Shown: piece by piece, positions 1 to 64,000 of the stretch
Layout of the letters: each line of letters starts with the position of its first letter
How positions within the stretch are numbered: position 1 is the first letter of the stretch
IMG/VR virus record: IMGVR_UViG_3300023179_000039
Coordinates: 45,660 to 109,659 of that record
DNA: 64,000 nucleotides
Source of the DNA: a virus
Strand: one strand, 5' to 3'
Notes under the pieces: model-generated
The model's database searches: none
The model's input: the letters and a program-made list of their open reading frames with translations, nothing else
What the model was told of the DNA's origin: nothing
Made by a program: the position numbers and the translations under genes

Positions 1-363
1 AAAGGCTGCAACCTTAAGATTAAAGTAGAAAAGCAAGGTGAATATCCTACTTATGTTTCATCTAAGTTTACTACACCCAAGGAAATTGAAGGCCTAGATG
101 ATGATTCTTTTAAGAAAGTATATAGCAGCGCCTTTGATCTCGAATCGTATGTTAGTGTAAAGAGTTATGATGAACTTAAGGACATCCTCGATTCACATTA
201 CCATGGCACTAAGGACGTTGAAGATGTAATTGAAGAGCCTGTAGCTAAAAAGACATCAGCTCCAACCCCTTCCGTTAATGTTACAGTCAAGCCTTCGAAA
301 ACAGAAGCAAAAGCTGTTACAGAAGACGACGAGAGCATTAGCGAACTTCTTAAGGACCTTTAA
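1..363 (+). CDS. 32: ssDNA-binding protein gp32, C-terminal part
   Basis: Open at the left edge; only the last 120 residues are present. The segment resembles the end of the T4 gp32 core: a lysine/valine strand ending in SSKF, then an acidic LDDDSFKK motif that matches the ESKF...DDESF stretch of T4 gp32. A flexible linker rich in Ala, Thr and Pro follows, then an acidic tail ending DDESISELLKDL, like the T4 tail that ends DLLNDL and binds replication partners. The protein coats single-stranded DNA during replication and recombination. The sliding clamp and primase lie just downstream, which fits a replication cluster. The N-terminal and zinc regions lie outside the window, so completeness cannot be judged. 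Confidence 0.85.
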   Translation, partial: KGCNLKIKVEKQGEYPTYVSSKFTTPKEIEGLDDDSFKKVYSSAFDLESYVSVKSYDELKDILDSHYHGTKDVEDVIEEPVAKKTSAPTPSVNVTVKPSKTEAKAVTEDDESISELLKDL

Positions 364-366
364 TTA

Positions 367-786
367 ATGGAAATGCAGGAACTTTCTCCTGAAGAGCTCA
401 AATTAACAGCTCTTCAATTTATGGGTCAACATCTCACTGGTGATCTTAAGGAGTTAAATAAAAATATTGTAAGTCAAAATAGAACATTACAGGGCATGAC
501 TATAGACCCTGTGAGAATTATTAACACTATTCCTGCAGGGCATAATAATCAGCATATAAACCCATATGCTAATGTTGTTAACGCTGGTATTAATGTAGCC
601 CAGCAAAGACCAATCAACGTTCAAGCCTCCGCTGTACATCAAATTCAAACTGAACAACCAGCAGTTATTAATGACCCGAATCAGCTTGAATTTGAATTTA
701 ATAACTCAACAATTGCAAAACAAATATTTGAAAAATTAGATATTATTCTCAAAAAAATTGATAGTTTAGAAAACAAGCTTAAATAA
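367..786 (+). CDS. Hypothetical protein with C-terminal coiled coil
   Basis: A 139-residue protein starting 3 nt after the gp32 stop, so probably co-transcribed and translationally coupled with it. The N-terminal third is helical (EELKLTALQFMGQHL), the middle is rich in Asn, Gln and Pro and probably disordered, and the last 25 residues (KQIFEKLDIILKKIDSLENKLK) form a heptad-like coiled coil, suggesting oligomerisation. No family was recognised. Its place behind gp32 suggests a replication accessory role, but no motif supports a specific one. Confidence 0.75.
   Translation: MEMQELSPEELKLTALQFMGQHLTGDLKELNKNIVSQNRTLQGMTIDPVRIINTIPAGHNNQHINPYANVVNAGINVAQQRPINVQASAVHQIQTEQPAVINDPNQLEFEFNNSTIAKQIFEKLDIILKKIDSLENKLK
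778..785 (+). promoter_or_regulatory. Late-type promoter box CTTAAATA
   Basis: CTTAAATA ends 5 nt before the ATG at 791, the spacing seen at the other late boxes. A TTGATA lies at 758-763, but its spacing (15-16 nt) does not fit the early class cleanly, so early use is possible but less likely. Confidence 0.5.
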
Positions 787-790
787 GTTT

Positions 791-1471
791 ATGCCTGATT
801 TTGAGAACTTAGTGATTCATACTCATTTAGGTTTAGGTGATCACTTTATTTGTTGCGGATTAGTTAGAAAGCTAGCTTTAAAAGGCGACTATAAAAAGTA
901 TTACGTTGCTGTTAAAAAAAATAATTTTTCTTCTGTAAAACCGCTCTACAGTGATTTAGAAAATATTGATTTTATAGTTGTTACACAGGACAATGAGGTA
1001 GGAGGTAGCTTACCTCCTAATAGCGAATATTTGAGAGTAGGCTTTTTTCAGCGCCCTTGGCTTAGATTTGATATAGGTTTTTATGATCAAGTTGGGTTTG
1101 ATATTAAAGACAAATATGAATATTTTAAAATTAATAGAAACATAGAAAAAGAAAAAGAAGTAATTGATAAAGTTTGCCCACAAGGAGATTTTATTTTTGT
1201 AAATAATACATCTTCTTCTGGTACTTTTGATTTTAAAATAGACAATAATTTACCAGTGGTATTACCAGATCCCAGCTTAGAATTTGCTGCTGTTGACTAT
1301 TTAGGGGTTATTGAAAAGGCTAAGGAAGTTCATCTTCTGCATAGTAGTTTTCTATGTCTTACCGACTTAGCGCTAAATCGCGGCGAGCTGTTTTTTCATA
1401 GAGTTAAAAAGAGTAGTGATGATGAACTTAATCCCGATCTAAGACTTAATTGGACTAAAATTGATTATTGA
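791..1471 (+). CDS. Putative GT-B-type glycosyltransferase
   Basis: A 226-residue protein. The N-terminus has a hydrophobic strand followed by a glycine-rich loop, HTHLGLGDHFICCGLVRKL, typical of the first Rossmann unit of GT-B transferases such as GT9/GT23-like phage proteins. Near residues 183-195 a LLHSSFLCLTDLA segment resembles the C-terminal sugar-nucleotide site of such enzymes. It is shorter than a full GT-B enzyme (usually 300 or more residues), so it may be minimal or have lost activity. A nucleotide-sugar reductase gene lies 1.5 kb downstream and a large glycosylation cassette at 40-46 kb, which makes a role in glycan or virion-protein modification plausible. Substrate unknown. Confidence 0.55.
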   Translation: MPDFENLVIHTHLGLGDHFICCGLVRKLALKGDYKKYYVAVKKNNFSSVKPLYSDLENIDFIVVTQDNEVGGSLPPNSEYLRVGFFQRPWLRFDIGFYDQVGFDIKDKYEYFKINRNIEKEKEVIDKVCPQGDFIFVNNTSSSGTFDFKIDNNLPVVLPDPSLEFAAVDYLGVIEKAKEVHLLHSSFLCLTDLALNRGELFFHRVKKSSDDELNPDLRLNWTKIDY

Positions 1472-1495
1472 TATCTTGCATATATAAGCTATTAT
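1468..1495 (+). promoter_or_regulatory. Early sigma70-like promoter for the sliding clamp
   Basis: TTGATA (1468-1473), 16 nt, TATTAT (1490-1495), then 6 nt to the GTG at 1502. The same 16/6 geometry occurs before the genes at 2941, 4315, 6169, 26648 and 39954, which supports both the promoter and the GTG start. Confidence 0.6.
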
Positions 1496-1501
1496 AAACA
1501 T

Positions 1502-2233
1502 GTGAATTTAAATGTAAAAGATAAAGATAATTTTTTATTAAATTTTGTTACACCGTTAAGCAAAGTTGCTGATAGCGCAGTTTTAAAAGTTAAGAATGGT
1601 AAAATAACATCATTAATATCGACAAGCGATAATACTATTATTGTATATTCTGAATATAATGACGATGCAATTAAAGCAGATTCTACTCTTAATATTCCTG
1701 ACCTAAAGAAGTTAAGTAGAGTTATTTCATGTGTTGAAGAGCCAAAATTAGATTTCGATATATCATCAAACTATATCGGATATAATTCGAATAATGTAAG
1801 ATTTAAATACCATCTTTACGATGACGGTATTATACCTTCACCTAAACTTAGTATCGATAAACTTAATGCTTTAGAATTTGATGGTAAATTCACCCTCCCT
1901 TTTAGTTCCGTTATTAATCTTATTAAAGGCAGCTCTATTAGTACCGAAACAAATAAAGTTTATATCAGTGTAAAGAATAATTCTGTATTTGGTGAGCTAA
2001 CTGATAAAACTAGAGCTAACATAGATTCATATGGAATTAATATTTCTACAGATTATGAAGGCACACAGTTTGCCATTGCTATACCGTTGAATTTTGAGAT
2101 ATTTAGAATAATTTCTTCTATGAAGTTCAAAGAGCTACAAGCCCACCTTATTACAAAAATGGGCGTAATGACGCTTGATTTAAATCTTGATAATGCAAAA
2201 TTTAAATTTGTTATTTCTGCACTAGCTAACTAA
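1502..2233 (+). CDS. 45: DNA polymerase sliding clamp gp45
   Basis: A 243-residue protein (T4 gp45 is 228) resembling the T4-type processivity clamp. The N-terminus, with FVTPLSKVADSAVLKVKNGKITSL, is the characteristic first beta-alpha-beta unit of phage clamps, and a STSDNTIIVYSEY segment follows. The trimeric ring tethers polymerase to DNA; in T4 it also activates late transcription with gp33 and gp55, relevant here because the window is full of T4-like late boxes. The GTG start lies 6 nt after an early-type -10 element. There is no Shine-Dalgarno sequence. The clamp loader ATPase gp44 lies far away at 27106, unlike T4 where gp45, gp44 and gp62 are adjacent. Confidence 0.88.
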   Translation: MNLNVKDKDNFLLNFVTPLSKVADSAVLKVKNGKITSLISTSDNTIIVYSEYNDDAIKADSTLNIPDLKKLSRVISCVEEPKLDFDISSNYIGYNSNNVRFKYHLYDDGIIPSPKLSIDKLNALEFDGKFTLPFSSVINLIKGSSISTETNKVYISVKNNSVFGELTDKTRANIDSYGINISTDYEGTQFAIAIPLNFEIFRIISSMKFKELQAHLITKMGVMTLDLNLDNAKFKFVISALAN

Positions 2234-2234
2234 T

Positions 2235-2609
2235 ATGAGTAAAAATAAAATTAAAACACCTAGTTACTTTATTAAGCGTTTGCGAGATAACGGGTTTGTT
2301 GTTATTAAGCTTTTTAATGTCTATAGCAAATGTGACCCGCGTAGATGGACAGTAATGGTTAACCCTAGTTTTGAATCTGTTCTTATTACATGCTATACAA
2401 ACAAGGATAATATTGATGAGGTGTTGTTTGAATTTAATGATGGCGATAGAAAAATTCAGCGTAATTTCTCAATTAAGACAGATTCTATTGAAGTAATAAT
2501 AACTTTCTTAATTAGACATGGTATTTCTAATAATGTTGATTACCAAGGACGTAGCAGATACTTGTCAAGGAGACTAAATAATTATGATGAAAAACAAAAA
2601 GTTGCCTAA
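2235..2609 (+). CDS. Conserved-looking phage hypothetical protein
   Basis: A 124-residue basic protein starting 1 nt after the gp45 stop, so expressed from the clamp promoter. It begins with TPSYFIKRLRDNGFVVIKLF, has a central alternating-strand region (RRWTVMVNPSFESVLITCY) and ends in an Arg-rich segment (GRSRYLSRRLNN). It occupies the place where T4-like phages carry clamp loader or regA genes, but I see no AAA+ motif and no convincing RegA similarity. It may bind nucleic acid, judged only by charge. Confidence 0.75.
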   Translation: MSKNKIKTPSYFIKRLRDNGFVVIKLFNVYSKCDPRRWTVMVNPSFESVLITCYTNKDNIDEVLFEFNDGDRKIQRNFSIKTDSIEVIITFLIRHGISNNVDYQGRSRYLSRRLNNYDEKQKVA

Positions 2610-2910
2610 AGACAATAGTTCTGATAAAAACTTTAATCCTAATGAGAATAAAGAAATTAAAGAACTTACTCACAAGGCTTTGCTGTCATTTTTAAAAGAA
2701 CAGATTTCCGAAAGAAACTCAAATAAAAAAGACCTCGACGCGTTACACGCTCAAATACTAGAATTTCTTAATTGCTTTATTTTAATTGGCTACAATTTTC
2801 AAGGCGAGCCAATTTCAATGATATCTGCGCACAATCAGCAAGAGGCCGACTCTTTAGCCGCTTTAATTAATAAATTTATTTTGAACTCTTCTAAAGATCA
2901 AAACGATTGA
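2584..2910 (+). CDS. Small hypothetical protein
   Basis: A 108-residue protein overlapping the previous gene by 26 nt, with tandem ATG codons at its start. The first 30 residues are Lys/Asn-rich and probably disordered; the rest is predicted helical (KALLSFLKEQISERN, LHAQILEFLNCFILIGYNF). No signal peptide or catalytic motif is seen. It is the last gene of the unit that starts with gp45. Confidence 0.65.
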   Translation: MMKNKKLPKDNSSDKNFNPNENKEIKELTHKALLSFLKEQISERNSNKKDLDALHAQILEFLNCFILIGYNFQGEPISMISAHNQQEADSLAALINKFILNSSKDQND

Positions 2911-2934
2911 TATAGCTATTTTTTCTATTAAAAT
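2907..2934 (+). promoter_or_regulatory. Early sigma70-like promoter for the sugar reductase gene
   Basis: TTGATA (2907-2912), 16 nt, TAAAAT (2929-2934), 6 nt, then GTG at 2941. The -35 element is identical to that of the clamp and dUTPase promoters. Confidence 0.6.
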
Positions 2935-2940
2935 AATCGA

Positions 2941-3774
2941 GTGAAAGTATTAGTCCTAGGAAAGGGATTTATTGGATCTAAGCTTATTGATTTTTTAAGA
3001 TTAAAAGATGTTGATACTTTTGGTATTGCGCAGAACGAAATTAATTATACTAGCTCTAGAGCGCTTGCTAATCTTTTAAGAGATTACAACTTTACTCACG
3101 TTATTAATTGCTGCGGGTATACAGGTGTACCGAATGTAGACGGATGTGAGAGTAATAAAGAAGACTGTTGGAAATATAATGTAGTTATTGCTTCAAAAAT
3201 TGATAGCCTTGTAAAATACTATAATAAAAAAATGATTCACATTTCAAGCGGTTGCATATACACCGGATATGAAAAAGAATTTGAGGAAACAGATGTACCT
3301 AATTTTGGATTGTTTAATCCGCAGTCGAGTTTTTATAGTAAAACAAAACACGCATTCGAGACAATTATTGACACACATTGCTCTGCAATATTTAGAATAA
3401 GAATGCCTTTTACCGGGTTACGTGAAAATAAAAATTATCTTTACAAGCTTTTAAAATATGATAATTTAATTTCTATGCCTAATAGCTTAACAGGCGTTAA
3501 TGATCTTAATGAACTTGTTTATAAATTTATTTTAGATTTTAGACCAGGACTATATAATGTAGTTAACCCTCAACCTTTGACAGCTAAAGAAATTGTCGAT
3601 ATTATGAAAAAATATAATATTAATAATGTAAATTGGAAGTTTATTGATATATCTAATCTTAATACTGTAGCAAATAGGTCTAATTGCGTGTTAAGTGCTA
3701 ATAAACTAAAGAGCTTAGGTCTATCATTACCAGATACATTAGTTTCATTAGAAAACTGTATAAAGTCCTTATGA
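2941..3774 (+). CDS. NAD(P)-dependent nucleotide-sugar epimerase/reductase (RmlD-like SDR)
   Basis: A 277-residue extended short-chain dehydrogenase. It starts with a beta strand and the GKGFIGSKL dinucleotide-binding loop (GxxGxxG type), has an INCCGYTGVP strand around residues 56-65, the SSGCIY strand preceding the active site, and the catalytic FYSKTKHA (YxxxK) near residue 131. This matches the RmlD family (dTDP-4-dehydrorhamnose reductase) and related epimerases. The enzyme should act on a nucleotide-activated sugar in the host cytoplasm and could supply a donor for the phage glycosyltransferases. Specificity cannot be read from the sequence. The GTG start is fixed by the early promoter 6 nt upstream. 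Confidence 0.8.
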   Translation: MKVLVLGKGFIGSKLIDFLRLKDVDTFGIAQNEINYTSSRALANLLRDYNFTHVINCCGYTGVPNVDGCESNKEDCWKYNVVIASKIDSLVKYYNKKMIHISSGCIYTGYEKEFEETDVPNFGLFNPQSSFYSKTKHAFETIIDTHCSAIFRIRMPFTGLRENKNYLYKLLKYDNLISMPNSLTGVNDLNELVYKFILDFRPGLYNVVNPQPLTAKEIVDIMKKYNINNVNWKFIDISNLNTVANRSNCVLSANKLKSLGLSLPDTLVSLENCIKSL

Positions 3775-4061
3775 TATTTGGCTTTAATAAACACCCCAAG
3801 CGTAAAGTTGTCTATGCTATAACCGGCGGCAAATATCTAGGAGAACTATTTGTTTTTATGGAAGAAAAAGATAATAATTTTATTTTTCTATCTTTACCCG
3901 AAATGATTGTTAGAGAAGTTCCTAAAGAAAAATTTATGTTTGGGTTAACCGAAAAAATTATTGATGTCGTCCAAAAGATACCTAGCTATGTTTACAATGT
4001 ATGTAAAGCACAGTATAATAAGAATAAAACACGTGAAACAGCATTAGCTGTTAATAAATAG
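3771..4061 (+). CDS. Hypothetical protein
   Basis: A 96-residue protein whose ATG overlaps the previous TGA (ATGA), indicating translational coupling. The N-terminal part alternates beta strands (KVVYAITGGKYLGELFVFM, NFIFLSLPEMIVREV) and the C-terminal part is a basic amphipathic helix. No family was recognised. A small DNA- or protein-binding factor is possible but unsupported. Confidence 0.65.
   Translation: MIFGFNKHPKRKVVYAITGGKYLGELFVFMEEKDNNFIFLSLPEMIVREVPKEKFMFGLTEKIIDVVQKIPSYVYNVCKAQYNKNKTRETALAVNK
4053..4060 (+). promoter_or_regulatory. Late-type promoter box AATAAATA
   Basis: AATAAATA ends 5 nt before the ATG at 4066 and overlaps the stop of the preceding gene. No -35 element is seen, as expected for T4-type late promoters. 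Confidence 0.6.
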
Positions 4062-4065
4062 TTTT

Positions 4066-4272
4066 ATGGACTTTATCGTACCTAAGAAAATTGTTTCACC
4101 TATAAGCGGCGAAACAGTCGTTCCTCGTTTACATACATATGTGAGAGAGGGTAAGCAAATCGTAGAAGCAGAATATATTGACCCTGCAAGCGGAGTCTTT
4201 ATTAGAAAAGGCATTGTTTCAGTAACAGATTTGCCTAAACAAAATAAAAATACAGACAAAAAAGCTGAATAA
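4066..4272 (+). CDS. Small hypothetical protein
   Basis: A 68-residue protein: an all-beta-looking N-terminal part (DFIVPKKIVSPISGETVVPRL) and a short charged tail. A late-type box 5 nt upstream fixes the start and suggests late expression, hence possibly a minor virion component. No recognised family. Confidence 0.6.
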   Translation: MDFIVPKKIVSPISGETVVPRLHTYVREGKQIVEAEYIDPASGVFIRKGIVSVTDLPKQNKNTDKKAE

Positions 4273-4280
4273 CTTTTGTC

Positions 4281-4308
4281 TTGTATTTGTTTGTTAAACT
4301 ATTATACT
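4281..4308 (+). promoter_or_regulatory. Weak early promoter for primase
   Basis: TTGTAT (4281-4286), 16 nt, TATACT (4303-4308), 6 nt, GTG at 4315. The hexamers are weak, but the geometry is exactly that of the stronger early promoters. Confidence 0.4.
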
Positions 4309-4314
4309 TAACTT

Positions 4315-5346
4315 GTGTTAGTTCCTACCGAATATATACTGCAAAAATTCTATCAATATGCAGGCTACCCGCAATTTAAGAAAACAAGCAATACGTATAT
4401 TGCAGGGTGTCCAATTTGTAGGGAGGGTAAATCGTGGGGTAAGAAGAGAAGATGTATTTTTATACCTGAAGATGGTGTTGTATGTTGTCATAATTGCGGG
4501 TGGTATAGTAATGCTGTAAAATGGATAACTGAGGTATCTGGTCTTTCGTTCTCTGAAATAGTAAACGAATCTAAAGAATTTGATGTGTTGCCATTAAACG
4601 TGTATCAAGAAGAAAAAAAGCCTGTTAAAAAACCAGCTGCTACTTTACCTTCTGATTGTATAAATTTGTTTGATTCAAATCAGATAGATTTTTATAAAGA
4701 TAACTCAGTAGTAAAGGATGCCTTAGAATTAATTAAAAATAGAAAATTAGATGTAGCTATTAATAGACCGGATACGCTGTGGGTTACTTGTAAAGACAAG
4801 ATTCATAAGAATAGAATAGTGATACCTTTTTATGATGAAAACAATAATATTATTTTCTATCAAACCAGGCTCATATATAAAAAAGATGAGCGAATGTATC
4901 CAAAATATCTAAGCAAGGTAAACGGTGAAAAGTCACTATATAATGTTAATAAGATTTCATCTAATTTAGAATATATTTTTATTTTTGAAGGCCCTATAGA
5001 TGCTTTTTTTGTTAAAAATGGAACAGCTGTTGCTGGTATTCAAGAGAAAAGTTCTAATACATTTTCTACACTACAAGAGCATCAAATGTTATCTTATAAA
5101 TTTTTTAATAAAATATGGGTATTAGATAGTCAGTGGCAAGATAAAGCTAGCAGAAATAAAACTAATAAATTAATTGAATCTGGTGAAACAGTATTTATTT
5201 GGCCTGAAAACGTTGGTAAAAAATATAAAGATATTAATGAGATGTGCGTGGACAGAGACTTATCTCAAATAGATCCAGAGTTTATAATTAGTAACTCACA
5301 CAAAGATATGAAAGCCAAGCTTTTAATGTCTATTATCTGTCGTTAG
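4315..5346 (+). CDS. 61: DNA primase gp61-like
   Basis: A 343-residue primase. It has an N-terminal zinc-binding domain with CPIC at residues 32-35 and CHNCG at 58-62, followed by a TOPRIM-like core. The core contains FIFEGPIDAFF (about residues 221-231), the catalytic Glu strand, and WVLDSQWQD, the Asp-containing strand. The layout fits T4 gp61 (342 residues), which makes RNA primers with the gp41 helicase. The GTG start is set by an early promoter 6 nt upstream. The 3' end overlaps the convergent gene at 5333 by 14 nt. The helicase gene is not in the window. Confidence 0.85.
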   Translation: MLVPTEYILQKFYQYAGYPQFKKTSNTYIAGCPICREGKSWGKKRRCIFIPEDGVVCCHNCGWYSNAVKWITEVSGLSFSEIVNESKEFDVLPLNVYQEEKKPVKKPAATLPSDCINLFDSNQIDFYKDNSVVKDALELIKNRKLDVAINRPDTLWVTCKDKIHKNRIVIPFYDENNNIIFYQTRLIYKKDERMYPKYLSKVNGEKSLYNVNKISSNLEYIFIFEGPIDAFFVKNGTAVAGIQEKSSNTFSTLQEHQMLSYKFFNKIWVLDSQWQDKASRNKTNKLIESGETVFIWPENVGKKYKDINEMCVDRDLSQIDPEFIISNSHKDMKAKLLMSIICR

Positions 5347-5737
5347 CAGAAATAAGATATCCCTTTAACGATTCGCTTAGCGAGCTTAATTCTGAAGCAA
5401 GTCTCGCTATTTTCTTTTTTTCACTTCTAGCAATATCTTCAAAAATAGTATCACAAGCTGCTGTATGTAATTGTACTTGCATGCTTGAAGGTTCTGTACT
5501 ATTTAAAAACTTAATGAATTCATCTATTTGAGAAATCCATTCTCTTAGCTTTTGAACTTGTTCTGTCTTTCTGTGATCCTGTACTTGCTCTCTACCACCT
5601 TGTACATCAAAATCTTCAGGCTTTGCATTAGTTAATGTCTGTGCCATAGCTTCTTTGTCGTTAGCAGGAGCAGCAGGTTCTGGGGTAGTTTCGTCAGCTT
5701 CTAAAAGCGTATAAAATCTTTTAACAAATGAACTCAT
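5333..5737 (-). CDS. Putative internal/core virion protein with capsid-targeting-like N-terminus
   Basis: A 134-residue acidic, helical protein driven by a late box 5 nt upstream. Its N-terminus, MSSFVKRFYTLLE, is a short amphipathic helix ending in L-x-E at residues 11-13. T4 capsid-targeting sequences (for example MKTYQEFIAE of internal proteins II and III) have this form and are cut by the gp21 protease after (I/L)xE. A Pro/Ala-rich linker and then helices follow (VQKLREWISQIDEFIKFL, KKIARLASELSSLSESLK). I infer an encapsidated protein; other minus-strand genes share the signature. The 3' end overlaps primase by 14 nt. Confidence 0.6.
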   Translation of the reverse strand: MSSFVKRFYTLLEADETTPEPAAPANDKEAMAQTLTNAKPEDFDVQGGREQVQDHRKTEQVQKLREWISQIDEFIKFLNSTEPSSMQVQLHTAACDTIFEDIARSEKKKIARLASELSSLSESLKGYLISANDR

Positions 5738-5742
5738 ATTAT

Positions 5743-5750
5743 TATTTATT
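5743..5750 (-). promoter_or_regulatory. Late-type promoter box AATAAATA (minus)
   Basis: Reads AATAAATA on the minus strand, 5 nt before the ATG at 5737. It lies back to back with the plus-strand box at 5755-5762; only 4 bp separate the two boxes. Confidence 0.65.
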
Positions 5751-5754
5751 ATTG

Positions 5755-5762
5755 AATAAATA
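5755..5762 (+). promoter_or_regulatory. Late-type promoter box AATAAATA (plus)
   Basis: AATAAATA ends 5 nt before the GTG at 5768. Together with the minus box it makes a divergent late promoter in a 30-bp intergenic region. Confidence 0.65.
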
Positions 5763-5767
5763 ATTTT

Positions 5768-6154
5768 GTGAGAAAAAAGCTTGTTTTTGAAGATATTCTT
5801 AACTATAACAAATGGGTTTCTGGTATAGCTTCAAGAGAGCTTGCCACTCAAAAAGTTACACTTAAAGACATTTTTAACGGACCTTCCACCGAACAAAGCC
5901 CTAATGATGCTAAAGCAGACCCTGTAGTACCTTATCCTTTACAAAATACTGTACAACAGATAGGAGAGCTTTATATTAATGCTACTAATGCAAAACAATC
6001 AGTTCTAAGCTCTTTAAATAACCCTGTATTAAAAGATAATAAAATAGCAAAAGAAGCAGTTAAAGGTGTTTTAGAAAGATTAGATATTATTATAAACACC
6101 GTACAAGACATAATAAAGTTAACTAATAAGCCGGTTGCAAAAAAAGAAAAATAA
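5768..6154 (+). CDS. Late hypothetical protein, probably virion-associated
   Basis: A 128-residue protein with a GTG start fixed by the late box 5 nt upstream. The N-terminus MRKKLVFEDILNYNKWV is amphipathic and recalls the capsid-targeting-like starts of the minus-strand neighbours, though the VFE tripeptide does not match (I/L)xE strictly. A Pro-rich linker precedes two helices (QQIGELYINATNAKQSVLSSL, VKGVLERLDIIINTVQDII). Late expression suggests a structural or assembly role. No family recognised. Confidence 0.6.
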   Translation: MRKKLVFEDILNYNKWVSGIASRELATQKVTLKDIFNGPSTEQSPNDAKADPVVPYPLQNTVQQIGELYINATNAKQSVLSSLNNPVLKDNKIAKEAVKGVLERLDIIINTVQDIIKLTNKPVAKKEK

Positions 6155-6162
6155 GTTATAAT
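6135..6162 (+). promoter_or_regulatory. Early sigma70-like promoter for the membrane protein gene
   Basis: TTGCAA (6135-6140), 16 nt, TATAAT (6157-6162, full consensus), 6 nt, ATG at 6169. The -35 element lies inside the end of the previous gene. Confidence 0.6.
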
Positions 6163-6168
6163 ACTATA

Positions 6169-6609
6169 ATGGCAAAAAGACTCTTGGGTCAACTAATATC
6201 TTTGTTATTAGTTTCAGTTATTTTTAGTGTGTTATTAAAACACTTTGATGTAAGCTATTGGGTGGGTGGGCTGTTCGGTATTGCAGTACAGTTTGCCGGG
6301 TTTTATGCTTTTAAAGCAATTCTCTCTACTTACGCAGCATTACAAGATAAAAAGCTAGAAAACGAGCGCATAAAAGAATTATCGTATCAAGGGCTAAGCG
6401 TAGCCTGCCCTTGTTATAAAGCAGTTAAACAGTTTGTTCCTATTAAGCTTAATGCACCTAACTATTACAAATGCGGCGATTGTAACAAACTAGTAGGCGT
6501 TTATGTAAATGCAGAGACTGCTATTGTAACTGAACCGCAAGAATCTAGTCTAGAAGCAGTAAATAGTTTATTATCTAAGAGCGTTGCTGCAGCAACTAAA
6601 ACCGTATGA
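6169..6609 (+). CDS. Small membrane protein with zinc-ribbon-like cysteines
   Basis: A 146-residue protein with two predicted membrane segments, about residues 7-23 and 31-54. A soluble part follows, with CPC (80-82) and CGDC (102-105), a spacing compatible with a small zinc ribbon. A consensus TATAAT 6 nt upstream suggests early expression, so a host-membrane or takeover function is more likely than a virion role. The next gene overlaps by 4 nt. No family was recognised. Confidence 0.65.
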   Translation: MAKRLLGQLISLLLVSVIFSVLLKHFDVSYWVGGLFGIAVQFAGFYAFKAILSTYAALQDKKLENERIKELSYQGLSVACPCYKAVKQFVPIKLNAPNYYKCGDCNKLVGVYVNAETAIVTEPQESSLEAVNSLLSKSVAAATKTV

Positions 6610-7058
6610 ATGTACCACAAAGCATAAGTTCAATTACAACTGACACATCTCCTGATCCCTTTGCCTCGGTAGTCAAATTACCGGATCTTCCTTTAGATGA
6701 AATTATAGCTGCCTTTAAACGCTCTTTAACCGCTAAAGAGTTAGAAGACTTTCAAACTGGCTTGGCTTATTTTAAAAAAGATATATCTTCAGAAAAAGCT
6801 ATACTAAAAAATATTTTTAATTTGGTATGTGAAATGTTAATTAAAGCTATTAACAATAGCGATTTAGATGTAGATTTAAAACCCACCCTTGCAGTACAGA
6901 TTAAAATGTCAATAGAGAGTCTTTGTAATAATTTTGATGCTTTTTACACGACTTTAATTATTTTAAATAAAAATAAAAATTTACTTGACGTGAAAGGATT
7001 AATCCTGATAATAATAGGATATGCAATCAGTCTTCTCAAAAAAACAAATAACGGTTGA
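6606..7058 (+). CDS. Hypothetical helical protein
   Basis: A 150-residue protein starting at an ATGA overlap with the previous stop, so translationally coupled to the membrane-protein gene. A Ser/Thr/Pro-rich start is followed by helices (LDEIIAAFKRSLTAKELEDF, ILKNIFNLVCEMLIKAIN) and a hydrophobic C-terminus (VKGLILIIIGYAISLLKK) that could be a membrane anchor. With the upstream gene it may form a membrane-associated pair; this is inference from context. Confidence 0.6.
   Translation: MNVPQSISSITTDTSPDPFASVVKLPDLPLDEIIAAFKRSLTAKELEDFQTGLAYFKKDISSEKAILKNIFNLVCEMLIKAINNSDLDVDLKPTLAVQIKMSIESLCNNFDAFYTTLIILNKNKNLLDVKGLILIIIGYAISLLKKTNNG
6985..7012 (+). promoter_or_regulatory. Possible early promoter for the gene at 7021
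   Basis: TTGACG (6985-6990), 16 nt, GATAAT (7007-7012), then 8 nt to the ATG at 7021. The -35 is good, but the distance to the start is 2 nt longer than in the other early promoters, so this is a weaker case. It lies inside the upstream gene. Confidence 0.35.
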
Positions 7059-7323
7059 AACATCTAAAACAAAGCACGTACTAGACGCTGAAGAATATAC
7101 TAGATGGCTTTGTCTTATAGAAGCTTTAGATATCATTTCAAAAAGTGCAGAGCGCTTTAAAGTCGACTTAAACAATAGCGACTGGATTAAGCCGCTATCA
7201 CTACAAAAATATATTGTCGAAAGGTTTGAATCAATGATAGATGAAGTGTCGATGAACGAAGGTATTAAGATAAATATTAAAAAATTACCATGCACTACAT
7301 TGTCGGAACCAGTTTTAGAGTAG
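7021..7323 (+). CDS. Hypothetical protein
   Basis: A 100-residue protein overlapping the previous gene by 38 nt. Mixed alpha/beta appearance: an N-terminal beta pair (KKQITVETSKTKHVLDAEEY), then helices. No recognisable motif. A possible early promoter lies just upstream inside the preceding gene. Confidence 0.6.
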   Translation: MQSVFSKKQITVETSKTKHVLDAEEYTRWLCLIEALDIISKSAERFKVDLNNSDWIKPLSLQKYIVERFESMIDEVSMNEGIKINIKKLPCTTLSEPVLE

Positions 7324-7565
7324 CGCCTAATAGCAAAGTTAATATTAGGGATAAACGTTTTGTTCCTAATCAGAGTTATGTACTAACCTACATTTCTAGA
7401 AAACAAGATAAAGTAATTTATTTCTTTTCTGGTGGAGGTCAAAAATTTCAAATTGAATTTAATAGCTGTCGGGAAGGTGACGCGCTTATTTCAAAATTTA
7501 GAAATGAAAATATTCCTAACTACGAAGAACGTGTAGAAGAAGTAGTAGATGTTTTAAACGATTAG
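7290..7565 (+). CDS. Hypothetical beta-rich protein
   Basis: A 91-residue protein overlapping the previous gene by 34 nt and the convergent neck gene by 4 nt. The sequence is mostly short strands (HYIVGTSFRVAP, QSYVLTYISRKQDKVIYFF, GQKFQIEF) with an acidic helical tail, suggesting a small SH3- or OB-like barrel. This is fold-level inference only. Confidence 0.6.
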   Translation: MHYIVGTSFRVAPNSKVNIRDKRFVPNQSYVLTYISRKQDKVIYFFSGGGQKFQIEFNSCREGDALISKFRNENIPNYEERVEEVVDVLND

Positions 7566-8287
7566 TATCCGCCGTAAACATTACCGTAGTCTGTCTTAGA
7601 ATAATCAAAAACAGTTTTAGAAGCAACATTTACATCATATTCATAAGGTTTATCTGCACCCGATGCATAAGGGCTTTTTGAATCTTCGAATATTTGCTGG
7701 TTTTGTGCCTCTTGTGTAACACCAGGTTCAAATGAATATTCAAATCGTTTGGCTTTTACCAACCATACGTAATGGCCCATTAGAGGGTTAATCTGTGCAA
7801 TATCTTGATCTAACCTTTGTGTTATTTCGTAAATGTTACCATTTCTTCCCCCGGGTCTGTCACTGCCATATTCAGTTAATTGCATAAGGTCACCCGACTT
7901 AGGCTCTGCGCCAGGGCCAAAGGTAGCATAGAAAGAGCTTATATGAATAAATGCAGTCATCTCATCATCTGAAACAAGACCAAACTTGCTTAACAACAAT
8001 GCATTTTCATTTAAATTTATTCCTATTATTAAGTTTTGAGGGGGAGAGTATTGCTGTGTTGGTTGTTCACCGTAAAGCATATCAGCGCTTAATGTTGTTG
8101 TATTATTAACAATATAACCTATTTTTTGCCCGTATAAATTAATCTGTTCTCTCCAGTAATTAGAAATAGTATTTCTTTCATCAGCATTCTTCTCTTTATC
8201 AGTAAATCTAAAACACGTGTTATCTTCAAAAAAGAAAGGATATGTTTTTGGCTGCTCTAAATTACCTGTATAATATTGTGTAGACAT
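7562..8287 (-). CDS. 14: Neck / head completion protein, gp14-like
   Basis: A 241-residue protein. It contains NYWREQINLYGQKIGYIVNN followed by LYGEQP, then a GDLMQLTEYG...IYEITQ region and GHYVWLVKAKRFEYSFEPG. This order (LYG, YGE, a loop describing an interface, and a final FEYS-type strand) matches T4-type gp14 neck proteins, which with gp13 close the filled head and join it to the tail. T4 gp14 is 256 residues. The start is 1 nt after the stop of the upstream minus gene (8289-8609), indicating coupling. It is on the minus strand, unlike the gp17-gp18-gp19 genes that T4 keeps nearby. Moderately sure; gp13 was not found. Confidence 0.65.
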   Translation of the reverse strand: MSTQYYTGNLEQPKTYPFFFEDNTCFRFTDKEKNADERNTISNYWREQINLYGQKIGYIVNNTTTLSADMLYGEQPTQQYSPPQNLIIGINLNENALLLSKFGLVSDDEMTAFIHISSFYATFGPGAEPKSGDLMQLTEYGSDRPGGRNGNIYEITQRLDQDIAQINPLMGHYVWLVKAKRFEYSFEPGVTQEAQNQQIFEDSKSPYASGADKPYEYDVNVASKTVFDYSKTDYGNVYGGY

Positions 8288-8288
8288 G

Positions 8289-8609
8289 TTATTTCTCTAG
8301 AACTGCCTTTCCAATTAATGGATCAAATCTTAAAATTATCCCAGTATTACCTAGTTTTTTTGGTGTAGTACTAGCATATTTTAGATTAAACTCATCTTCT
8401 ATTTGCTTTATTTCGGCTGTATTTAAAACGACTCTACCTTGTGTTTTACGTAATAGACCCTCTACTTTTTGATTTTTATGAATGGTTCTATGTGCTTTCG
8501 GTACAAATCTTGATTGCGAAGGCAGGGTAGCTCCTAGACCTTCATGACGCTTTTTAACAAAATTACCTTTTTTATTGAATTTACGCCAATGGTCTTTAAA
8601 CGTATTCAC
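8289..8609 (-). CDS. Small basic late protein
   Basis: A 106-residue Lys/Arg-rich protein with a GTG start fixed by the late box CTTAAATA 5 nt upstream. The basic N-terminal half (DHWRKFNKKGNFVKKRHEG) is probably disordered or DNA-contacting; the second half has a LNTAEIKQIEDEFNLKY helix and a final beta segment. It is co-transcribed with the gp14-like gene and so probably a head or head-tail interface component. No family recognised. Confidence 0.6.
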   Translation of the reverse strand: MNTFKDHWRKFNKKGNFVKKRHEGLGATLPSQSRFVPKAHRTIHKNQKVEGLLRKTQGRVVLNTAEIKQIEDEFNLKYASTTPKKLGNTGIILRFDPLIGKAVLEK

Positions 8610-8614
8610 ATTAT

Positions 8615-8622
8615 TATTTAAG
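8615..8622 (-). promoter_or_regulatory. Late-type promoter box CTTAAATA (minus)
   Basis: CTTAAATA on the minus strand, 5 nt before the GTG at 8609. It lies immediately downstream of the terminator T-tract of the preceding minus gene. Confidence 0.65.
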
Positions 8623-8623
8623 C

Positions 8624-8656
8624 AAAAAAAAGGGCCTAATTTGACTTAGGCCCTAA
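8624..8656 (-). terminator. Rho-independent terminator
   Basis: On the minus strand a perfect 9-bp stem, AGGGCCTAA / TTAGGCCCT, with a 6-nt loop is followed by a run of eight T. It ends the transcript of the acidic core-protein gene (8678-9607), 25 nt after its stop. It is the only clear intrinsic terminator seen in the window. Confidence 0.85.
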
Positions 8657-8677
8657 TTTTTATTAGCTACTTAACGC

Positions 8678-9310
8678 TTATTTAAGACCGGCTAGATAAG
8701 CTCCAACCTTTGATGTCTTAGAAGCAACTACGTTAGCCTTACCCTTAGGGGATGTGGGAGCGCCACCTTTTACGCCACCACCTACTAGAGCATGGCCTTT
8801 TTCACCATCATTACCGACTTTGTCAGTAACTTTACCATCACCAGCACCGTGAGATGTTAAACTCTTTGTTACATCACCGACTTTATTGTCTTTCTTCTGT
8901 AGGCTTTCACCGGCAGAAGCGGGAAGTTCCTTAAGTTCAGTGGCTTCCTTAGCTACATTCCTGGAATTCTCTTCGTTATCTTCGTCGGAATCCTTCTCTT
9001 CATTATCTTCTTCAGCAGCTTCTTCTTCTTCGTTAGATTCTTCGCTACCAGCAGCTTCTTCACCACCAACTTCATCGCTTGTTTCATCAGCTTTATGAGC
9101 TTCTTCACCGGAGAGCAAATCAGCGAGAACGTCATGAAGCTTTTGAGCTACATCGCGAGGTAATGTTAAAGTTACTTCTTCTTCACCACCCTTATCTTCA
9201 CCAGCATCAACGCTAGGAAGACCGAGTGCGGCGATATCGTCCGACTCAGCGTTCTCGGCCTGTCCGGCCATTACATCTTCAAAAAGTTTATCGAATATTG
9301 ATTTGCTCAT
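8678..9310 (-). CDS. Nested short form of the acidic core protein
   Basis: Same frame and stop as the 309-residue protein, but starting at the internal ATG at 9310 to give 210 residues. A late box AATAAATA (9316-9323) sits 5 nt before this ATG, exactly the geometry of true gene starts here. The new N-terminus, MSKSIFDKLFE, is an amphipathic peptide ending in L-x-E at residues 9-11, like T4 capsid-targeting sequences. The nested product may be the main one and the upstream part an extension specific to the long form. Confidence 0.6.
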   Translation of the reverse strand: MSKSIFDKLFEDVMAGQAENAESDDIAALGLPSVDAGEDKGGEEEVTLTLPRDVAQKLHDVLADLLSGEEAHKADETSDEVGGEEAAGSEESNEEEEAAEEDNEEKDSDEDNEENSRNVAKEATELKELPASAGESLQKKDNKVGDVTKSLTSHGAGDGKVTDKVGNDGEKGHALVGGGVKGGAPTSPKGKANVVASKTSKVGAYLAGLK

Positions 9311-9607
9311 AAAAGTATTTATTGTTTGTACTTCCGTTTTTTCAAGGTTTTGTGAGAATTTTTTAGGTTCAAAGAAATTTTCTTTTTTAGAAGAATTAGG
9401 ATCAACGATATCTTTATTAAAGCCATCCGCGTTTTCAGGTCCAGAATTCTTAGGGAGAAAAGCTTTCTTATCAGCCGTTGCTTCAACAGGCTTTTTATCA
9501 TCAGCAACCTTAAAAGTGCCCTTAGGAGGAAAGACTGACTTTTTCTCTTCAATAACTTGCTTTTCATAGAAATCACCGAGTGTTACTAGAGTTCTCGCAC
9601 CGTTCAT
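8678..9607 (-). CDS. Acidic prohead core-like protein (long form)
   Basis: A 309-residue, strongly acidic low-complexity protein. Residues about 100-150 include MSKSIFDKLFEDVM and EEEVTLTLPRDVAQKLHDVLADLL, which look structured; residues about 165-215 are almost all Glu, Asp, Ser and Ala; the C-terminus is Gly/Lys-rich. Composition and late expression fit a scaffold or core protein of T4-like proheads (compare gp67/gp68 and internal proteins). An in-frame internal ATG at 9310 has its own late box, so a 210-residue short form is probably also made. The long form starts 6 nt after a CATAAATA box that overlaps the start codon of the terminase gene on the other strand. An intrinsic terminator follows. 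Confidence 0.65.
   Translation of the reverse strand: MNGARTLVTLGDFYEKQVIEEKKSVFPPKGTFKVADDKKPVEATADKKAFLPKNSGPENADGFNKDIVDPNSSKKENFFEPKKFSQNLEKTEVQTINTFMSKSIFDKLFEDVMAGQAENAESDDIAALGLPSVDAGEDKGGEEEVTLTLPRDVAQKLHDVLADLLSGEEAHKADETSDEVGGEEAAGSEESNEEEEAAEEDNEEKDSDEDNEENSRNVAKEATELKELPASAGESLQKKDNKVGDVTKSLTSHGAGDGKVTDKVGNDGEKGHALVGGGVKGGAPTSPKGKANVVASKTSKVGAYLAGLK
9316..9323 (-). promoter_or_regulatory. Internal late-type promoter box AATAAATA (minus)
   Basis: Lies inside the coding sequence of the acidic core protein, 5 nt before an in-frame ATG (9310). Evidence for a nested gene. Confidence 0.6.
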
Positions 9608-9613
9608 ATTAAG

Positions 9614-9621
9614 TATTTATG
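9614..9621 (-). promoter_or_regulatory. Late-type promoter box CATAAATA (minus)
   Basis: 6 nt before the ATG at 9607. On the plus strand the same bases include the ATG at 9619, so the box overlaps the possible first codon of the divergent terminase gene. Confidence 0.6.
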
Positions 9622-12396
9622 TTATATATGCCTAAAAAACAAGAAAGTCAATTTTATTTAGGAAATCAAAATTTACCCACAACAGATGCTGTATTTGATT
9701 ATGAAGCACATCCAGAATGGGTACAAGATATAGCCAGATGTAGAAAAAATATATTATATTTTGCTGAGAACTTCTTCTATATTACCAATCTAGATGAAGG
9801 TAAGATGAAAATTAAACTTCATACTTATCAAAAGCGTATTTTAAGAAGTTTACGAGATAATAGATTTGTATGTTTATTAGCAAGTCGTCAAATTGGTAAA
9901 GCACTTGCTTTAGACACCCCAATACCTACTCCAGCTGGATGGACTACTATGGGTGAATTAAAAGACGGGGACATTGTATTTGGTTTAGATGGTAAAAGAT
10001 GCAAGGTTGCAAAAGCTCATGATATTTTATTAAATAGAAATTGTTATGAAGTGTTGTTTGATAATGGTGAAAAAATAATTGCTGACGAAGATCATTTGTG
10101 GTTAACACAAACTAGAGCCGAAAGACATAAAGAGATACAAGGTAGTAAAAAGACAACTAAAGAAATTTTCAATACTTTATTAACTAAATCTAAAACAAGA
10201 CAAGAACCAAATCATAGAATTCCGGTTTGTTTGAATGGTATAGAAACGAGTAGAAATTTACTACCAATAGATCCTTATGTTCTAGGATTTTGGTTGGGCG
10301 ATGGAGCTTCTGAAGGCGGTACAATAACTGTTGGTAAAAGAGATTTAGATAATGTTATCTCTATTCTTAAAAATAATCAAATGCAGTTTAACAATTTAAT
10401 TGTACATAAATACAATAAAAATGCTTTTACAGTGCGCATTACAACCAGCAAAAACGTAAAGACTGAAAGTTTAAGCACATTATTAAAGGAAAATAATTTA
10501 GTTTTTAACAAACATATACCGCAAGAGTATATGTTAAGTAGCAGAACACAAAGATTATCTTTACTGCAGGGGTTAATAGATAGTGACGGCTATATAACAA
10601 AACATGGTATAGCTCAATTTTATAATACAAATTTAAATTTAGTAAAGCAGGTAAGAGAACTTATTGAAAGTTTAGGATACAAAGTAACTTACAAAGAATT
10701 TATTCCAAAACTCAGAGGTGTTGAATGCAGTAAAGTAGGCACATTGACTTTTACTCCTTATGAAGAGGTATGTCTTTTAGACTTTAAAAAATCTAGACTA
10801 AAGAAAATAACTAAAAAAGAAAACGTTTCTAAATTAAGAGCTCAATGGCATTACATTAAATCTATAACCCCTGTAAAATCTGTGCCCGTTAGATGTATAA
10901 CTGTAGATAATGAAACAGGGACATTTTTATGTGGAAAACAGTTTATTCCAACAAGTAATACTACATTAATGACAATATATGCTTTGTGGATAGCCTGTTT
11001 TTTTGAAGACCAACGTACTCTCATTGTCGCTAATAAAGAGCAAACAGCAATTAATATTTTTAAGAGAGTTCGTTTAGCTTATGAAAAACTACCAAACTAT
11101 CTTAAACCAGGAACCGTAGAATATGGGAAAACATCAATGTCTTTGGGAAACGGGTCTAGTATTGGTATTTCGACGACAAGTAGTGATGCAGGCCGAGGCG
11201 ATAGCTGTAATGTTTTAATTTTGGATGAGTTAGCATTTATTGACAACCATCTTGTTGAGCAATTCTGGAGTTCAGTATACCCAATTATTTCATCGTCCAA
11301 AAAATCTAAAATATTTGTTGCATCAACGCCAAACGGAACCGGTAATCTTTTTCATGAATTATATTCTGGGGCAATAGAGGGTAAAAATGATTGGCATGCT
11401 GAAAAAGTTGATTGGTGGGAGTTTCCCGGGCGTGATGATGTCTGGAAAGAAAAAACAATTAAAACTTTAGGCAGTAGAGAAGTTTTTGATCAAGAATTTG
11501 GTAATGTATTTTTACAAGCCGGAGAAAGTGCCATCGATGAAAAACTTTTTGAAGAAATGAAAACTGAATGTATTGAACCTAATTTTATTTTTGAAGAAGG
11601 AAAATATTTGATGTGGGAAGAGCCCTCACAGGATAAAATTTATGTCGTCGGAGTCGACATAAGCGAAGGCGTAGGAGAAGCTGCAAGTGTTGTTCAAGTT
11701 TTAGATATTACGGATTTGAGAGAAATAAAACAAGTAGCAGTTTATCATGACCGTACAATTAGCCCTTACAATTTTACAACTAAGTTACACGAAATCTTAA
11801 AGCACTGGGGATCACCTCTTGCCATGATAGAAAGAAATAACTGCGGTGCACAGGTTGTCGATCAACTTAAAAATACTATGGGATATGAAAATATAGTTTC
11901 ATATGGAATTAAATCTGGACCGGTTTCGTTTAATAAAATTGGCGTACAAGCCCATACCAACACAAAATATAAAGGTGTAATGAATATGCGGTATTGGATG
12001 TCAGAATTAAAAGTATTAAAAATTAGAGATTTAAAAACGTTAAACGAATTAAAAGGGTTTGTTCGCTATCCTAACGGCACATGGGCGGCTAAACAAGGTT
12101 CAGATAGCTGGGATGATAGAGTAATGAGTCTTATGTGGGGGCTAATGATTTTAGAAAACGGGTTAGTGGAAAAATATTTTGAAATTGTAGAGTTTGATAA
12201 TAATAAAAAACCATTAAAATTAAAATCTTTAGATTATGGAATTAAGTATTTTCTAAACCCTGCATCAATTTATAACAATGAAAAAAATGGCTTAGAAGGG
12301 TTACCACCTTTACCTATAGTAATACAACAACAAGATAATAATGATTTTAATGAAATAGCTGATTTAGAATCACAAGGCTACCGCCGAATTCAATAA
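9619..12396 (+). CDS. 17: Terminase large subunit gp17, interrupted by an intein
   Basis: A 925-residue precursor; removing the 353-residue intein leaves 572 residues (T4 gp17 is 610). It is the packaging ATPase and headful nuclease. The ATPase domain has SRQIGK at residues 89-94, continuing after the intein with TTLMTIYALW to rebuild the Walker A motif, and a Walker B strand NVLILDELAFID around residue 530-540. ASTPNGTGN is the coupling motif. The nuclease domain starts at VVGVDISEG (near 678), followed by AMIERNNCGAQ and WDDRVMSLMWG with further acidic residues. The start is uncertain: 9619 (ATG) or 9628 (ATG, protein starting MPKKQES). Neither has the usual box spacing, and the intergenic gap to the divergent gene is only 11 bp. 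Confidence 0.92.
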   Translation: MLYMPKKQESQFYLGNQNLPTTDAVFDYEAHPEWVQDIARCRKNILYFAENFFYITNLDEGKMKIKLHTYQKRILRSLRDNRFVCLLASRQIGKALALDTPIPTPAGWTTMGELKDGDIVFGLDGKRCKVAKAHDILLNRNCYEVLFDNGEKIIADEDHLWLTQTRAERHKEIQGSKKTTKEIFNTLLTKSKTRQEPNHRIPVCLNGIETSRNLLPIDPYVLGFWLGDGASEGGTITVGKRDLDNVISILKNNQMQFNNLIVHKYNKNAFTVRITTSKNVKTESLSTLLKENNLVFNKHIPQEYMLSSRTQRLSLLQGLIDSDGYITKHGIAQFYNTNLNLVKQVRELIESLGYKVTYKEFIPKLRGVECSKVGTLTFTPYEEVCLLDFKKSRLKKITKKENVSKLRAQWHYIKSITPVKSVPVRCITVDNETGTFLCGKQFIPTSNTTLMTIYALWIACFFEDQRTLIVANKEQTAINIFKRVRLAYEKLPNYLKPGTVEYGKTSMSLGNGSSIGISTTSSDAGRGDSCNVLILDELAFIDNHLVEQFWSSVYPIISSSKKSKIFVASTPNGTGNLFHELYSGAIEGKNDWHAEKVDWWEFPGRDDVWKEKTIKTLGSREVFDQEFGNVFLQAGESAIDEKLFEEMKTECIEPNFIFEEGKYLMWEEPSQDKIYVVGVDISEGVGEAASVVQVLDITDLREIKQVAVYHDRTISPYNFTTKLHEILKHWGSPLAMIERNNCGAQVVDQLKNTMGYENIVSYGIKSGPVSFNKIGVQAHTNTKYKGVMNMRYWMSELKVLKIRDLKTLNELKGFVRYPNGTWAAKQGSDSWDDRVMSLMWGLMILENGLVEKYFEIVEFDNNKKPLKLKSLDYGIKYFLNPASIYNNEKNGLEGLPPLPIVIQQQDNNDFNEIADLESQGYRRIQ
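9901..10959 (+). other. Intein with LAGLIDADG endonuclease, probable class 3
   Basis: 353 residues (95-447 of the precursor) inserted between K94 and the following Thr of the terminase P-loop. The N-terminal splicing block ALALDTPIPTPAGWTTMGE has Ala, not Cys or Ser, at position 1. The class 3 WCT set appears present: Trp in EDHLW (intein residue 67), Cys in RCITVD (residue 332) and Thr in FIPTSN (residue 351). The C-terminus is Ser-Asn, without the usual His, and the +1 residue is Thr. Two LAGLIDADG-type motifs, YVLGFWLGDG and LLQGLIDSDG (precursor residues 220-229 and 315-324), mark a homing endonuclease. The reading frame is intact, so splicing should be active. Confidence 0.9.
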
Positions 12397-12399
12397 ATA
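12392..12399 (+). promoter_or_regulatory. Late-type promoter box AATAAATA
   Basis: 5 nt before the ATG at 12405; overlaps the terminase stop codon. Confidence 0.65.
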
Positions 12400-12404
12400 T
12401 TTTT

Positions 12405-13067
12405 ATGGCAAACTTAGTTACATACACCCAAAGCCCTTTTAATAAGGCGCGTAAAGACAAATTTTTATTTGTCTTAAATTTACCCCCTTGCTTAAAAGAC
12501 ATCTCTAGAAAAACCGAACGTAGTAATCAAACAGTAATGCCTGATTCTTTACAATTTTCAGTTTTTGGTGCAATCGTACCAGAAGTAACAGTACCTTCTG
12601 TACAATTAAGATATTCCGGTCAAACTTTACACAATTCGAGTCATTCACGCGACCCCTACCCTCCCGTTACAATTAATTTTACTGTTGACAATAGATTTAA
12701 TAATTACTGGATCATTTATAAATGGCTGGACCTTCTTAATAGCGCAAAGTTAAGTTATTATGATGCAAATAATTTGACAAAATCTAATATTAAGGAAACA
12801 CCGGGAAATATTGATCCTCGCGAAAATTCGAATTCTGCTCTAGCTGCTGTTGGCTATGATTATCTTAAGTTTAGAGCTAACTTTTCATTGTTTGCGTTAG
12901 ATGAATATGATAAAAGAATTATTGAATTTATATACAAAGAAGCGTTTCCTACAGCTATAGGAAGTATTAATTTTAACAATAGAGATGCCTCAGAATTAGA
13001 AACTTCTTTTACGTTTGAATATTCTCAGCTGGAAGTATCTCTTATTGAACAGGTAGATAGTTTGTAA
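12405..13067 (+). CDS. Tail-tube-fold protein (gp19/gp54-like paralogue)
   Basis: A 220-residue protein with the look of a tail tube or tube-adaptor fold. An N-terminal strand follows KARKDKFLFVLNLP; a central VPEVTVPSVQLRYSGQTLH loop resembles the tube hairpin; TINFTVDNRFNNYWIIYKWLDLL matches the strand-helix unit of gp19-like proteins; and ETSFTFEYSQLEV is the closing strand. True gp19 is the gene at 15422, so this is a second tube-like protein, possibly a terminator or adaptor (gp15/gp3 role). It is driven by its own late box and placed between terminase and sheath. Confidence 0.55.
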   Translation: MANLVTYTQSPFNKARKDKFLFVLNLPPCLKDISRKTERSNQTVMPDSLQFSVFGAIVPEVTVPSVQLRYSGQTLHNSSHSRDPYPPVTINFTVDNRFNNYWIIYKWLDLLNSAKLSYYDANNLTKSNIKETPGNIDPRENSNSALAAVGYDYLKFRANFSLFALDEYDKRIIEFIYKEAFPTAIGSINFNNRDASELETSFTFEYSQLEVSLIEQVDSL

Positions 13068-13094
13068 AAAATTAAAAAGTTTTATCCAAAAAGA

Positions 13095-13102
13095 CATAAA
13101 TA
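13095..13102 (+). promoter_or_regulatory. Late-type promoter box CATAAATA
   Basis: 6 nt before the ATG at 13109 of the tail sheath gene. Confidence 0.65.
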
Positions 13103-13108
13103 CTTTAT

Positions 13109-15406
13109 ATGGCACGTACAATTCAGTCACCCGGAGTTGAAATTCAAGAAATAGATTTATCGTTGAGAAACGCTGGTGCACCATCTACCGTGGTGTTTGT
13201 TCCAGGATTTGCATCAAAAGGCCCTTCTTCAGAACCTATTAGCGTTACATCGTTATCAGAATTTGAACAGATTTTTGGTCAGCCTACCAACTCCGCTGAA
13301 AGATATTTTTATCACTCTGTAAAAGCTACTCTACAGTCACCTGCAACTCCTATTGTATATCGTCTACCTTACGGTGCCGGTGCAGGAGTAGATACAAGTG
13401 ATGAATACAGTGCTTTGGTATATCCTGTTAAGACCTACTGCCCTTCCACCGGATATGTAGATACAGATTTAACAAAGCCCGATAGCGTTTACTTTTTTGG
13501 AGCTCCTACTCACTTAAAACTTACACAATCAGAATATCTTTCAATCTTAAAGGGCGATGCTTTTAGCTGGGATAGCAATACATACGGCAGAACAACATTT
13601 AATTCTGTAACAGCTCTAAGCGGCGCAGGAATGATAGTTTTAAATAAAGGACAAACAACAATCAATACAAAGTTTGAAGGTGTATATATTGGTGTTATAG
13701 ATAATACAAACCTAAATCCAGCTACACCTTACAATGATGTTAATGCAGTATACAGTGTCAACAAGGAAGACAAATCAATCGAAGGATCAAACTACGTTAC
13801 AATTCCTGAAGTTCGTCTTAACTTTACTCTTTCCGCTGATTCAACAGGCTTACAGGGCAGTGTATCCGAGGTATTAGAAAATATACCTACATTTGATATT
13901 TCTTCAAATCAGTTTGATGATACCGTAACAATCGGCGTCTTTAAGCTCAGACAATCAGTATTCTCACCAGATACAATTGCTCTCGATTTCGTACTACAAG
14001 AAGGTTATACAGCTTCATTCGACGCCAACCGTCAGATTAATAGTACTAATGGCGGACCCGCTGTTAGCTACTTCATGGAAACCGCAGATCAAAATTCTAC
14101 AAATATTACAACCATTATTAACCCTTATATTTCTAATAAGGGTGCAAATACATGGCTAGATGCAAATGGTGTTCCGGTTAAGAAAGTACGTTTTCTTAGC
14201 ACCGGCCTTGCAACGCCTCTAGATGGTGAAACATCAACACAATATTTAGCCCGCGTCGGTGCACCTCAGGCAACAGTACAGAGCTTACTTGCCTCACTAG
14301 GTACAACAAACGCTCTTTACGCTCTAGGTGATTATAATAGTGAAGATCTTTCTACAAAAATCATTGGTAATGTACCAGCTAAGCTTTCGATAGCTACAGA
14401 AAAGATAACAAATTCTGATCTCTATCCTTTAAATCTAACTGTAGAGGCTGGTCTCGGTACAGTGTACGTAAATTCGTTTAACCCTTCAACATACGGTTAT
14501 TTTGATGATAGTGTACCTTATGATCTAGTCAATGAAACCTTAGCTATACAAAATCCTAGCACAACTTCTGATATTGTACAACAATACAACGCAGTAGTTG
14601 CACCGTTTATTAATTTAACGTTAACACGAAAAGATCATATGTTTATCGCTGATGCGATTACTAACATCTTTATACAAGGTGCTAATCTTAAGACATTAGA
14701 TATTCCGGATAACACATTTTCATCTCATATTTACTGGCCCCTAAAGAATCAATTTGCTGGTGTAGATACTAGCTATGCTTGCACATTTGGTAATGTAGCT
14801 AAAGTAGCTGATCCTTCAACAAACCAACAGGTTTGGGTTCCATTCTCTGGATTTGCTGCAGCATCAATGGCTTCAACTGATACTAACTTCCAGCCATGGT
14901 ATGCACCGGCAGGCTTTACCCGTGGTATTATCAATGGCGTAGTAGATATTGGTATGTATCCTAAGCAGAAACAACGCGATCAGCTTTATCGTATTAATAT
15001 TAATCCGGTAACATTCTTCCCTGCAGAAGGGTTTGTAATCTTCGGGCAGAAGACTCTTCAAAAGAAGCCAAGCGCTTTTGATCGTATTAATGTACGTAGA
15101 CTGTTCTTGAATATCGAAACAGCAACTCGCGATACAGTTAAGTTCTTCTTATTTGAGCCAAACACATTGTTTACCCGTACTCAAATTATCAATAGCTTAA
15201 CACCAATCTATGATAATGCTAAAAATACACAAGGTATATATGATTATCTCTTAATTTGCGACGAACGTAATAATACGCCCGAGACTATTGATGATAATAC
15301 AATTGTAATAGATGTCTATATTAAGCCTGTAAGAGCTGCAGAGTATATACTTTGTAACTTCTACTGCACAAGAACTGGTACAAACTTCCAGGAGATTGTA
15401 ACTTAA
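13109..15406 (+). CDS. 18: Tail sheath protein gp18
   Basis: A 765-residue contractile sheath subunit (T4 gp18 is 659). The start ARTIQSPGVEIQEIDLS is the standard sheath N-terminus ('PGV.. E.D.S'), followed by VVFVPGFASKGP and the PxxVTSLSEFEQIFG motif. The C-terminal 250 residues (IYWPLKNQ...MYPKQKQRDQLYRININPVTFFP..GFVIFGQKTL) are the conserved sheath core, ending in an NVRRLFLNIETATRDT-type helix and a final exposed strand. The variable middle forms outer domains. GC and codon use look slightly different from nearby genes (more C-ending codons), as expected for a highly expressed late protein. Driven by its own late promoter; no downstream terminator is seen. Confidence 0.92.
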   Translation: MARTIQSPGVEIQEIDLSLRNAGAPSTVVFVPGFASKGPSSEPISVTSLSEFEQIFGQPTNSAERYFYHSVKATLQSPATPIVYRLPYGAGAGVDTSDEYSALVYPVKTYCPSTGYVDTDLTKPDSVYFFGAPTHLKLTQSEYLSILKGDAFSWDSNTYGRTTFNSVTALSGAGMIVLNKGQTTINTKFEGVYIGVIDNTNLNPATPYNDVNAVYSVNKEDKSIEGSNYVTIPEVRLNFTLSADSTGLQGSVSEVLENIPTFDISSNQFDDTVTIGVFKLRQSVFSPDTIALDFVLQEGYTASFDANRQINSTNGGPAVSYFMETADQNSTNITTIINPYISNKGANTWLDANGVPVKKVRFLSTGLATPLDGETSTQYLARVGAPQATVQSLLASLGTTNALYALGDYNSEDLSTKIIGNVPAKLSIATEKITNSDLYPLNLTVEAGLGTVYVNSFNPSTYGYFDDSVPYDLVNETLAIQNPSTTSDIVQQYNAVVAPFINLTLTRKDHMFIADAITNIFIQGANLKTLDIPDNTFSSHIYWPLKNQFAGVDTSYACTFGNVAKVADPSTNQQVWVPFSGFAAASMASTDTNFQPWYAPAGFTRGIINGVVDIGMYPKQKQRDQLYRININPVTFFPAEGFVIFGQKTLQKKPSAFDRINVRRLFLNIETATRDTVKFFLFEPNTLFTRTQIINSLTPIYDNAKNTQGIYDYLLICDERNNTPETIDDNTIVIDVYIKPVRAAEYILCNFYCTRTGTNFQEIVT

Positions 15407-15408
15407 TA

Positions 15409-15416
15409 GATAAATA
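15409..15416 (+). promoter_or_regulatory. Late-type promoter box GATAAATA
   Basis: 5 nt before the ATG at 15422 of the tail tube gene; overlaps the end of the sheath stop region. Confidence 0.65.
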
Positions 15417-15421
15417 CTTTT

Positions 15422-15970
15422 ATGGCAGACGTAAATCAATTAATTACAGACTTCTACAGAGTAGCACAAAATCGCGAGTTCGCTCGTGATTATAACTTCA
15501 GAGTATTATCAATTAATACTGGAGGCGCTAGCAACGTAACATTCGATCAAGACGATCTCGTATATGTTAAGACAGCTTCTTTACCTGCCCGTCAAATAAA
15601 AAACGTCGAAGTACCTTACATGGGATTAAACTTTAACCTTCCTGGTAATGCTACGTATCCCGGTTCTGATGCTTATGAAATGGCATTTTATGCTGATGCA
15701 CAGTCTAAAATTCGTCAGAAATTTGAAACATGGTCATTAGATATCTTTAATGACGCTAATTCAACCGGTAACTATTTTGCACCAAAGCAGACAGCTATTA
15801 TTGATTTAGTTCAACTCGATAACCAGCTTAACAAAGTTGCACAGTATCAATTAGTTGGTGTTTCAGTAAGAAATGTTGGCCCGATAAGCTATAACATTGC
15901 TGCTGGCACTGGCGAAACAATTGAATTTACCGCTACAGTTTCTTATCACTATTGGAGAAATATCGGCTAA
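15422..15970 (+). CDS. 19: Tail tube protein gp19
   Basis: A 182-residue tube subunit (T4 gp19 is 163). It has ARDYNFRVLSI near the N-terminus, then VKTASLPARQIKNVEVPYMGLNFNLPG, which is the tube loop and hairpin seen in marine T4-like gp19. A KIRQKFETWSLDIFND helix and the C-terminal strand ETIEFTATVSYHYW follow. It polymerises into the inner tube under the sheath. It lies directly after gp18 as in T4, with its own late box, and uses more GC-ending codons than most neighbours, consistent with high expression. Confidence 0.88.
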   Translation: MADVNQLITDFYRVAQNREFARDYNFRVLSINTGGASNVTFDQDDLVYVKTASLPARQIKNVEVPYMGLNFNLPGNATYPGSDAYEMAFYADAQSKIRQKFETWSLDIFNDANSTGNYFAPKQTAIIDLVQLDNQLNKVAQYQLVGVSVRNVGPISYNIAAGTGETIEFTATVSYHYWRNIG

Positions 15971-15981
15971 TAGTGTCGGGT

Positions 15982-15989
15982 AATAAATA
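15982..15989 (+). promoter_or_regulatory. Late-type promoter box AATAAATA
   Basis: 5 nt before the GTG at 15995; it fixes a GTG start that would otherwise be ambiguous. Confidence 0.65.
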
Positions 15990-15994
15990 ATTAG

Positions 15995-16903
15995 GTGAAT
16001 AACCCGCTCACCGATGCGCTTAATGGTTTAGGTAAAAATTTTACCGGTTTATTTACAGGTACTAATCCGTCTTTTTCTCCTCAAATTACTGATCTGTTTG
16101 GGTTTAATATACCCGGAGTTCCTTTAATTAGTGTACGTGATTATTTCCTCGTACAAATGGAATCTTGGTTTACTTCAATACCAAATTCTACACAATGGAT
16201 AATTGTAATTGATAGATACCCATCATGTTTGAGCACAAGCGTTATTCAAGGTCTTGAGCGTACTGATGGTGCAAAGAAAGGGTTTAATATAGATACTGCT
16301 GCATCGATTTTAAAAAGTTTTCCTTTTCAAAAAATTATAGGTTGCTTGTTTGCACATGAGGTAACTATTCCTACCGAGCAGTTCGAAGTACAAACGGCTA
16401 ATGTTAATAACAACAGAGGATTTTTACCAGGTATTTTAGGTGGTCCGAGGAGTAATGATTTTCCTTCTCTAGTAATAGATTTTCGCGAAACTAACACTTC
16501 ATTTATAGATTTTGTTATAAGACCCTGGGTTATTTTAGCATCACACTTTGGAATGGTTGCACGACCTGGTGACACAGGTAGATCACGTGATCCTAATAAT
16601 GTTAAATGTAATATGACATTACTTAACTATACCCGTACAAGCGCAGGTATTTCAATGGTACCTCGAAAAGCATTTACATTTTTTAATTGTGTGCCTTATC
16701 AAGTCAGTGAACAATCTTATGACTACACAGATGAAAAATTGTTGTCATATCAAACTAGATGGACATATTCGCATTATACAGTAGAGAATAGTTTGTACTT
16801 GCCTATTGGAGACTTAGTGAATAGAATATCTCAAGGTGAAATACCGAGAGTTACAAGCTTCCAAAACGGACTTAGTATTCCTAATCCGGTAAACTTCTTA
16901 TAA
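15995..16903 (+). CDS. Baseplate tail-tube adaptor, gp54-like
   Basis: A 302-residue protein (T4 gp54 is 320). It contains VRDYFLVQMESWFTSIPNSTQWIIVIDRYP, then FAHEVTIPTEQFEVQT, a tube-fold hairpin with a PxEQF motif, and FVIRPWVILASHFGMVARPG. It ends with YTDEKLLSYQTRWTYSHYTV, the closing strand of tube-initiator proteins. These features fit gp54/gp48-type proteins that sit on the baseplate and start tube polymerisation. GTG start with a late box 5 nt upstream; the next gene overlaps by 1 nt. Confidence 0.6.
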   Translation: MNNPLTDALNGLGKNFTGLFTGTNPSFSPQITDLFGFNIPGVPLISVRDYFLVQMESWFTSIPNSTQWIIVIDRYPSCLSTSVIQGLERTDGAKKGFNIDTAASILKSFPFQKIIGCLFAHEVTIPTEQFEVQTANVNNNRGFLPGILGGPRSNDFPSLVIDFRETNTSFIDFVIRPWVILASHFGMVARPGDTGRSRDPNNVKCNMTLLNYTRTSAGISMVPRKAFTFFNCVPYQVSEQSYDYTDEKLLSYQTRWTYSHYTVENSLYLPIGDLVNRISQGEIPRVTSFQNGLSIPNPVNFL

Positions 16904-17742
16904 TGTCATTTCATTTAAACTTTACATCTCCAACACTAAACAAAAATTTTAAACTTAAAGAACTAAGTTTCTCTCAATATAGGACGCTGAATAAATTTTT
17001 AATTAACAATAACAATAATCATATTTCAGAATATTTAGACATCATACTACACGAATGTCTAGTAGAAAAAAATGAGTTCTTAGATCTTTCAAGTTTTGAT
17101 AAATTTTGCGCATTGTTCTTACTTAGATGTACATGTATTTCTCCAGAAATAGAATTTTTAAAGAATAATTTAAAATCAAAAGCTTCTTTACTACCTTTTT
17201 TACAGAAATGTCTAGATTTTAAAACAGAGTTTTTTGAAACTGTTAAAGTAGATGAAAATATTGAATTAAAATTATCTTTACCGAAAATATTTTTCTTTGA
17301 AACTTATTTCGATGCAATGTATGAATCTATTGATTCTGTATATCACAATGGCAACCTTGTAGAATATAGCAACAAAAAAGAACTAGTAGAGATTTTACCT
17401 GCAGGGGTTCTTAATTCTTTAAAAGAGTTTAGTGAAAAAATTACTGACGCTTTTAAGCCATTAGTTTTAAATATTGGCGTAAACGAAAAAGATCAATTTT
17501 CTTTGACACCTTATAATTTGTCGTTTTTAGAAATTTTAAAAGCACTTTTCTCTGCTAATTTAAAAAACATATTTGAACTGCAATATGTTTTAGTTAGTAA
17601 ATGCAGATACAATCCTGACTATGTTGACAAAAACACATTGGCAGAAAATTTAATTCTACTAAGCGTTTATGAAGAAGAAGTAAAAAAGATTAACGAAGAA
17701 CAGAGCAAATCAATTGATAAACAAAATTTAGGTAATAAATAG
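16903..17742 (+). CDS. Putative baseplate hub assembly protein
   Basis: A 279-residue protein whose ATG overlaps the previous stop (TAATG). The N-terminal motif NKNFKLKELSFSQYRTLNKFL resembles the beginning of T4-like baseplate or tail assembly chaperones (gp26/gp51-type, 'KELxFxQYR'). The rest is helical and hydrophobic with many Leu and Phe. Position among tube and hub genes supports a role in hub assembly, either as a structural subunit or as a catalyst absent from the virion. The identity is inferred from context and weak motif similarity. Confidence 0.45.
   Translation: MSFHLNFTSPTLNKNFKLKELSFSQYRTLNKFLINNNNNHISEYLDIILHECLVEKNEFLDLSSFDKFCALFLLRCTCISPEIEFLKNNLKSKASLLPFLQKCLDFKTEFFETVKVDENIELKLSLPKIFFFETYFDAMYESIDSVYHNGNLVEYSNKKELVEILPAGVLNSLKEFSEKITDAFKPLVLNIGVNEKDQFSLTPYNLSFLEILKALFSANLKNIFELQYVLVSKCRYNPDYVDKNTLAENLILLSVYEEEVKKINEEQSKSIDKQNLGNK
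17734..17741 (+). promoter_or_regulatory. Late-type promoter box AATAAATA
   Basis: 5 nt before the ATG at 17747; overlaps the stop codon of the preceding gene. Confidence 0.65.
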
Positions 17743-17746
17743 GCTT

Positions 17747-18496
17747 ATGAGTACTTTTAATTCTGCTTTAAGTTCCTTAGAGTCACTCACAAAAATTTAC
17801 GATATATTTGTACCTTCTCTTAACAAGACTGTCAAATTTAAAGGATTAACTACCAAGCAACAGAAAGAAGCTGTAAAAACCGCTCTAGATAAAAATATAA
17901 CAGGAATTACTTTTTCAAACCTTTTAAATCAGGTTATTATAGAAAATTCTACAGAAAAAAACAAATATCTTCTTTCTGATAGGAGTTATATTGTTACTGC
18001 ACTTCGTGTTACTTCTCTATCTAAAACCTTTACGGTAGATGAAACGGTTGTAGACCTTTCTTTTGTAAGTAACAATAAATTCGCTTTACCTGAGGATTTA
18101 AAAACAAAGGAAATAGTAGATGATAATGTAAAGATATCTGTTTCTATCCCAACCCTAGAAAAAGACACTTACGTTAATAATGAAACTCGTAAGAAATTAG
18201 CAGTACTTCCAGATAATGATAGTTTTGCCAAAGAGTCTATCGGTGAGGTTTTTGTTAATGAATTAGTAAAGTATATCGACTCTTTGACAATAATAGACGG
18301 TCAGCAGCCAACGACTATTGTTTTTAATGAACTAACTTTTGAACAAAAACTTCAAGTTGTAGAAAGCTTGCCTCTTAATATTAATACAAAGCTTGTAGAT
18401 TATATAAATTCAGTAAAACTGTTTGAAAAGAAATACTTTACAGATAACGGTAATACTGTAGATTTTGAGTTAGACCCCACACTTTTTACTGTCTAA
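17747..18496 (+). CDS. Baseplate hub protein, gp26-like
   Basis: A 249-residue protein with KIYDIFVPSLNKTVKFKGLTTKQQKEAVKTAL at residues 16-47. This is close to the start of the T4 baseplate gp26 family ('PSL.K...F..LT.KQQK'). The C-terminal part has a YINSVKLFEKKYF helix and an acidic end. T4 gp26 (208 residues) belongs to the baseplate hub pathway. Its neighbour at 16903 has a similar overall plan, so the two may be diverged paralogues. Own late promoter. Confidence 0.5.
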   Translation: MSTFNSALSSLESLTKIYDIFVPSLNKTVKFKGLTTKQQKEAVKTALDKNITGITFSNLLNQVIIENSTEKNKYLLSDRSYIVTALRVTSLSKTFTVDETVVDLSFVSNNKFALPEDLKTKEIVDDNVKISVSIPTLEKDTYVNNETRKKLAVLPDNDSFAKESIGEVFVNELVKYIDSLTIIDGQQPTTIVFNELTFEQKLQVVESLPLNINTKLVDYINSVKLFEKKYFTDNGNTVDFELDPTLFTV

Positions 18497-18508
18497 TTTA
18501 GTTAAATA

Positions 18509-18516
18509 ATTAAATA
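18509..18516 (+). promoter_or_regulatory. Late-type promoter box ATTAAATA
   Basis: 6 nt before the ATG at 18523 of the tape-measure candidate. Confidence 0.55.
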
Positions 18517-18522
18517 TTATTA

Positions 18523-20445
18523 ATGAATGATGATGGGGTATCTGCTATACTCAATAATAGTGCTGCTATACAACAACAGCTAACTACAATTCTAGCACTC
18601 TTACAAAAGAAAAAAGATGTAGATGGTAATTTTAAACCTGAAGAATTAAAAAATCTTCAAGAAATGCTTTTTCCAGAGCAAAAAAACGATAGAACAGCTT
18701 TTCGCCGTTTAAAGCAAAAACAAAAATCACTTCAAGGTATTCCTGTATCTTTAGACTCTATTTCTCCTGAAGGTAAGAGAGATATTAAGAAGGCTTTTAG
18801 TAACTTATTTTCGTTTAAAATGGAGACAAAAAAACCTGATGAAAAAAGCAGCCCTTGGGCTAAATTATTCTTTGTTATTGCGTTTGTTGTTGGATTTATA
18901 ATTGGTGCTATTCAACAAGTTTTTAAAGATATAAAGTTTTTATTCAGTCTCTTAAAGGGTAAGCTTGCCGGGCTCTTAAAAATGCTAGGCGAAACTAAAA
19001 TTGGTTCTGCTATAAGAGGCCTTTTTAGAGGTGTAAAACTAAAGTTTTTAAATGCTATAAGACAATTAAAAAATACGTCTATAGTAAAATCAATAAGCGG
19101 TTTTTTTAAAGAGCTTAAAGTAGCTCTTAAATCAAAATTTACTAAAATTATTGAAATAAGTAAAAATGCATTAGGTACAGTGGGTAAAAGAATAGGTTCT
19201 ATTTTTAGTAGCGTTAAAAAGGTCATTTCTAAAATAGGCAATTTCTTTAAACCTATTACGAGCTTTTTAAGTAAGTTTAAATCTGTTGGTAAAATTACAA
19301 GTGGTCCCGGCAAACTTATAAAAGGATTTTTAGGCTTTTTTGGTAAAATATCTAAATTTTTTAAACTCGGATTAAAGGTCGGCAAACTTTTTGGTAGGCT
19401 TTTAGGACCATTATTTGCAATTTTTGAGGTGTTTACTGGAATATTTAAAGCATTTACAGATGATAAGCTTACTGATAAATCTTTTATGCAAAAGCTTATT
19501 ACCGGTATTCTAGGCGGTCTAGGAAGCTTTTTTGATTTATTCTCAATTTTCGGTTTGGAATTTTTTAATTTTGATGAAATTAGAGATAGAATAGAAAAAA
19601 TATTTAAACCGTTTAGAGAAGGTAAATGGCTAGAAGGTTTAGGGCAAATTATAAATCAAGTTGTTTCGTGGTTTTTAGCAGTACCTGGTAAAATAGTTGG
19701 CTGGGTTGTAGGCTTCTTTAATAAAGACTTAGGTAAAAAAATAACCGAATATTATCGTAAATTTGATTATTTTGAATGGTTAAAAGGTGTTTTTGCTACT
19801 TTAATGAAGTGGGTAAAAAAATTCGCACACTTTTTTGTTAGTATAAAAGATAAAGTAATAGAAATTTATGATAAAATAAAAGGGTTTTCGTCTACTGTGT
19901 TTGATAAAATAACAAGCTTTATTCAAAAGCTCGTTGATTCGATAGTAAGTATTTTTAGTTTCGGTAAAATTAAAAATTGGATTAAGGAGAAATTAGGATT
20001 TGGTGAAAATAAGCAAGAAGAAACTGGTACCAAGCCTAAGCCTACCGGTGATTTTATTGAAACATCGGAAAGAACATTAACCTCTGGTAGAGGAGCTGTT
20101 AGCTTTGATAAGAATGATGAAATTTTAGCTATGAAAGAAGGCGGACCTATTTCTAATATTTTAAGACGCGCAAGCGACGAAACCTCTGCATCTATAAACA
20201 ATCTTACATCTACCGTAAAGCAAATTAACGATGCTTTTGCAAAATTCGTTAAAGCAGCTACCACTATGCAGCAAAACGAATTAAAATTAATGGCTGAAAA
20301 TATTAACCTTTTAAAAGATATTAGAGAAAAGAAAAATGATTCTAGTGTAATAGTACAAAACAACAACAATAGTAGCATTTTTAATGAAAAAGTAGCTTCT
20401 AATTTAGATTTTAGACGCTCAATGCTTGCTAAAGGAGCATTTTAA
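18523..20445 (+). CDS. Tape-measure candidate (gp29-like role)
   Basis: A 640-residue, Lys/Phe/Gly-rich protein. N-terminal helices (AAIQQQLTTILALLQKK) are followed by a strong hydrophobic segment at about residues 113-135 (FFVIAFVVGFIIGAIQQVF). Then come many short 'F..L/I..K' helices rich in Phe-Lys, a second hydrophobic stretch near 378-400, and a C-terminal coiled coil (SINNLTSTVKQINDAFAKFV). Helical repeats with membrane-like segments are typical of tape-measure proteins. T4 gp29 is 590 residues, so a tail close to T4 length would be expected if this is right. Position between gp26-like and gp48-like genes agrees. Confidence 0.5.
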   Translation: MNDDGVSAILNNSAAIQQQLTTILALLQKKKDVDGNFKPEELKNLQEMLFPEQKNDRTAFRRLKQKQKSLQGIPVSLDSISPEGKRDIKKAFSNLFSFKMETKKPDEKSSPWAKLFFVIAFVVGFIIGAIQQVFKDIKFLFSLLKGKLAGLLKMLGETKIGSAIRGLFRGVKLKFLNAIRQLKNTSIVKSISGFFKELKVALKSKFTKIIEISKNALGTVGKRIGSIFSSVKKVISKIGNFFKPITSFLSKFKSVGKITSGPGKLIKGFLGFFGKISKFFKLGLKVGKLFGRLLGPLFAIFEVFTGIFKAFTDDKLTDKSFMQKLITGILGGLGSFFDLFSIFGLEFFNFDEIRDRIEKIFKPFREGKWLEGLGQIINQVVSWFLAVPGKIVGWVVGFFNKDLGKKITEYYRKFDYFEWLKGVFATLMKWVKKFAHFFVSIKDKVIEIYDKIKGFSSTVFDKITSFIQKLVDSIVSIFSFGKIKNWIKEKLGFGENKQEETGTKPKPTGDFIETSERTLTSGRGAVSFDKNDEILAMKEGGPISNILRRASDETSASINNLTSTVKQINDAFAKFVKAATTMQQNELKLMAENINLLKDIREKKNDSSVIVQNNNNSSIFNEKVASNLDFRRSMLAKGAF

Positions 20446-20451
20446 TAAGTA
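20444..20451 (+). promoter_or_regulatory. Late-type promoter box AATAAGTA
   Basis: Variant box (G at position 6), 6 nt before the ATG at 20458. The same variant precedes the gene at 21777. Confidence 0.55.
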
Positions 20452-20457
20452 AACATT

Positions 20458-21741
20458 ATGGATCAGCTTTTTTCAATTAGTAGGACGCGTTCTTTTTCTG
20501 ATTTTAAGCAAGATAATACTGTTGACGTTGAACCACCAATTTTAGTTGCTCCGCAGAATACGCCTCTTGGTTCTGGCATAGGACAGAGTACTGCAACACC
20601 TTTAGGCGGTGTTGTTGATGTGGTTAGTGGGTTTTACTGGACAAGCTCTAAACTTAATTCTGCAAGAAAAGAAGTACCACGTATTATTTTATCAGAAAAG
20701 AAATTAAAGGCTAACGCGTTGATATCACAGTTAAAATACTCCTTTGGCGCGTCGCGCAATAATGTAAAAGGCATTGTTAACAACTTACCTGATAATCTTG
20801 CAAACCCTCTTCAAAAATGGGTTTCAAAAGCTACAGAAGCTGCAGGCGGTACAGAATTAGGTCAAGCTGCTACTGACGCATACAATCAAGCTGATTACAT
20901 GCAGGATAATAATGATATATACAAAACTAACCCTTATTTAATACCATATCAAAACTTATATATCACCGAGCCTACAGGGTGGGAATTTATTTTACCATAC
21001 TTCGATAATTACAACAACTCTGCACTAAATGCTTTCTCAAACGATATGGGCGGCAGCACAGGACTTAGCTTTCTTCAACAAGCAAGAGATATTGCAACTG
21101 ACATTGCTGAAATAACTAGTGTATTAAGATCACCAACACAAATTACGTTCGTAGAAAAAGCCAAATTTTACAATTACCCATCAGAAGGTGAAGAATTTAC
21201 TTTCGGTTTTCCTCTTATTAATACAGGCGCTGCCACTTTTAATGATGTAGTTAGAAATTGGCAATTATTATTCCTATTATTGTATAATAATAAGCCGTCT
21301 AGAAGAAATGTTTCTGTTGTTGATCCGCCTGTACTTTATCAAGTTGAAATACCTGGAGTAAAATTTCTACCGTTTTGCTACATATCTAATATAGCAGTCG
21401 ACTTTCAAGGGTCTAGAAGAGAAATTAATTTTAATCTATCTACTACAGAAAATTTAAATGTAGATGCTTCTGTTTCATCAATAGGGCCTACTAGAAAAGA
21501 TGAAGTATTACCTGAAAATACTGTTAGATTTTTTAATAATCAATCTTCCACAAAAAATGTAAGCACCATAATACCTGACGCTTACAGTGTAAGAATAACT
21601 ATTAAAAGTTTATTGCCAGAGACTAAAAACTTTATGTATACTGTTCTCAATAAATCAAATCTTGTTTCGACAAATACACTAGGAGCGGGTGTAGAAGGTA
21701 CTTTAAACCCTATAGTTAACGCTAATTTGCCACAAGGCTAA
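20458..21741 (+). CDS. Baseplate tube-cap protein, gp48-like
   Basis: A 427-residue protein (T4 gp48 is 364). The C-terminal half holds the recognisable part: TFGFPLINTG, NWQLLFLLLYNNKPSRRNVSVVDPPVLYQVEIPGVKFLPFCYISNIAVDFQGSRR-type strands (read in segments), and IPDAYSVRITIKSLLPETKNFMY, a closing strand with the Pro-Asp-Ala-Tyr motif seen in phage tube and baseplate adaptor proteins. The N-terminal 150 residues are Ala/Asn-rich. Gene order (tape measure, this gene, gp53, hub) supports gp48; a second gp54-type identity is possible. Confidence 0.5.
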   Translation: MDQLFSISRTRSFSDFKQDNTVDVEPPILVAPQNTPLGSGIGQSTATPLGGVVDVVSGFYWTSSKLNSARKEVPRIILSEKKLKANALISQLKYSFGASRNNVKGIVNNLPDNLANPLQKWVSKATEAAGGTELGQAATDAYNQADYMQDNNDIYKTNPYLIPYQNLYITEPTGWEFILPYFDNYNNSALNAFSNDMGGSTGLSFLQQARDIATDIAEITSVLRSPTQITFVEKAKFYNYPSEGEEFTFGFPLINTGAATFNDVVRNWQLLFLLLYNNKPSRRNVSVVDPPVLYQVEIPGVKFLPFCYISNIAVDFQGSRREINFNLSTTENLNVDASVSSIGPTRKDEVLPENTVRFFNNQSSTKNVSTIIPDAYSVRITIKSLLPETKNFMYTVLNKSNLVSTNTLGAGVEGTLNPIVNANLPQG

Positions 21742-21763
21742 CATAGTTAAATTAATATATTAC

Positions 21764-21771
21764 AATAAGTA
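21764..21771 (+). promoter_or_regulatory. Late-type promoter box AATAAGTA
   Basis: Variant box, 5 nt before the ATG at 21777. It drives the gp53/hub operon (21777-26132). Confidence 0.6.
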
Positions 21772-21776
21772 ATATT

Positions 21777-22142
21777 ATGGACGGCGAATTTCAGAGCCAA
21801 ATTGCTGGATTACCCGGTTTAAAGAGTTTTAGATATGAAAATATTTTTAAACTATACAAAACCGACAACGATCAGTATTATTATAACCTATTACAATCAG
21901 TTTTTTTGCCGGAAAAAATAAGCGAAAATTACATTTACTATCAATTAATTACCACTAAAATGCCTTGGACGATTGTAAGCTTTAATGCTTATAAAACCAT
22001 AGAATTGTGGTGGCTTATTTGTTTAACTAATAAGATTTATAATCCCGTTATTTTTCCCGAAGAAAATACATTAGTAAAAATTATTAAACCGCCCTTTGTT
22101 TCTGCAGTTATTAATGAAATAAGCAATTCTATAAAGAAATAA
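21777..22142 (+). CDS. 53: Baseplate wedge protein gp53-like (short)
   Basis: A 121-residue protein. It has MPWTIVSFNAYKTIELWWLICLTNKIYNPVIFP, a LysM-like module in which a lipid- or protein-facing helix ends in a WWLICL core, then LVKIIKPPFVSAVINEI. This is the C-terminal pattern of T4 gp53 and related wedge proteins. T4 gp53 is 196 residues, so this one is reduced. It heads an operon with the hub genes; the next gene starts 1 nt after its stop. Confidence 0.6.
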   Translation: MDGEFQSQIAGLPGLKSFRYENIFKLYKTDNDQYYYNLLQSVFLPEKISENYIYYQLITTKMPWTIVSFNAYKTIELWWLICLTNKIYNPVIFPEENTLVKIIKPPFVSAVINEISNSIKK

Positions 22143-22143
22143 T

Positions 22144-23745
22144 ATGGCCACGAGTATTATAACTACCGGTACTAATAACAATGCTAATGACACATCTAAC
22201 CGCTTTAAAACGGTTATTAATAATAACCCATACAAGTTTAATATAGGGTTAGCAACCTCTGATGGTAGATATCAAGAACTAAGAGTAGGTGCTATTAACA
22301 ATCTAGTCATTCAAGATACTTTTTTAAATTTTTACACAACCGGATATATCATTATTAATAATACTTTTGATGCTGTTGAAAGATTATCTGAGTTTGAAAA
22401 TTCAAAAAACACACAGACAACAAATAATAACTCTTCTGTTCAAGGATATCTGATGAGGGGCGATGCAAGAGATGTGTTAATTGTCGATATTATGCCTGAT
22501 TTATCTGAAAATGCAAATTACGGTAACGTAAAAGATTCTAATGCCGACAAAGCTTTTAAAATGTCATATATTTTTGCCATATACAATACAGAAGAAATAT
22601 TAGGTAATTCACCAGGACAAAAATTTAAAAAAATGTATTTTTGGGATATGTATTACGAGCTTTTAAGAGAAAAAAATTCTTATTTTTCCACAGCAAATTC
22701 TATTAATAGTCAACAGATATCTTCTTTCGACGATAATGAAAGAGGAGTATTTACTGGAGATGCAGTAAAAGCGTTTTTAACAGACTTTTTTAAAGATGAT
22801 GATGGATGGCCCGTTAAGATAGGTAATACTTTTGATCAAGGATCTACTAAAATATTTTTTTCAGCTCCTGCTAGATACAAAGGTATAGATTGCTTGCACT
22901 ATCTACTCGATAGACACACATCTAGTGTTAAAAATAGTTATGATAAAGCGTTTTTGAGAATTGATAGAAGTGATAGTACGTTTAATCTAGAGAGTTTAAA
23001 TGATATTTTTAAAAACGCATTAAACAACTCGTCAAACAATCAAGCTGTAATTGGATCTAGTTATCTAGAAACGTTTAAATTAGGTGCTTATTCACAGACA
23101 AGGGAAACGTCTTATGAAATAGAGAGTGTAAGCTTTACTCCTTTAAACGCTTTGTTCATGGACAAGTATGGAACAATTAACAATTTTACTGTAGACCCTA
23201 TGCCTGGTGAATTCACACAGGAATTTATTGCTCCTGTATTAGTTCACAGTTACAGTCATAATGAAAAGCTATTTCAAATTGATCAAGAAAGAAATTCTAT
23301 GAATGCTTCACTTAGCGTTTACAAAACAAATTACGTAGACATATTTAAAAATGCAGGTCAAAATACAGGTGAAATTTTTGAAAATTTATTTCCTGGACAA
23401 TATAGGTTAACTAATAAAAATGTTAAAAACGTGTTTTCTATCATAAGTGATGATCCCGATCAACGCCTTTCTCAAGGTAGAAATAAAGTACTATTAAATT
23501 CAGTATTTTTTAATAATACGGTAAATTTTAGAGTTCCTGGTGCTACGTTTAGACAGTCAGGTCAATTTATGGGATTAACGTTTGACGGTGCAGGAATTAA
23601 GAGTGAATTTAATAAAAAACTGCTTGGTGTATATTTTATTATTGATGTTAAACATATTTTTACTGGAAATGAATATTTTAATGAATTAAAGTGCGTAAAA
23701 ACATATAACAGCGATAATCTATTATTGAACCCGGATAGCAAATAA
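22144..23745 (+). CDS. Baseplate hub protein, gp27-like
   Basis: A 533-residue protein (T4 gp27 is 391). The N-terminal half has barrel-like strands (YKFNIGLATSDGRYQELRVGAINNLVIQDTFLNFYTTG, read in segments) and an IDCLHYLLDRHTSS element found in gpD/VgrG/gp27 hub proteins. The C-terminal half ends with VNFRVPGATFRQSGQFMGLTFDG, the 'VPG.T.R.G..' barrel strand of the same fold, and LLGVYFIIDVKHIFTGNEYFNELKCVKT, a closing pattern typical of hub proteins. It should form the trimeric ring that joins tube and spike. The lytic hub protein follows with 1 nt overlap. Confidence 0.55.
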   Translation: MATSIITTGTNNNANDTSNRFKTVINNNPYKFNIGLATSDGRYQELRVGAINNLVIQDTFLNFYTTGYIIINNTFDAVERLSEFENSKNTQTTNNNSSVQGYLMRGDARDVLIVDIMPDLSENANYGNVKDSNADKAFKMSYIFAIYNTEEILGNSPGQKFKKMYFWDMYYELLREKNSYFSTANSINSQQISSFDDNERGVFTGDAVKAFLTDFFKDDDGWPVKIGNTFDQGSTKIFFSAPARYKGIDCLHYLLDRHTSSVKNSYDKAFLRIDRSDSTFNLESLNDIFKNALNNSSNNQAVIGSSYLETFKLGAYSQTRETSYEIESVSFTPLNALFMDKYGTINNFTVDPMPGEFTQEFIAPVLVHSYSHNEKLFQIDQERNSMNASLSVYKTNYVDIFKNAGQNTGEIFENLFPGQYRLTNKNVKNVFSIISDDPDQRLSQGRNKVLLNSVFFNNTVNFRVPGATFRQSGQFMGLTFDGAGIKSEFNKKLLGVYFIIDVKHIFTGNEYFNELKCVKTYNSDNLLLNPDSK

Positions 23746-26132
23746 TGAATACAAATACAAGCTCATTAACTAATAAGATATTGCTTAGCAATTTAATCTC
23801 TTATGATAATACTAGAAAATACACTACTTTTTATCAAGTTTTAGGCAGTCAAGAACCCACAGAACAGGGGCTAGGAATTGCATCAAGTGCAGGGTTTCAA
23901 CAATCCGGTACTGCAGGCGGAATCTATGGCTCAGCATTTAGCGGCTATTCCACTACTATACCAAGCTCTAAACGTGAAGATGCTGATGCTATCTACAATA
24001 CTTTAAGAGAAAAAATAGCAGTTTCGTCTCTTAATGGGTATATACCTGCAGATGGCGAAAAATATGGTATTAACGGTACGCCTGAATCATGGGCAAACTT
24101 TTTAACTAACCTTGCCTACATAGAATCCGGATTTAAAACTACTGCTGTTGGAGATGTAGGTAGATTTGTAGGTGGTTCGAACGGTCTTTTTCAATTATCA
24201 CCCAACGATGCATTGAATTACAAGATTCAAAGCACACCGTTTACTATTGCACAATTACAAGACCCTAACTTTAACATGGATGTCACAGTAAAAATAGTTA
24301 CTGATTTAACTAAAAAGTCTGGTGTTATTGGATTAGGAGGGCAGGGAATGGCTAGATATTGGGGACCCATTCAGAGAGGATGGACTCCTTCTAGAGACGC
24401 AATTTACGGTGGATTTAGCCCAGCTGCAAGTAAAATTGCGTCTGATAAAATTGCAAATTCAGCCCAAGTAGCATGGGAATATTTAAAAATGAAGGCTTCA
24501 CCTGATCCTTTCACCGGTCACCTTAGTTTTTATGATCAATATGTAAATAATTTTGCGCAAACGCTAGATAATTATCAGCGAGAAGAATACGGTATAGGGC
24601 TTTTTAATTCCACACCAAAATATTTTCAAGATAGCTTAACTGAAATGCTATTTCCTACAGATAAATACCAATCATCTTTTGATACGTTCATAGGACCTGT
24701 GAGTGAAACAGTAGGTTTTTTTGCAACTAATACCTATGGAAAATATACTGACAGTGTGGCGCCTTATTTTGATATACCCTCAATTTCTTTTGCTACAGAT
24801 GCTTTTAGTATAGACCCCAAAAAATATACTATAGGTTTCGGTGGTCCTGATTATTTAAATCCTAGCGATTTAACAAAAACTCCACAATACGTTTTTGATA
24901 GTATAGGCACTAGTTCAGAAATTTTAAAAGGCACTGAAAATGTTAATTTAAAAAATTTCTTAAAACCCGACGATAACGCAAATGTCTATGCAGGTGCTGC
25001 GCAAGACCAAGCAACCTCTTTAGTCGGTACATCTGATATACCCAGCTTTATATCATTTAATGAAAATAAAGAAGTTTATTTAAATGAGTTTAAAAGTCTA
25101 TTTCCAACTACGTTTGACTACATTTCTTATTTTGGCACTATAAATGATACAGTCGGTTACAATCCTCGTGACTATAGAGGTAAAAATTTAGAAAAAATGA
25201 ATGATTTTTATTTTGATATTAATGTAGAAGGTAAAATTATATCAGTAGATTTGCTACAGAAAAAATACAAACACTCTATCAGTAGAAGAAGTATTAAAAA
25301 ATCATTATGTCTAAATACAGGATGTGGTGATAAAGACAATAAAAAACAAGAACAAGCAACAACAGCTTCTATAAACAAGGAATTTTTAGCACAAAACTCT
25401 AACCCCACTTCAACTAGTACAGCAGACACTGCGGTAACCACACCTACAACCCTTGCAGTCAGTAGAGCATCAGCATTAAGATCTGCAAATAATACCGCTT
25501 CTAATAAATCTAGTGGTCCTATTTTTAACTCTTTTTCAGACAAAGCTGTATCCACATTAGAACAAGCAAATCAATTTATGTCTATACCGCAGCAACAAGT
25601 TGCAGAGCTATCTTATCAAGTAAGTAAGATAGGTATAGGTAATCTGCCTGTAGCAGGGCCTTTACTTATGAGCCCAATTCAAGACTTATTTGGTTCTGTT
25701 TCACAGCTAGCTGCGTTTCCTCAACAAGCACTAACTAAGTTTCCTAGTGTATTACCATCTATAAACCCAGGATCATTCCCTCAAATAGCTGGTTTAATGT
25801 TAAATACTAATTGGGAAAATCTTGATGTAAATTCAGCTATAGGTGTTGCGCAGCAAATTAATAAAATAGTATGCGATTTCAAATTACCAATTATAGGTAA
25901 AATAGACTTTAACAATATTACAGATATTAAAATGGATGATTTCGGTGATGAATTTGAAAAGATTTTCCAAGGATTCCAAAAGAAGTTTGAAAAAGCATTT
26001 AAGGACTTACAGAAAAAGATTAAAAATATTATTCCTAACTTTATTAAAAACATTAAAGCGCTGTTTAAGAGTATATTTGAATGTCAAGATAAACCAAACA
26101 TTAAGAATTCAACAAAGAAGACGTCTAGTTAA
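23745..26132 (+). CDS. Baseplate hub with lytic transglycosylase (SLT-like) domain
   Basis: A 795-residue protein. Residues about 110-230 look like a soluble lytic transglycosylase/goose-lysozyme domain: WANFLTNLAYIESGFKTTAVGD with the catalytic Glu near 127, NGLFQLSPNDALNY as the second motif, and GLGGQGMARYWGPI. It should cut peptidoglycan during DNA entry. T4 gp5 does this with a different lysozyme fold (GH24). The middle is a long uncharacterised region, and the C-terminal 120 residues are amphipathic helices very rich in Phe, Ile and Lys. A T4-gp5-type beta-helix is not evident; a spike tip may be a separate gene. The end overlaps the minus gene by 8 nt. Confidence 0.6.
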   Translation: MNTNTSSLTNKILLSNLISYDNTRKYTTFYQVLGSQEPTEQGLGIASSAGFQQSGTAGGIYGSAFSGYSTTIPSSKREDADAIYNTLREKIAVSSLNGYIPADGEKYGINGTPESWANFLTNLAYIESGFKTTAVGDVGRFVGGSNGLFQLSPNDALNYKIQSTPFTIAQLQDPNFNMDVTVKIVTDLTKKSGVIGLGGQGMARYWGPIQRGWTPSRDAIYGGFSPAASKIASDKIANSAQVAWEYLKMKASPDPFTGHLSFYDQYVNNFAQTLDNYQREEYGIGLFNSTPKYFQDSLTEMLFPTDKYQSSFDTFIGPVSETVGFFATNTYGKYTDSVAPYFDIPSISFATDAFSIDPKKYTIGFGGPDYLNPSDLTKTPQYVFDSIGTSSEILKGTENVNLKNFLKPDDNANVYAGAAQDQATSLVGTSDIPSFISFNENKEVYLNEFKSLFPTTFDYISYFGTINDTVGYNPRDYRGKNLEKMNDFYFDINVEGKIISVDLLQKKYKHSISRRSIKKSLCLNTGCGDKDNKKQEQATTASINKEFLAQNSNPTSTSTADTAVTTPTTLAVSRASALRSANNTASNKSSGPIFNSFSDKAVSTLEQANQFMSIPQQQVAELSYQVSKIGIGNLPVAGPLLMSPIQDLFGSVSQLAAFPQQALTKFPSVLPSINPGSFPQIAGLMLNTNWENLDVNSAIGVAQQINKIVCDFKLPIIGKIDFNNITDIKMDDFGDEFEKIFQGFQKKFEKAFKDLQKKIKNIIPNFIKNIKALFKSIFECQDKPNIKNSTKKTSS

Positions 26133-26595
26133 CATCAATAATTTCAGAATCTATTATTTTTGCACTGTTATTTGCACTGTCTATTAACATTTTAAACACT
26201 TGTTCTCTCGTAGCGAGTAATTTGGTAGCATTATCTGCTTGTTTAAGTTCTTTTCTAGATTCAATATCCATTTCTTTTGCTTTAATAACAGTTTGATTAC
26301 GCTTATCCGTTACAATAATCTTGTTTAATGTTTCTATAGCTGTGGCAGTAGCAGCTATTAACTCCGATAAAGAGCTTACGTCCTTATTTTCAGGTGCTGA
26401 AGATATGTAATCCTTTACATTTGACATTACTTCTATGCTTTCTTCTACAAGTCTACCAGCTTTTTCAATAACAAATTTTTCCATATTGTCTTTTGTTAGT
26501 GGTTCAGGTTGTTTCTTTACTTTTTCAGCTTCTTTGTTAGCTGTTTGAAGTTGTTCTAGTAAATCACCTACCATTTCGTTAAGTTCTTCACTCAT
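26125..26595 (-). CDS. Terminase small subunit candidate (gp16-like)
   Basis: A 156-residue helical acidic protein (T4 gp16 is 164), read from the ATG at 26595. A perfect late box TATAAATA lies 5 nt upstream, so the longer TTG start at 26613 is rejected. It has an N-terminal helix (EELNEMVGDLLEQLQ), a Lys/Pro linker, IEKAGRLVEESIEVMSNVKDYI, ELIAATATAIETLNKIIVTDKRNQ and a long C-terminal coiled coil. The pair of central helices resembles the oligomerisation core of gp16-type small terminases in marine T4-like phages. It lies 13.7 kb from gp17, whereas in T4 gp16 and gp17 are adjacent, so the identity is tentative. Confidence 0.45.
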   Translation of the reverse strand: MSEELNEMVGDLLEQLQTANKEAEKVKKQPEPLTKDNMEKFVIEKAGRLVEESIEVMSNVKDYISSAPENKDVSSLSELIAATATAIETLNKIIVTDKRNQTVIKAKEMDIESRKELKQADNATKLLATREQVFKMLIDSANNSAKIIDSEIIDVN

Positions 26596-26600
26596 AATAA

Positions 26601-26608
26601 TATTTATA
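26601..26608 (-). promoter_or_regulatory. Consensus late promoter TATAAATA (minus)
   Basis: Exact T4 late consensus on the minus strand, 5 nt before the ATG at 26595. Confidence 0.7.
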
Positions 26609-26613
26609 CCCAA

Positions 26614-26641
26614 TTGATATTTTACAATTGTATTATATAAT
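26614..26641 (+). promoter_or_regulatory. Early sigma70-like promoter for dUTPase and clamp loader
   Basis: TTGATA (26614-26619), 16 nt, TATAAT (26636-26641, full consensus), 6 nt, ATG at 26648. It is divergent to the late box for the minus gene, with 5 bp between. Confidence 0.7.
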
Positions 26642-26647
26642 AGGTTT

Positions 26648-27106
26648 ATGTATACTAATATTGATCCTAATTTACAGTTTTTGCCTGTTTTAAAGTTTGA
26701 AAAGACGCATGATTTAGCTAAACTACCTACTAAAAACCATGAATCAGATACCGGTTATGATGTCTATTCAGTAGAAGACAAAATCATACCTGCAAAAAGT
26801 AGTAATGTTGTCGGTGTAGGGCTAAAATTTGCGTTTATACCTGAAGGGTATTGGGTAAAAGTTGAAAGCCGTAGTGGTTTAGGGTTTAAGCATAGTATTT
26901 TAGCTCATCCTGGTATTATAGACTGCGGATACCGCGGTGATGCCGGTGTAAAACTATACAATTTGTCAGATAAAGACTACGAAATTAAAGCAGGTGATAG
27001 AATTGCACAATTTGTAATATATCTTAACATTTCTACGCCTTTAGAATGGGGTAAAGCAGAAGAATCTGAGAGAGGTGAAAAAGGATTCGGCTCTTCAGGT
27101 AAATAA
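26648..27106 (+). CDS. dut: dUTP diphosphatase
   Basis: A 152-residue trimeric dUTPase with all five motifs: SDTGYDVYS (33-41), SRSGLGFKHS (74-83), GIIDCGYRGDAGV (89-101, with the catalytic Asp), AGDRIAQ (115-121) and the glycine-rich C-terminal RGEKGFGSSGK (142-152). It converts dUTP to dUMP, keeping uracil out of phage DNA and feeding thymidylate synthesis. It is expressed from an early promoter and followed with a 1-nt overlap by the clamp loader ATPase. The pair is a replication unit inserted among tail genes. Confidence 0.95.
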   Translation: MYTNIDPNLQFLPVLKFEKTHDLAKLPTKNHESDTGYDVYSVEDKIIPAKSSNVVGVGLKFAFIPEGYWVKVESRSGLGFKHSILAHPGIIDCGYRGDAGVKLYNLSDKDYEIKAGDRIAQFVIYLNISTPLEWGKAEESERGEKGFGSSGK

Positions 27107-28041
27107 TGAATTATAATTTTAATAATCTATGGGTTGAAAAGTATAGACCCAGTACTCTAGAAGATTTTATTATTACAAACGATAATAAAAACATTATTGA
27201 ATCTTTTAAAGTAAAGAAAGAGATACCAAATCTATTGTTTTTAGGTACTCCTGGGCTAGGTAAGACTACTCTTGCTAAGATTATAGTAAATGATATTTTA
27301 CAGAGCCAATATCTTTATATAAATGCCAGCGATGAAAACGGAATTGATACAATAAGAACAAAAGTCACAAGCTTTGCACAGACAAAAAGTCTAGACGGTA
27401 CAGTAAAGGTTATTATTTTAGATGAAACAGACGGGCTATCGATAGACGCGCAGCGTGCATTAAGAAATACCATGGAAGAGTTTGCTAAAATAACTCGGTT
27501 TATACTTACAGCTAATTACAAATACAGGGTTATACCAGCTTTGCAGAGTAGATGTCAGAGTATAGATTTAACTCCGCCTCTAGAAGGTGTAGTTAAAAGG
27601 TGCGGTCACATTTTAAAAGCAGAAAAAGTTCAAATTTCAAATGAAGTAAAGCCTCTATTACTAAATTTTATTAGATCTAATTATCCAGATCTTAGAAAAT
27701 GCATTAATGAGCTACAAAAATATTCATCTACAGGTACATTATTGTTAAAAGGCGATAATAATGAAATATTAAAGCTTATTTTTGATGAAATGACTAAAAA
27801 CAACACACTTCAGCTACGAAAAGCATTAATAGAAAACGAAAACCAATTTAATTCCGATTATGTTGTACTGCTTAGAAATCTTTTTAATTATGTAGACACT
27901 TTAGATATTAACTCTAACCTCAAGAAGCAGTATTTATTGACCATTTCTGAATATTTGTACAGAAGTAGTTTTGTAGTTGATCAAGAAATTAATTGTTATT
28001 CTTGCTTTTTAGGTCTTAGCAATATTAAGGCAAGTATTTAG
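27106..28041 (+). CDS. 44: Clamp loader ATPase gp44
   Basis: A 311-residue AAA+ protein (T4 gp44 is 319). It starts LWVEKYRPSTLEDFI, the universal clamp-loader opening; the Walker A motif GTPGLGKT is at 47-54 and Walker B/DExx is DETD at 106-109 (VIILDETDGLSIDAQRALRNTMEEF, read in parts). Sensor 1 is in RFILTANYKYRVIPAL, and the arginine-finger SRC motif is around 147-150. It loads the gp45 clamp with gp62, which is not seen here. The ATG overlaps the dUTPase stop. The 3' end overlaps the convergent gene at 28025 by 17 nt. Confidence 0.93.
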   Translation: MNYNFNNLWVEKYRPSTLEDFIITNDNKNIIESFKVKKEIPNLLFLGTPGLGKTTLAKIIVNDILQSQYLYINASDENGIDTIRTKVTSFAQTKSLDGTVKVIILDETDGLSIDAQRALRNTMEEFAKITRFILTANYKYRVIPALQSRCQSIDLTPPLEGVVKRCGHILKAEKVQISNEVKPLLLNFIRSNYPDLRKCINELQKYSSTGTLLLKGDNNEILKLIFDEMTKNNTLQLRKALIENENQFNSDYVVLLRNLFNYVDTLDINSNLKKQYLLTISEYLYRSSFVVDQEINCYSCFLGLSNIKASI

Positions 28042-28624
28042 CTGTATAGCTAGCGGGATCAGCTTGACCTACCGCCGGAGACGAAGGTATCTTTACATTG
28101 GTATTATTTAACTCTCTATCACCTTTTACTAATTTACCACCCACATCAGAAAGCTTTGTTTGTGCAGTAGAATAAAAAGGTACTTCCTGATTTTCATCTT
28201 TTAATTTCTTTGGCTTAATGTTTACTTTCTTAGAGGGGTCATCTTTCTTAAACACTTCAGGTACTTCAGGTAAATTAGGATAAGAACTCTTAGGTTCTAC
28301 AAGTCTTGAAGGTATAGTTACGAAATCCATATATCTTCCAGGTGCTATTTCAGATGTAATATCGAGATTTACCTCATCACTATTATAATCTGTATTACCT
28401 GCACCACTTACATTAGGTCTTACATTTTTAATCGCAGAAATTCTAAGATTTAACCCACTATTAATCATGCTTTTAATTTTTTCAATAGTATTAGTGCCTT
28501 TATCTTTAAACCAAGGGTCTCTCAATGCACCTTCTTTAAAAACAACAACGTCGCCAGCTAGAAATCCACCTAATGTATATCTTTGCATTGCAGATTCGTA
28601 TAGCTTGACAAAATTACGCTTCAT
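28025..28624 (-). CDS. Putative internal/virion protein with capsid-targeting-like start
   Basis: A 199-residue protein with a late box 6 nt upstream. The N-terminus MKRNFVKLYESAMQRY contains L-Y-E at residues 8-10, matching the (I/L)xE prohead-protease pattern seen also in the products at 5333 and 9310. The middle (YTLGGFLAGDVVVFKEGAL, LNLRISAIKNVRPN) looks like a small beta barrel, and the C-terminal 90 residues are Lys/Pro/Ser-rich and probably disordered. It is a possible head component. No family recognised. Overlaps gp44 by 17 nt. Confidence 0.55.
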   Translation of the reverse strand: MKRNFVKLYESAMQRYTLGGFLAGDVVVFKEGALRDPWFKDKGTNTIEKIKSMINSGLNLRISAIKNVRPNVSGAGNTDYNSDEVNLDITSEIAPGRYMDFVTIPSRLVEPKSSYPNLPEVPEVFKKDDPSKKVNIKPKKLKDENQEVPFYSTAQTKLSDVGGKLVKGDRELNNTNVKIPSSPAVGQADPASYTAKYLP

Positions 28625-28630
28625 TTAAAT

Positions 28631-28638
28631 TATTTATT
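28631..28638 (-). promoter_or_regulatory. Late-type promoter box AATAAATA (minus)
   Basis: 6 nt before the ATG at 28624. Confidence 0.6.
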
Positions 28639-28680
28639 GTTTGGAGCTCATTAAAATCATTTTTAAAACACGAAATTTAA

Positions 28681-28688
28681 CATAAATA
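28681..28688 (+). promoter_or_regulatory. Late-type promoter box CATAAATA
   Basis: 5 nt before the GTG at 28694. An ATG at 28692 in another frame runs into a stop after four codons, so the promoter spacing identifies the GTG as the real start. It heads the gp25-gp6-gp7 wedge operon. Confidence 0.65.
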
Positions 28689-28693
28689 TATAT

Positions 28694-29176
28694 GTGGCAA
28701 CGATAAAAGTACAATCTCTTGCAGAGCCTAAGAAAGCATCAAGTAATTTTACATATACAGACCTTATGCTTGATCTTAAAGTAGATTATACGCAGAATAA
28801 TGAATTTTTAAAGAATAAAGAAATTAAAGACCTTAAGATTGATTATGACTATGCAGCAGTTCGTAATTCTATCTTTAATTTGTTTAATACTATACCCGGA
28901 CAACGAATTTTAAATCCTTATTATGGGCTAAATTTACAAAAATACTTATTTTATGTTGCCGACGAAATAAGAGCTCGTCTTATTGGCAATGAAATATTAA
29001 ACGGAATATCTACATTTGAACCTAGAATAAAAATTAATAATATTGACGTTGCTGTTGACACATTAAATCAACAATATGTAATTACTTTAATAGTTTCTAT
29101 AGTTTCTATCGACCCTACCACTGGTTTTAAATTCGTAGGATTATTAAGTAATTCAGGATTTAACTTTGTAAAATAA
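28694..29176 (+). CDS. 25: Baseplate wedge protein gp25
   Basis: A 160-residue protein (T4 gp25 is 132) of the gpW/gp25 family, a universal part of contractile-tail and type VI secretion baseplates. Diagnostic segments are DYAAVRNSIFNLFNTIPGQRILNPYYGLNLQKYLF (read in parts; residues about 55-90), with the conserved 'PGxRxLxPxxG' core, and a C-terminal pair of strands (NNIDVAVDTLNQQYVITLIV). It links the inner tube region to the wedge. GTG start. The next gene, gp6, starts 1 nt after the stop. Confidence 0.85.
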   Translation: MATIKVQSLAEPKKASSNFTYTDLMLDLKVDYTQNNEFLKNKEIKDLKIDYDYAAVRNSIFNLFNTIPGQRILNPYYGLNLQKYLFYVADEIRARLIGNEILNGISTFEPRIKINNIDVAVDTLNQQYVITLIVSIVSIDPTTGFKFVGLLSNSGFNFVK

Positions 29177-29177
29177 T

Positions 29178-31031
29178 ATGGCAACATTTAACGATTTTAA
29201 TTTATCAAAAGACGGGTATGTAGCGTTCGATGCATTGAGTTTAAAAAGCTTAATTACCACCAGACTTAATACAAATAATGTTTTTACAGATCAGAATTTT
29301 GAAGGTAGTAATATTTCTTCCATTATTGATATTATTGCTTATGCATATCATGTTTTAATTTTTTATCTTAATAGATCTGCAGCAGAAAGTACTTTTACTA
29401 CAGCTGAGCTTTACGAAAATATCAATAAAATAGTAAAAATTTTAAATTATAATCCTATCGGCTATCAAACATCTATTTTATCATTTTTAGCAACAGCTCA
29501 ATCATCTCTACCTGCATCTACTTACACTATTCCTAGATATTCCTACTTTACTATCAACGGTTCGCAGTTTTCATTTAATCAAGACATTACTTTCTCTAAA
29601 AACACTAATGCAACAGAAACTTTAACAAATTTACAGGAAAGCAATCTCTTATATCAAGGTGCCTATACAGAATATCCTACATATGTTGCTACTGGAGAGC
29701 CTTTTGAAGTCGTTACCATGACTCTTGTAGATACCAATAATCAGAATATTTTAATCGATCATTTTAATATGGATGTATACGTGAAAGACAATACTGTTGT
29801 CACACCAGTTTGGGAAAAATGGGAACCATCGCAGTCATTGTTCTTAGAAAGATCAAATTCTAAAGTATATGAAGTAAGACTTAATGAAAATGGAAGATAT
29901 GAATATAAATTTGGTAATAATGTTACAGGTAAAAAACTTAATGCAGGTGATGAAGTAGCTATTTATTATTTAAAATCTAGTGGTAAAAAAGGAGAGGTAG
30001 GTACAGGTCTTCTTAACAATAGTAAGCTCTTCTTCTACAGTACACAAAGATTTACGCAGATTCAAAATGATACTACACCCTCAAATATAACATTAATTAA
30101 CTCTGCACAAGCTAGTAAGATCAATTTCAATAATATAGATGCATCCACTCCGTTTGTAGACAGAGAATCCGTTTCTAGTATTAAATTAAACTCTCTTAAT
30201 ACATTTAGAAGTCAGTATAGATTAATTACCGGTGAAGATTTTACCAATTATGTGCTTAAAAATTATAGCAATATTATTTCTTCTTCAGTAGCCGTTAACA
30301 ACTGGGATTATATTACTGGACATTTAAAGTATTATTTTGATCTAGGTGTAGATAAGCCTAATTATGAAAGCAGAGTACTCTTTAACCAAGTCAAATTTGC
30401 AGATTCGTGTAACTTTAATAACGTTTATGTTTATGCTGTACCTAAACTAGAAAAACTTACATCCCTTACAACTAGAACCAATTACTTAAATTCTGCTCAA
30501 AAGCAATTAGTGTTAAACGACTTACAAAAAGTCAAACTTACTACAGCTGAAATTATAATAAACGACCCTGTTTATGTTGCTATTGATATTGGCGTTAGAT
30601 ATCCCGGTGAACTTTTAACCCCTTCAATTGCTGATAATACATTTTTAGAAATTGAAAGAGAAGTTACTGCCAAACGCAACCCTGAAGCTATTAAGCAGCA
30701 AATTTCTCAAATATTTTCTGATTATTTTTCAACTCTTAAAGATAATTTAGGATTGCAAATAAGCCTTACAGAAATTACAAATAAAATATTAGCCATTGAC
30801 GGGGTAAAAGACATTAGAACAAAGAGAACAGAAGGAGATCAAACTATTACTGTACCTGGCATTAGCTTATTAATCTATAATCCTGTATATCCAGAGACAG
30901 ACATTAAAATTACTACACAGGACGAAAAATTACCATACTTTAAATATCCATTTTTAAATAATCCTCTTGATTTTCAAGCAAAAATCAATGTCGTAACACC
31001 ATCTATACAGACATTACAACGTGAGTTTTAA
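29178..31031 (+). CDS. 6: Baseplate wedge protein gp6
   Basis: A 617-residue protein (T4 gp6 is 660) of the gp6/baseplate J type. The N-terminal helix region SNISSIIDIIAYAYHVLIFYLNRSAAESTFTTAELYENI (read in parts) is the conserved 'D...Y......N..A.E.F...A' signature. The DxxLxFGN-like element is NGRYEYKFGNNVTGKKL, and the C-terminal dimerisation part contains ITLTEITNKILAIDGVKDIRT-like sequence (I-S-L-T-E-I-T-N-K-I-L). It builds the ring around the baseplate hub. Located between gp25 and the gp7-position gene as in T4. Confidence 0.88.
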   Translation: MATFNDFNLSKDGYVAFDALSLKSLITTRLNTNNVFTDQNFEGSNISSIIDIIAYAYHVLIFYLNRSAAESTFTTAELYENINKIVKILNYNPIGYQTSILSFLATAQSSLPASTYTIPRYSYFTINGSQFSFNQDITFSKNTNATETLTNLQESNLLYQGAYTEYPTYVATGEPFEVVTMTLVDTNNQNILIDHFNMDVYVKDNTVVTPVWEKWEPSQSLFLERSNSKVYEVRLNENGRYEYKFGNNVTGKKLNAGDEVAIYYLKSSGKKGEVGTGLLNNSKLFFYSTQRFTQIQNDTTPSNITLINSAQASKINFNNIDASTPFVDRESVSSIKLNSLNTFRSQYRLITGEDFTNYVLKNYSNIISSSVAVNNWDYITGHLKYYFDLGVDKPNYESRVLFNQVKFADSCNFNNVYVYAVPKLEKLTSLTTRTNYLNSAQKQLVLNDLQKVKLTTAEIIINDPVYVAIDIGVRYPGELLTPSIADNTFLEIEREVTAKRNPEAIKQQISQIFSDYFSTLKDNLGLQISLTEITNKILAIDGVKDIRTKRTEGDQTITVPGISLLIYNPVYPETDIKITTQDEKLPYFKYPFLNNPLDFQAKINVVTPSIQTLQREF

Positions 31032-31033
31032 TA

Positions 31034-34000
31034 ATGGCTAATTCAGTCAATTATACTTACGTATATTTTAATATAGTAGGCTTTACCGGGACAAATACTC
31101 TATCCACATTTACACTTTCTAACACCCCTTTAACATTTTATCCTGATTTTACTACATCACCTACGTTAACATCAACCGATAATATTTCTAACAAAATTAT
31201 TAGGTGGGATTTTGGTGATGGTAATTTTTCTAACTCTCTAACTGCAGTTCATCATTATAAATGGCCGGGTAAATATAATGTTAGGTTGACTATTTACGAC
31301 AAGCAAGGTAATAGTTTTGATAGTTCATTTAGACCTGTAGTTAATGTTTATGATTATGTTTATGATCAATTACAGTTTCAAGATTATTTTAAATTTATTT
31401 ATGATGTACCTGCTAGCAAAATACAAGACCCAATTATTATTCAAAGACAAAATAGCTGGCAATCATACAATGCATTAAGTGCTACAGGCTACACTACCTT
31501 TTTATATGCTTCTGGTGCAAACGGCCAATATCAAAACATTTTTAATTTTTATGATGATAAGTGGTCGCATTTAAGAGCATTGAGTAGATTTTATGAAAAG
31601 GTTAAAATAGGAACATCTTACGAGTTTAAATCCGTCGATCGCGTTACAACATCAAATGAAGAAATATATGTAAAAATACAAAACAAACAACTCGTTCAAT
31701 GTAAACAAACTGATTCCGGTGCCGTATTAGCAGGTACAAAAGGATCTGCTAGCTTTTATTATGTGGATGATGTAGCTAAAAATTATACGTCACGTGAACC
31801 ACCTATCTTCTTATTTGCCACTCTCGATGCATCTAAGATGCAAGACGAGTATACAATTAACCATGATACTTTTAATTATATAAACTACCCTCCTTACAGT
31901 TTTCAAAATTTAAAACCTGCAGTTCTACCTATTATTAAAGTAAGACATAACGATGCAGTAAAGCTATCAGTTACTACTACAGGTATTGATGGTGAAGGCA
32001 ATCTTTCCGCAACAAATTTTAATATACCCGAGATAAGCTGGCAAAAAACAGAAATACCTTTTGTAATAAGATTAAAAGATAAGGATTATTATACCACTAA
32101 AACATATCCTCCTCTTTCTTCCTCTACAATACATACAAATATAAGCTATCTTACCGCTTACGATGTAAATTTTGGTATAATATCTAAAACAGATACCGGA
32201 TTTAAAGAAGTTACCGGTGTTAGTTTTTATGAAGACTTTACTGATGATGCACCACAAAGCATAGGAGCATTTTATAAAGGCTATTTTGTTGCACCTGAAG
32301 TAACATATAACTGTATATTAACTGCATCGGTAAATATTGTTGATCCATTAAACTTTCCTAAAGATTCATTAATAGGTTGGATAGCTATACCACAATATAA
32401 TAAACTAATAAGATTTTTTAGACAGCAAATTTATAGTAACTGTCCAGGCTATCTAGTAGTTAATATTTCTGCATCACAACAGTTTTTTAATTCTTATGAA
32501 AACAGAAATGTTTACGCCATACAAGTAGCGCCCTCTGGCAATGGACCTGGTCGTGATTATGAAACTTGGTTTGCTGACGGTACGCGCAATACTATTTTTA
32601 AATTCGACGCTTACGGTAACCAGATACTTAATATTGACCTTACTAACGCCCCGGTATTGACTGCTGTCGGGGAAATGGGATATTTAAACTTATGCTCTCC
32701 AGTTTTAAGTAGTGCAGGACCCGGAAGTATTACTCTTGATAGATACAACGACGTCTGGGTTGCGTTGTTTGATTCCGTTTCTTGTATAAAAATAGATTCA
32801 GTTGGCGGCTATATTAAATCTACAGCAGTACCTCCCTATCAAAATTTAGTTTACTCCTTAAGTTCTGATTATAATATACCAGAATTACAGGGATTTGCTG
32901 GAGAAAATATACTTTTACCTTCTTCAGTAGATACAGATAGAGATAATAATTTATGGGTTTCATATACACACCCTGTTTCAAACTTTATTATAAAATATAA
33001 TAGTGTGGGTGAACATTTACTAACTGTTCCTATGCCACCCTTACATTCACCGGTAGAAATATGTATTGATAGAAATAGATTTGTATGGGTAACAACATAT
33101 AATCTAGATACATTTGCGCTAGATTTGACTGCTAAAAATGATTATCTTTATAAGTTTAATACTGACGGTACTATTGTGCCGGGATATCCTTTAGACGGGT
33201 TTAGGTTAATTGGAAATATTACTGTAGACGGTAATCAAGATGCTTGGGTAGCGCACGATAAGGATACTATAACAAAAATTGATGGTAAATTTAATACCAA
33301 AACAGACTTTATTGCAGGTTCAGGTAATTCTACAAATTATATAGAAAGTATCGGAGGCATAGCTGTTGATACGAGTAATTATTTGTGGGTAATAAACAAT
33401 TTTAATAATAGATTATATTTTATCGATACGCTTAGACCTCCTGTTTCTTCTCTGGAAAATCTTGATTATGTAGACATTTCATACCCAGTAACTAGTATTG
33501 AAAATAATCGTCCCGAATTTGAAGATATACAAATACAAGCTTATGGTGATTGGCTAGGTAGTAGATGGATCAACAAACATATGTTAGAAGAAACAACTAG
33601 CCGTACAATTACAGGTGAATCAACATTGTTTAATGTCTATCCCCTTTCAGGTGTTTATAACTTGTTTAAAGTTAACGAAGATTTTGATGCCGAAAGCTTT
33701 TACAAATCATTAATCTTTACAGAAAACTTACAGGATAAGAAAGTATTTTTTGAAGACTTTTTAGGCACTATTGTCGGTAAAAAGAACGCAATGCCATACG
33801 AGTTAGGTAAAACGGTTTACGAAAAAATTGCTAATTATGTAAGTAATGTTTCAGATATAGATACGGTAAACCTAGATCAGCTTCTTTCGTTTTGTGATGA
33901 ACTATCAATTCAATTTGAACAATACAACTACCCGTTTCCTCCTCAGCTCTTAAGATTAGTAAACATACTTTCAATTAAACATAAAAAATTATGGGGCGAG

Positions 34001-34471
34001 CAAAACAAATATGATATTTTATTTAAAAATAAAAATACGTCTAATTTAACAGAAATTTCAACTCTAACTAGCTCTATTTCTTGCGGTTATCCGGTCGTTG
34101 CAAGAGAGCTATTTTCCGACATTTACAGCGTAGTCAATCAAAATATTATTAATGATTATCCTTTTGGTTATGTTTTACCCCTATCTGATTTTAATTCTGA
34201 GTGGGGATGGGGATTAGTAGCGCCTAATGCAGTGTCGGGCTTAAAAATTTCAGATTATTATAGGTTTTACGAGTATAACCCCTTATATGACAATAAATTT
34301 TATAATAATATTATAGACTGGAGCAACCCTAACAATACATTATCGTTTACGAATAGTTCTTTTAAAGCTTGGAACGATGATAACGGTATAATGCAAAATA
34401 TGCTAAGCTATGAGCTTACTAAAGGATTAAGATTATTCTTAAGCGCTAGCGACATAGTATACAACAATTAA
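31034..34471 (+). CDS. Large baseplate wedge protein (gp7 position) with PKD and propeller domains
   Basis: A 1145-residue protein 2 nt after gp6, the place of T4 gp7 (1032 residues). Residues about 50-105 form a PKD domain (IIRWDFGDGNFSNSLTAVHHY, WPGKYNVRLTIYD). Residues about 490-790 carry at least five NHL/beta-propeller blades with a D..N.LWV pattern: LDRYNDVWVAL, TDRDNNLWVSY, IDRNRFVWVTT, VDGNQDAWVAH, VDTSNYLWVIN. The last 300 residues are helical (FFEDFLGTIVGKK, LLSFCDELSIQFE). PKD and propeller domains usually bind proteins or sugars. T4 gp7 is not known to me to have them, so this looks like a wedge protein expanded with adhesion domains. Confidence 0.6.
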   Translation: MANSVNYTYVYFNIVGFTGTNTLSTFTLSNTPLTFYPDFTTSPTLTSTDNISNKIIRWDFGDGNFSNSLTAVHHYKWPGKYNVRLTIYDKQGNSFDSSFRPVVNVYDYVYDQLQFQDYFKFIYDVPASKIQDPIIIQRQNSWQSYNALSATGYTTFLYASGANGQYQNIFNFYDDKWSHLRALSRFYEKVKIGTSYEFKSVDRVTTSNEEIYVKIQNKQLVQCKQTDSGAVLAGTKGSASFYYVDDVAKNYTSREPPIFLFATLDASKMQDEYTINHDTFNYINYPPYSFQNLKPAVLPIIKVRHNDAVKLSVTTTGIDGEGNLSATNFNIPEISWQKTEIPFVIRLKDKDYYTTKTYPPLSSSTIHTNISYLTAYDVNFGIISKTDTGFKEVTGVSFYEDFTDDAPQSIGAFYKGYFVAPEVTYNCILTASVNIVDPLNFPKDSLIGWIAIPQYNKLIRFFRQQIYSNCPGYLVVNISASQQFFNSYENRNVYAIQVAPSGNGPGRDYETWFADGTRNTIFKFDAYGNQILNIDLTNAPVLTAVGEMGYLNLCSPVLSSAGPGSITLDRYNDVWVALFDSVSCIKIDSVGGYIKSTAVPPYQNLVYSLSSDYNIPELQGFAGENILLPSSVDTDRDNNLWVSYTHPVSNFIIKYNSVGEHLLTVPMPPLHSPVEICIDRNRFVWVTTYNLDTFALDLTAKNDYLYKFNTDGTIVPGYPLDGFRLIGNITVDGNQDAWVAHDKDTITKIDGKFNTKTDFIAGSGNSTNYIESIGGIAVDTSNYLWVINNFNNRLYFIDTLRPPVSSLENLDYVDISYPVTSIENNRPEFEDIQIQAYGDWLGSRWINKHMLEETTSRTITGESTLFNVYPLSGVYNLFKVNEDFDAESFYKSLIFTENLQDKKVFFEDFLGTIVGKKNAMPYELGKTVYEKIANYVSNVSDIDTVNLDQLLSFCDELSIQFEQYNYPFPPQLLRLVNILSIKHKKLWGEQNKYDILFKNKNTSNLTEISTLTSSISCGYPVVARELFSDIYSVVNQNIINDYPFGYVLPLSDFNSEWGWGLVAPNAVSGLKISDYYRFYEYNPLYDNKFYNNIIDWSNPNNTLSFTNSSFKAWNDDNGIMQNMLSYELTKGLRLFLSASDIVYNN

Positions 34472-34474
34472 ATA
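34467..34474 (+). promoter_or_regulatory. Late-type promoter box ATTAAATA
   Basis: 5 nt before the ATG at 34480; overlaps the preceding stop codon. Confidence 0.6.
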
Positions 34475-34479
34475 CTTAA

Positions 34480-37400
34480 ATGCTTGGTAAAAACAGATTT
34501 ATTGACGAAAAGCTGTCTGTTTCTATTACATCATTAGTAAGACCAGATAACCCAGTAGATAGCATTTCACCCTTGTCATTTCAAGACTGGTTAAAATATA
34601 ATAACGCTCTTTTTACTAATGCAGAGGATTTTTTATATAGATATCAATCTTATCTTAATAATTGGTATGAAGTTAAAAATTTACAAAAACCGGTACGCGA
34701 AAGCATTACTAAATCACTTTATACTCTTTTAATTAATGAAATTGTATTATCTTTTACCACTTCTGATGAAAAGAGATTTTTAAAGAATATTGATTTTAAT
34801 AATAAGCGCGATCTTGCTGTAGCTGTACCATTTTTTGCAAAAAAAATAAAAGATATTTGCATATATTACAGTACATTAAGAGATGACGTAAAAACGTCTA
34901 TAGTAAAATACAACTTAAAAGGCTCGATCTATGGTACTGAAAGCTTAATTTATAATCAAATTTCTAAATCTTTAGAAACAGAAGATTTAACAGAGCTAAT
35001 TTCATCCCTAAGTCTATCTCTTTCAGATATTAGAAATAATATGGTAATAGATATAGAAGAGCTTTTTGATGAATACACAAATTATTATGATATAAGCCCT
35101 AATCTACCCGCATCAGCATACAATGCAACTGATGAAAGAAGTGAATATTTTATTACCAATCAGTATGAAATAGATCCTAAATTATTTTTAAGTTTTGATA
35201 GTTCTATTATAGATGCTATTACAGCATATCCATTTTATCTGGTTGAACTCGGTACAAACAATTTTTTTATTAACTACAATATTATAAATTCTAATAGTTT
35301 AGAGTTTTTAAAAGATAAAGATTACATTAATACGGTTAATACTCAAACAAAAAGTAATTTAAATTTAAATTTAGAACTAGGTGAGATAGTAAAATATATG
35401 GGTAATGATTTTTATTACCTTTCTACTAATTCTACAGGCACTGAATATTTAACTGGAAGGCTTTTTTCTGCAGAAAGCGCATTTGCAAATTATTTGAATA
35501 AAAGATATCCATCTGTTGCAGCTATTCCTTCAAATACCTTTACAAGATCAGCAAAAGAAATAGGTTTATTTTTTAAGCCCGATAAAATAGGGCTTTCTAA
35601 TTTTTATAGCTTTGGCACCTCTTTAACTGTTAATAAATTAAGGCTTAGCGCAGATACTGTTTATGTTTTTCCTGATCCTAACCAATTTGGTAACATTTCT
35701 GGGCTTTCAAAAGAAGAGTTCGACAATCCAATAATTTATAATGATTTATCTTATTTTATAAAAACAGATTTTTCTAATCAATATAAATTTGGCGATCCTG
35801 TTAGCAGCCCGTATTTTCAAACTTTTAGAGCTTATCAGACTAGAGAGCAGTCTTTAAACTATTCTCTTCAAGGGTTGTCGCGTTATACAGACCCACAAGA
35901 CTTTTTTAATGGATATGAAAAAAATGTTTGGTCAAATAAAGATATTTTTCCTATTGTACCGCAGAACGTTTTTCCAATCGACTCTAGAGTTGAAAAGCTC
36001 TACTCTTTAAACAAAACTGCAACACAATTTAAAACAGATATTTACGGTAATGATTATTTTCTTTATAAAGATGTACATCCTAGTAAAAATCTTTCAAACA
36101 CTCCTGTAGATAACAGTGATAAAAAAATTTATTATGCTCTTACTATCGACGGTCATGTATTCTTTGATCCTGTTTCCGGGTTTAATTTTGATTATACGCT
36201 ATATAACCCATTAAAAAACTATACAGGCATATTACTCAAAACAACAACCAATATACCGCCTGGCTCAGGATGGTATAATCAAGGCCCTGACTACTTAACA
36301 CCCACCTCTCTTTCAGCAATATATTATAATAATGGTGCACCTGATTTTAGTCTTGAAGGCGCTTCTGTATCACCAATAGTTTCGTACAGATTTCAACCTG
36401 AAACGTTTGATTCTAAGAAAGTATTGCCAGAATTTGTTTGTAGTGTTGCTGACGGTGTTACCTTTACATCATCTGGCAGCGGGGACTTACCTGACATAAG
36501 CACAGATGACCCTTCATATAACCCAGAAACAGCAATAGTTTATTATGGCGAACTAATAGATGGTGGAGTTAACCCACAAGGACCAGATTTTAGAGCAAAC
36601 TTTGTATTTCCAGGTATATTTACGTTTACACCGCCATATTCTGCATATAAAAGTCTAGATGGCTTTATTTTTGCATATGAAGGGCTTTCTCCTTGCGGGG
36701 GTGATATTATATTTGCTCCTACTTATACAGAAAAAAGTAACTATTTAAATTATAGAATACCTTTAAGGGATACCAAAGTAATTGAGAGTATTTCAAGCCT
36801 TTCAGCTAAAAGATCTCTTTATCAAACTAACTTTATAGATTACGGGCAAGCCTATTATAGAAATTCCAATTCTTCAATTATAATGCCAGTTTCTTCGGCA
36901 TTAAGTGCGATGTTAATAAAGTATAACAACGACATATACAACGAAATAAATGACAATCTAATTAATTTTGATATTATTTCAGATACTATTATTTTTGAAA
37001 CCGAAAATTATTTTATTGCTGATAAAATTTTATTTGACTACGAAACCAACACAAATATTAGCATTACAAAGAATGATAGTTATATAAAAAGAAGAAATTA
37101 TAAAGATTTAGAAAAGATCTCTACTTTATGGTATAATGAAGATGATAATATTGTACTTGTTTGCAAGACAGTACTTTATCCTGAATTAAGCGCAACAAAT
37201 TACAAAATAATTTATCCGGAAATTTATGTTTTAAATCTTGATAGCCTTGCATTTAATAAAATATATCCTCAAATCGACGACAATCAGCTTGATTTTAATA
37301 AATTAAAAATGTTTTCTTTGTCAGGTACCAGTCTAGAGGTTAATATTATTTCAATAGATAAGCCTTTATTTAACTATAATAATGAAACAGGCCTTTATAC

Positions 37401-37617
37401 CATAACATGGCTAGGTAAAGATATAGCTAATTGTTTTTACATCTATAAAACGTTCTTTAAATACATTAATGGCGTTATAACTAATATTAGTAATTCTATG
37501 TTTAAGCTTTTACCAGATGTTAATGACATTAATTTTAGTAATTCACTGCCAAAATACTCGTCAATTAATATTTCAGGCTCTGCATCATCAATTTTAAACG
37601 GAGCTTATAGTTTTTAA
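34480..37617 (+). CDS. Large uncharacterised baseplate/fibre-associated protein
   Basis: A 1045-residue protein with its own late box. The N-terminal 300 residues are helical ([32 protein letters not shown], read in parts). The rest is mostly short strands and loops rich in Tyr, Asn and Ser, with [15 protein letters not shown] and [21 protein letters not shown] segments typical of beta-sandwich virion proteins. It follows the gp7-position gene, where T4 has gp8-gp10, and ends 1 nt before the fibre gene at 37619. No named family; a structural role is inferred from size, position and late promoter. Confidence 0.6.
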
Positions 37618-37618
37618 T

Positions 37619-39910
37619 ATGGTAACGCTCTATACAATGACAACAGCCGATAGGGCTTCAGTTTTATATGATTTTAAGACTATTGACACGTCAAAAGACA
37701 TAATAGTTTCTTTTGACTATAATAGTTCTGGTATTATTGACAATGTAGGGGAGGGATTTAGTTTATTTTTTACCGAAAGTATAAACAATTTTCCCAAAGG
37801 TGGCGCTCTCGGCCCAGGATTAGGCGCAACAAGCTTGGTTGCTATTTCGAGCTTTTGTTACAGTATACCCATTCCTCCTTTTAATATTTGTGTTAATATT
37901 CCGGTTATGTATTCAGGAGTAAGAGAAGCTGCTTTAGTGGTTGGCTTTGATATTACTGGTAAATTTGGTTCTAATAATAGTGGATTAGATGGTCCCTCCG
38001 ATCCAATACCTAACTCAATAGCTATTAGAAGCGGGTACAATCAAAACTTTAATTTCATTTATAGAACACCCGCATTAACAAGTAACGAGATTGCCGAGCC
38101 TTTTAGTCTTTATAGTAATGATCAAACTACATACAACACATTTAGAGCTAGGCTTACAAACTTAGGAAAAAATTTAATTTTAGATCATAAAATAGCTGAC
38201 GGTACATTTTATAATATCTGTAACGTGCAAATACCTTATGATCTACCTGGATATGTATATCCTTGTATCGGCTATAGTTCAGGAATAAGACCTTTTAATT
38301 TAACAGTTAAAAATTTTTATGAAAACGGATTTTTTGTAACACCTACTAATACACCAACAGTTACACCTACGAATACCGTTACACCAACAGTAACACCTAC
38401 GAATACCGTTACACCAACAGTAACACCTTCATTTACTGTCACACCATCTAATACACCGACTTATTCGCCCACACCGTCTATAACACCTACTAATTCGATG
38501 ACTCCTACTATTACACCGACCTATACAGAGACGCCCACAGAAACACCTACAAATACACCTACATTGACCATTACACCTACTAACTCGATGACGCCTTCTA
38601 TTACTCCTACGTATACAGAAACACCAACAGTGACACCTACAAACTCGATGACACCTTCTATTACACCTACAAACACCGTTACACCGTCCTTTACACCTAC
38701 AAATACACCGACCTTAACGCCTACACCTACGGTAACACCTACAGTTACTCTACCTGACTACTTGCCATTCCCATCACAACAAAATAACATTATTATTAAC
38801 GATAATACAATAGCTACACCTTACCCGGTTACATTTAGTGTAGCTGGAATTACAAGAACAGTTTACAAGGTAGTTGTAAAGCTTACAAATTATACCCATT
38901 CATTTGTAGGTGATGTAGGAATGCTTTTAGTTGCACCAGATGGTACATCTACAATTATTGCTGGTAGAATTGGAGATGATCAACAGGCTAACAATACAAC
39001 AGTTGTGTTAGATCAGCGTGCCTCTAAGGCATGGGATGGATACACATCAGGTACATTTAGACCTAATTCTGTCGCTGATGACTTCCCATTCGATGCACCA
39101 GCGCCTACTGGTCCTTTCTCAACTACATTAGATGCATTCTTCTATATGCCAGCTGTAAATGCAAACGGTACATGGAAACTTTACATACAAGACTTTGCTG
39201 CAGACGATGCTGGTACCATGCAGAGTGCAGAGCTTAGGATATATCAATACTCACCTAATGCGTCGCCAACACCTACACCAACAATTACACCTACCTTTAC
39301 TCCTACACCTACAGTTACACCTACTATACCAATTACACCCACACAAACACCTACACTTACACAAACACCTACTATAACACCTTCTATTACTATTTCGCCT
39401 TCTAATATAGACTATACAGCTTTCCCATCTTCAACAACTAATCTAATTATAAATGACTTGACTGTCGCCACTCCTTATCCTCTAGAGATACCGGTATCAG
39501 GCATAACTAATACAACATCCAGAATTTCTATATCCTTGAGTGGTTATGATCATTCTTATCCAGAAGACGTTGTAATGCTATTAGTATCTCCTGTTAATAC
39601 CGCATGTATCATTTCAGGTAGAATAGGACTACAAGCGGCTAACAACATTAATGTAATACTTGACCAAAGCGCTTCGCTTTATTGGGATGGATATAGCCCA
39701 GGAATGTTTAAGCCTAACACATCTGCAAATAATTTTGACATGAGCTTAACTAATGGATGCCCTACCGGTCCGTACAATACATCTATGGCTGTGTTTAATA
39801 ACTTACCATATCCCGATGTTAACGGAACTTGGAAGCTATACATTCAGGATTTCGCCGCTCAGGATACAGGTACATTGTATAGAGCTATACTAAGGCTTCA
39901 TCATTATTAA
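37619..39910 (+). CDS. Adhesin: lectin-like domain, Thr-Pro linkers, two P-domains
   Basis: A 763-residue multi-domain fibre protein. Residues 1-240 resemble an L-type lectin-like beta sandwich ([39 protein letters not shown]). Residues about 241-376 are Thr-Pro repeats ([12 protein letters not shown] type). Residues 380-546 and 598-763 are two copies of a proprotein-convertase P-domain-like jelly roll: each has a Y..F/P..N.IIND start, [13 protein letters not shown] or [27 protein letters not shown] or [14 protein letters not shown], and [13 protein letters not shown] near the end. A short second Thr-Pro linker lies between them (549-594). Probable receptor-binding or accessory fibre. No promoter of its own; it starts 1 nt after the preceding gene. 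Confidence 0.75.
38340..38750 (+). repeat. Thr-Pro coding repeat tract
   Basis: Degenerate 6-, 12- and 30-nt units of the type ACACCTACAAAT encoding TPT/NTPT, about 135 residues. Includes a direct 30-nt duplication near 38360-38420. Linker between the lectin-like domain and the first P-domain. Confidence 0.85.
39264..39401 (+). repeat. Second Thr-Pro coding repeat tract
   Basis: About 45 residues of TPT-type repeat between the two P-domains of the same fibre gene. Confidence 0.8.
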
Positions 39911-39911
39911 T

Positions 39912-39941
39912 TAATAAGATTGATTTAAACCGATCTTATTA
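39912..39941 (+). other. Intergenic hairpin between fibre gene and glycosylation cassette
   Basis: TAATAAGAT (39912-39920) pairs with ATCTTATTA (39933-39941), extendable by T-G and G-C pairs, loop about 8 nt. No T-run follows, so terminator activity is doubtful. The stem overlaps the -35 and spacer of the promoter for the cassette, which could make it regulatory. Confidence 0.4.
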
Positions 39942-39947
39942 TAAAAT
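39920..39947 (+). promoter_or_regulatory. Early sigma70-like promoter of the glycosylation cassette
   Basis: TTGATT (39920-39925), 16 nt, TAAAAT (39942-39947), 6 nt, GTG at 39954. The same geometry as the clamp, sugar-reductase and dUTPase promoters, and unlike the -35-less late boxes of the surrounding structural genes. Confidence 0.6.
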
Positions 39948-39953
39948 ATTCTT

Positions 39954-41240
39954 GTGAAGTCAAAGAAAGCTTTAAAAACATCAAGTACCAAAAAGAATAA
40001 TGAAAAAATATTTATATCTATTGCATCCTATAGAGATCCGCAGTTACTACCCACACTGCGCGATTGTATAGCTAACGCTGTACATCCTGAGAATTTAGTT
40101 TTTTCTATTTGCTGGCAAAGAGACGAGAAAGAATCGCTAGAAGAGTTTGCAAAAGACAGCAGATTTAGAATTATAGATATACCTTATAAGGAAAGCAAAG
40201 GGACATGTTGGGCAAGAAGCAAGATACAAGATAATTATCAGAACGAAAAATACTATCTACAATTAGACAGTCATCATAGATTTGTAAAAGACTGGGATAA
40301 AAAGTGTATAGATATGGTTAAACAGTTACAGAAAAAAGGCCATAAGAAACCGCTACTAACAGGCTACATTTCTAGCTTTAATCCGGATAATGACCCCGCT
40401 GAAAGAATACAAACACCATGGAAAATGAATTTTGATAGATTTATTCCTGAAGGTGCTGTATTTTTTCTACCTGCTTCTATAGACGATTTTAAATCAAGAA
40501 CTGAACCAGTACCTTCTAGATTTGTATCTGCACATTTTATTTTTACGCTAGGTAAATGGGTAGAAGAAGTGCCTTATGATCCTCATTACTACTTTCATGG
40601 TGAAGAGATAAACTTAGCAGTTAGATCATATACGTGGGGATATGATTTGTTTCATCCTCATATTTTGATTGCATGGCATGAATATACAAGAAGAGGAAGA
40701 ACTAAGCATTGGGATGATGTAAAAGAATGGGGTGAATTAAACAGACTATCTCATCTTCGTAATAGAAAGTTATTTGAAATGGATGGCGAAAAGAATGATA
40801 TTAAATGGGGTAAATATGGATTTGGTAAGACCAGAACATTACAAGACTATGAAAAATATTCAGGTCTATGTTTTAAGAGGAGAGCTGTACAGCGTTGGAC
40901 GTTAGATAACAATTATCCACCTAATCCTAATCAAGCTATGACAAAGGATGAATATGAAAAATCGTTCTTAAAAATATTTAAACATTGTATTGATATAGGA
41001 TATGACAGAGTTCCAGAAAAAGATTATGATTTTTGGTGTGTAGCCTTTAAAGATAAAGAAGGTAAAGATGTGTTTCGTAAAGATGCTGATCGCGCTGAAA
41101 TAGATAGAATGTTTGCTGATCCTGACAAATATTGTAAGGTTTGGAGAGAATTTAATTGTGAGGAGATGCCTACCAGCTGGATTGTTTGGCCACATAGCGT
41201 TTCTAAGGGATGGGCAGATCCAATTACTGGTAATATCTAA
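39954..41240 (+). CDS. GT60-type glycosyltransferase (GlcNAc transferase family, Skp1-HyPro GlcNAcT-like)
   Basis: A 428-residue GT-A enzyme. Family-diagnostic segments are IFISIASYRDPQLLPTLRDC (19-38), KGTCWARSK (82-90), YLQLDSHHRF (101-110, the LDSH metal/nucleotide site in place of a DxD), RFVSAHFIFTLG, HYYFHGEEINLAVRSYTWGYDLFHP (about 211-235; HGEE is a second acidic motif) and WHEYTRRGRTKHWDD. This is the Pfam GlcNAc/CAZy GT60 pattern, whose characterised members add GlcNAc to hydroxyproline of Skp1. It heads a five-gene cassette between fibre genes and has an early-type promoter with a GTG start. The likely acceptor is a protein, possibly the phage Thr-Pro fibres; that is inference. Confidence 0.8.
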   Translation: MKSKKALKTSSTKKNNEKIFISIASYRDPQLLPTLRDCIANAVHPENLVFSICWQRDEKESLEEFAKDSRFRIIDIPYKESKGTCWARSKIQDNYQNEKYYLQLDSHHRFVKDWDKKCIDMVKQLQKKGHKKPLLTGYISSFNPDNDPAERIQTPWKMNFDRFIPEGAVFFLPASIDDFKSRTEPVPSRFVSAHFIFTLGKWVEEVPYDPHYYFHGEEINLAVRSYTWGYDLFHPHILIAWHEYTRRGRTKHWDDVKEWGELNRLSHLRNRKLFEMDGEKNDIKWGKYGFGKTRTLQDYEKYSGLCFKRRAVQRWTLDNNYPPNPNQAMTKDEYEKSFLKIFKHCIDIGYDRVPEKDYDFWCVAFKDKEGKDVFRKDADRAEIDRMFADPDKYCKVWREFNCEEMPTSWIVWPHSVSKGWADPITGNI

Positions 41241-41248
41241 GTCTCTAT

Positions 41249-41914
41249 ATGAAGTTTTTAATTAAATTTCCCTGTAGAGGAAGGCCTGATAAGTTTAAAT
41301 CTACATTTCTCTCTTATTTTAATCTTATGTCTAAAAAACACGATGTGAGGTTTGTATTTACTTTTGATAATGACGATTCTTTAATGAATAGCGATAACAT
41401 AAAAAACTTTTTAGCTGATTATAAAGATATATGTGAAGTTAATTACGGTGACTGTAAGAATAAGATAGAAGCCGTTAATGCTAATATGGAAAATAAAGAG
41501 TTTGATATTCTTCTTTTAGCAAGCGACGATATGATACCGCTATTAACTTCTTATGATGATACAATCTGTAATGACATACAGACTAATTTTCCTGATTTAG
41601 ATGGTAGTGTCCAGTATTATAACCCAATGTGGGCAGAGCGATTAGACGTTGTATGTATTATGGGGTATCCTTATTATAAAAGATTTAACTACATTTATTA
41701 TCCTGGTTATAAATCGATTTACTGTGATAATGAATTTACACAAGTTAAAAATAAATTGAATAAAAACAAATATATACCAGAAACACAAATGTTTAATCAT
41801 AATTTTGTTATGAATGACGATACGGCTGCAAAAAACTGGCATTTTAATACAGAAGATGAACGGCTTTTTAATAAAAGACTAGTTGAAGGCTTTGATTTAC
41901 CATGTTCTCAGTAA
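41249..41914 (+). CDS. Putative GT-A glycosyltransferase
   Basis: A 221-residue protein starting MKFLIKFPCRGRPDKFKSTF, like GT2-type enzymes that begin with a strand and 'RGRPDKF'. The predicted metal-binding motif is in FDILLLASDDMIPL (about residues 90-103, SDDM as the DxD equivalent). WAERLDVVCIMGYPYYKRF follows, and DDTAAKNWHFNTEDERLFNKR near the end. It is small but retains a complete GT-A core. It starts 8 nt after the previous stop without a Shine-Dalgarno, and the next gene overlaps by 13 nt, so it belongs to the cassette operon. Donor and acceptor unknown. Confidence 0.65.
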   Translation: MKFLIKFPCRGRPDKFKSTFLSYFNLMSKKHDVRFVFTFDNDDSLMNSDNIKNFLADYKDICEVNYGDCKNKIEAVNANMENKEFDILLLASDDMIPLLTSYDDTICNDIQTNFPDLDGSVQYYNPMWAERLDVVCIMGYPYYKRFNYIYYPGYKSIYCDNEFTQVKNKLNKNKYIPETQMFNHNFVMNDDTAAKNWHFNTEDERLFNKRLVEGFDLPCSQ

Positions 41915-43248
41915 AAGGTATTCCGCTAGCCGACAGAGGCTATTATGTTAATTTAGATTCGTCTACTGAAAGAAAAGCGTTAGTTGAAGAGCAGATTAAA
42001 AAGTTTGATATTATAGATTTAGATAGATTTCCTGCCTTAACCGATCCCTTACACCAGAGCTCTGCCACTAAAAGTCAAAGAGCAGTATTTGAAGAAGCAG
42101 AAAAAAATAACTTTGAAACGATTTTTGTTGCAGAAGATGACTTCTTTATACCTGATACAGTACCGCATTACCCCAATTTAAAGCAAAAGACTTTTGAAGA
42201 GCATTTAAAAGATGTTGCAGAAGATCTTAAGACGTTAAATTGGGATGTTTATATGTTTGGTTGTACTCCCCGCTCATTTCTTATACCCTTTACAAAAAAT
42301 TCTGCTTTAATAGATAGAAGTACAGGTGCCTGGGCTTATTTAATTAAAAAACATGCATGGCGGTTTATATTAGAAAATTTTAGCTACGGTAGAGACTATC
42401 AAGCTATTGATAACATACTACCTTTATTAAATTTTAACAATTTTAGAGTCTTTACTTCACTTCCGCTACTTATACATCATTCTAAAGGCCTTGTTTCTAC
42501 CTTACAACCCGGGCTTGGACCTGTAGATTATACGCATTTAATAGAAGGGTATTATGGTAAGTTTTTATTAGACGGGGTTTTACCCGATGAAGACTATGTA
42601 GGTAAGCATAGCGTTGAAAGAGAAGTTACTATAGTGTTTCTGGATAGTATGTATGAGAGGTTTGTAGATATAATGAGAAAAACGCTTTTTAATCTTCCTA
42701 ATAGCGTTTCAAAATGTAGAATATTAATGTACTATATTGATAGTTATGATCATAAAACACAAGAACTAATAAGCTATTTTAGAGATAGACCCGATTTTTA
42801 TAATGTACATATTGAGCTTTTTAAAGATATGGATTGTTTAATATCAAGAATTGCTCAGATAGCTCAGACGCCCTACGTGCTTTTAATAAACCCAAAACAT
42901 ATTTTTACAAATAAAGAGATAGACTTTAATAACATCATAAAAAACGTTAAGGATAATAATATTGATGCATTAGTTTTTAATAACGATGACCAGTCAATAG
43001 AATTTTTTGATAAATTTGATAATCTTAACAATTTAACAAGCATACCAAACACTATTAGTTTAATAAAAACAGAATTTTTAAAAATTAATCCTACCGCTAA
43101 TCTATTTGACAATACATTAGTAGAAGGTAAAATAATAAAAAATTTAGATTATAAAGTTGGCTATCAAAACACCACTCAAAATAAATGTGTTGCAGATACA
43201 AAAACCGACGAATACATATTAAACAACCCGTTTAAAGATTATTATTGA
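41902..43248 (+). CDS. GT25-like glycosyltransferase with second C-terminal domain
   Basis: A 448-residue two-part protein. Residues about 10-220 match the GT25 family (LPS and collagen hydroxylysine galactosyltransferases): GYYVNLDSSTERKALVEEQIKKF, then FPALTD, KSQRAVFEEAEKN, IFVAEDDFF (77-79 acidic triad) and WDVYMFGCTPR...GAWAYLIKKHAWRFI. The C-terminal 220 residues start REVTIVFLDSMYERFVDIM and look like a further GT-A-type domain without a clear DxD (LLINPKHIF in its place), possibly inactive. It overlaps the previous gene by 13 nt. Family identity is fairly clear; acceptor is not. Confidence 0.7.
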   Translation: MFSVKGIPLADRGYYVNLDSSTERKALVEEQIKKFDIIDLDRFPALTDPLHQSSATKSQRAVFEEAEKNNFETIFVAEDDFFIPDTVPHYPNLKQKTFEEHLKDVAEDLKTLNWDVYMFGCTPRSFLIPFTKNSALIDRSTGAWAYLIKKHAWRFILENFSYGRDYQAIDNILPLLNFNNFRVFTSLPLLIHHSKGLVSTLQPGLGPVDYTHLIEGYYGKFLLDGVLPDEDYVGKHSVEREVTIVFLDSMYERFVDIMRKTLFNLPNSVSKCRILMYYIDSYDHKTQELISYFRDRPDFYNVHIELFKDMDCLISRIAQIAQTPYVLLINPKHIFTNKEIDFNNIIKNVKDNNIDALVFNNDDQSIEFFDKFDNLNNLTSIPNTISLIKTEFLKINPTANLFDNTLVEGKIIKNLDYKVGYQNTTQNKCVADTKTDEYILNNPFKDYY

Positions 43249-43886
43249 TGAACTCCAAGATTGATAAAAGTATTAACCTAGAGGCAAATGATGGTCTTTG
43301 CATCTATGTCGACGAGCAATTTGGTCGGTTAGCATGCATGCAAAATAATAACGTTTTTGATGTATTTGATACTTTTATTTCTGATATTAAACCTGCGCGT
43401 GTTTTAGAGATCGGAACCGCATTAGCAGGCCTTACATGCTATATTAAAACCCTCTTACAGAAATATACACCTGACAGTGAAATCGTATCATATGATGTTT
43501 TAGATAGAAATTGGTTTGATGAATTGAGAGAGAAAGGCGTTAATATAAAGATAGAAGATATTTTTTCTGAAAATTATTCAGTTGTAAAAGATAATGTAAT
43601 TGAATTTATTAAGTCACCAGGTACTACAGTAGTATTGTGCGATGGCGGTAGTAAAGCAAAAGAATTTAATATTTTATCTAATTATCTTAAGAAGGGTGAT
43701 TTTATTTTAGCGCATGATTACAGCATTACAATTGATTATTTTTATGAAAATATTAATAAAAAACTTTGGAATTGGTGCGAGATTTTAGAATCTGATATTG
43801 CTGATTCAGTTACAAGAAATAATTTAGTTGACTATAAAAATAAGCTGTTTAACAAAGCTGTATGGACATGCAAGAAAAAAGTATGA
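43248..43886 (+). CDS. SAM-dependent methyltransferase (class I)
   Basis: About 212 residues, read from the ATG at 43248 that overlaps the previous TGA by 1 nt. The SAM-binding motif I is ARVLEIGTALAGLTCYI, motif II is around SEIVSYDVLD, and the downstream TTVVLCDGGSKAKEFNIL plus GDFILAHDYS form the acidic strand-loop typical of cephalosporin-hydroxylase/Methyltransf_24-type O-methyltransferases. It probably methylates a sugar added by the neighbouring transferases. It overlaps the next gene by 4 nt (ATGA) from the preferred start, or 25 nt from the upstream ATG. Confidence 0.75.
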   Translation: MNSKIDKSINLEANDGLCIYVDEQFGRLACMQNNNVFDVFDTFISDIKPARVLEIGTALAGLTCYIKTLLQKYTPDSEIVSYDVLDRNWFDELREKGVNIKIEDIFSENYSVVKDNVIEFIKSPGTTVVLCDGGSKAKEFNILSNYLKKGDFILAHDYSITIDYFYENINKKLWNWCEILESDIADSVTRNNLVDYKNKLFNKAVWTCKKKV

Positions 43887-46198
43887 TTAATACAAATAAA
43901 ATACTTTCTTTTAATAATAAAAAACTTGATCCTTCTATAGTTAATACTGATCAAATAAAAAACATAGTACTTTATTTAGCTAGCTGTATTGATAGTAAAC
44001 TACCTGGTGATGTAGTTGAACTTGGCTGCTATGTAGGTGAAACTAGCAAATATATTTCTAAAACTATTGAAGAATCTAAGTCTAATAAAAAATATTATGT
44101 TTATGATTCTTTTGAGGGGTTACCCGATCTATCTAAATTTGAAGAAGGTACTGGGTGGAAGCCACGGACTCTTAATACTACTGAAGATATTCTTGTCTCA
44201 AATTTCGAACTTAATAATGTTCCGCTTCCCATTATAACAAAAACCTGGTTTAAAGATATAAAAAATAAGCAACTACCAAAGCAAATTTGCTTTGCTTTTT
44301 TAGATGGTGATTTCTACACATCAATTTATGAAAGCTTAGAAAAGGTATATGATAGAGTAGTTGACGGCGGTTATATCTTAGTACATGATTATAAAAGACC
44401 CGATCTACCAGGTGTAGAAGCAGCAATACAGGAATATTTTAGAATCAATAAATTAGAACTTAATATTATTGAAGCTTGTGAACAATTAGCAGTAATTAGA
44501 AAAAACAAAAAACCTGAAAAAATTAATACGCAAAAATCATGTTATACGATTGTAACGGGTCTTTGGGATATAGGACGCGATAAGTTAAAAGAAGGTTGGT
44601 CACGTGGTTATTCACATTACTTAGAAAAATTAGAAGAACTATTAAAAGCTGATTTTAATCTTATTATTTTTGGCGATAAAGAATTGGAGAAGTTTGTTAG
44701 CGAGCGTAGATCTGACTACAATACACAGTTTGTCTTAAGAGATATCGACTGGATTAAAAATATGCCATTTTTTGATAAAATTCAAGAAATTAGAACTGAT
44801 CCTGACTGGTATACGCAAGCAGGTTGGTTAGCAGATTCAACCCAAGCAAAGCTAGAGCTTTATAACCCCTTAGTAATGTCTAAGGTATTTTTATTACACG
44901 ACGCTAAAATTCTTGATAAGTTTGATTCTGAATATTTGTTTTGGCTTGACGCAGGCATTACAAACACAGTGCATTATGGTTATTTTACACATGATAAAGT
45001 TTTAGATAAGCTACCTTCAATACTAGAAGATAAGTTTTTGTTTGTCAGTTTCCCCTATCCTGATGGCGCAGAAATTCATGGTTTTTCGCGTAATAAAATG
45101 AATGAAATAGCTCAAGCAGAGAATGTTGAGTATGTTTGTAGAGCGGGATTTTTTGGCGGGCCTAAGAATGTAATTTCTGAAATTAATAGTATTTATTACG
45201 GGCTATTGAACAGTACTTTAAGCGAAGGTTATATGGGTACAGAAGAAAGTATCTTTACCCTAATGACATACTTACACCCTCATTTATTTACAAGATTTTC
45301 AATAGAGGGTAACGGGCTGCTAGGTAAATTTTTTGAAGATTTAAAAAATATTAAAGTAGAAGATAAAAAGAAAGCAATTGATACAAATATCTTATCCGGC
45401 GTAACTCTTTATGTAATCACATTTAATTCACCTAAACAGTTCGCTACATTGTGTGAAAGTTATTTAAAGCAACCAGGTTTTATAAAGGAAACAACTAATT
45501 ATCTTCTTGACAACAGCACAGACGCGTCTACATTTGATGAATATAAAGCTCTTTGCGATAAATATAACTTTGTTCATATAAAGAAAGATAATCTTGGTAT
45601 TTGTGGTGGTAGGCAGTTTATTGCTGAGCATTTCCACGAAAGTAATTCTAAATACTGCATTTTTCTAGAGGATGACATGACATTATGTACCAAAAATTTT
45701 GCACCATGTAAGAATGGGCTATCGCGCTTTACTAATAATTTATTTTATAAGATAGTAAAAATTATGGATAAAGAAAAATTTGACTTTCTCAAGCTATCTT
45801 TTACAGAATTTTTTGGCGATAACTCTATTCAATGGGCATGGTATAATGTACCTCAGCATGTAAGAGAGAGTTTTTGGCCAAACAATAAAAAACTACCTCA
45901 GATGGGATTGGACCCTAATGCACCTAAGACAGAATTTAAGCATATCAATAATATAGACGGTCTTAGCTATATTAATGGCGATATATACTATTGTAATTGG
46001 CCGCAAATAGTCTCAAAAGCAGGTAATAAAAAAATGTTTATTGATACTAAATGGGCATCGCCTTTTGAACAGACATGGATGTCATATATGTTTCAGCTTA
46101 CTAAACAAGGCGATTTAAAAGGCGGGCTTCTATTATTATCTCCTATAGAACATAATAGATTTGATCATTATTCTAATAAATTACGTAGAGAAAACTAG
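43883..46198 (+). CDS. Three-domain fusion: TylF-like O-methyltransferase, HtrL/YibB-like GT, GT2-like GT
   Basis: About 771 residues from the ATG at 43883 (ATGA overlap with the previous stop; an in-frame ATG at 43862 would add 7 residues). Domain 1 (about 20-205) is TylF/macrocin O-methyltransferase-like: DVVELGCYVGETSKYI, YVYDSFEGLPDLS, FAFLDGDFYTSIYESLE, GGYILVHDYKRPDLPGV. Domain 2 (about 219-470), CYTIVTGLWDIGRDKL...LFWLDAGITNTV, matches the HtrL/YibB (WlaTC) family. Domain 3 (about 506-770) is GT2-like: GVTLYVITFNSP, NLGICGGRQFIAEHF and a DxD in IFLEDDMTL. A single polypeptide could add sugars and cap by methylation. Last gene of the cassette. Confidence 0.72.
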   Translation: MINTNKILSFNNKKLDPSIVNTDQIKNIVLYLASCIDSKLPGDVVELGCYVGETSKYISKTIEESKSNKKYYVYDSFEGLPDLSKFEEGTGWKPRTLNTTEDILVSNFELNNVPLPIITKTWFKDIKNKQLPKQICFAFLDGDFYTSIYESLEKVYDRVVDGGYILVHDYKRPDLPGVEAAIQEYFRINKLELNIIEACEQLAVIRKNKKPEKINTQKSCYTIVTGLWDIGRDKLKEGWSRGYSHYLEKLEELLKADFNLIIFGDKELEKFVSERRSDYNTQFVLRDIDWIKNMPFFDKIQEIRTDPDWYTQAGWLADSTQAKLELYNPLVMSKVFLLHDAKILDKFDSEYLFWLDAGITNTVHYGYFTHDKVLDKLPSILEDKFLFVSFPYPDGAEIHGFSRNKMNEIAQAENVEYVCRAGFFGGPKNVISEINSIYYGLLNSTLSEGYMGTEESIFTLMTYLHPHLFTRFSIEGNGLLGKFFEDLKNIKVEDKKKAIDTNILSGVTLYVITFNSPKQFATLCESYLKQPGFIKETTNYLLDNSTDASTFDEYKALCDKYNFVHIKKDNLGICGGRQFIAEHFHESNSKYCIFLEDDMTLCTKNFAPCKNGLSRFTNNLFYKIVKIMDKEKFDFLKLSFTEFFGDNSIQWAWYNVPQHVRESFWPNNKKLPQMGLDPNAPKTEFKHINNIDGLSYINGDIYYCNWPQIVSKAGNKKMFIDTKWASPFEQTWMSYMFQLTKQGDLKGGLLLLSPIEHNRFDHYSNKLRREN

Positions 46199-46227
46199 AT
46201 CAAGCACGTTTAAATAGCTGTAATTTA

Positions 46228-46235
46228 AGTAAATA
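46228..46235 (+). promoter_or_regulatory. Late-type promoter box AGTAAATA
   Basis: 5 nt before the GTG at 46241. An ATG at 46239 is followed at once by a stop (TGA) in its frame, so the box spacing identifies the GTG as the start. Confidence 0.55.
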
Positions 46236-46240
46236 ATAAT

Positions 46241-46969
46241 GTGAATTACGTTTATTATGTGCTTTCTAGTGTACAAACTTCAGGAACACCTTCTTTATTA
46301 AATCACTATCTATTCACCGACCCCGTTTACGGTACTAATATTGTTTACCCTAATAGCGCTAATGGCTATATTTTTGACATACCTACAAGCTATGTATTCG
46401 ATGCTTCTGCTAACGGAGGCAAGTACTTTCCGTGGGGATATTCAGTTGAAAACACATATCTAAGTGCAGATTTAGGGTTTTTTAAAGGGCAATGTACACT
46501 CACCTTTATACCTTCTGGTATTGATAACAAATATTACACAACATTAAAAATAGTTTATGATTTTAATGATAATGAAATTATAGACATTGAAAAAGGTATA
46601 GTACAAAACATTTTACCCGGTAATGTTGCTTTTCTGGACAATGGCTCACCTAACAACACCAATGTTTCTCATGTTTATACTTCTAAATCATTAAGTAAGA
46701 CGACTTATTTTCCAACAGTTACTGTTTTAAATGGAAATATGGTATTAAACGTTTTTAATTTTAAATTAACCATATTACCCGGTACTGTTTTTGATTTTGA
46801 AGACTTTCATTTAATAAATTCTGCACAACTAACAAAATTTGATAATACGCAATTTAAGTCATTAGAAGTTTTTGAATTTAACGAGACTAGCGATGATGAA
46901 AATTATTTAACTAATTTCTTATTAACCAGTGCAAACGCGACTATAACTACATCTAGCTCATCAGCGTAA
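46241..46969 (+). CDS. Late structural protein, unknown
   Basis: A 242-residue protein, mostly beta strands (NYVYYVLSSVQTSG, YYTTLKIVYDFNDNEIIDIEKGIV, MVLNVFNFKLTILPGTVFDFEDF) with a Ser/Thr-rich tail. It has a GTG start fixed by its late box and precedes a large structural gene with a separate late box. No recognised family; a fibre or baseplate accessory role is inferred from late expression. Confidence 0.55.
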   Translation: MNYVYYVLSSVQTSGTPSLLNHYLFTDPVYGTNIVYPNSANGYIFDIPTSYVFDASANGGKYFPWGYSVENTYLSADLGFFKGQCTLTFIPSGIDNKYYTTLKIVYDFNDNEIIDIEKGIVQNILPGNVAFLDNGSPNNTNVSHVYTSKSLSKTTYFPTVTVLNGNMVLNVFNFKLTILPGTVFDFEDFHLINSAQLTKFDNTQFKSLEVFEFNETSDDENYLTNFLLTSANATITTSSSSA

Positions 46970-46974
46970 AAATG

Positions 46975-46982
46975 TATAAATA
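46975..46982 (+). promoter_or_regulatory. Consensus late promoter TATAAATA
   Basis: Exact T4-type late box 6 nt before the ATG at 46989. Confidence 0.7.
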
Positions 46983-46988
46983 TTTATT

Positions 46989-49900
46989 ATGGATGTAATT
47001 AACTTAGCCTCAACAAATTTTGTTGGACTATCATCTAGGTATAAGGAAGATGAAACATTAAAATTTAATGAGAATGTTATTTTTTCGGAACAAAATATTT
47101 TACTTCCTATTAATAACATACTAAAAGAAATTAATGATAATAAAATTAATAATTTTTCTAATTTATTTTTAACCGAAAAAAATACTCTATCAAACGCTTT
47201 TACTGTCGAAAAGCTAGACCCATTATCCGATGAAGGATTTTCTACCTATTTTGCTGCAAACGCTGCAGGTTCTATTACGCCGTCTACAAAGTTTTGGGTA
47301 GTAGAAGAACCTAATATCTTAACAAATATTGCTCAAGTTACTGTTGATGGTGAGTTTACAAATATTAATAATCAATACTTTTTTGATGTTGAATTAATTT
47401 CTGATAAGCTTTGTAAGATTTCGCATGAAAATGAAAATATAGTAAGATATTTAACAGTAGATTATACCGGCAACCTTTCTTTTACAAAAGATGCACAGTT
47501 AGATATTATCGGCCCGTTAAGCCCGCAAATATTTTATTATGTTTATGATAGAGGTTATAATTACATGGTTCTTATAAAAAATATTAATGATATACCTAAG
47601 TTTGTTACGTTCAATGCTAATGCAAGCGATTTATCATTAACCGATCCAATTACTGGTACAAGCGTTCCATACTCAATATCATCTATTTTTAGAGTGAGAG
47701 AACGAAATCCTATTCCTAATAAAATTGATTTATTTGATCCTTGGGTTAGCTATAATAAAAATTTTAAAACAAATTCGCAAGATATTAATTTGGATAGAAG
47801 CTTTAATAAAATAAATAATAATTTTCTTTTAAGTAATGAATTTTATAATATTTCATCAAACTTTATAGATTTTAATATTCTTTCACTTAAAAATAATTTT
47901 ACCCCTGAGTATAATTTATCTAGAGGCAATCCATTTTTTGATGAATCAAATGTAGAATTGCGTGACTATCAAAAAATAAACTCTGGCACCTATCAAAATT
48001 TAGGTAACGATAATATTACACTAAGCTATGAAAGCTATACATCGAATATTATTCTTAAAAAAGATAAGATAACATATTTTCATATACCTCAAATTTTTTA
48101 TCCATTTGAAAGGCTTAACATTAATGATTCAAATTTAGTTAATGCAGGGGCTATAGCAGGCGATCACCCTCTTAAATCGGATAAAATATTTAAAAAGAAA
48201 GCTGATTACAAATATACTTCTAATTATGGTAATACTATAGAAGAAAATTCTGGTGAATTTTTATGTGCATGGCTTTCAGGTAGCATAGATCCTACCACCA
48301 GGCCTATATGGGTAGACAGATATTATAACCCTAAAAAGATATCTGGCTATCAAGCATTAACCGCTTCTGATTTTAAAGCTATTAAATACATTTCTAATTT
48401 TGACTGTTTAGTAGATAAAGCATTTGAGACGTTTGCGAAAGATGTTCCTGTTTTCGACAAACCTTCAGATTTAATCTTTGAGAAGGGTACCTATTATGCA
48501 TATCATCATTATGGCCCTAGAGATGTAGAAAAATTTATAAATTCATTTTCTAAAAATTTAGCAGTTAAAAACATTCCTAATTATAAATTTTATAATGGCT
48601 CAGACGCTACATACTTTTCTACTGTTATTGATAATAGTAATAATATCTCAGAATATATCTTTAATGGTCAAACATACGGTATAACATCGCCTTTATCATC
48701 AATTCAAGAATCAAATCAATTTACTCTTATATTTGATGCGCATAGTAATGATTGGTCTGCACCACTAGGCTATCAACTAGTAGGAAATTATGATAGAGAT
48801 GGGTTTGGAATATTTAATGAAAACATTGTAACCCCTACTTTGTTTATACCGTACTTAAGCGGTACCTACGTTACAAATTTAAATTATAAAAAACTTAATA
48901 CTCTAGCATTTAACAGCAATCTAAAAGCAATTATTCGACTACAAGGTATGAATGACTTTTACGGTGTATTTGAAGATAATAGCTTTAGACGTTTTAATTT
49001 AAATTACTCTGAAACAAGAAGAAATTATCCCTCAGATCCTTCCGATCAATTGGGTAAAGTAAGAGGGTACGATTACAGTGAAACAGATGTTAGAGTCTTA
49101 ATAGGCGATAATCCAGGCGCTAAGAAAATAATGTTATTAGATTTAAAATCTCAAGAAATAACAGATATTACTACTGGTACTTTAAATCTTGCTAGATATC
49201 CTAGAAGATACCCCACAGATGTAACAAATATTAACTCCGCAAATTCTTTAATTCTCTATAATGATACAATGTATTTGTTAAGAGGCTCTAAAGCGTTTAG
49301 AGCTAATGATTCTATTTTTTATAGCTATGATAGCAAGAGAATATTTTTATGGGAAAATATTTCAGACATCACAAGCGTTACGCCGACTACAGCATTTGCC
49401 TCTTCTACTGTTATAAATGATTTTTCTATCGATTTCGATCATAATTTATGGATATTATTTGACGACAATAAATTTGCAAAATATTCATATGATAGAGTAT
49501 TTTTACTTTCAGGCCATTTTACTGATACTATAGATAAAAACTACACCAACTTTAAAGTAGATTTTACTGCAGATTTTGATAAGGGAAATTACAATACCTA
49601 TGCAGTAATTACCAGGCAATCTTATACTGGGGAAAAGAAAAACTTACAATTTGTAAAAATGTCATTAAGCGGTAATAACGTAGAAAGATCATTATTTAAC
49701 AGAAATGTACCGCTTGGTGATAATTATATTATACAACAATATATTGATGGTACAGTATTTTCTACTTCACAGACGCTTTCAAGTAAATATGCAACAGGAT
49801 TAGATGTAGGTAGAATTATACCACAATCTGATTTTAATACTATTTTATCGTTTAACCCTTCACTTGCTTCTTACGCCTCATTTATGTCAAACAACACAAT

Positions 49901-50582
49901 TAATTTTTCTAATAGTAAGTTTTTATCATCTTTTATAAAAGATAAATACCCACCCTCAAGTATAAATGTAAAATCACAACTCACCAATATTTTTAATATA
50001 AACGATACTTCATCTGCAGAAATAATTTTTGATTTAGCAAAACTCGATCCTGGATATCATAATTTTGCTGTTAGATTTGACGCTGATAACGGACTTATGC
50101 ATTTGTTTGTCGATGGTCAATTGCAAGGTTTTAGCGAATTTACTCCTAGAAAGTATAAATTTAGCGATTTAATAAACAGGCCTTTCTTAATAGGTAGCTC
50201 TAGTTATGCTTATTCACTACCACTATTTTCATATTTAAAAAATACATCATTTATAGCATCTGATATCACTATCAAGAATTTTTATTTATATGATAAACCG
50301 CTTTTTGATTTTGACATTTTGTTTCATGCTAGAAAAGGTATGAGGATTCAGGATTTAATTTTTGATGTTGCTTGTGGTAGACGTAATTATACTGAAGAAA
50401 TAGAAAGATATTTTAAATTAAGACCACCCGGCTCTAAGTCTACTAAATACAACCTCATTATTAAAAACACAGGTATAAGCGATAAAGACTTACAATATGC
50501 ATTAGAACAAAGAATATATGATATTATAAACAGCACTGCCCCCGCCTATACAAAGTTAAATAATATTAAATGGGTAGGATAA
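46989..50582 (+). CDS. Very large virion protein with propeller-like and LamG-like regions
   Basis: A 1197-residue protein, mostly beta structure. Around residues 640-870 are propeller-like blades (SIDFDHNLWILFDDNKFAKYS). Around residues 990-1100 is a concanavalin/LamG-like sandwich: AEIIFDLAKLDPGYHNFAVRFDADNGLMHLFVDGQLQGF (read in parts), with the FAVRFD...LFVDG strands typical of laminin-G/lectin folds. The last 100 residues are helical and resemble the C-terminal interface of baseplate-linked proteins (RIQDLIFDVACGRR). Probably binds cell-surface glycans. The following gene starts 1 nt after its stop. Confidence 0.6.
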   Translation: MDVINLASTNFVGLSSRYKEDETLKFNENVIFSEQNILLPINNILKEINDNKINNFSNLFLTEKNTLSNAFTVEKLDPLSDEGFSTYFAANAAGSITPSTKFWVVEEPNILTNIAQVTVDGEFTNINNQYFFDVELISDKLCKISHENENIVRYLTVDYTGNLSFTKDAQLDIIGPLSPQIFYYVYDRGYNYMVLIKNINDIPKFVTFNANASDLSLTDPITGTSVPYSISSIFRVRERNPIPNKIDLFDPWVSYNKNFKTNSQDINLDRSFNKINNNFLLSNEFYNISSNFIDFNILSLKNNFTPEYNLSRGNPFFDESNVELRDYQKINSGTYQNLGNDNITLSYESYTSNIILKKDKITYFHIPQIFYPFERLNINDSNLVNAGAIAGDHPLKSDKIFKKKADYKYTSNYGNTIEENSGEFLCAWLSGSIDPTTRPIWVDRYYNPKKISGYQALTASDFKAIKYISNFDCLVDKAFETFAKDVPVFDKPSDLIFEKGTYYAYHHYGPRDVEKFINSFSKNLAVKNIPNYKFYNGSDATYFSTVIDNSNNISEYIFNGQTYGITSPLSSIQESNQFTLIFDAHSNDWSAPLGYQLVGNYDRDGFGIFNENIVTPTLFIPYLSGTYVTNLNYKKLNTLAFNSNLKAIIRLQGMNDFYGVFEDNSFRRFNLNYSETRRNYPSDPSDQLGKVRGYDYSETDVRVLIGDNPGAKKIMLLDLKSQEITDITTGTLNLARYPRRYPTDVTNINSANSLILYNDTMYLLRGSKAFRANDSIFYSYDSKRIFLWENISDITSVTPTTAFASSTVINDFSIDFDHNLWILFDDNKFAKYSYDRVFLLSGHFTDTIDKNYTNFKVDFTADFDKGNYNTYAVITRQSYTGEKKNLQFVKMSLSGNNVERSLFNRNVPLGDNYIIQQYIDGTVFSTSQTLSSKYATGLDVGRIIPQSDFNTILSFNPSLASYASFMSNNTINFSNSKFLSSFIKDKYPPSSINVKSQLTNIFNINDTSSAEIIFDLAKLDPGYHNFAVRFDADNGLMHLFVDGQLQGFSEFTPRKYKFSDLINRPFLIGSSSYAYSLPLFSYLKNTSFIASDITIKNFYLYDKPLFDFDILFHARKGMRIQDLIFDVACGRRNYTEEIERYFKLRPPGSKSTKYNLIIKNTGISDKDLQYALEQRIYDIINSTAPAYTKLNNIKWVG

Positions 50583-50583
50583 T

Positions 50584-52200
50584 ATGAATATATTACAAGA
50601 AACATTGAAAGAAGGGTTTATATATGATCGCTATTTAGGCGAATCGCTTACTCTGCCTTACGATATAAATCAAATTAAAATACAAGCTAATGAAACTGTA
50701 TCAGCAGATGTTTTAAATTTAAAACTAGAACATCTTTATGATAATTTTATCTATATTTATAAAAATACGTTACTAGCGTCTAATGTAATCCCCGTTTCAT
50801 CCACTGCAATTGCGGGTGTTACAGCATCATCTACTAATTTTACTTGGTATAGAGGGTTAAGTTCTAGAGATTTTATATCTCTTTCTAACAATTTAACTTT
50901 AGGTGGTTTAGATAGTACTGAAACCTCATTTTTAATAAAAAATAGGGATATAGATAGATATTCGCTACTCACTTCATCAGGACCATCCATTAATGTGTTT
51001 AATTTTGACTATAATGCATCTTATATAAAGAAAGTACACACTCAAACACAGATTGATCAAAATTACGGCGTACCGTTTGCAAATATTTGTTCATTTGACT
51101 TGTATGAAAACAATCTGTATGTTTTAGACTGCGAATTAAATAGATTAGTAAAATATGATGTAAGCGGACTTACTGAATTAAACACAGTTACAAATAACAG
51201 GCTTTCTTATGTTGACTCGATAGGCAATTTTGGTGATTTTAATTCTAAAACAGATTTTAATAACCCCGAAGGCCTTACTATTGCAGGTGAATATATTTTT
51301 GTTTTAGATTCAGGAAATTCCTGTATTAAAAAATATGATTTAAATTTAAATTGGGTTTACACATATAGACTTTATAAAGACTTTCTAAAAGATTACCCTA
51401 TAGATATAGCATCTGACTTTAACGGCAGTATCTATGTTTTAACGCAAAGCAATAAAATTTTTATTTACAATAATGAAATTTCTGATAAAAAAATTATAGA
51501 TTTATCTACATTAAAAGAAAGTGATGAATATTTTAAAAGATTAGTTTTTTCTCAAACAGATAATAATGTTTTTTATGTTTATTCTAATAAAAATATATAT
51601 AAAAAATTAGTTAATAAGCCATACGACACTATTGGCAAATATTTGTTGTACTTATTTAAGTATGACATACCTGACGAAGAAATAAATACGTTTTGTTCTG
51701 CTCCATCACAAGATTTTACAAGCGATGTAAATATTATGTTTTCTGCTTCTGGTAATGTAGGTAAATTTGGTTATTTTCTAGATAATTTAAATTTATTTGA
51801 TGTACTAGCTGTAAGAAATTTTGACATCTATGATTTTAATGAAATAAAATTTAACAGTAATGAATACCTGCAAAATTGGGTCTTTAATAAAAATATTTCA
51901 AAGCTCTTATTAAATCATATGAGATTAAGAGATCAAATAATAGGCAAATTTATTGCTTCTCGAGACTATTTAAATAATATCTTTTTTAAAGGTACAAGAT
52001 ATCTTTTACCCGATGAATTAGACGCTATATATTTTTCACAAGATATAACTAATTTTATAGGCGGTAACGAGATAATTTCAAATAGTATAGTTAATAGGCC
52101 TTTTGAAAAAATTTACGATATTCAAGTAAAATTACTTAAAGTTTTAAGTTCTGAAATTATTAAAACACCCTTTAATACTAACCCTATATTTTTAAACTAA
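50584..52200 (+). CDS. Structural protein with NHL/beta-propeller blades
   Basis: A 538-residue protein. Residues about 170-350 show repeated blade-like segments: NLYVLDCELNRLVKYD, EYIFVLDSGNSCIKKYDLN, GSIYVLTQSNKIFIYNNE and NVFYVYSNKNIYKKL. These match NHL-type repeats. The N- and C-terminal parts are helical (LNLKLEHLYDNFIYIYKN; LRDQIIGKFIASRDYLNNIFF) and may attach it to the baseplate. It is co-transcribed with the large gene upstream, with AGGAT just before the ATG, one of the few Shine-Dalgarno-like sequences here. Function: probably adsorption or baseplate support. Confidence 0.6.
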   Translation: MNILQETLKEGFIYDRYLGESLTLPYDINQIKIQANETVSADVLNLKLEHLYDNFIYIYKNTLLASNVIPVSSTAIAGVTASSTNFTWYRGLSSRDFISLSNNLTLGGLDSTETSFLIKNRDIDRYSLLTSSGPSINVFNFDYNASYIKKVHTQTQIDQNYGVPFANICSFDLYENNLYVLDCELNRLVKYDVSGLTELNTVTNNRLSYVDSIGNFGDFNSKTDFNNPEGLTIAGEYIFVLDSGNSCIKKYDLNLNWVYTYRLYKDFLKDYPIDIASDFNGSIYVLTQSNKIFIYNNEISDKKIIDLSTLKESDEYFKRLVFSQTDNNVFYVYSNKNIYKKLVNKPYDTIGKYLLYLFKYDIPDEEINTFCSAPSQDFTSDVNIMFSASGNVGKFGYFLDNLNLFDVLAVRNFDIYDFNEIKFNSNEYLQNWVFNKNISKLLLNHMRLRDQIIGKFIASRDYLNNIFFKGTRYLLPDELDAIYFSQDITNFIGGNEIISNSIVNRPFEKIYDIQVKLLKVLSSEIIKTPFNTNPIFLN

Positions 52201-52201
52201 T

Positions 52202-52384
52202 GTGGCTAGGTTTATCTTTAAAACTCTATCAGGGGGCAATGGATCAAATATTGTACCAGAATTTCCTACACCAACACCTTCAATTACAAATACACCGACA
52301 TACACACCTACCCCTACTGTCACCCCTACAAACACACCTACACAAACAGTTACACATACAGTAACGCCAACAAATAAAAAGTAA
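52202..52384 (+). CDS. Short Thr-Pro repeat protein
   Basis: A 60-residue protein with a GTG start. The N-terminus, [25 protein letters not shown], is a clear paralogue of the start of the next gene ([24 protein letters not shown]), which supports the GTG. The rest is Thr-Pro repeat, ending abruptly at NKK. It could be a remnant of a longer repeat gene, or a free anchor unit. No late box; 1 nt after the upstream stop and 1 nt before the next gene. Confidence 0.6.
52263..52376 (+). repeat. Thr-Pro coding repeat in the short gene
   Basis: About 38 residues of TPT/NTPT repeat, the same codon pattern as in the long downstream gene. Confidence 0.75.
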
Positions 52385-52385
52385 T

Positions 52386-55300
52386 ATGGCAAAATTTGTT
52401 TTTAAAGCTAACGTAGGTGGGGCAGGGTCAAACGTAGTACCAATATTACCCACACCCACGACTACACCTACAGAATCACCTCCCCTGCCTTCTGAGACAC
52501 CTACACAAACGCCTACCGCTACACCTACGAAAACTACAAATTTAGCTGTATCACAGACACCCACTCAAACACCTACCGTTACAAAGACGCCTACTAATAC
52601 ACATACGGTAACCCCATCCATCACCTTAACACCTACATCGACGCTGACGCCTACCCATACACCTACTTTATCTCCTACAGTTACTCAAACGCCTACTAAT
52701 ACACCTACTGTTACTGTAACAAATACACCTACTAATACTTTAACTCCTACAAATACCCCCAACCCCACTCCTACAGAAACACCTACATTGACACCTACAG
52801 TTACAATGTCGGAAACGCCTACTAATACACCTACCTTAACTCCTACTTTGACGCCTACAGAGACACCGACTAATACACCTACCGTTACTGTTACTAATAC
52901 GACTACTGTTACGCCGTCAGAAACACCAACAAATACACCAACAGTAACAAACACCGTTACACCGACAGAAACGCCAACCGAAACGCCTACTAATACACCG
53001 ACAAATACTGTTACACCTTCATTTACATTTACACAGACACCTACAGAAACACCTACTCTTACCCCAACATGTACAGAAACCCCGACAAATACAGTTACTC
53101 CAACTGAAACTCCGACTGAAACTCCGACAAATACACCTACAGTAACTTCAACAGTAACACCTACAAATACTGTAACAGAAACACCTACACAAACACCAAC
53201 CGTCACACCGTCCTTTACACCTACAGAAACCCCGACAAATACCCCTACTGTAACGGTAACTAATACTGTAACGCCATCGTTTACTCTAACTGAAACACCT
53301 ACAAACACCGTTACGCCGACATTTACACCAACTGAAACCCCTACTAATACACCGACCAATACTTTAACTCCAACTTATACACCTACCGTCACAGTAACAA
53401 ATACACCTACTAATACTTTAACCCCTACTTATACGCCTACCGTCACAGTAACAAATACACCTACTGTGACACCTACCTATACTGTAACGCCTACTAATAC
53501 AGTTACACCGACTACCACATTAACATATACACCTACCTTTACTCCTACTAATTCACCTACAACTACAATGTTCGATACAATGACACCGACACCCACTTTA
53601 ACGCCTACCAATACACCTACCAACACAAAAACGCCGACAGTTACACCAACTAACACAGTATCTCCTACACTGACAATGACATCAACTGTTACACCTACTG
53701 TTACACCTACAGTTACGAAAACAGCAACACCTACTTTAACACCAACTAATACACCCACAGTTACTGTAACAAACACACCTACAAATACTCTTACTCCAAC
53801 CCCGACAAATACCCCTACTGTAACGGTAACTAATACTGTAACGCCATCGTTTACTCCTACACTTACACCTACAGTAACACCTACAGTAACGCCTACTAAT
53901 ACACCAACAGTTACGGTGACAAACACACCAACTAATACCGTAACGCCTTCGTTTACATTTACTCAAACTCCTACTATAACACCGACCAACACACCAACTA
54001 ATACCGTTACGCCTACAATAACGCCTACTGTTACCGTGACAAATTCACCAACTAATACAGTTACGCCTACTAATACTGTAACTGTCACGCCTACCAATAC
54101 ACCTACCAACACAGTTACACCCACTAATACTGTTACTGTAACACCTACAAATACTGTTACACCAACTGTAACACCTACAGTAACTCCGACAAATACCGTT
54201 ACACCTTCGTTTACATTTACACAAACACCTACAGTTACACCGACCAATACAGTAACGCCTACTGTAACGCCTACTGTAACGCCAACAGCAACACCTACTT
54301 ATACTGTAACGCCTACTAATACCCCTACACTTACAGTTACAGGCACACCTACCCCTACACTTACAGTTACAGGCACACCTACTAATACGCCAACAAATAC
54401 AAGAACACCTACTTTAACACCTACCGTTACGCCAACAGTAACTCCGACAAACACGGTAACACCATCATTTACATTTACACAGACTTCTACCGTTACACCG
54501 ACCAATACAGTAACGCCTACTGTTACACCTACAGTTACGAAAACAGTAACACTAACACCCACCGTTACACCTACTAATACAGTTACCTCAACTGTTACAC
54601 CAACTATAACTCCTACAAAAACCGTAACACCGTCCTTTACGTTTACGCCAACAAATACGTTAACACCTACAATTACACCTACCAATACACAGACTCCTAC
54701 CGTTACACCAACTAATACTATTACACCTACTGTTACGCCGACTGTAACCCCTACAAAGACGTTAACACCTACTTTAACGTTAACACCTACAGTAACACCA
54801 ACTAGTACGCCGACACCAACACAGACGCCAACACCTTCTATTACTCCTACCACATCTCTAACTCCTACTATTACACCAACAAATACTGTTACACCAACTG
54901 TAACACCCACAGTTACACAAACAATAACACCTACTACAACGCAAACACCTACTTATACACAAACGAGCACAGTGACGCCAACTATTACGCCTACCACATC
55001 TGAGACACCCACTATTACGCCTACCACATCTGAGACGCCTACCTTAACACCAACAGTGACACAGACACCTTCTTTCACATTTACACCTACGGTAACAATA
55101 ACACCTACTACTACACAAACACCTACTGTAACAATAACACCTACTACTACACAAACACCAACAAATACCCCAACAGTAACACAGACGCCAACATTAACAC
55201 CAACAATAACACCTACATATACACCAACTAAAACACCTACGCAGACTTTGACACCTACTAATACGCCCACCGTTACACCTACACCTACTAAGACGCCTAC

Positions 55301-55841
55301 AGTAACACCAACAATAACGCCCACGGTAACTAAGACACCTACACAAACACCTACAACTACATTAACACCAACAATAACGCCCACGGTAACTAAGACACCT
55401 ACACAAACACCTACAACTACATTAACACCAACAATAACGCCCACGGTAACTAAGACACCTACACAAACACCTACAACTACACCTACAGATACGCCAATAC
55501 TAGCAAATTATATGAATACTTCTGTTGTATGTGATGGTACTGCACAGTCTGCATGTATAGGTACAACTCCTTACAGTACCTTAAATATTAGTGGAGTTGC
55601 AGGGCTTATATTTAAGTTTAATTGTAGTACAAATTATAATACTGCTGTTGATACAGGGTTAACTAATCAAATCTATATTAATGGCGTACAGGTTGCTACT
55701 ATTAACTTCCAGAGAAGGTCACCTACATCATCATATTATGAATTATTCTCCGTACAGAACGGTGTAGGTGCACCTGTATATTATGGTAAGTTTAGATCTA
55801 ATCTTACTAAGATATATTTCCCTGAGGATAACCAGACTTAA
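52386..55841 (+). CDS. Giant Thr-Pro-rich (mucin-like) fibre protein
   Basis: A 1151-residue protein in three parts. Residues 1-22 are an anchor-like start shared with the preceding short gene. Residues about 23-1037 are almost pure Thr-Pro repeat (TPTNTPT, TPTVTPT, TETPT and FTPT variants), with Thr at about every second position and Pro at every third. Residues 1038-1151 are a globular domain ([53 protein letters not shown]) with two or three Cys. The repeat should be an extended, unfolded or polyproline-II rod, a potential site of dense O-glycosylation. It is intact, in frame and without stop codons. The C-terminal domain could be the receptor-binding tip. GC is higher than its neighbours. 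Confidence 0.75.
52449..55497 (+). repeat. 3-kb Thr-Pro coding repeat array
   Basis: Degenerate hexamer/dodecamer array on ACACCTAC/ACGCCTACT-type units, biased to T/A/C with almost no G on the plus strand. Several longer direct duplications lie inside it, for example ACCACATCTGAGAC units at about 54980-55037 and the 60-bp triplicate at 55303-55481. Confidence 0.9.
55303..55481 (+). repeat. Perfect 60-bp tandem repeat, three copies
   Basis: The 60-nt blocks starting 55321 and 55381 are identical, and a third copy runs to 55481. Each encodes a 20-residue Thr-Pro unit. Exact identity in an otherwise degenerate array points to recent duplication. Confidence 0.9.
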
Positions 55842-55844
55842 AGC

Positions 55845-55868
55845 TTAAAGTAAGTAGTTGTACTTTAA
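55845..55868 (+). other. Hairpin overlapping the next late promoter
   Basis: TTAAAGTA (55845-55852) pairs with TACTTTAA (55861-55868), 8-nt loop, just after the Thr-Pro gene stop. No T-run follows. The 3' arm overlaps the late box at 55867. Confidence 0.35.
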
Positions 55869-55874
55869 TAAATA
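55867..55874 (+). promoter_or_regulatory. Late-type promoter box AATAAATA
   Basis: 5 nt before the ATG at 55880. Confidence 0.65.
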
Positions 55875-55879
55875 ATATT

Positions 55880-58800
55880 ATGGCAGTTAATGCGCGTTTT
55901 CATAATAAATGGCATAGAAGAAACCATCATTCTTCTCCATCAATAGGTTATCCGGATTCAGGCTCTGATCCTATTGCCTCTAAAAATGAACCGTTTCAAG
56001 GCGAGTTTGTTTTAAATGGTTATTTAAGTGCTCACGGTGATGCCTATATTGACGGCGATACTTCTATACAAGGTAGCTTGTCTGTTTACGGTGATTTATC
56101 ATATTTTGACACGTATGTTTCGGTAACGAGTTCATTAAGTGTAGTTAATCATGGCCCAGGTCCTGCTGTTGTTGTAGAGCAATATAATGATGAATCTATT
56201 GCAAGGTTTATTGATCCTGATGCGGTAGGTGGACCTAAAATTGCTTTAGGTATAGAAAATGATGGTTATGTAGTGTCTAACGGGTCAGTACCCGCTACAA
56301 AATTTGACAAGCAGTCACAGACACAAGAAAAAATGCAGCTTACTGTTAATGGTAACATTTACGCCTCTAGAGGCGTAATTTATGAAGCACCAATGGCCAA
56401 TACAATTTATGTTAGTACTACCGGCTCTGATACAAACAGTGGATTAAACCCTTCACAAAAAGTAAAAACTATTAAGAAAGCTGCAAAAATTGCTTTTGAT
56501 ACCTACGGGGTTAATAAATGCACAATTCAAGTTGAGGCAGGCGATTACACTGAAATAAATCCAATTTATATTCCTGCAGGAACTTCTATAATTGGTGAAG
56601 CATTTTTACGTAGAACAAATATTCGTCCCTATCACAGACAGTTAGATATTTTTTGGCTTAATAATGGTTGCTATATGTGGGGGTTTACTTTTAGAGACCA
56701 TCTTGAACCTAGCGCTGCTACAGCATTTCCAAATTTACTTTCTGGTACCCCTGCATACGAGGTAGCATTTAATACACCAGGGTATGAAATTGATGTTACT
56801 AGACCAGGAGGGCCGTTTGGGTTTCCTATAGTTTCAAAGCCTTATATTACTACCAGTCCCTATACCCAGGGCATGAGCTCAATTAATCGTTATCTTGCTG
56901 TACCTATTCAACCAAGCATTTATATAAGTGGAATGACTCCCGGTACACAGCAGTATGATTATACAAAAACAACTGGCGGCCATACTTCTGCAGCAATACT
57001 AAGCTGTTTTGATATTATTACAGATATTATAAAATATGGTCCGACAAGTGCTCCTTCTGTTGCAACATACCCTGTGCCCTACGGTGCAACCGATGCAAAA
57101 GACTTAATAGATTTAAACAAATTAGCAATTCAAGATGCTGTTGTTACATATGTTAATAGAAAATATCCAACATTTGTTTACAATCAAAGTCTATGCTATC
57201 GTGATGTAGGGTTAATTTTAGATTGTATAACATACGATATTACAAATGGTACAACATTAAGCTCAGTTGGCGCGGGTAAATATTATTTTATAGGTAATCA
57301 AAGCTTAATATCTGGACAAGAAACACAAACAATAGATGCGTTAGAATATGCAAATTATCTAATTAATTATGTAGTAACTAACTCTGCTGTTCCTATTTAC
57401 GAACAGCAATTTGATCCTTCTGCTACTTCTGCATATAATGAATCTGCTAATATAACAAATTGTGTTAATTATATTAATTCAAAAATTAGAACAGGTATAT
57501 CTCCATCAGTTGTTAATTGGTCAGTAAATGTTACTTCTGCTTCCGAAGCAAGCAATTTATTAAACACTAATAAACCTTACATTGGTAAAACTGTAATTAA
57601 TTATGTCGATAAAAACTTCCCCGGGTTTGCTTACAATAGATATTATTGTGAAAGAGATACCGGATTAATAATCGACGCAATAATACATGATATTACTAAC
57701 GGTAATAATCTAAGTTCAATTGATGCTGGTAATGCTTACTTTAATAATGGTAAAAGTATTATTACCGGTCAAGAAGTGCCTACTATTGCAGCTTTAAACT
57801 ATTTAAACTTTTTAGCTCAAAATATTATTACCAATACAATTGCAATAACCTCACAGGCATTTAATCCATATCTTTCTTCTGGTAATTACGCTATAGATGA
57901 TGTTAATAGATCTTTTGATGTCATTACCAGAATGATTATTACAAAAGAAATACCTACCGTAATTTATGACGCCGAACAATTTTATAATTATAGCTTAACA
58001 GATGGCGCTAAAACCTCCGCTTTTATTACAGATACGTACGATATAGTTACAAGTATAATAAGCGGGGGGCCAGGAGCTGCGCCTTCAGTAGCACCAAGAA
58101 CTGCACCTGCAGGAGCAATCGACGCAAAACTATTAATGTCAGGTAACCGTACTTATATTCAAGAACAAACAATAAAATACATCAATACTAGATATCCTGA
58201 TTTAGTTTATAATATTGACAAATGCTATCGTGATACTGGTTATATGGTTGATGCTGTTTATAGCGACTTAACTTACAACACAAATTATAGTGCAGTAAAT
58301 ACCGGGCTATTTTATTGGGATGGTAATCAAAGCCGTATTAAAGGTCAACAACTTCAAACTATTCAGTCAATAAAATATATAGATTCTCTACTACAAAATG
58401 TAGTAAACAATGAATTAATAGATTCCAAGCAAAATGCCGTATGGCTTCTCTCAGCTAATAAAGTCTTTATTCAAAAGGAAGTCATACAATACATGGGTAA
58501 AGCCTATCCTACGTTTGTTTATAATAAAGAAAAATGCGAAAGAGATGTAGGGTTTATTATTGATGCTGTTATATACGACGTCACACACAGTACAACAGAG
58601 AGCGCAGTTAATGCCGGTAATTTTTATCTTTATGGCGCAATAAATGGTCAAGAACTACAAACAGTAGCTGCAATTAATTATGCAAAATATTTGTGCAAAT
58701 ACATCATAGGTAATAATCCTGTAGAAAATATTGGTGCAGGGTGTGGTATTAGGGTTGACGGAGAGCTAGCATTAGGGTTTTTAAGAAGTTTTGTTACTGA

Positions 58801-59635
58801 CTCCTTTACGCAATTTAATCAAGGCGGTAAAGGTATTCATGTAATTAATTGCGGATATGCACAGCTTGTAAGTACGTTTACTATTTGTACCACAGAGGGT
58901 GTAATGACTGAATCTGGCGGTCAATGCAGTATCAGTACTTCAAATTGTTCTTTTGGCTTGTCAGGCTTAGTTGCAACCGGTAAATCTAAATTCCCTGTCC
59001 TTACAGGATACCAATATCAAACTACACCCTTAGCTGAAAACTATATAGTTGTACAAGATGTAACGCCAAGACCGTTATCAGCATTTGTTGCTGCCCTTCA
59101 ATCCGGTTATGAATTAAAGGGTATTCCAGTAGACTCACCTTACAACGGCTTAATAGTAAAAGTAGAGGACGATCCTGCCAGCGATTATGATGTATTATTA
59201 AATCCTAAAGGGTTGACAAAATATCATGGTATTAAATCAGTTACAGCTTTAAATGAGCCTTACCCTCCATTTTCTTATAAATTAATACTTGAGAAAAATA
59301 TTCAAGCACCATTAACTGCTGCTCAAATTGAGCCAAAATACGTTGAATTCTATCTAAGAAGTCAAATTGCATCGAGCTCTCATGCATTTGAATATATAGG
59401 TACCGGTATTGAGCTTGAAAAAGCAGTACCTGCTTTAGGAGGCAAGCCAGTAAACGCAAATGAAGCTGTATATTCAAACAATGGAATTGTTTATTATTCA
59501 AGCACTAATGAAAGAGGCGACTTTAAGGTAGGTGGTGGGTTTACTATTAAACAAGAGAAAGGAACAGTAGAAGGTGTCGACTTTAATAAGTCAATTCTTG
59601 CATTAGTTACACCTTTAATACTAAGTCTAGATTAA
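55880..59635 (+). CDS. Tail fibre with beta-helix and four internal CxRDxG repeats
   Basis: A 1251-residue fibre protein. It has an N-terminal attachment region (VLNGYLSAHGDAYIDGDTSIQGSLSVYGDLSYF, a stacked-strand repeat) and, from about residue 175, a pectate-lyase-like right-handed beta-helix (TIYVSTTGSDTNSGLNP, CTIQVEAGDYTE, IPAGTSIIGEAF). Inserted in it are four repeats at about residues 438, 590, 781 and 886: CYRDVGLILDC, CERDTGLIIDA, CYRDTGYMVDA, CERDVGFIIDA, each followed by an 'AG..Y' and a 'GQE..T' motif. The helix resumes (GAGCGIRVDGELALGF..). The final 300 residues hold ADNYIVV-type strands and GDFKVGGGFTI. Similar fibres occur in cyanophages. Probably trimeric and receptor-related. 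Confidence 0.72.
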   Translation: MAVNARFHNKWHRRNHHSSPSIGYPDSGSDPIASKNEPFQGEFVLNGYLSAHGDAYIDGDTSIQGSLSVYGDLSYFDTYVSVTSSLSVVNHGPGPAVVVEQYNDESIARFIDPDAVGGPKIALGIENDGYVVSNGSVPATKFDKQSQTQEKMQLTVNGNIYASRGVIYEAPMANTIYVSTTGSDTNSGLNPSQKVKTIKKAAKIAFDTYGVNKCTIQVEAGDYTEINPIYIPAGTSIIGEAFLRRTNIRPYHRQLDIFWLNNGCYMWGFTFRDHLEPSAATAFPNLLSGTPAYEVAFNTPGYEIDVTRPGGPFGFPIVSKPYITTSPYTQGMSSINRYLAVPIQPSIYISGMTPGTQQYDYTKTTGGHTSAAILSCFDIITDIIKYGPTSAPSVATYPVPYGATDAKDLIDLNKLAIQDAVVTYVNRKYPTFVYNQSLCYRDVGLILDCITYDITNGTTLSSVGAGKYYFIGNQSLISGQETQTIDALEYANYLINYVVTNSAVPIYEQQFDPSATSAYNESANITNCVNYINSKIRTGISPSVVNWSVNVTSASEASNLLNTNKPYIGKTVINYVDKNFPGFAYNRYYCERDTGLIIDAIIHDITNGNNLSSIDAGNAYFNNGKSIITGQEVPTIAALNYLNFLAQNIITNTIAITSQAFNPYLSSGNYAIDDVNRSFDVITRMIITKEIPTVIYDAEQFYNYSLTDGAKTSAFITDTYDIVTSIISGGPGAAPSVAPRTAPAGAIDAKLLMSGNRTYIQEQTIKYINTRYPDLVYNIDKCYRDTGYMVDAVYSDLTYNTNYSAVNTGLFYWDGNQSRIKGQQLQTIQSIKYIDSLLQNVVNNELIDSKQNAVWLLSANKVFIQKEVIQYMGKAYPTFVYNKEKCERDVGFIIDAVIYDVTHSTTESAVNAGNFYLYGAINGQELQTVAAINYAKYLCKYIIGNNPVENIGAGCGIRVDGELALGFLRSFVTDSFTQFNQGGKGIHVINCGYAQLVSTFTICTTEGVMTESGGQCSISTSNCSFGLSGLVATGKSKFPVLTGYQYQTTPLAENYIVVQDVTPRPLSAFVAALQSGYELKGIPVDSPYNGLIVKVEDDPASDYDVLLNPKGLTKYHGIKSVTALNEPYPPFSYKLILEKNIQAPLTAAQIEPKYVEFYLRSQIASSSHAFEYIGTGIELEKAVPALGGKPVNANEAVYSNNGIVYYSSTNERGDFKVGGGFTIKQEKGTVEGVDFNKSILALVTPLILSLD

Positions 59636-59638
59636 ATA
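59631..59638 (+). promoter_or_regulatory. Late-type promoter box ATTAAATA
   Basis: 5 nt before the ATG at 59644; overlaps the preceding stop codon. Confidence 0.6.
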
Positions 59639-59643
59639 ATATT

Positions 59644-60006
59644 ATGGCTGACATACCTCTTAATCATTTTCTAAGAAAATCATATACTTTAACTAGTTCG
59701 CCTAGTGCAGTTTATATTGCACCGTTTGATAGAGCTGCTATTATTCTTGGTGCATATGCGTCCAATACTACCTCGAGTGATGTATCTGTTACAGTTTCTA
59801 TATCAGGTGTAGGCGGTGCATTTGTTGATCCTAAACCTAAGTTTGATTACGCTAAAGATATTTTAATTTGCGGAAGCGACACAACAAATCTTGCTCCTTC
59901 TAGACTAGTATTAGAAGAATACGATTGTTTAATAGCATCATGTACTGTACCTGGTGCAGTAGTATTAAACTTAGCATTACTAGAAACCGTTAATACAGTG
60001 GTCTAA
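59644..60006 (+). CDS. Small beta-sandwich structural protein
   Basis: A 120-residue protein of short strands (AVYIAPFDRAAIILGAYAS, DVSVTVSISGVGG, CLIASCTVPGAVVLNLALLET). Such small beta proteins next to fibre genes are often fibre-joining or head-decoration subunits. It has its own late box and shares an operon with the next two fibre genes. No family named. Confidence 0.6.
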   Translation: MADIPLNHFLRKSYTLTSSPSAVYIAPFDRAAIILGAYASNTTSSDVSVTVSISGVGGAFVDPKPKFDYAKDILICGSDTTNLAPSRLVLEEYDCLIASCTVPGAVVLNLALLETVNTVV

Positions 60007-60011
60007 AAATT

Positions 60012-60899
60012 ATGGATAGAGCTATTTCTACCATAACCGGTAAAGTAAAGACCAGAACACCTACACAGGCAGAAGCATTATCTTCTAGATATGTATTTTT
60101 AAATTTACAAAACGCTGAACCCAATTTAGGTATACCTACACCTCCAGGAATAAAAGAAGAATATGCTGGTGACCCGGGTTATAGATATGCATTACTTTCT
60201 AATAACGTAGCAAGCCCTTCTGCATGGCGCGTTTGGGCTTATGATAACCCTAAGATTGCTACTTTTAGTAAAGAAGGGTCTATTGCCTTAGGCAATAATC
60301 CTAACCCCATTAATAAAAATAGTATAGTTTACAGTAATTACACTTATGAAATAAACAACATTTATAACAGCCAATCTTTTGCTGATAATACGTTTAATGT
60401 ATTTTCTGTTAGCGGTATTTATTTATATGATGCTACTACCATTGGTGACCCTGCAAGTGCTACAGCGTTTGTTGTTACAGAAGAAGGAAGAGTTGGTATT
60501 AATACTGACTCACCTAGTGAAGTATTAACATTAGTAGGCAACATAAGCGCTACCGGAGGTATATTTACAGATGGTAACAGTACTTTAGGTAATTCAAAAA
60601 GCGATATAAATGTAATTAGAGGCAATGTAAGAATAGGCGATAGTTTTTCTTCACCATTAACATTTGGCAATGGTAATGCAAATTTTGATACTAATTTATA
60701 TAGAATAAAATACAAAACCCTTAATACTGATAGTACATTTACTTGCAATGGATTAAGCGGAAGAAATGCTCTTAGCGGAGCTGATATTGTGCTTACTAAT
60801 GCCAATGTAACAAATTTAACATCGGCTACAGCTTCTGGTGATTTTATTATATTAAATATTAACGGTGCAAATCGCGCTCTAAGATTATGGGATTATTAA
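60012..60899 (+). CDS. Fibre-associated structural protein
   Basis: A 295-residue protein starting 5 nt after the preceding stop. Residues 150-230 contain EGRVGINTDSPSEVLTLVGNISATGGIF, a segment common at fibre or chaperone junctions in large phages ('GIGT..P...L.V.G.I...'). The C-terminal half has N/T-rich strands. It is probably a fibre connector for the adhesin encoded 1 nt downstream. There is no enzymatic motif. Confidence 0.6.
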   Translation: MDRAISTITGKVKTRTPTQAEALSSRYVFLNLQNAEPNLGIPTPPGIKEEYAGDPGYRYALLSNNVASPSAWRVWAYDNPKIATFSKEGSIALGNNPNPINKNSIVYSNYTYEINNIYNSQSFADNTFNVFSVSGIYLYDATTIGDPASATAFVVTEEGRVGINTDSPSEVLTLVGNISATGGIFTDGNSTLGNSKSDINVIRGNVRIGDSFSSPLTFGNGNANFDTNLYRIKYKTLNTDSTFTCNGLSGRNALSGADIVLTNANVTNLTSATASGDFIILNINGANRALRLWDY

Positions 60900-60900
60900 T

Positions 60901-63414
60901 ATGGGGTTAAACATACTTACACAAGATCATAAATTTACAGGAGCAGTTTATATTAATAATCTGTCCTTAAGTGCTATTAATAGTGATTCCTTAATAGTAA
61001 ATTCAGATTCATTGTCAGCTAACAGCTTGAAAACATCTTTTAATACAGGAGTTGCAACAAATAATTATAGTTTTGCAGAAGGGTATAATACTTTAGCATC
61101 TGGAGAGAGTAGCCATGCTGAAGGTGATTCTACCATTGCCTCTGGTGATCAAAGCCATGCAAGTGGTATCAGTACGGTAGCTTATGGAGCAGGGTCATAT
61201 ACCGAAGGTTATGCTACTAGTGCAACTGACTACTACGCACATGCTGAAGGTGATACCACTATTGCTTCTTATTATGCTACTCATGCAGAAGGAGGTAATA
61301 CTAAAGCAATTTATACATATGCTCATGCTGAAGGCCATGATTCGTTAGCATCCGGTCTAGTTTCACACGCAGAAGGCGAAGATACAGTTGCCTCTGGCAA
61401 TTATTCACATGCTGAAGGTAGATATACATCTACAGGGTATAGAGTGCCTTTTAATACCTACACATATACAACAAAAACATTTACCTTTACATCAACTACA
61501 AGTGCTAATTTTGCCTTTTTAAATGATCCCGGATATGAAAATTTCGTTTTAAAAACGCTTGCTAATGGTTCATTAAAGTTTATAACTGTTTCGTATAGAG
61601 ACGCCGTAGACGGTTATATTATAATACAGGACGATGTTATCGGGGTAGATATTGCTCCGGGATCAGGAGGTTGGATAGTAGATAAGAGTGGTAATACAGC
61701 TCACGCTGAAGGTAACTCTACGCAAGCCTATGGAAATAGCTCACATGCTGAGGGAGAAGGTACAATAGCTTCTGGAAATAGAGCACATGCCGAAGGATTA
61801 TCTACACAAGCAACTGGCAATCAAGCACATGCTGAAGGCGATACTACTATTTCTTCAGGTAGAGCAAGTCATGCAGAAGGAAGAGATAATACTGCTTCCG
61901 GTGCTTCTTCTCACGCCGAAGGCCGTAATAATATAGCTTCAGGTGAGAGCTCTCACGTAGAAGGTAAACAATCCAACGCATTTGGAATTGCATCTCATGC
62001 AGCAGGCTATCGTGCTCAAGCAAAACAAAATTATACATATGTATGGACGGATGGTAATTTAGGTACAGCAACACAAGATGTTTCTTCAACTATAACTGGT
62101 CAATTCTTAGTTTCTGCATCTGGTGGAATGTTTATACCAGGTAATTTAGGTATTGGAACAAGCGCAAATGATCAAGCACTCACCGTTGTCGGGACAATTT
62201 CTACAAATAATAATATGTCTAGTAAAGAATGGGTATCTACTTATACCACAGTACAGGGTAATAGCGGTACCTGGGGAACAGTTCCTTCTAGTTATAGTTC
62301 AATTTCTATATCAGATAATAACTTCTCTACTTTGCAGCTTTCTGCAGTATCGGTAACTGTAAATTCCGGAACACCTGGCTCGCCTACAACTACAAATTAT
62401 ACTGCAGGTGCAACAACGTGGGTATGCCCGGCTGGTGTTAATAGTGTAACTATTGAAGGGTGGGGAGGTGGAGGAGCAGGAGCCGGCGCTCAAAGAACTG
62501 GTGCTAGCGGTGTATGTTATGGTGGTGGTGGTGCTGGTGGTGGCTATGCTAAATCCGTTATAGCTGTTACCCCGGGCGCAACCTACTATATAAACGTAGG
62601 TTCCGGTGGTACTGCTACAAATCCACCTGTTAATGGAACAGTTAATTCTGGAGGCGATACTTGGTTTAATAGCGTAAATTCTTCTGCAGGCGCACAAATT
62701 ATTGCCCGAGGCGGTGTTGGTGCACCTGATGTAGTTACTGCAAGTGGTACCGTAGGTACAGCAGGTATTGCACTTAATACCAATGTAGGTAATGTTATAA
62801 CATATACCGGGGGCAGTGGTTCAATAGGTGTAGCGTTAAACGGGTTTTCAGGCGGTGGAGGTGGTTGTGCAGGATCTACAGGTAATGGTAATACCCCGAC
62901 TAATGGTACAGGTCTTGGCGGTACAGCAACTGCTAGTAACGGTGGCCCTGGTGGTAATGGTAATTTTGCAGCAGGAGCTGGAAACTCCGGGCCCGGTGCA
63001 GCGCCTGTTTCAAATTATGGCGGTGGTGGTGGAGGCGCAAGAGCATCTGCTGCAGCACAAATAGGTGGAAACGGTGCGCCGGGGTATATGACACTTACTT
63101 ATACAGTACAACCTCTCACTAAAACAGTAAGTAATTTAATTCCTGCAGGTAGCTTAGGTTATGGTGTTGTAGTTAATGTAATTGCAAAAGGATCTGCTAC
63201 TGCAACTACATTTGATATATATGATTCAACCGGTTTTTATTGGGGTAAAAGCATAAGTACGGCTACTGGAACTAAGACAAACTCAACAAATTATAATTTA
63301 TCTAGCATACCGTTTTATACTGCTTCTCCTACCGTCACGCTTTCTTCTAATAATACGTTCAACAATACAGACTTTAGAGTAACATCATATTTTCAGAATG
63401 TAATTAGCTTTTAA
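60901..63414 (+). CDS. Tail fibre with YadA-head-like repeats and glycine-rich domain
   Basis: An 837-residue fibre. Two blocks of about 14-residue repeats (residues about 60-180 and 266-375) have the pattern SHAEG.DS.ASG..SHAEG, the trimeric YadA/Hep_Hag head motif, which forms a left-handed beta roll in trimeric adhesins. A strand domain lies between them (residues about 181-260). FLVSASGGMFIPGNLGIGT precedes a glycine-rich domain (about 498-733: YTAGATTWVCPAGVNSVTIEG then long GGGG/GAG stretches), resembling the receptor-binding glycine-rich domains of other phage adhesins. The last 100 residues are a plain beta domain. The stop is 5 nt from the 3' end of the convergent tmRNA. Confidence 0.72.
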   Translation: MGLNILTQDHKFTGAVYINNLSLSAINSDSLIVNSDSLSANSLKTSFNTGVATNNYSFAEGYNTLASGESSHAEGDSTIASGDQSHASGISTVAYGAGSYTEGYATSATDYYAHAEGDTTIASYYATHAEGGNTKAIYTYAHAEGHDSLASGLVSHAEGEDTVASGNYSHAEGRYTSTGYRVPFNTYTYTTKTFTFTSTTSANFAFLNDPGYENFVLKTLANGSLKFITVSYRDAVDGYIIIQDDVIGVDIAPGSGGWIVDKSGNTAHAEGNSTQAYGNSSHAEGEGTIASGNRAHAEGLSTQATGNQAHAEGDTTISSGRASHAEGRDNTASGASSHAEGRNNIASGESSHVEGKQSNAFGIASHAAGYRAQAKQNYTYVWTDGNLGTATQDVSSTITGQFLVSASGGMFIPGNLGIGTSANDQALTVVGTISTNNNMSSKEWVSTYTTVQGNSGTWGTVPSSYSSISISDNNFSTLQLSAVSVTVNSGTPGSPTTTNYTAGATTWVCPAGVNSVTIEGWGGGGAGAGAQRTGASGVCYGGGGAGGGYAKSVIAVTPGATYYINVGSGGTATNPPVNGTVNSGGDTWFNSVNSSAGAQIIARGGVGAPDVVTASGTVGTAGIALNTNVGNVITYTGGSGSIGVALNGFSGGGGGCAGSTGNGNTPTNGTGLGGTATASNGGPGGNGNFAAGAGNSGPGAAPVSNYGGGGGGARASAAAQIGGNGAPGYMTLTYTVQPLTKTVSNLIPAGSLGYGVVVNVIAKGSATATTFDIYDSTGFYWGKSISTATGTKTNSTNYNLSSIPFYTASPTVTLSSNNTFNNTDFRVTSYFQNVISF

Positions 63415-63419
63415 ATTCA

Positions 63420-63611
63420 TGGAGCTGGAGGGATTTGAACCCTCGTCTTGAAAAGTTTCATTTATAAGCCCTACAAGTTTATCTTAATTTAAAGTTCATA
63501 ATACTATAACTAAGAAAATTGTATTATATATGGTAATTCTATACGCCTGATAACCAATTACCCAAACACGTCAGGTCAGGAACTTGTAACACGCTTTACC
63601 TTACCAGCTCC
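63420..63611 (-). ncRNA. ssrA: tmRNA-like RNA (ssrA), compact
   Basis: 192 nt. The acceptor stem GGAGCTG/CAGCTCC with discriminator A, the T-arm GAGGG-TTCAAAT-CCCTC and the CCAGCTCCA 3' end match tmRNA ends. Positions 24-31 (TACAAGTT) pair with 133-140 (AACTTGTA), the P2 helix. Directly after P2 is an H-type pseudoknot: 32-36/62-66 (CCTGA/TCAGG) and 50-56/74-80 (GGTAATT/AATTACC), like PK1. A 7-bp hairpin follows at 85-91/108-114. No D-stem, as in tmRNA. The usual tag reading frame ending in ...LAA is not found; the best candidate, near position 90, would give a short hydrophobic peptide before TGA. CCA is not encoded. An intron-containing tRNA fits less well. Confidence 0.7.
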
Positions 63612-63833
63612 ACTCTACAGTAAAACGATCGAGTTAAACTAACTCGAGTTCGGCTTCTGCGTCAACAAAGCCATGCTGAGCAAGGATTGCATCAGCCTCT
63701 TCGAGACTCATAGCCATGTCGAAGTTATCTTCGGCATTTAATAGTTTTGCTATTAGTAACCGGACTGCCCCGGTACTTGCTCTCATAAACCACACCATTC
63801 AATCGAATCCATTCAGCCCCATGTCAAAGAACA
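63612..63833. other. Spacer between tmRNA and tRNA with hairpins
   Basis: Contains four strong inverted repeats in a row on either strand: TCGAGTTA/TAACTCGA (63629-63647 region), CGAAG/CTTCG (63719-63732), TAATAG/CTATTA (63739-63755) and ACCGG/CCGGT (around 63756-63777). No tRNA fold was found. GC is higher than in the surrounding phage DNA. A short minus-strand reading frame lies within it. Confidence 0.45.
63634..63798 (-). CDS. Possible small protein between the RNA genes
   Basis: 54 residues from an ATG at 63798. It contains RLLIAKLLNAEDNFDMAMSLEEADAILAQHGF and an acidic end. The sequence looks protein-like (helical, acidic), and GC content and codon use differ from the phage. However, it overlaps a chain of hairpins, has no box or Shine-Dalgarno sequence of its own, and may be RNA instead. 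If real it would be carried on the same transcript as the tRNA and tmRNA. Confidence 0.3.
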   Translation of the reverse strand: MVWFMRASTGAVRLLIAKLLNAEDNFDMAMSLEEADAILAQHGFVDAEAELELV

Positions 63834-63904
63834 TGGCGGGTGAGAGAATCGAACTCTCGTCTGTGGCTTATGAGACCACCAACTTACCACTTGTCCAACC
63901 CGCG
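63834..63904 (-). tRNA. tRNA with CAU anticodon, initiator-like
   Basis: 71 nt cloverleaf. 5' CGCGGGT pairs with ACCCGCC 3' except for a C1-C72 mismatch. The D arm has G10-U25, A11-U24 and C12-G23; the anticodon loop is CTCATAA (CAU) on a GTGGT/GCCAC stem; the T arm is GAGAG-TTCGATT-CTCTC. The 1-72 mismatch and A11:U24 pair are hallmarks of bacterial initiator tRNA. The third hallmark, three G:C pairs in the anticodon stem, is only partly present (two of three). Elongator Met or Ile2 is the alternative. CCA is not encoded as a full terminal triplet in the expected position. Confidence 0.75.
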
Positions 63905-63914
63905 ATAATTACTT

Positions 63915-63942
63915 ATTATACCGGTAGATTTTATATAGTCAA
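63915..63942 (-). promoter_or_regulatory. Early sigma70-like promoter of the tRNA-tmRNA unit (minus)
   Basis: On the minus strand TTGACT (63942-63937), 16 nt, TATAAT (63920-63915), 10 nt before the tRNA 5' end. It is close to consensus and has the same 16-nt spacing as the early phage promoters, so host polymerase should transcribe this unit early. Confidence 0.65.
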
Positions 63943-63944
63943 GC

Positions 63945-63952
63945 TATAAATG
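63945..63952 (+). promoter_or_regulatory. Late-type promoter box TATAAATG
   Basis: 5 nt before the ATG at 63958. The last base differs from consensus, but the spacing is the same as at the other late genes. Confidence 0.55.
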
Positions 63953-63957
63953 TTCTT

Positions 63958-64000
63958 ATGTCAACACCAGCAAAAGTAGGATCCGGAGCACCAGGTACTC
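63958..64000 (+). CDS. Start of a late gene, cut by window edge
   Basis: Only 14 codons are present (MSTPAKVGSGAPGT). The start is supported by the late box 5 nt upstream. Small polar, Gly/Pro-rich N-terminus; no identity can be given. Confidence 0.55.
   Translation, partial: MSTPAKVGSGAPGT

What the first reader, a model, noticed from the sequence alone, without database searches (positions are those of the whole stretch)
39920..46198. Five-gene glycosylation and methylation cassette between adhesin genes, under an early-type promoter
GT60-like, GT-A, GT25-like, a SAM methyltransferase and an MT-GT-GT fusion form one operon with overlaps of 1-13 nt. It is embedded between fibre genes with late boxes, yet its own promoter is of the early class. 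The products would be ready before the Thr-Pro fibre proteins are made. I propose the cassette decorates the phage's own fibres (virion protein glycosylation), although modification of host surface glycans is an alternative. I know of no description of this specific gene set as a unit.
Basis: inference. Interest (0 to 1): 0.85.

Follow-up and report, generated by a model that had tools for sequence, protein, structure and literature searches.

The report
Phage mucin-like fibre glycosylation cassette
A large freshwater virus of bacteria carries a swappable set of sugar-adding genes, built around an enzyme related to those that start sugar chains on animal mucus proteins, and most likely uses it to sugar-coat its own threonine-proline-rich fibres, which could be a fast-changing disguise or grip of the virus particle.

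Summary
The five-gene cassette is real (39954-46198): GT60, small GT-A, GT25-like, sugar-type methyltransferase, then a TylF/HtrL/GT-A fusion. Its promoter (TTGATT-N16-TAAAAT, 6 nt before the start codon) belongs to the class at DNA polymerase, DnaB, gp32, uvsX and dUTPase; all 15 close relatives share it. The five genes are not conserved as a unit. In 82 related loci two parts persist: GT60 and the fusion's HtrL-GT-A part (71/82, always same strand). Beside them lie 86 clusters of swapped genes; those recognised are mostly glycan enzymes. GT60's best structural matches are mucin-initiating ppGalNAc-transferases. GT60 co-occurs with Thr-Pro repeats (34/50 records against 1/32 random; 11/12 of records of at least 139 kb). 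The window itself encodes a 1151-aa protein that is 44% Thr. Cultured XacN1 has the same pair, and at least two glycoproteins were reported for it. In bacterial genomes, GT60 relatives sit beside Thr/Ser-Pro-rich surface proteins and two-partner-secretion adhesins. Best reading: cytoplasmic mucin-type O-glycosylation of the phage's own fibres. DNA hypermodification and host-glycan conversion are less likely. Acceptor, sugars and function remain untested.

The parts
39920..39947 (+). early-class promoter TTGATT-N16-TAAAAT, 6 nt before the GT60 start codon
   Evidence: same two-block motif at -34 of polB, uvsX operon, DnaB, gp32, dUTPase; kept in 15 of 15 close relatives
39954..41240 (+). GT60 polypeptide HexNAc-transferase-like enzyme, proposed initiator; conserved core gene 1
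   Evidence: PF11397 E 1e-69; D105-S106-H107 invariant in 32 homologues; model matches ppGalNAc-T structures, E 2e-10
41249..41914 (+). small GT-A glycosyltransferase, variable cargo
   Evidence: phrog_14945 1e-8; homologue in 6 of 83 loci, own locus included
41902..43248 (+). GT25-like glycosyltransferase with a decayed second GT domain, variable cargo
   Evidence: Glyco_transf_25 0.008; invariant EDD motif; EHDW of relatives reads INPK here
43245..43886 (+). SAM methyltransferase of the rhamnosyl O-methyltransferase/CmcI kind, variable cargo
   Evidence: PF04989 2.5e-5; NF045824 1.5e-4
43862..46198 (+). fusion: TylF sugar O-methyltransferase + HtrL_YibB GT + GT-A; the last two domains are conserved core gene 2
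   Evidence: PF05711 5e-21, PF09612 2e-13; fold matches NovP/SpnH/MycF and two-GT enzymes; HtrL-GT-A paired with GT60 in 71 of 82 loci
37619..39910 (+). Thr-Pro-linker protein with proprotein-convertase P-domains, proposed acceptor
   Evidence: PF01483; 90 Ser/Thr next to Pro; a homologue directly upstream of GT60 in close relatives
52386..55841 (+). mucin-like protein, 44% Thr and 17.5% Pro, proposed acceptor
   Evidence: 379 Ser/Thr next to Pro over about 1050 residues

Best explanation
The cassette is a cytoplasmic, mucin-type O-glycosylation locus acting on the phage's own structural proteins. Proposed order: (1) the operon is switched on from a replication-class promoter, so the enzymes exist before late fibre proteins are made; (2) GT60 puts the first N-acetylhexosamine on Thr (or Ser) of the Thr-Pro repeats in the fibre proteins; (3) the two-domain HtrL-GT-A enzyme adds the next one or two sugars; (4) the variable enzymes (here GT-A, GT25-like and two sugar-type O-methyltransferases) extend and cap the chain, giving each phage its own O-methylated glycan; (5) decorated fibres are built into the virion, where the glycan stiffens and shields the mucin-like repeats or changes what they bind. 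Shown: genes, promoter class, conserved pair with variable interior, ppGalNAcT-like fold, statistical link to Thr-Pro repeats. Inferred: acceptor, sugars, order of action, biological role.
For: GT60 is the family of polypeptide alpha-GlcNAc-transferases that start mucin-type glycans in protists and act on Skp1; in the Skp1 pathway the next two sugars come from a bifunctional two-domain GT (PMC8724618, PMC6939170). The phage GT60 model matches ppGalNAc-T structures best (E 2e-10). GT60 and HtrL-GT-A are paired in 71 of 82 loci, always on one strand; in 31 loci HtrL-GT-A is upstream, overlapping GT60 by 28 bp in 25 of them. Recognised interior families are mostly glycan chemistry. Thr-Pro co-occurrence: 34/50 vs 1/32, p 9e-10; reverse direction 15/38 vs 0/32, p 2e-5. 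In close relatives a Thr-Pro protein directly precedes GT60. Cultured XacN1 has GT60 (ORF334), a carbamoyltransferase and HtrL-GT-A (ORF330); its authors report at least two glycoproteins by proteomic analysis and suggest the phage GTs ORF328/ORF334 may make them (PMC5852040). In Saprospiraceae GT60+HtrL-GT-A sit beside a Thr/Ser-Pro-rich T9SS cargo gene; in Burkholderiaceae GT60 lies beside two-partner-secretion adhesins in 6/21 loci vs 0/20 control regions (p 0.012). Promoter class.
Against: No glycan was measured in this phage; XacN1's glycoproteins are not identified in the text read and could be other proteins or the work of ORF328. Sixteen of 50 GT60+ records lack the strict Thr-Pro pattern (15 are shorter than 139 kb; the exception is L052, 180 kb). 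Controls are not matched for lineage; within the gp6-related set the association has the right direction but is not significant (3/5 vs 1/7, p 0.15). Overall TM-score to ppGalNAc-T is only 0.43-0.50. The Thr-Pro proteins are assigned to the virion only by gene position. HtrL_YibB has no demonstrated activity that I know of.
Confidence: 0.72

Rival explanations
1. The enzymes alter a host surface glycan (O-antigen, capsule or S-layer glycan) during infection, to block superinfection or change the receptor.
For: Cargo resembles cell-surface glycan loci; early-class promoter would suit host takeover; HtrL/YibB is a bacterial family of no clear role.
Against: GT60 is a polypeptide-acceptor family with a ppGalNAc-T-like fold; the link to Thr-Pro repeats and to adhesins in bacteria would be unexplained; no membrane GT, flippase or polymerase family was recognised in the cassette.
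Confidence: 0.1
2. The cassette hypermodifies phage DNA with glycans.
For: The last GT-A domain weakly resembles TET-associated GT (TAGT) and phrog_842 beta-glucosyl-HMC-glucosyltransferase; QueC is present in the genome; early promoter.
Against: No TET_JBP in 18 GT60+ records and a ThyA-family enzyme in only 3 of 18 (the TET search had no positive control); TAGT is below its cut-off; GT60 pairs with surface-protein genes in bacteria.
Confidence: 0.07
3. The cassette glycosylates virion proteins, but on sites other than the Thr-Pro repeats (capsid, tail tube, globular fibre domains) or on hydroxyproline.
For: Known mycobacteriophage glycans sit on C-termini of capsid and tail tube (Freeman et al. 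2023, as cited in PMC12619734); one GT60 branch acts on hydroxyproline; L052 has GT60 with 2OG oxygenases and no Thr-Pro pattern.
Against: Co-occurrence with and adjacency to Thr-Pro proteins; prolyl-hydroxylase family in only 2 of 18 GT60+ records and not in this record.
Confidence: 0.1

Closest known systems
Protist mucin-type O-glycosylation and Skp1 pathway (CAZy GT60 polypeptide alpha-GlcNAc-transferases; PgtA bifunctional GT)
   Same: initiating enzyme of the same family (PF11397), cytosolic in the Skp1 case, followed by a two-domain bifunctional GT
   Different: phage genes; second enzyme is HtrL_YibB+GT-A, not GT2+GT74; no prolyl hydroxylase in most records, so Thr/Ser rather than hydroxyproline is the likely acceptor
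Serine-rich-repeat adhesin (SRRP) glycosylation loci, GtfA/GtfB + accessory GTs (PMC6973325)
   Same: architecture: a conserved initiating pair plus a strain-variable set of extending enzymes beside a repeat-rich surface protein
   Different: different enzyme families, no accessory Sec system seen, acceptor repeats Thr-Pro, on a phage virion
Mycobacteriophage virion glycosylation (Freeman et al. 2023, as cited in PMC12619734)
   Same: phage-encoded GTs modifying the phage's own structural proteins
   Different: glycans on C-termini of capsid and tail tube; no GT60/HtrL pair or mucin repeats known there (own knowledge)
Xanthomonas phage XacN1 glycoproteins (PMC5852040)
   Same: carries GT60 (ORF334) and HtrL-GT-A (ORF330), a Thr-Pro-containing giant protein nearby (ORF325), and glycoproteins reported by proteomic analysis
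   Different: jumbo phage; different interior genes (carbamoyltransferase); authors named only ORF328/ORF334 and described neither the pair nor an acceptor
TET/hydroxymethyl-dependent phage DNA hypermodification clusters
   Same: mixed GT and tailoring enzyme clusters, weak TAGT similarity
   Different: no TET and rarely a ThyA-family enzyme in GT60+ records

Membership tests
CAZy GT60 / PF11397 polypeptide GlcNAc-transferase | match to the family profile above curated cut-off | tested here: met
   236 bits against cut-off 21
CAZy GT60 / PF11397 polypeptide GlcNAc-transferase | metal-binding D-x-H motif of the GT27/GT60 type and conserved acidic residues | tested here: met
   D105-S106-H107, E217, E218, H242 invariant in 32 sequences; role by analogy to ppGalNAc-T (own knowledge)
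CAZy GT60 / PF11397 polypeptide GlcNAc-transferase | ppGalNAc-T-like fold | tested here: met
   top PDB matches are ppGalNAc-Ts, E 2e-10, but overall TM 0.43-0.50
CAZy GT60 / PF11397 polypeptide GlcNAc-transferase | transfers GlcNAc to polypeptide Thr/Ser/Hyp | not testable with these tools
   needs an enzyme assay
Phage virion protein glycosylation system | phage-encoded GT required for glycans on structural proteins | not testable with these tools
   only indirect: XacN1 glycoproteins (PMC5852040)
Phage virion protein glycosylation system | cassette homologues co-occur with the proposed acceptor | tested here: met
   34/50 vs 1/32 random records; the lineage-matched test is underpowered (p 0.15)
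Phage virion protein glycosylation system | genes in or next to the structural gene region | tested here: met
   between Thr-Pro gene 37619-39910 and fibre-region genes, downstream of baseplate wedge 29178-31031
SRRP-type (GtfA/GtfB) glycosylation locus | GtfA/GtfB initiating pair and accessory Sec genes | tested here: not met
   no such family in the cassette; only the architecture is similar
TET-associated DNA hypermodification cluster | TET/JBP dioxygenase in the same genome | tested here: not met
   0 of 18 GT60+ records; no positive control rang and this genome record may be incomplete
TET-associated DNA hypermodification cluster | TAGT glycosyltransferase domain above cut-off | tested here: not met
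   16.8 bits against cut-off 27.5
Prolyl-hydroxylase-dependent (Skp1-type) glycosylation | 2OG-Fe(II) prolyl hydroxylase in the same genome | tested here: not met
   no PF13640 in own record; 2 of 18 GT60+ records have one

The most novel reading that the evidence does not exclude
GT60 plus the HtrL-GT-A enzyme is a general prokaryotic mucin-type O-glycosylation module, used by bacteria on Thr/Ser-Pro-rich adhesins and shared with large phages that coat mucin-like tail fibres, with an interior that is swapped like an O-antigen locus so that related phages present different fibre glycans.
Probability: 0.45. Interest if true: 0.9.

Novelty: new variant of a known kind. Interest (0 to 1): 0.78.

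Why it matters
Virion glycosylation is documented in few phages, and no acceptor or machinery of this kind was found in the papers searched. If true, a sizeable group of large, mostly freshwater phages make mucin-like, glycan-coated fibres with genome-specific sugars, a possible phage analogue of serotype variation that could affect adsorption, resistance to proteases and recognition by bacteria. It also suggests that the mucin-initiating GT60 enzymes, characterised in protists, have prokaryotic relatives that coat adhesins in the cytoplasm. A cultured phage (XacN1) makes the idea directly testable.

Tried and rejected
Nucleotide search of phage records: no match, so relatives had to be found by protein. 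Generic sigma-70 and terminator scan: chance level, replaced by a two-block, position-fixed test. Exact T4 late box TATAAATA: below chance, replaced by (A/T)TAAATA at gene starts. The hairpin predicted across the promoter (z -4.1) is not obviously kept in relatives, whose spacers differ, so I treat it as incidental. DNA-modification reading: tested with TET and ThyA families, mostly absent. Hydroxyproline acceptor: tested with PF13640, mostly absent. Sequence search of solved structures gave no meaningful hits. Thr-Pro counts in GC-rich Burkholderiaceae regions were confounded by wrong reading frames (10/20 vs 7/20), so the two-partner-secretion adhesin test was used instead. Supplementary Fig. 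S4 of the XacN1 paper could not be read here.

Full report
WHAT IS THERE. The window is part of a 109,659-bp virus record (window = C1:45660-109659) of a T4-superfamily myovirus (terminase, sheath and baseplate wedge matches). The five ORFs exist at 39954-46198 on the + strand with tight junctions (8-nt gap, then 13-, 1-or-4- and 4-or-25-nt overlaps). Family searches give GT60 (PF11397, 1e-69), a weak small GT-A, a weak GT25-like protein with an invariant EDD motif, an RMNT_CmcI-type methyltransferase, and a fusion of TylF, HtrL_YibB and a further GT-A-like domain.

PROMOTER. TTGATT-N15-17-TATAAT-like blocks at a fixed distance (about -34, ending about 6 nt before the start codon) precede DNA polymerase B, the gene before UvsX/RecA, DnaB, gp32, dUTPase, an RmlD-like gene and GT60. 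GT60 scores 6th among about 105 genes although it was left out of training, and only 9 of 9409 windows that precede NTG codons reach its score. All 15 close relatives keep both blocks while the spacer diverges. Structural genes instead carry (A/T)TAAATA 3-8 nt before the start. Timing itself is inferred from gene company, not measured.

CONSERVED PAIR, VARIABLE CARGO. From 80 related viral loci plus XacN1 and RAS14, GT60 and the HtrL-GT-A protein occur together in 71 of 82, always on one strand. In 40 loci HtrL-GT-A lies downstream with 1.5-5.8 kb between; in 31 it lies upstream of GT60, overlapping it by 28 bp in 25 of these. Several of the 11 exceptions are cut by contig ends. The three middle genes and the TylF domain of the window are each found in a minority of loci. 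The 341 cargo ORFs form 86 clusters. Recognised families include FkbM, TylF and CmcI methyltransferases, GT7, GT10, GT11, GT17, GT25 and GT34, PLOD-type GT, carbamoyltransferase, sulfotransferases, DegT aminotransferase, nucleotidyl- and acetyltransferases; many clusters match nothing. This is the layout of a glycan locus with a fixed core and exchangeable tailoring. In the window phage the second domain of the GT25-like protein has lost the EHDW motif of relatives (INPK here) and is shortened.

ENZYME MECHANISM. GT60 enzymes of protists start mucin-type O-glycans and modify Skp1 in the cytosol; the next Skp1 sugars are added by a bifunctional two-domain GT (PMC8724618, PMC6939170). The phage GT60 model (mean pLDDT 84) matches ppGalNAc-T2, T4 and T12 best in the PDB (E 2e-10, TM 0.43-0.50), and the D-S-H motif is invariant in 32 homologues. 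The fusion's first domain matches sugar O-methyltransferases NovP, SpnH and MycF; over the remainder the matches are multi-domain GTs such as chondroitin polymerase, LARGE1 and LH3. I infer: GT60 starts, HtrL-GT-A extends, cargo enzymes branch and methylate.

ACCEPTOR. The window has a Thr-Pro protein with P-domains directly upstream (37619-39910) and a 1151-aa protein with 44% Thr at 52386-55841. Across records, the strict DNA pattern for TPTxTPTxTPT occurs in 34 of 50 GT60+ records (11 of 12 of at least 139 kb) against 1 of 32 random viral records of 32 kb or more; conversely 15 of 38 Thr-Pro+ records and 0 of 32 random records hold GT60 (Fisher p 9e-10 and 2e-5). A small test within gp6-related phages points the same way but is not significant (p 0.15). 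XacN1 and RAS14, cultured jumbo phages, also have short Thr-Pro tracts in a giant protein beside the pair. XacN1 had at least two glycoproteins by proteomic analysis, which its authors tentatively linked to its glycosyltransferases ORF334 (the GT60 homologue) and ORF328 (PMC5852040).

OUTSIDE PHAGES. One scan of bacterial and archaeal genomes found GT60 relatives at 42-63% identity in MAGs of Saprospiraceae, other Bacteroidota, Gemmatimonadota, Verrucomicrobiales and an alphaproteobacterium, seven of them with HtrL-GT-A adjacent. The Saprospiraceae locus is chromosomal (UvrB, NIF3 nearby), with a Thr/Ser-Pro-rich gene bearing a T9SS sorting tail next to GT60. More distant GT60s in Burkholderiaceae lie beside two-partner-secretion adhesins in 6 of 21 loci, against 0 of 20 control regions (p 0.012, or 0.024 without the query locus). 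One of these adhesins ends in a long (PTPA)n tract. These contexts support a protein, adhesin-like acceptor for this enzyme type.

RIVALS. DNA hypermodification: weak TAGT similarity, but no TET in 18 GT60+ records and ThyA-family enzymes in 3; the TET search had no positive control. Host-glycan conversion cannot be excluded but leaves the Thr-Pro and adhesin links unexplained. Hydroxyproline as acceptor is unlikely for most records.

VERDICT. The literature searches run here found no description of GT60 in phages or of this pair; that library is partial. I rate it a new variant of phage virion glycosylation, not a new category.

Noticed in passing
whole own record; e.g. window 39920-39953 and 13096-13109: Both promoter classes end only 3-10 nt before start codons, and only 6 of 105 genes have a Shine-Dalgarno-like motif (3.4 expected by shuffling): this phage appears to use leaderless or SD-independent translation throughout, a clue to its host.
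   Followed up: partly
L052 (IMGVR_UViG_3300018050_001118, 180,831 bp): Only long GT60+ record without the Thr-Pro pattern; it also lacks HtrL-GT-A nearby but has ThyA and three 2OG-Fe(II) oxygenase matches: possibly a hydroxyproline-type use of GT60.
   Followed up: no
L086:7008-7748 (QueC), L086:9360-9926 (GATase_6), L086:9923-10597 (GT): The replication region of the same phage encodes QueC plus a glutamine amidotransferase and another glycosyltransferase: possible 7-deazaguanine DNA modification.
   Followed up: no
window 41902-43248: Second domain of the GT25-like protein decayed (EHDW of relatives reads INPK, several deletions): likely loss of one glycosylation step in this phage.
   Followed up: partly
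L414, L415, L472, L478, L482, L485: Burkholderiaceae genomes carry GT60 next to two-partner-secretion (filamentous-haemagglutinin-like) adhesins, resembling in layout HMW1/HMW1C (own knowledge) but with another GT family.
   Followed up: partly
window 2941-3774: RmlD/epimerase-like gene with the same early-class promoter as GT60: a possible nucleotide-sugar supplier for the cassette.
   Followed up: no

What the first reader, a model, noticed from the sequence alone, without database searches (positions are those of the whole stretch)
63420..63611. Compact phage-encoded tmRNA without a recognisable tag
The RNA has the tRNA-like end, P2 and a PK1-like pseudoknot of tmRNA but is only 192 nt, with a single hairpin instead of PK2-PK4. 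No resume codon followed by a typical ALAA-type tag can be read. In the expected window, near position 90, the longest frame would encode a short hydrophobic peptide before TGA. It may be a decoy or modified ribosome-rescue RNA that releases ribosomes without host-protease tagging.
Basis: partly seen in the sequence, partly recalled or inferred. Interest (0 to 1): 0.75.

Follow-up and report, generated by a model that had tools for sequence, protein, structure and literature searches.

The report
Phage tmRNA with long conserved tag
This is a complete, ordinary-sized phage tmRNA (the RNA that frees stuck ribosomes), not a compact tagless one, but the tag it would add to proteins is unusual: 33 amino acids, acidic, without the usual LAA destruction ending, and kept nearly unchanged in about 30 uncultured phage contigs.

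Summary
On the minus strand, 63820-63420 is a full-length one-piece tmRNA of about 401 nt (Rfam RF00023, 99.9 bits, E 8e-38). It has P1 with G3-U70, P2, P3, a P5 hairpin holding the stop codon in its loop, and pseudoknots PK2-PK4, with compensatory changes across 26 aligned sequences. A tag is readable: resume codon GCC at 63735 with A at -4, giving AEDNFDMAMSLEEADAILAQHGFVDAEAELELV then TAA. About 30 IMG/VR contigs carry the same RNA; all encode this 33-34 residue tag ending LELV (one FELV, one LELVY). Its frame is the only one open in all sequences and is under purifying selection (dN/dS 0.19). Of 111 other tmRNA calls sampled in viral contigs, tags are 8-18 aa and 108 end in AA. No named phage has this tag; the one match among bacterial genomes is chance. 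Most likely it performs normal trans-translation with host SmpB but adds a specialised tag that is not a ClpX LAA degron; the fate of tagged proteins is unknown. The compact, tagless decoy reading is rejected; a new tag type within a known RNA family is supported.

The parts
63420..63820 (-). tmRNA gene (5' end at 63820; discriminator A at 63420; CCA not encoded)
   Evidence: Rfam RF00023 99.9 bits, model 1-374 of 374; 26-sequence alignment
63637..63735 (-). tag reading frame, 33 codons: AEDNFDMAMSLEEADAILAQHGFVDAEAELELV; resume codon GCC 63735-63733, A at -4 is 63739
   Evidence: frame open in 26/26, other frames 0/26; dN/dS 0.19; coordinates
63634..63636 (-). tag stop codon TAA, in the P5 loop
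63629..63647 (-). P5 hairpin around the tag stop codon
   Evidence: 5 pairs, 100% paired, 2 with changes on both sides
63579..63627 (-). pseudoknot PK2 (P6 9 bp, P7 6 bp)
   Evidence: 100% paired; 7 of 9 and 5 of 6 pairs with changes on both sides
63532..63575 (-). pseudoknot PK3 (P8, P9)
   Evidence: P9 100% paired, 5 of 7 pairs co-vary; P8 forms in each sequence with subgroup differences in register
63484..63527 (-). pseudoknot PK4 (P10, P11)
   Evidence: P11 100% paired; P10 7-11 bp per sequence with register shift between subgroups
63759..63774 (-). P3 of PK1 (P4 not resolved)
   Evidence: 96.9% paired, 2 of 5 pairs co-vary
63814..63820 (-). P1 5' strand (GGGGCUG) with G3-U70 to 63427-63421
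   Evidence: G3-U70 in 25 of 26 aligned rows, and in the 26th (L155) when its true 5' end is used
63421..63444 (-). T-arm and P1 3' strand
   Evidence: T stem 100% paired, 3 of 5 pairs co-vary
63833..63905 (-). tRNA-Met (CAT) gene just upstream of the tmRNA, same strand
   Evidence: ARAGORN and Rfam; same neighbour in several relatives
63915..63942 (-). sigma-70-like promoter candidate, 11 of 12 matches
   Evidence: such sites are no more frequent here than in shuffles, so weak

Best explanation
A functional phage-encoded one-piece tmRNA. Shown by sequence: alanine identity pair G3-U70, T-arm, P2, A(-4), resume codon, a conserved tag frame with its stop codon in P5, and PK2-PK4. Inferred: the host charges it with alanine; it enters stalled ribosomes with host SmpB (none was found in the phage records); the ribosome switches to GCC and adds an acidic tag of 33 residues with a central helix and an LELV end. 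Because the tag is conserved as protein but lacks the LAA-type ClpX signal, I think it most likely acts as a specialised signal read by a partner other than the ClpX LAA pocket (another host protease or adaptor, or a phage protein), not as a copy of the usual tag. The tmRNA identity is near certain (about 0.97), active tagging likely (about 0.85), the specialised non-ClpX tag less certain (about 0.55, the confidence given here).
For: Rfam match over the full model and in 26 relatives. Pair covariation 48 of 84 pairs against 31.5 in shuffles; sliding by one column drops pairing from 90.8% to about 51%. Tag frame open in 26/26, others 0/26; codon position identity 0.88/0.92/0.75; dN/dS 0.19 overall and 0.34 in codons 20-33, which neither tag pattern fixed. 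A PK1 pattern that ignores the tag finds the same loci plus one new tmRNA, again with this tag. A at -4 invariant, as E. coli A86 requires (PMC2481249). Other viral-contig tmRNA calls: 111 tags of 8-18 aa, 108 ending AA. Charged residues replacing the terminal Ala abolish ClpXP recognition (PMC12005932).
Against: No expression or tagging data. The host and its own tag are unknown, so a host-type tag is not excluded. LELV keeps hydrophobic L and V at the end, so weak ClpX or other protease recognition is possible. No phage SmpB, ClpP, Lon or SspB was detected, so no reader of the tag is known; the records may be incomplete.
Confidence: 0.55

Rival explanations
1. Ordinary degradation tag for an unusual host: the host's own protease (for example Lon, as in Mollicutes) reads this long tag and the phage simply sustains host-type quality control.
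For: Mesoplasma florum has a longer tag ending NYAFA that is read by Lon (PMC9382460). The host is unidentified, so its tag is unknown.
Against: A scan of 84,980 species genomes for the first eight tag residues gave one hit, which lies in an unrelated ORF with no tmRNA. This tests only the exact AEDNFDMA start and the tag of a relative could differ.
Confidence: 0.3
2. The conserved frame is (also) a free small protein, started at the in-frame ATG codons 7 or 9 (MAMSLEEAD...LELV), overlapping the tmRNA.
For: Residues 5-19 are the most conserved part and include two Met codons.
Against: Codons 1-6 before the ATG are conserved too and follow the A(-4)/resume arrangement; stop codon sits in P5 as in tmRNAs. 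Part of the conservation of codons 1-19 comes from the search patterns. I did not test for a ribosome-binding site.
Confidence: 0.1
3. Compact or tagless decoy tmRNA.
For: ARAGORN does not call the window's gene, and a tagless phage form (DS6A) is on record (PMC4131195; PMC11915505).
Against: Full-length model match, conserved tag frame, stop codon and pseudoknots.
Confidence: 0.02

Closest known systems
Standard one-piece tmRNA (ssrA, Rfam RF00023)
   Same: Full model match, P1 with G3-U70, P2, T-arm, A(-4) and resume Ala codon, stop codon in P5, PK2-PK4
   Different: Tag of 33 residues ending LELV instead of about 10 residues ending LAA; P4 of PK1 not resolved
Mesoplasma florum (Mollicutes) tmRNA tag
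   Same: Longer than usual tag that does not end in LAA
   Different: Ends NYAFA and is read by Lon (PMC9382460); no sequence similarity was tested here
Phage-encoded tmRNAs (mycobacteriophages Bxz1, Wildcat; Bacillus phage G; marine phage Melnitz; huge phages)
   Same: tmRNA genes in large phages (PMC4131195; PMC9004378; PMC7162821)
   Different: Melnitz has a two-piece form; this tag was not found in any of 50,697 named phage records by tblastn
Mycobacteriophage DS6A TLD-only tmRNA
   Same: Phage-encoded relative of tmRNA
   Different: DS6A has little more than the tRNA-like domain and no frame (PMC4131195); here a long frame is conserved

Membership tests
tmRNA (RF00023) | Covariance-model match above the gathering score over the whole model | tested here: met
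   99.9 bits against 47, positions 1-374
tmRNA (RF00023) | Alanine identity pair G3-U70 and T-arm | tested here: met
   L155 in its corrected register
tmRNA (RF00023) | A at -4 and an Ala resume codon | tested here: met
   requirement from PMC2481249
tmRNA (RF00023) | Tag frame ended by a stop codon near P5 | tested here: met
tmRNA (RF00023) | Pseudoknots PK2-PK4 | tested here: met
tmRNA (RF00023) | Pseudoknot PK1 (P3 and P4) | tested here: inconclusive
   P3 supported; P4 unresolved because the candidate bases never vary
tmRNA (RF00023) | Charging with alanine, SmpB binding and tagging of stalled chains | not testable with these tools
   needs experiment
tmRNA with LAA-type proteolysis tag | Short tag ending in LAA or similar non-polar AA | tested here: not met
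   33 residues, LELV end in nearly all relatives
Tagless decoy (DS6A type) | No tag frame, little more than the tRNA-like domain | tested here: not met

The most novel reading that the evidence does not exclude
A phage tmRNA that reprogrammes trans-translation: products of stalled ribosomes receive a phage-specific 33-residue tag that is not a ClpX substrate and is bound by a dedicated partner, so that rescue is uncoupled from normal host degradation.
Probability: 0.3. Interest if true: 0.8.

Novelty: new variant of a known kind. Interest (0 to 1): 0.5.

Why it matters
tmRNA tags are usually thought of as short degrons. A long tag conserved at the protein level across diverged phages, without the usual degron end, suggests selection on what the tag does, and makes it directly testable whether phages redirect the products of ribosome rescue. 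It also shows that automatic tools can miss or misread such genes: ARAGORN misses the window's copy and reads only the last eight residues of the tag in L030.

Tried and rejected
Compact or tagless tmRNA: rejected by the full-length match and conserved frame. tRNA with an intron: the tmRNA model spans the whole gene. Tag as a known domain: no Pfam match at E up to 5, no PDB sequence match at E up to 10; no second copy in 11 tag-bearing phage records. Named phages: no tblastn hit to the tag; the distant DNA search gave only short weak matches. Bacterial carrier: L031 is a chance match in an ordinary ORF. Four of the five new loci from the PK1 pattern (L153, L154, L156, L157) show no tag in any frame and read as chance matches (not scanned with Rfam). 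Host not identified: the tail sheath is under 40% identical to listed phages; no photosystem gene in nine records. AlphaFold model of the tag: one helix, residues 11-20, mean pLDDT 69, too weak for a fold search. First automatic per-sequence search for P10 often returned other helices; repeated with fixed regions. Literature searches showed no report of this tag, but only open-licence papers are held and I read passages, not whole papers.

Full report
What is there. The window is the last 64 kb of a 109,659-bp virus record. At its end, on the minus strand, lies a full-length one-piece tmRNA gene, 63820-63420 (Rfam RF00023, 99.9 bits, E 7.7e-38, model 1-374 of 374). It folds better than all 100 shuffles (z -4.1). 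A tRNA-Met gene is directly upstream on the same strand, and a promoter-like site (11 of 12 matches) precedes both, although such sites are no more frequent here than in shuffles. The record encodes a T4-type tail, terminase and clamp loader, so it is a myovirus-like phage distant from named ones.

Anatomy. Helices were first looked for by column covariation and then counted on a 26-sequence alignment. The structure I propose gives 90.8% paired cells and 48 of 84 pairs with changes on both sides (shuffles 31.5); sliding partners by one column drops pairing to about 51%. The structure was derived from the same sequences, which favours it on paired cells; the compensatory changes are the better evidence. 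PK2 (P6/P7) and P9 of PK3 are strongly supported and P11 of PK4 pairs in all sequences. P8 (71.5%) and P10 (48%) look weak on the fixed alignment; sequence by sequence, P8 has 5-10 pairs and P10 7-11, with registers that differ between subgroups. Single P10 helices are often within reach of shuffles, so P10 is the least certain helix. P1 pairs in only 75.8% of cells because stem sequence and register differ between subgroups in the alignment. P3 is supported; P4 is not resolved. A possible pairing of GGCA in the P3 loop with UGCC at the resume codon never varies and is therefore untested. The stop codon lies in the loop of P5, whose pairs co-vary.

The tag. The resume codon GCC follows an A at -4, the position essential in E. 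coli (A86; PMC2481249). The frame encodes AEDNFDMAMSLEEADAILAQHGFVDAEAELELV. ARAGORN calls the same frame in L002, L005 and L011, but misses the window's copy and misreads L030. Patterns on the tag found 28 viral loci beside the window. Rfam finds a tmRNA in all of them except L007 and L020, where the fetched DNA ends within the gene; these two rest on their PK1 and tag sequence. To avoid circularity I searched with a PK1 pattern that ignores the tag: apart from L024, it returned those loci and five new ones, of which L155 is a tmRNA, with the same kind of tag. Over 29 loci there are 25 distinct tag DNAs and 21 peptides. All end LELV except FELV in L012 and LELVY in L022. dN/dS is 0.19 overall and 0.34 in codons 20-33, which neither tag pattern fixed; the 0.07 in codons 1-19 is biased downward by the patterns. 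The tag frame is open in 26 of 26 aligned sequences and each other frame in none.

How unusual. A general tmRNA pattern in viral contigs gave 111 ARAGORN tags of 8-18 residues, 108 of them ending AA, 27 distinct. The tmRNA database paper gives 10 residues as the commonest length (PMC11915505). No named phage matches the tag.

Mechanism. Shown: the sequence features above. Inferred: alanine charging, host SmpB, template switch, tagging. The open question is the fate of the tag. In P. putida a tag ending LDD had no effect on GFP level, and charged residues in place of the terminal Ala are reported to abolish ClpXP recognition (PMC12005932). LELV keeps L and V but has an acidic residue between hydrophobic ones, so poor ClpX recognition is a prediction only. 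A long tag read by Lon exists in Mesoplasma (PMC9382460). The phage records hold no detectable SmpB (13 records), ClpP, Lon or SspB (nine records each), so any reader of the tag would be a host protein or an unrecognised phage protein; several records may be incomplete.

Verdict. A member of the tmRNA family with a new kind of tag. The compact, tagless reading is rejected; what the tag does is the interesting, open part.

Noticed in passing
L021:4300-4858 (-): Another phage contig (155,895 bp) has a tmRNA match (57 bits) running directly into a group I intron (94 bits), apparently an intron in the T-arm; it does not have the 33-residue tag.
   Followed up: partly
L018:7675-7911 (-): A group I intron about 3 kb from the tmRNA in a relative.
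   Followed up: no
52386-55841: A 1151-residue ORF made almost wholly of TPT-type repeats.
   Followed up: no
60901-63414: The 837-residue ORF next to the tmRNA has repeats matching YadA head repeats weakly (below the Pfam cut-off) and a glycine-rich domain (above it); likely a tail fibre.
   Followed up: no
L030:7677-8083: ARAGORN reads the tag as AEAKLELV, only the last 8 residues of the conserved frame; automatic tag calls for this family are unreliable.
   Followed up: yes
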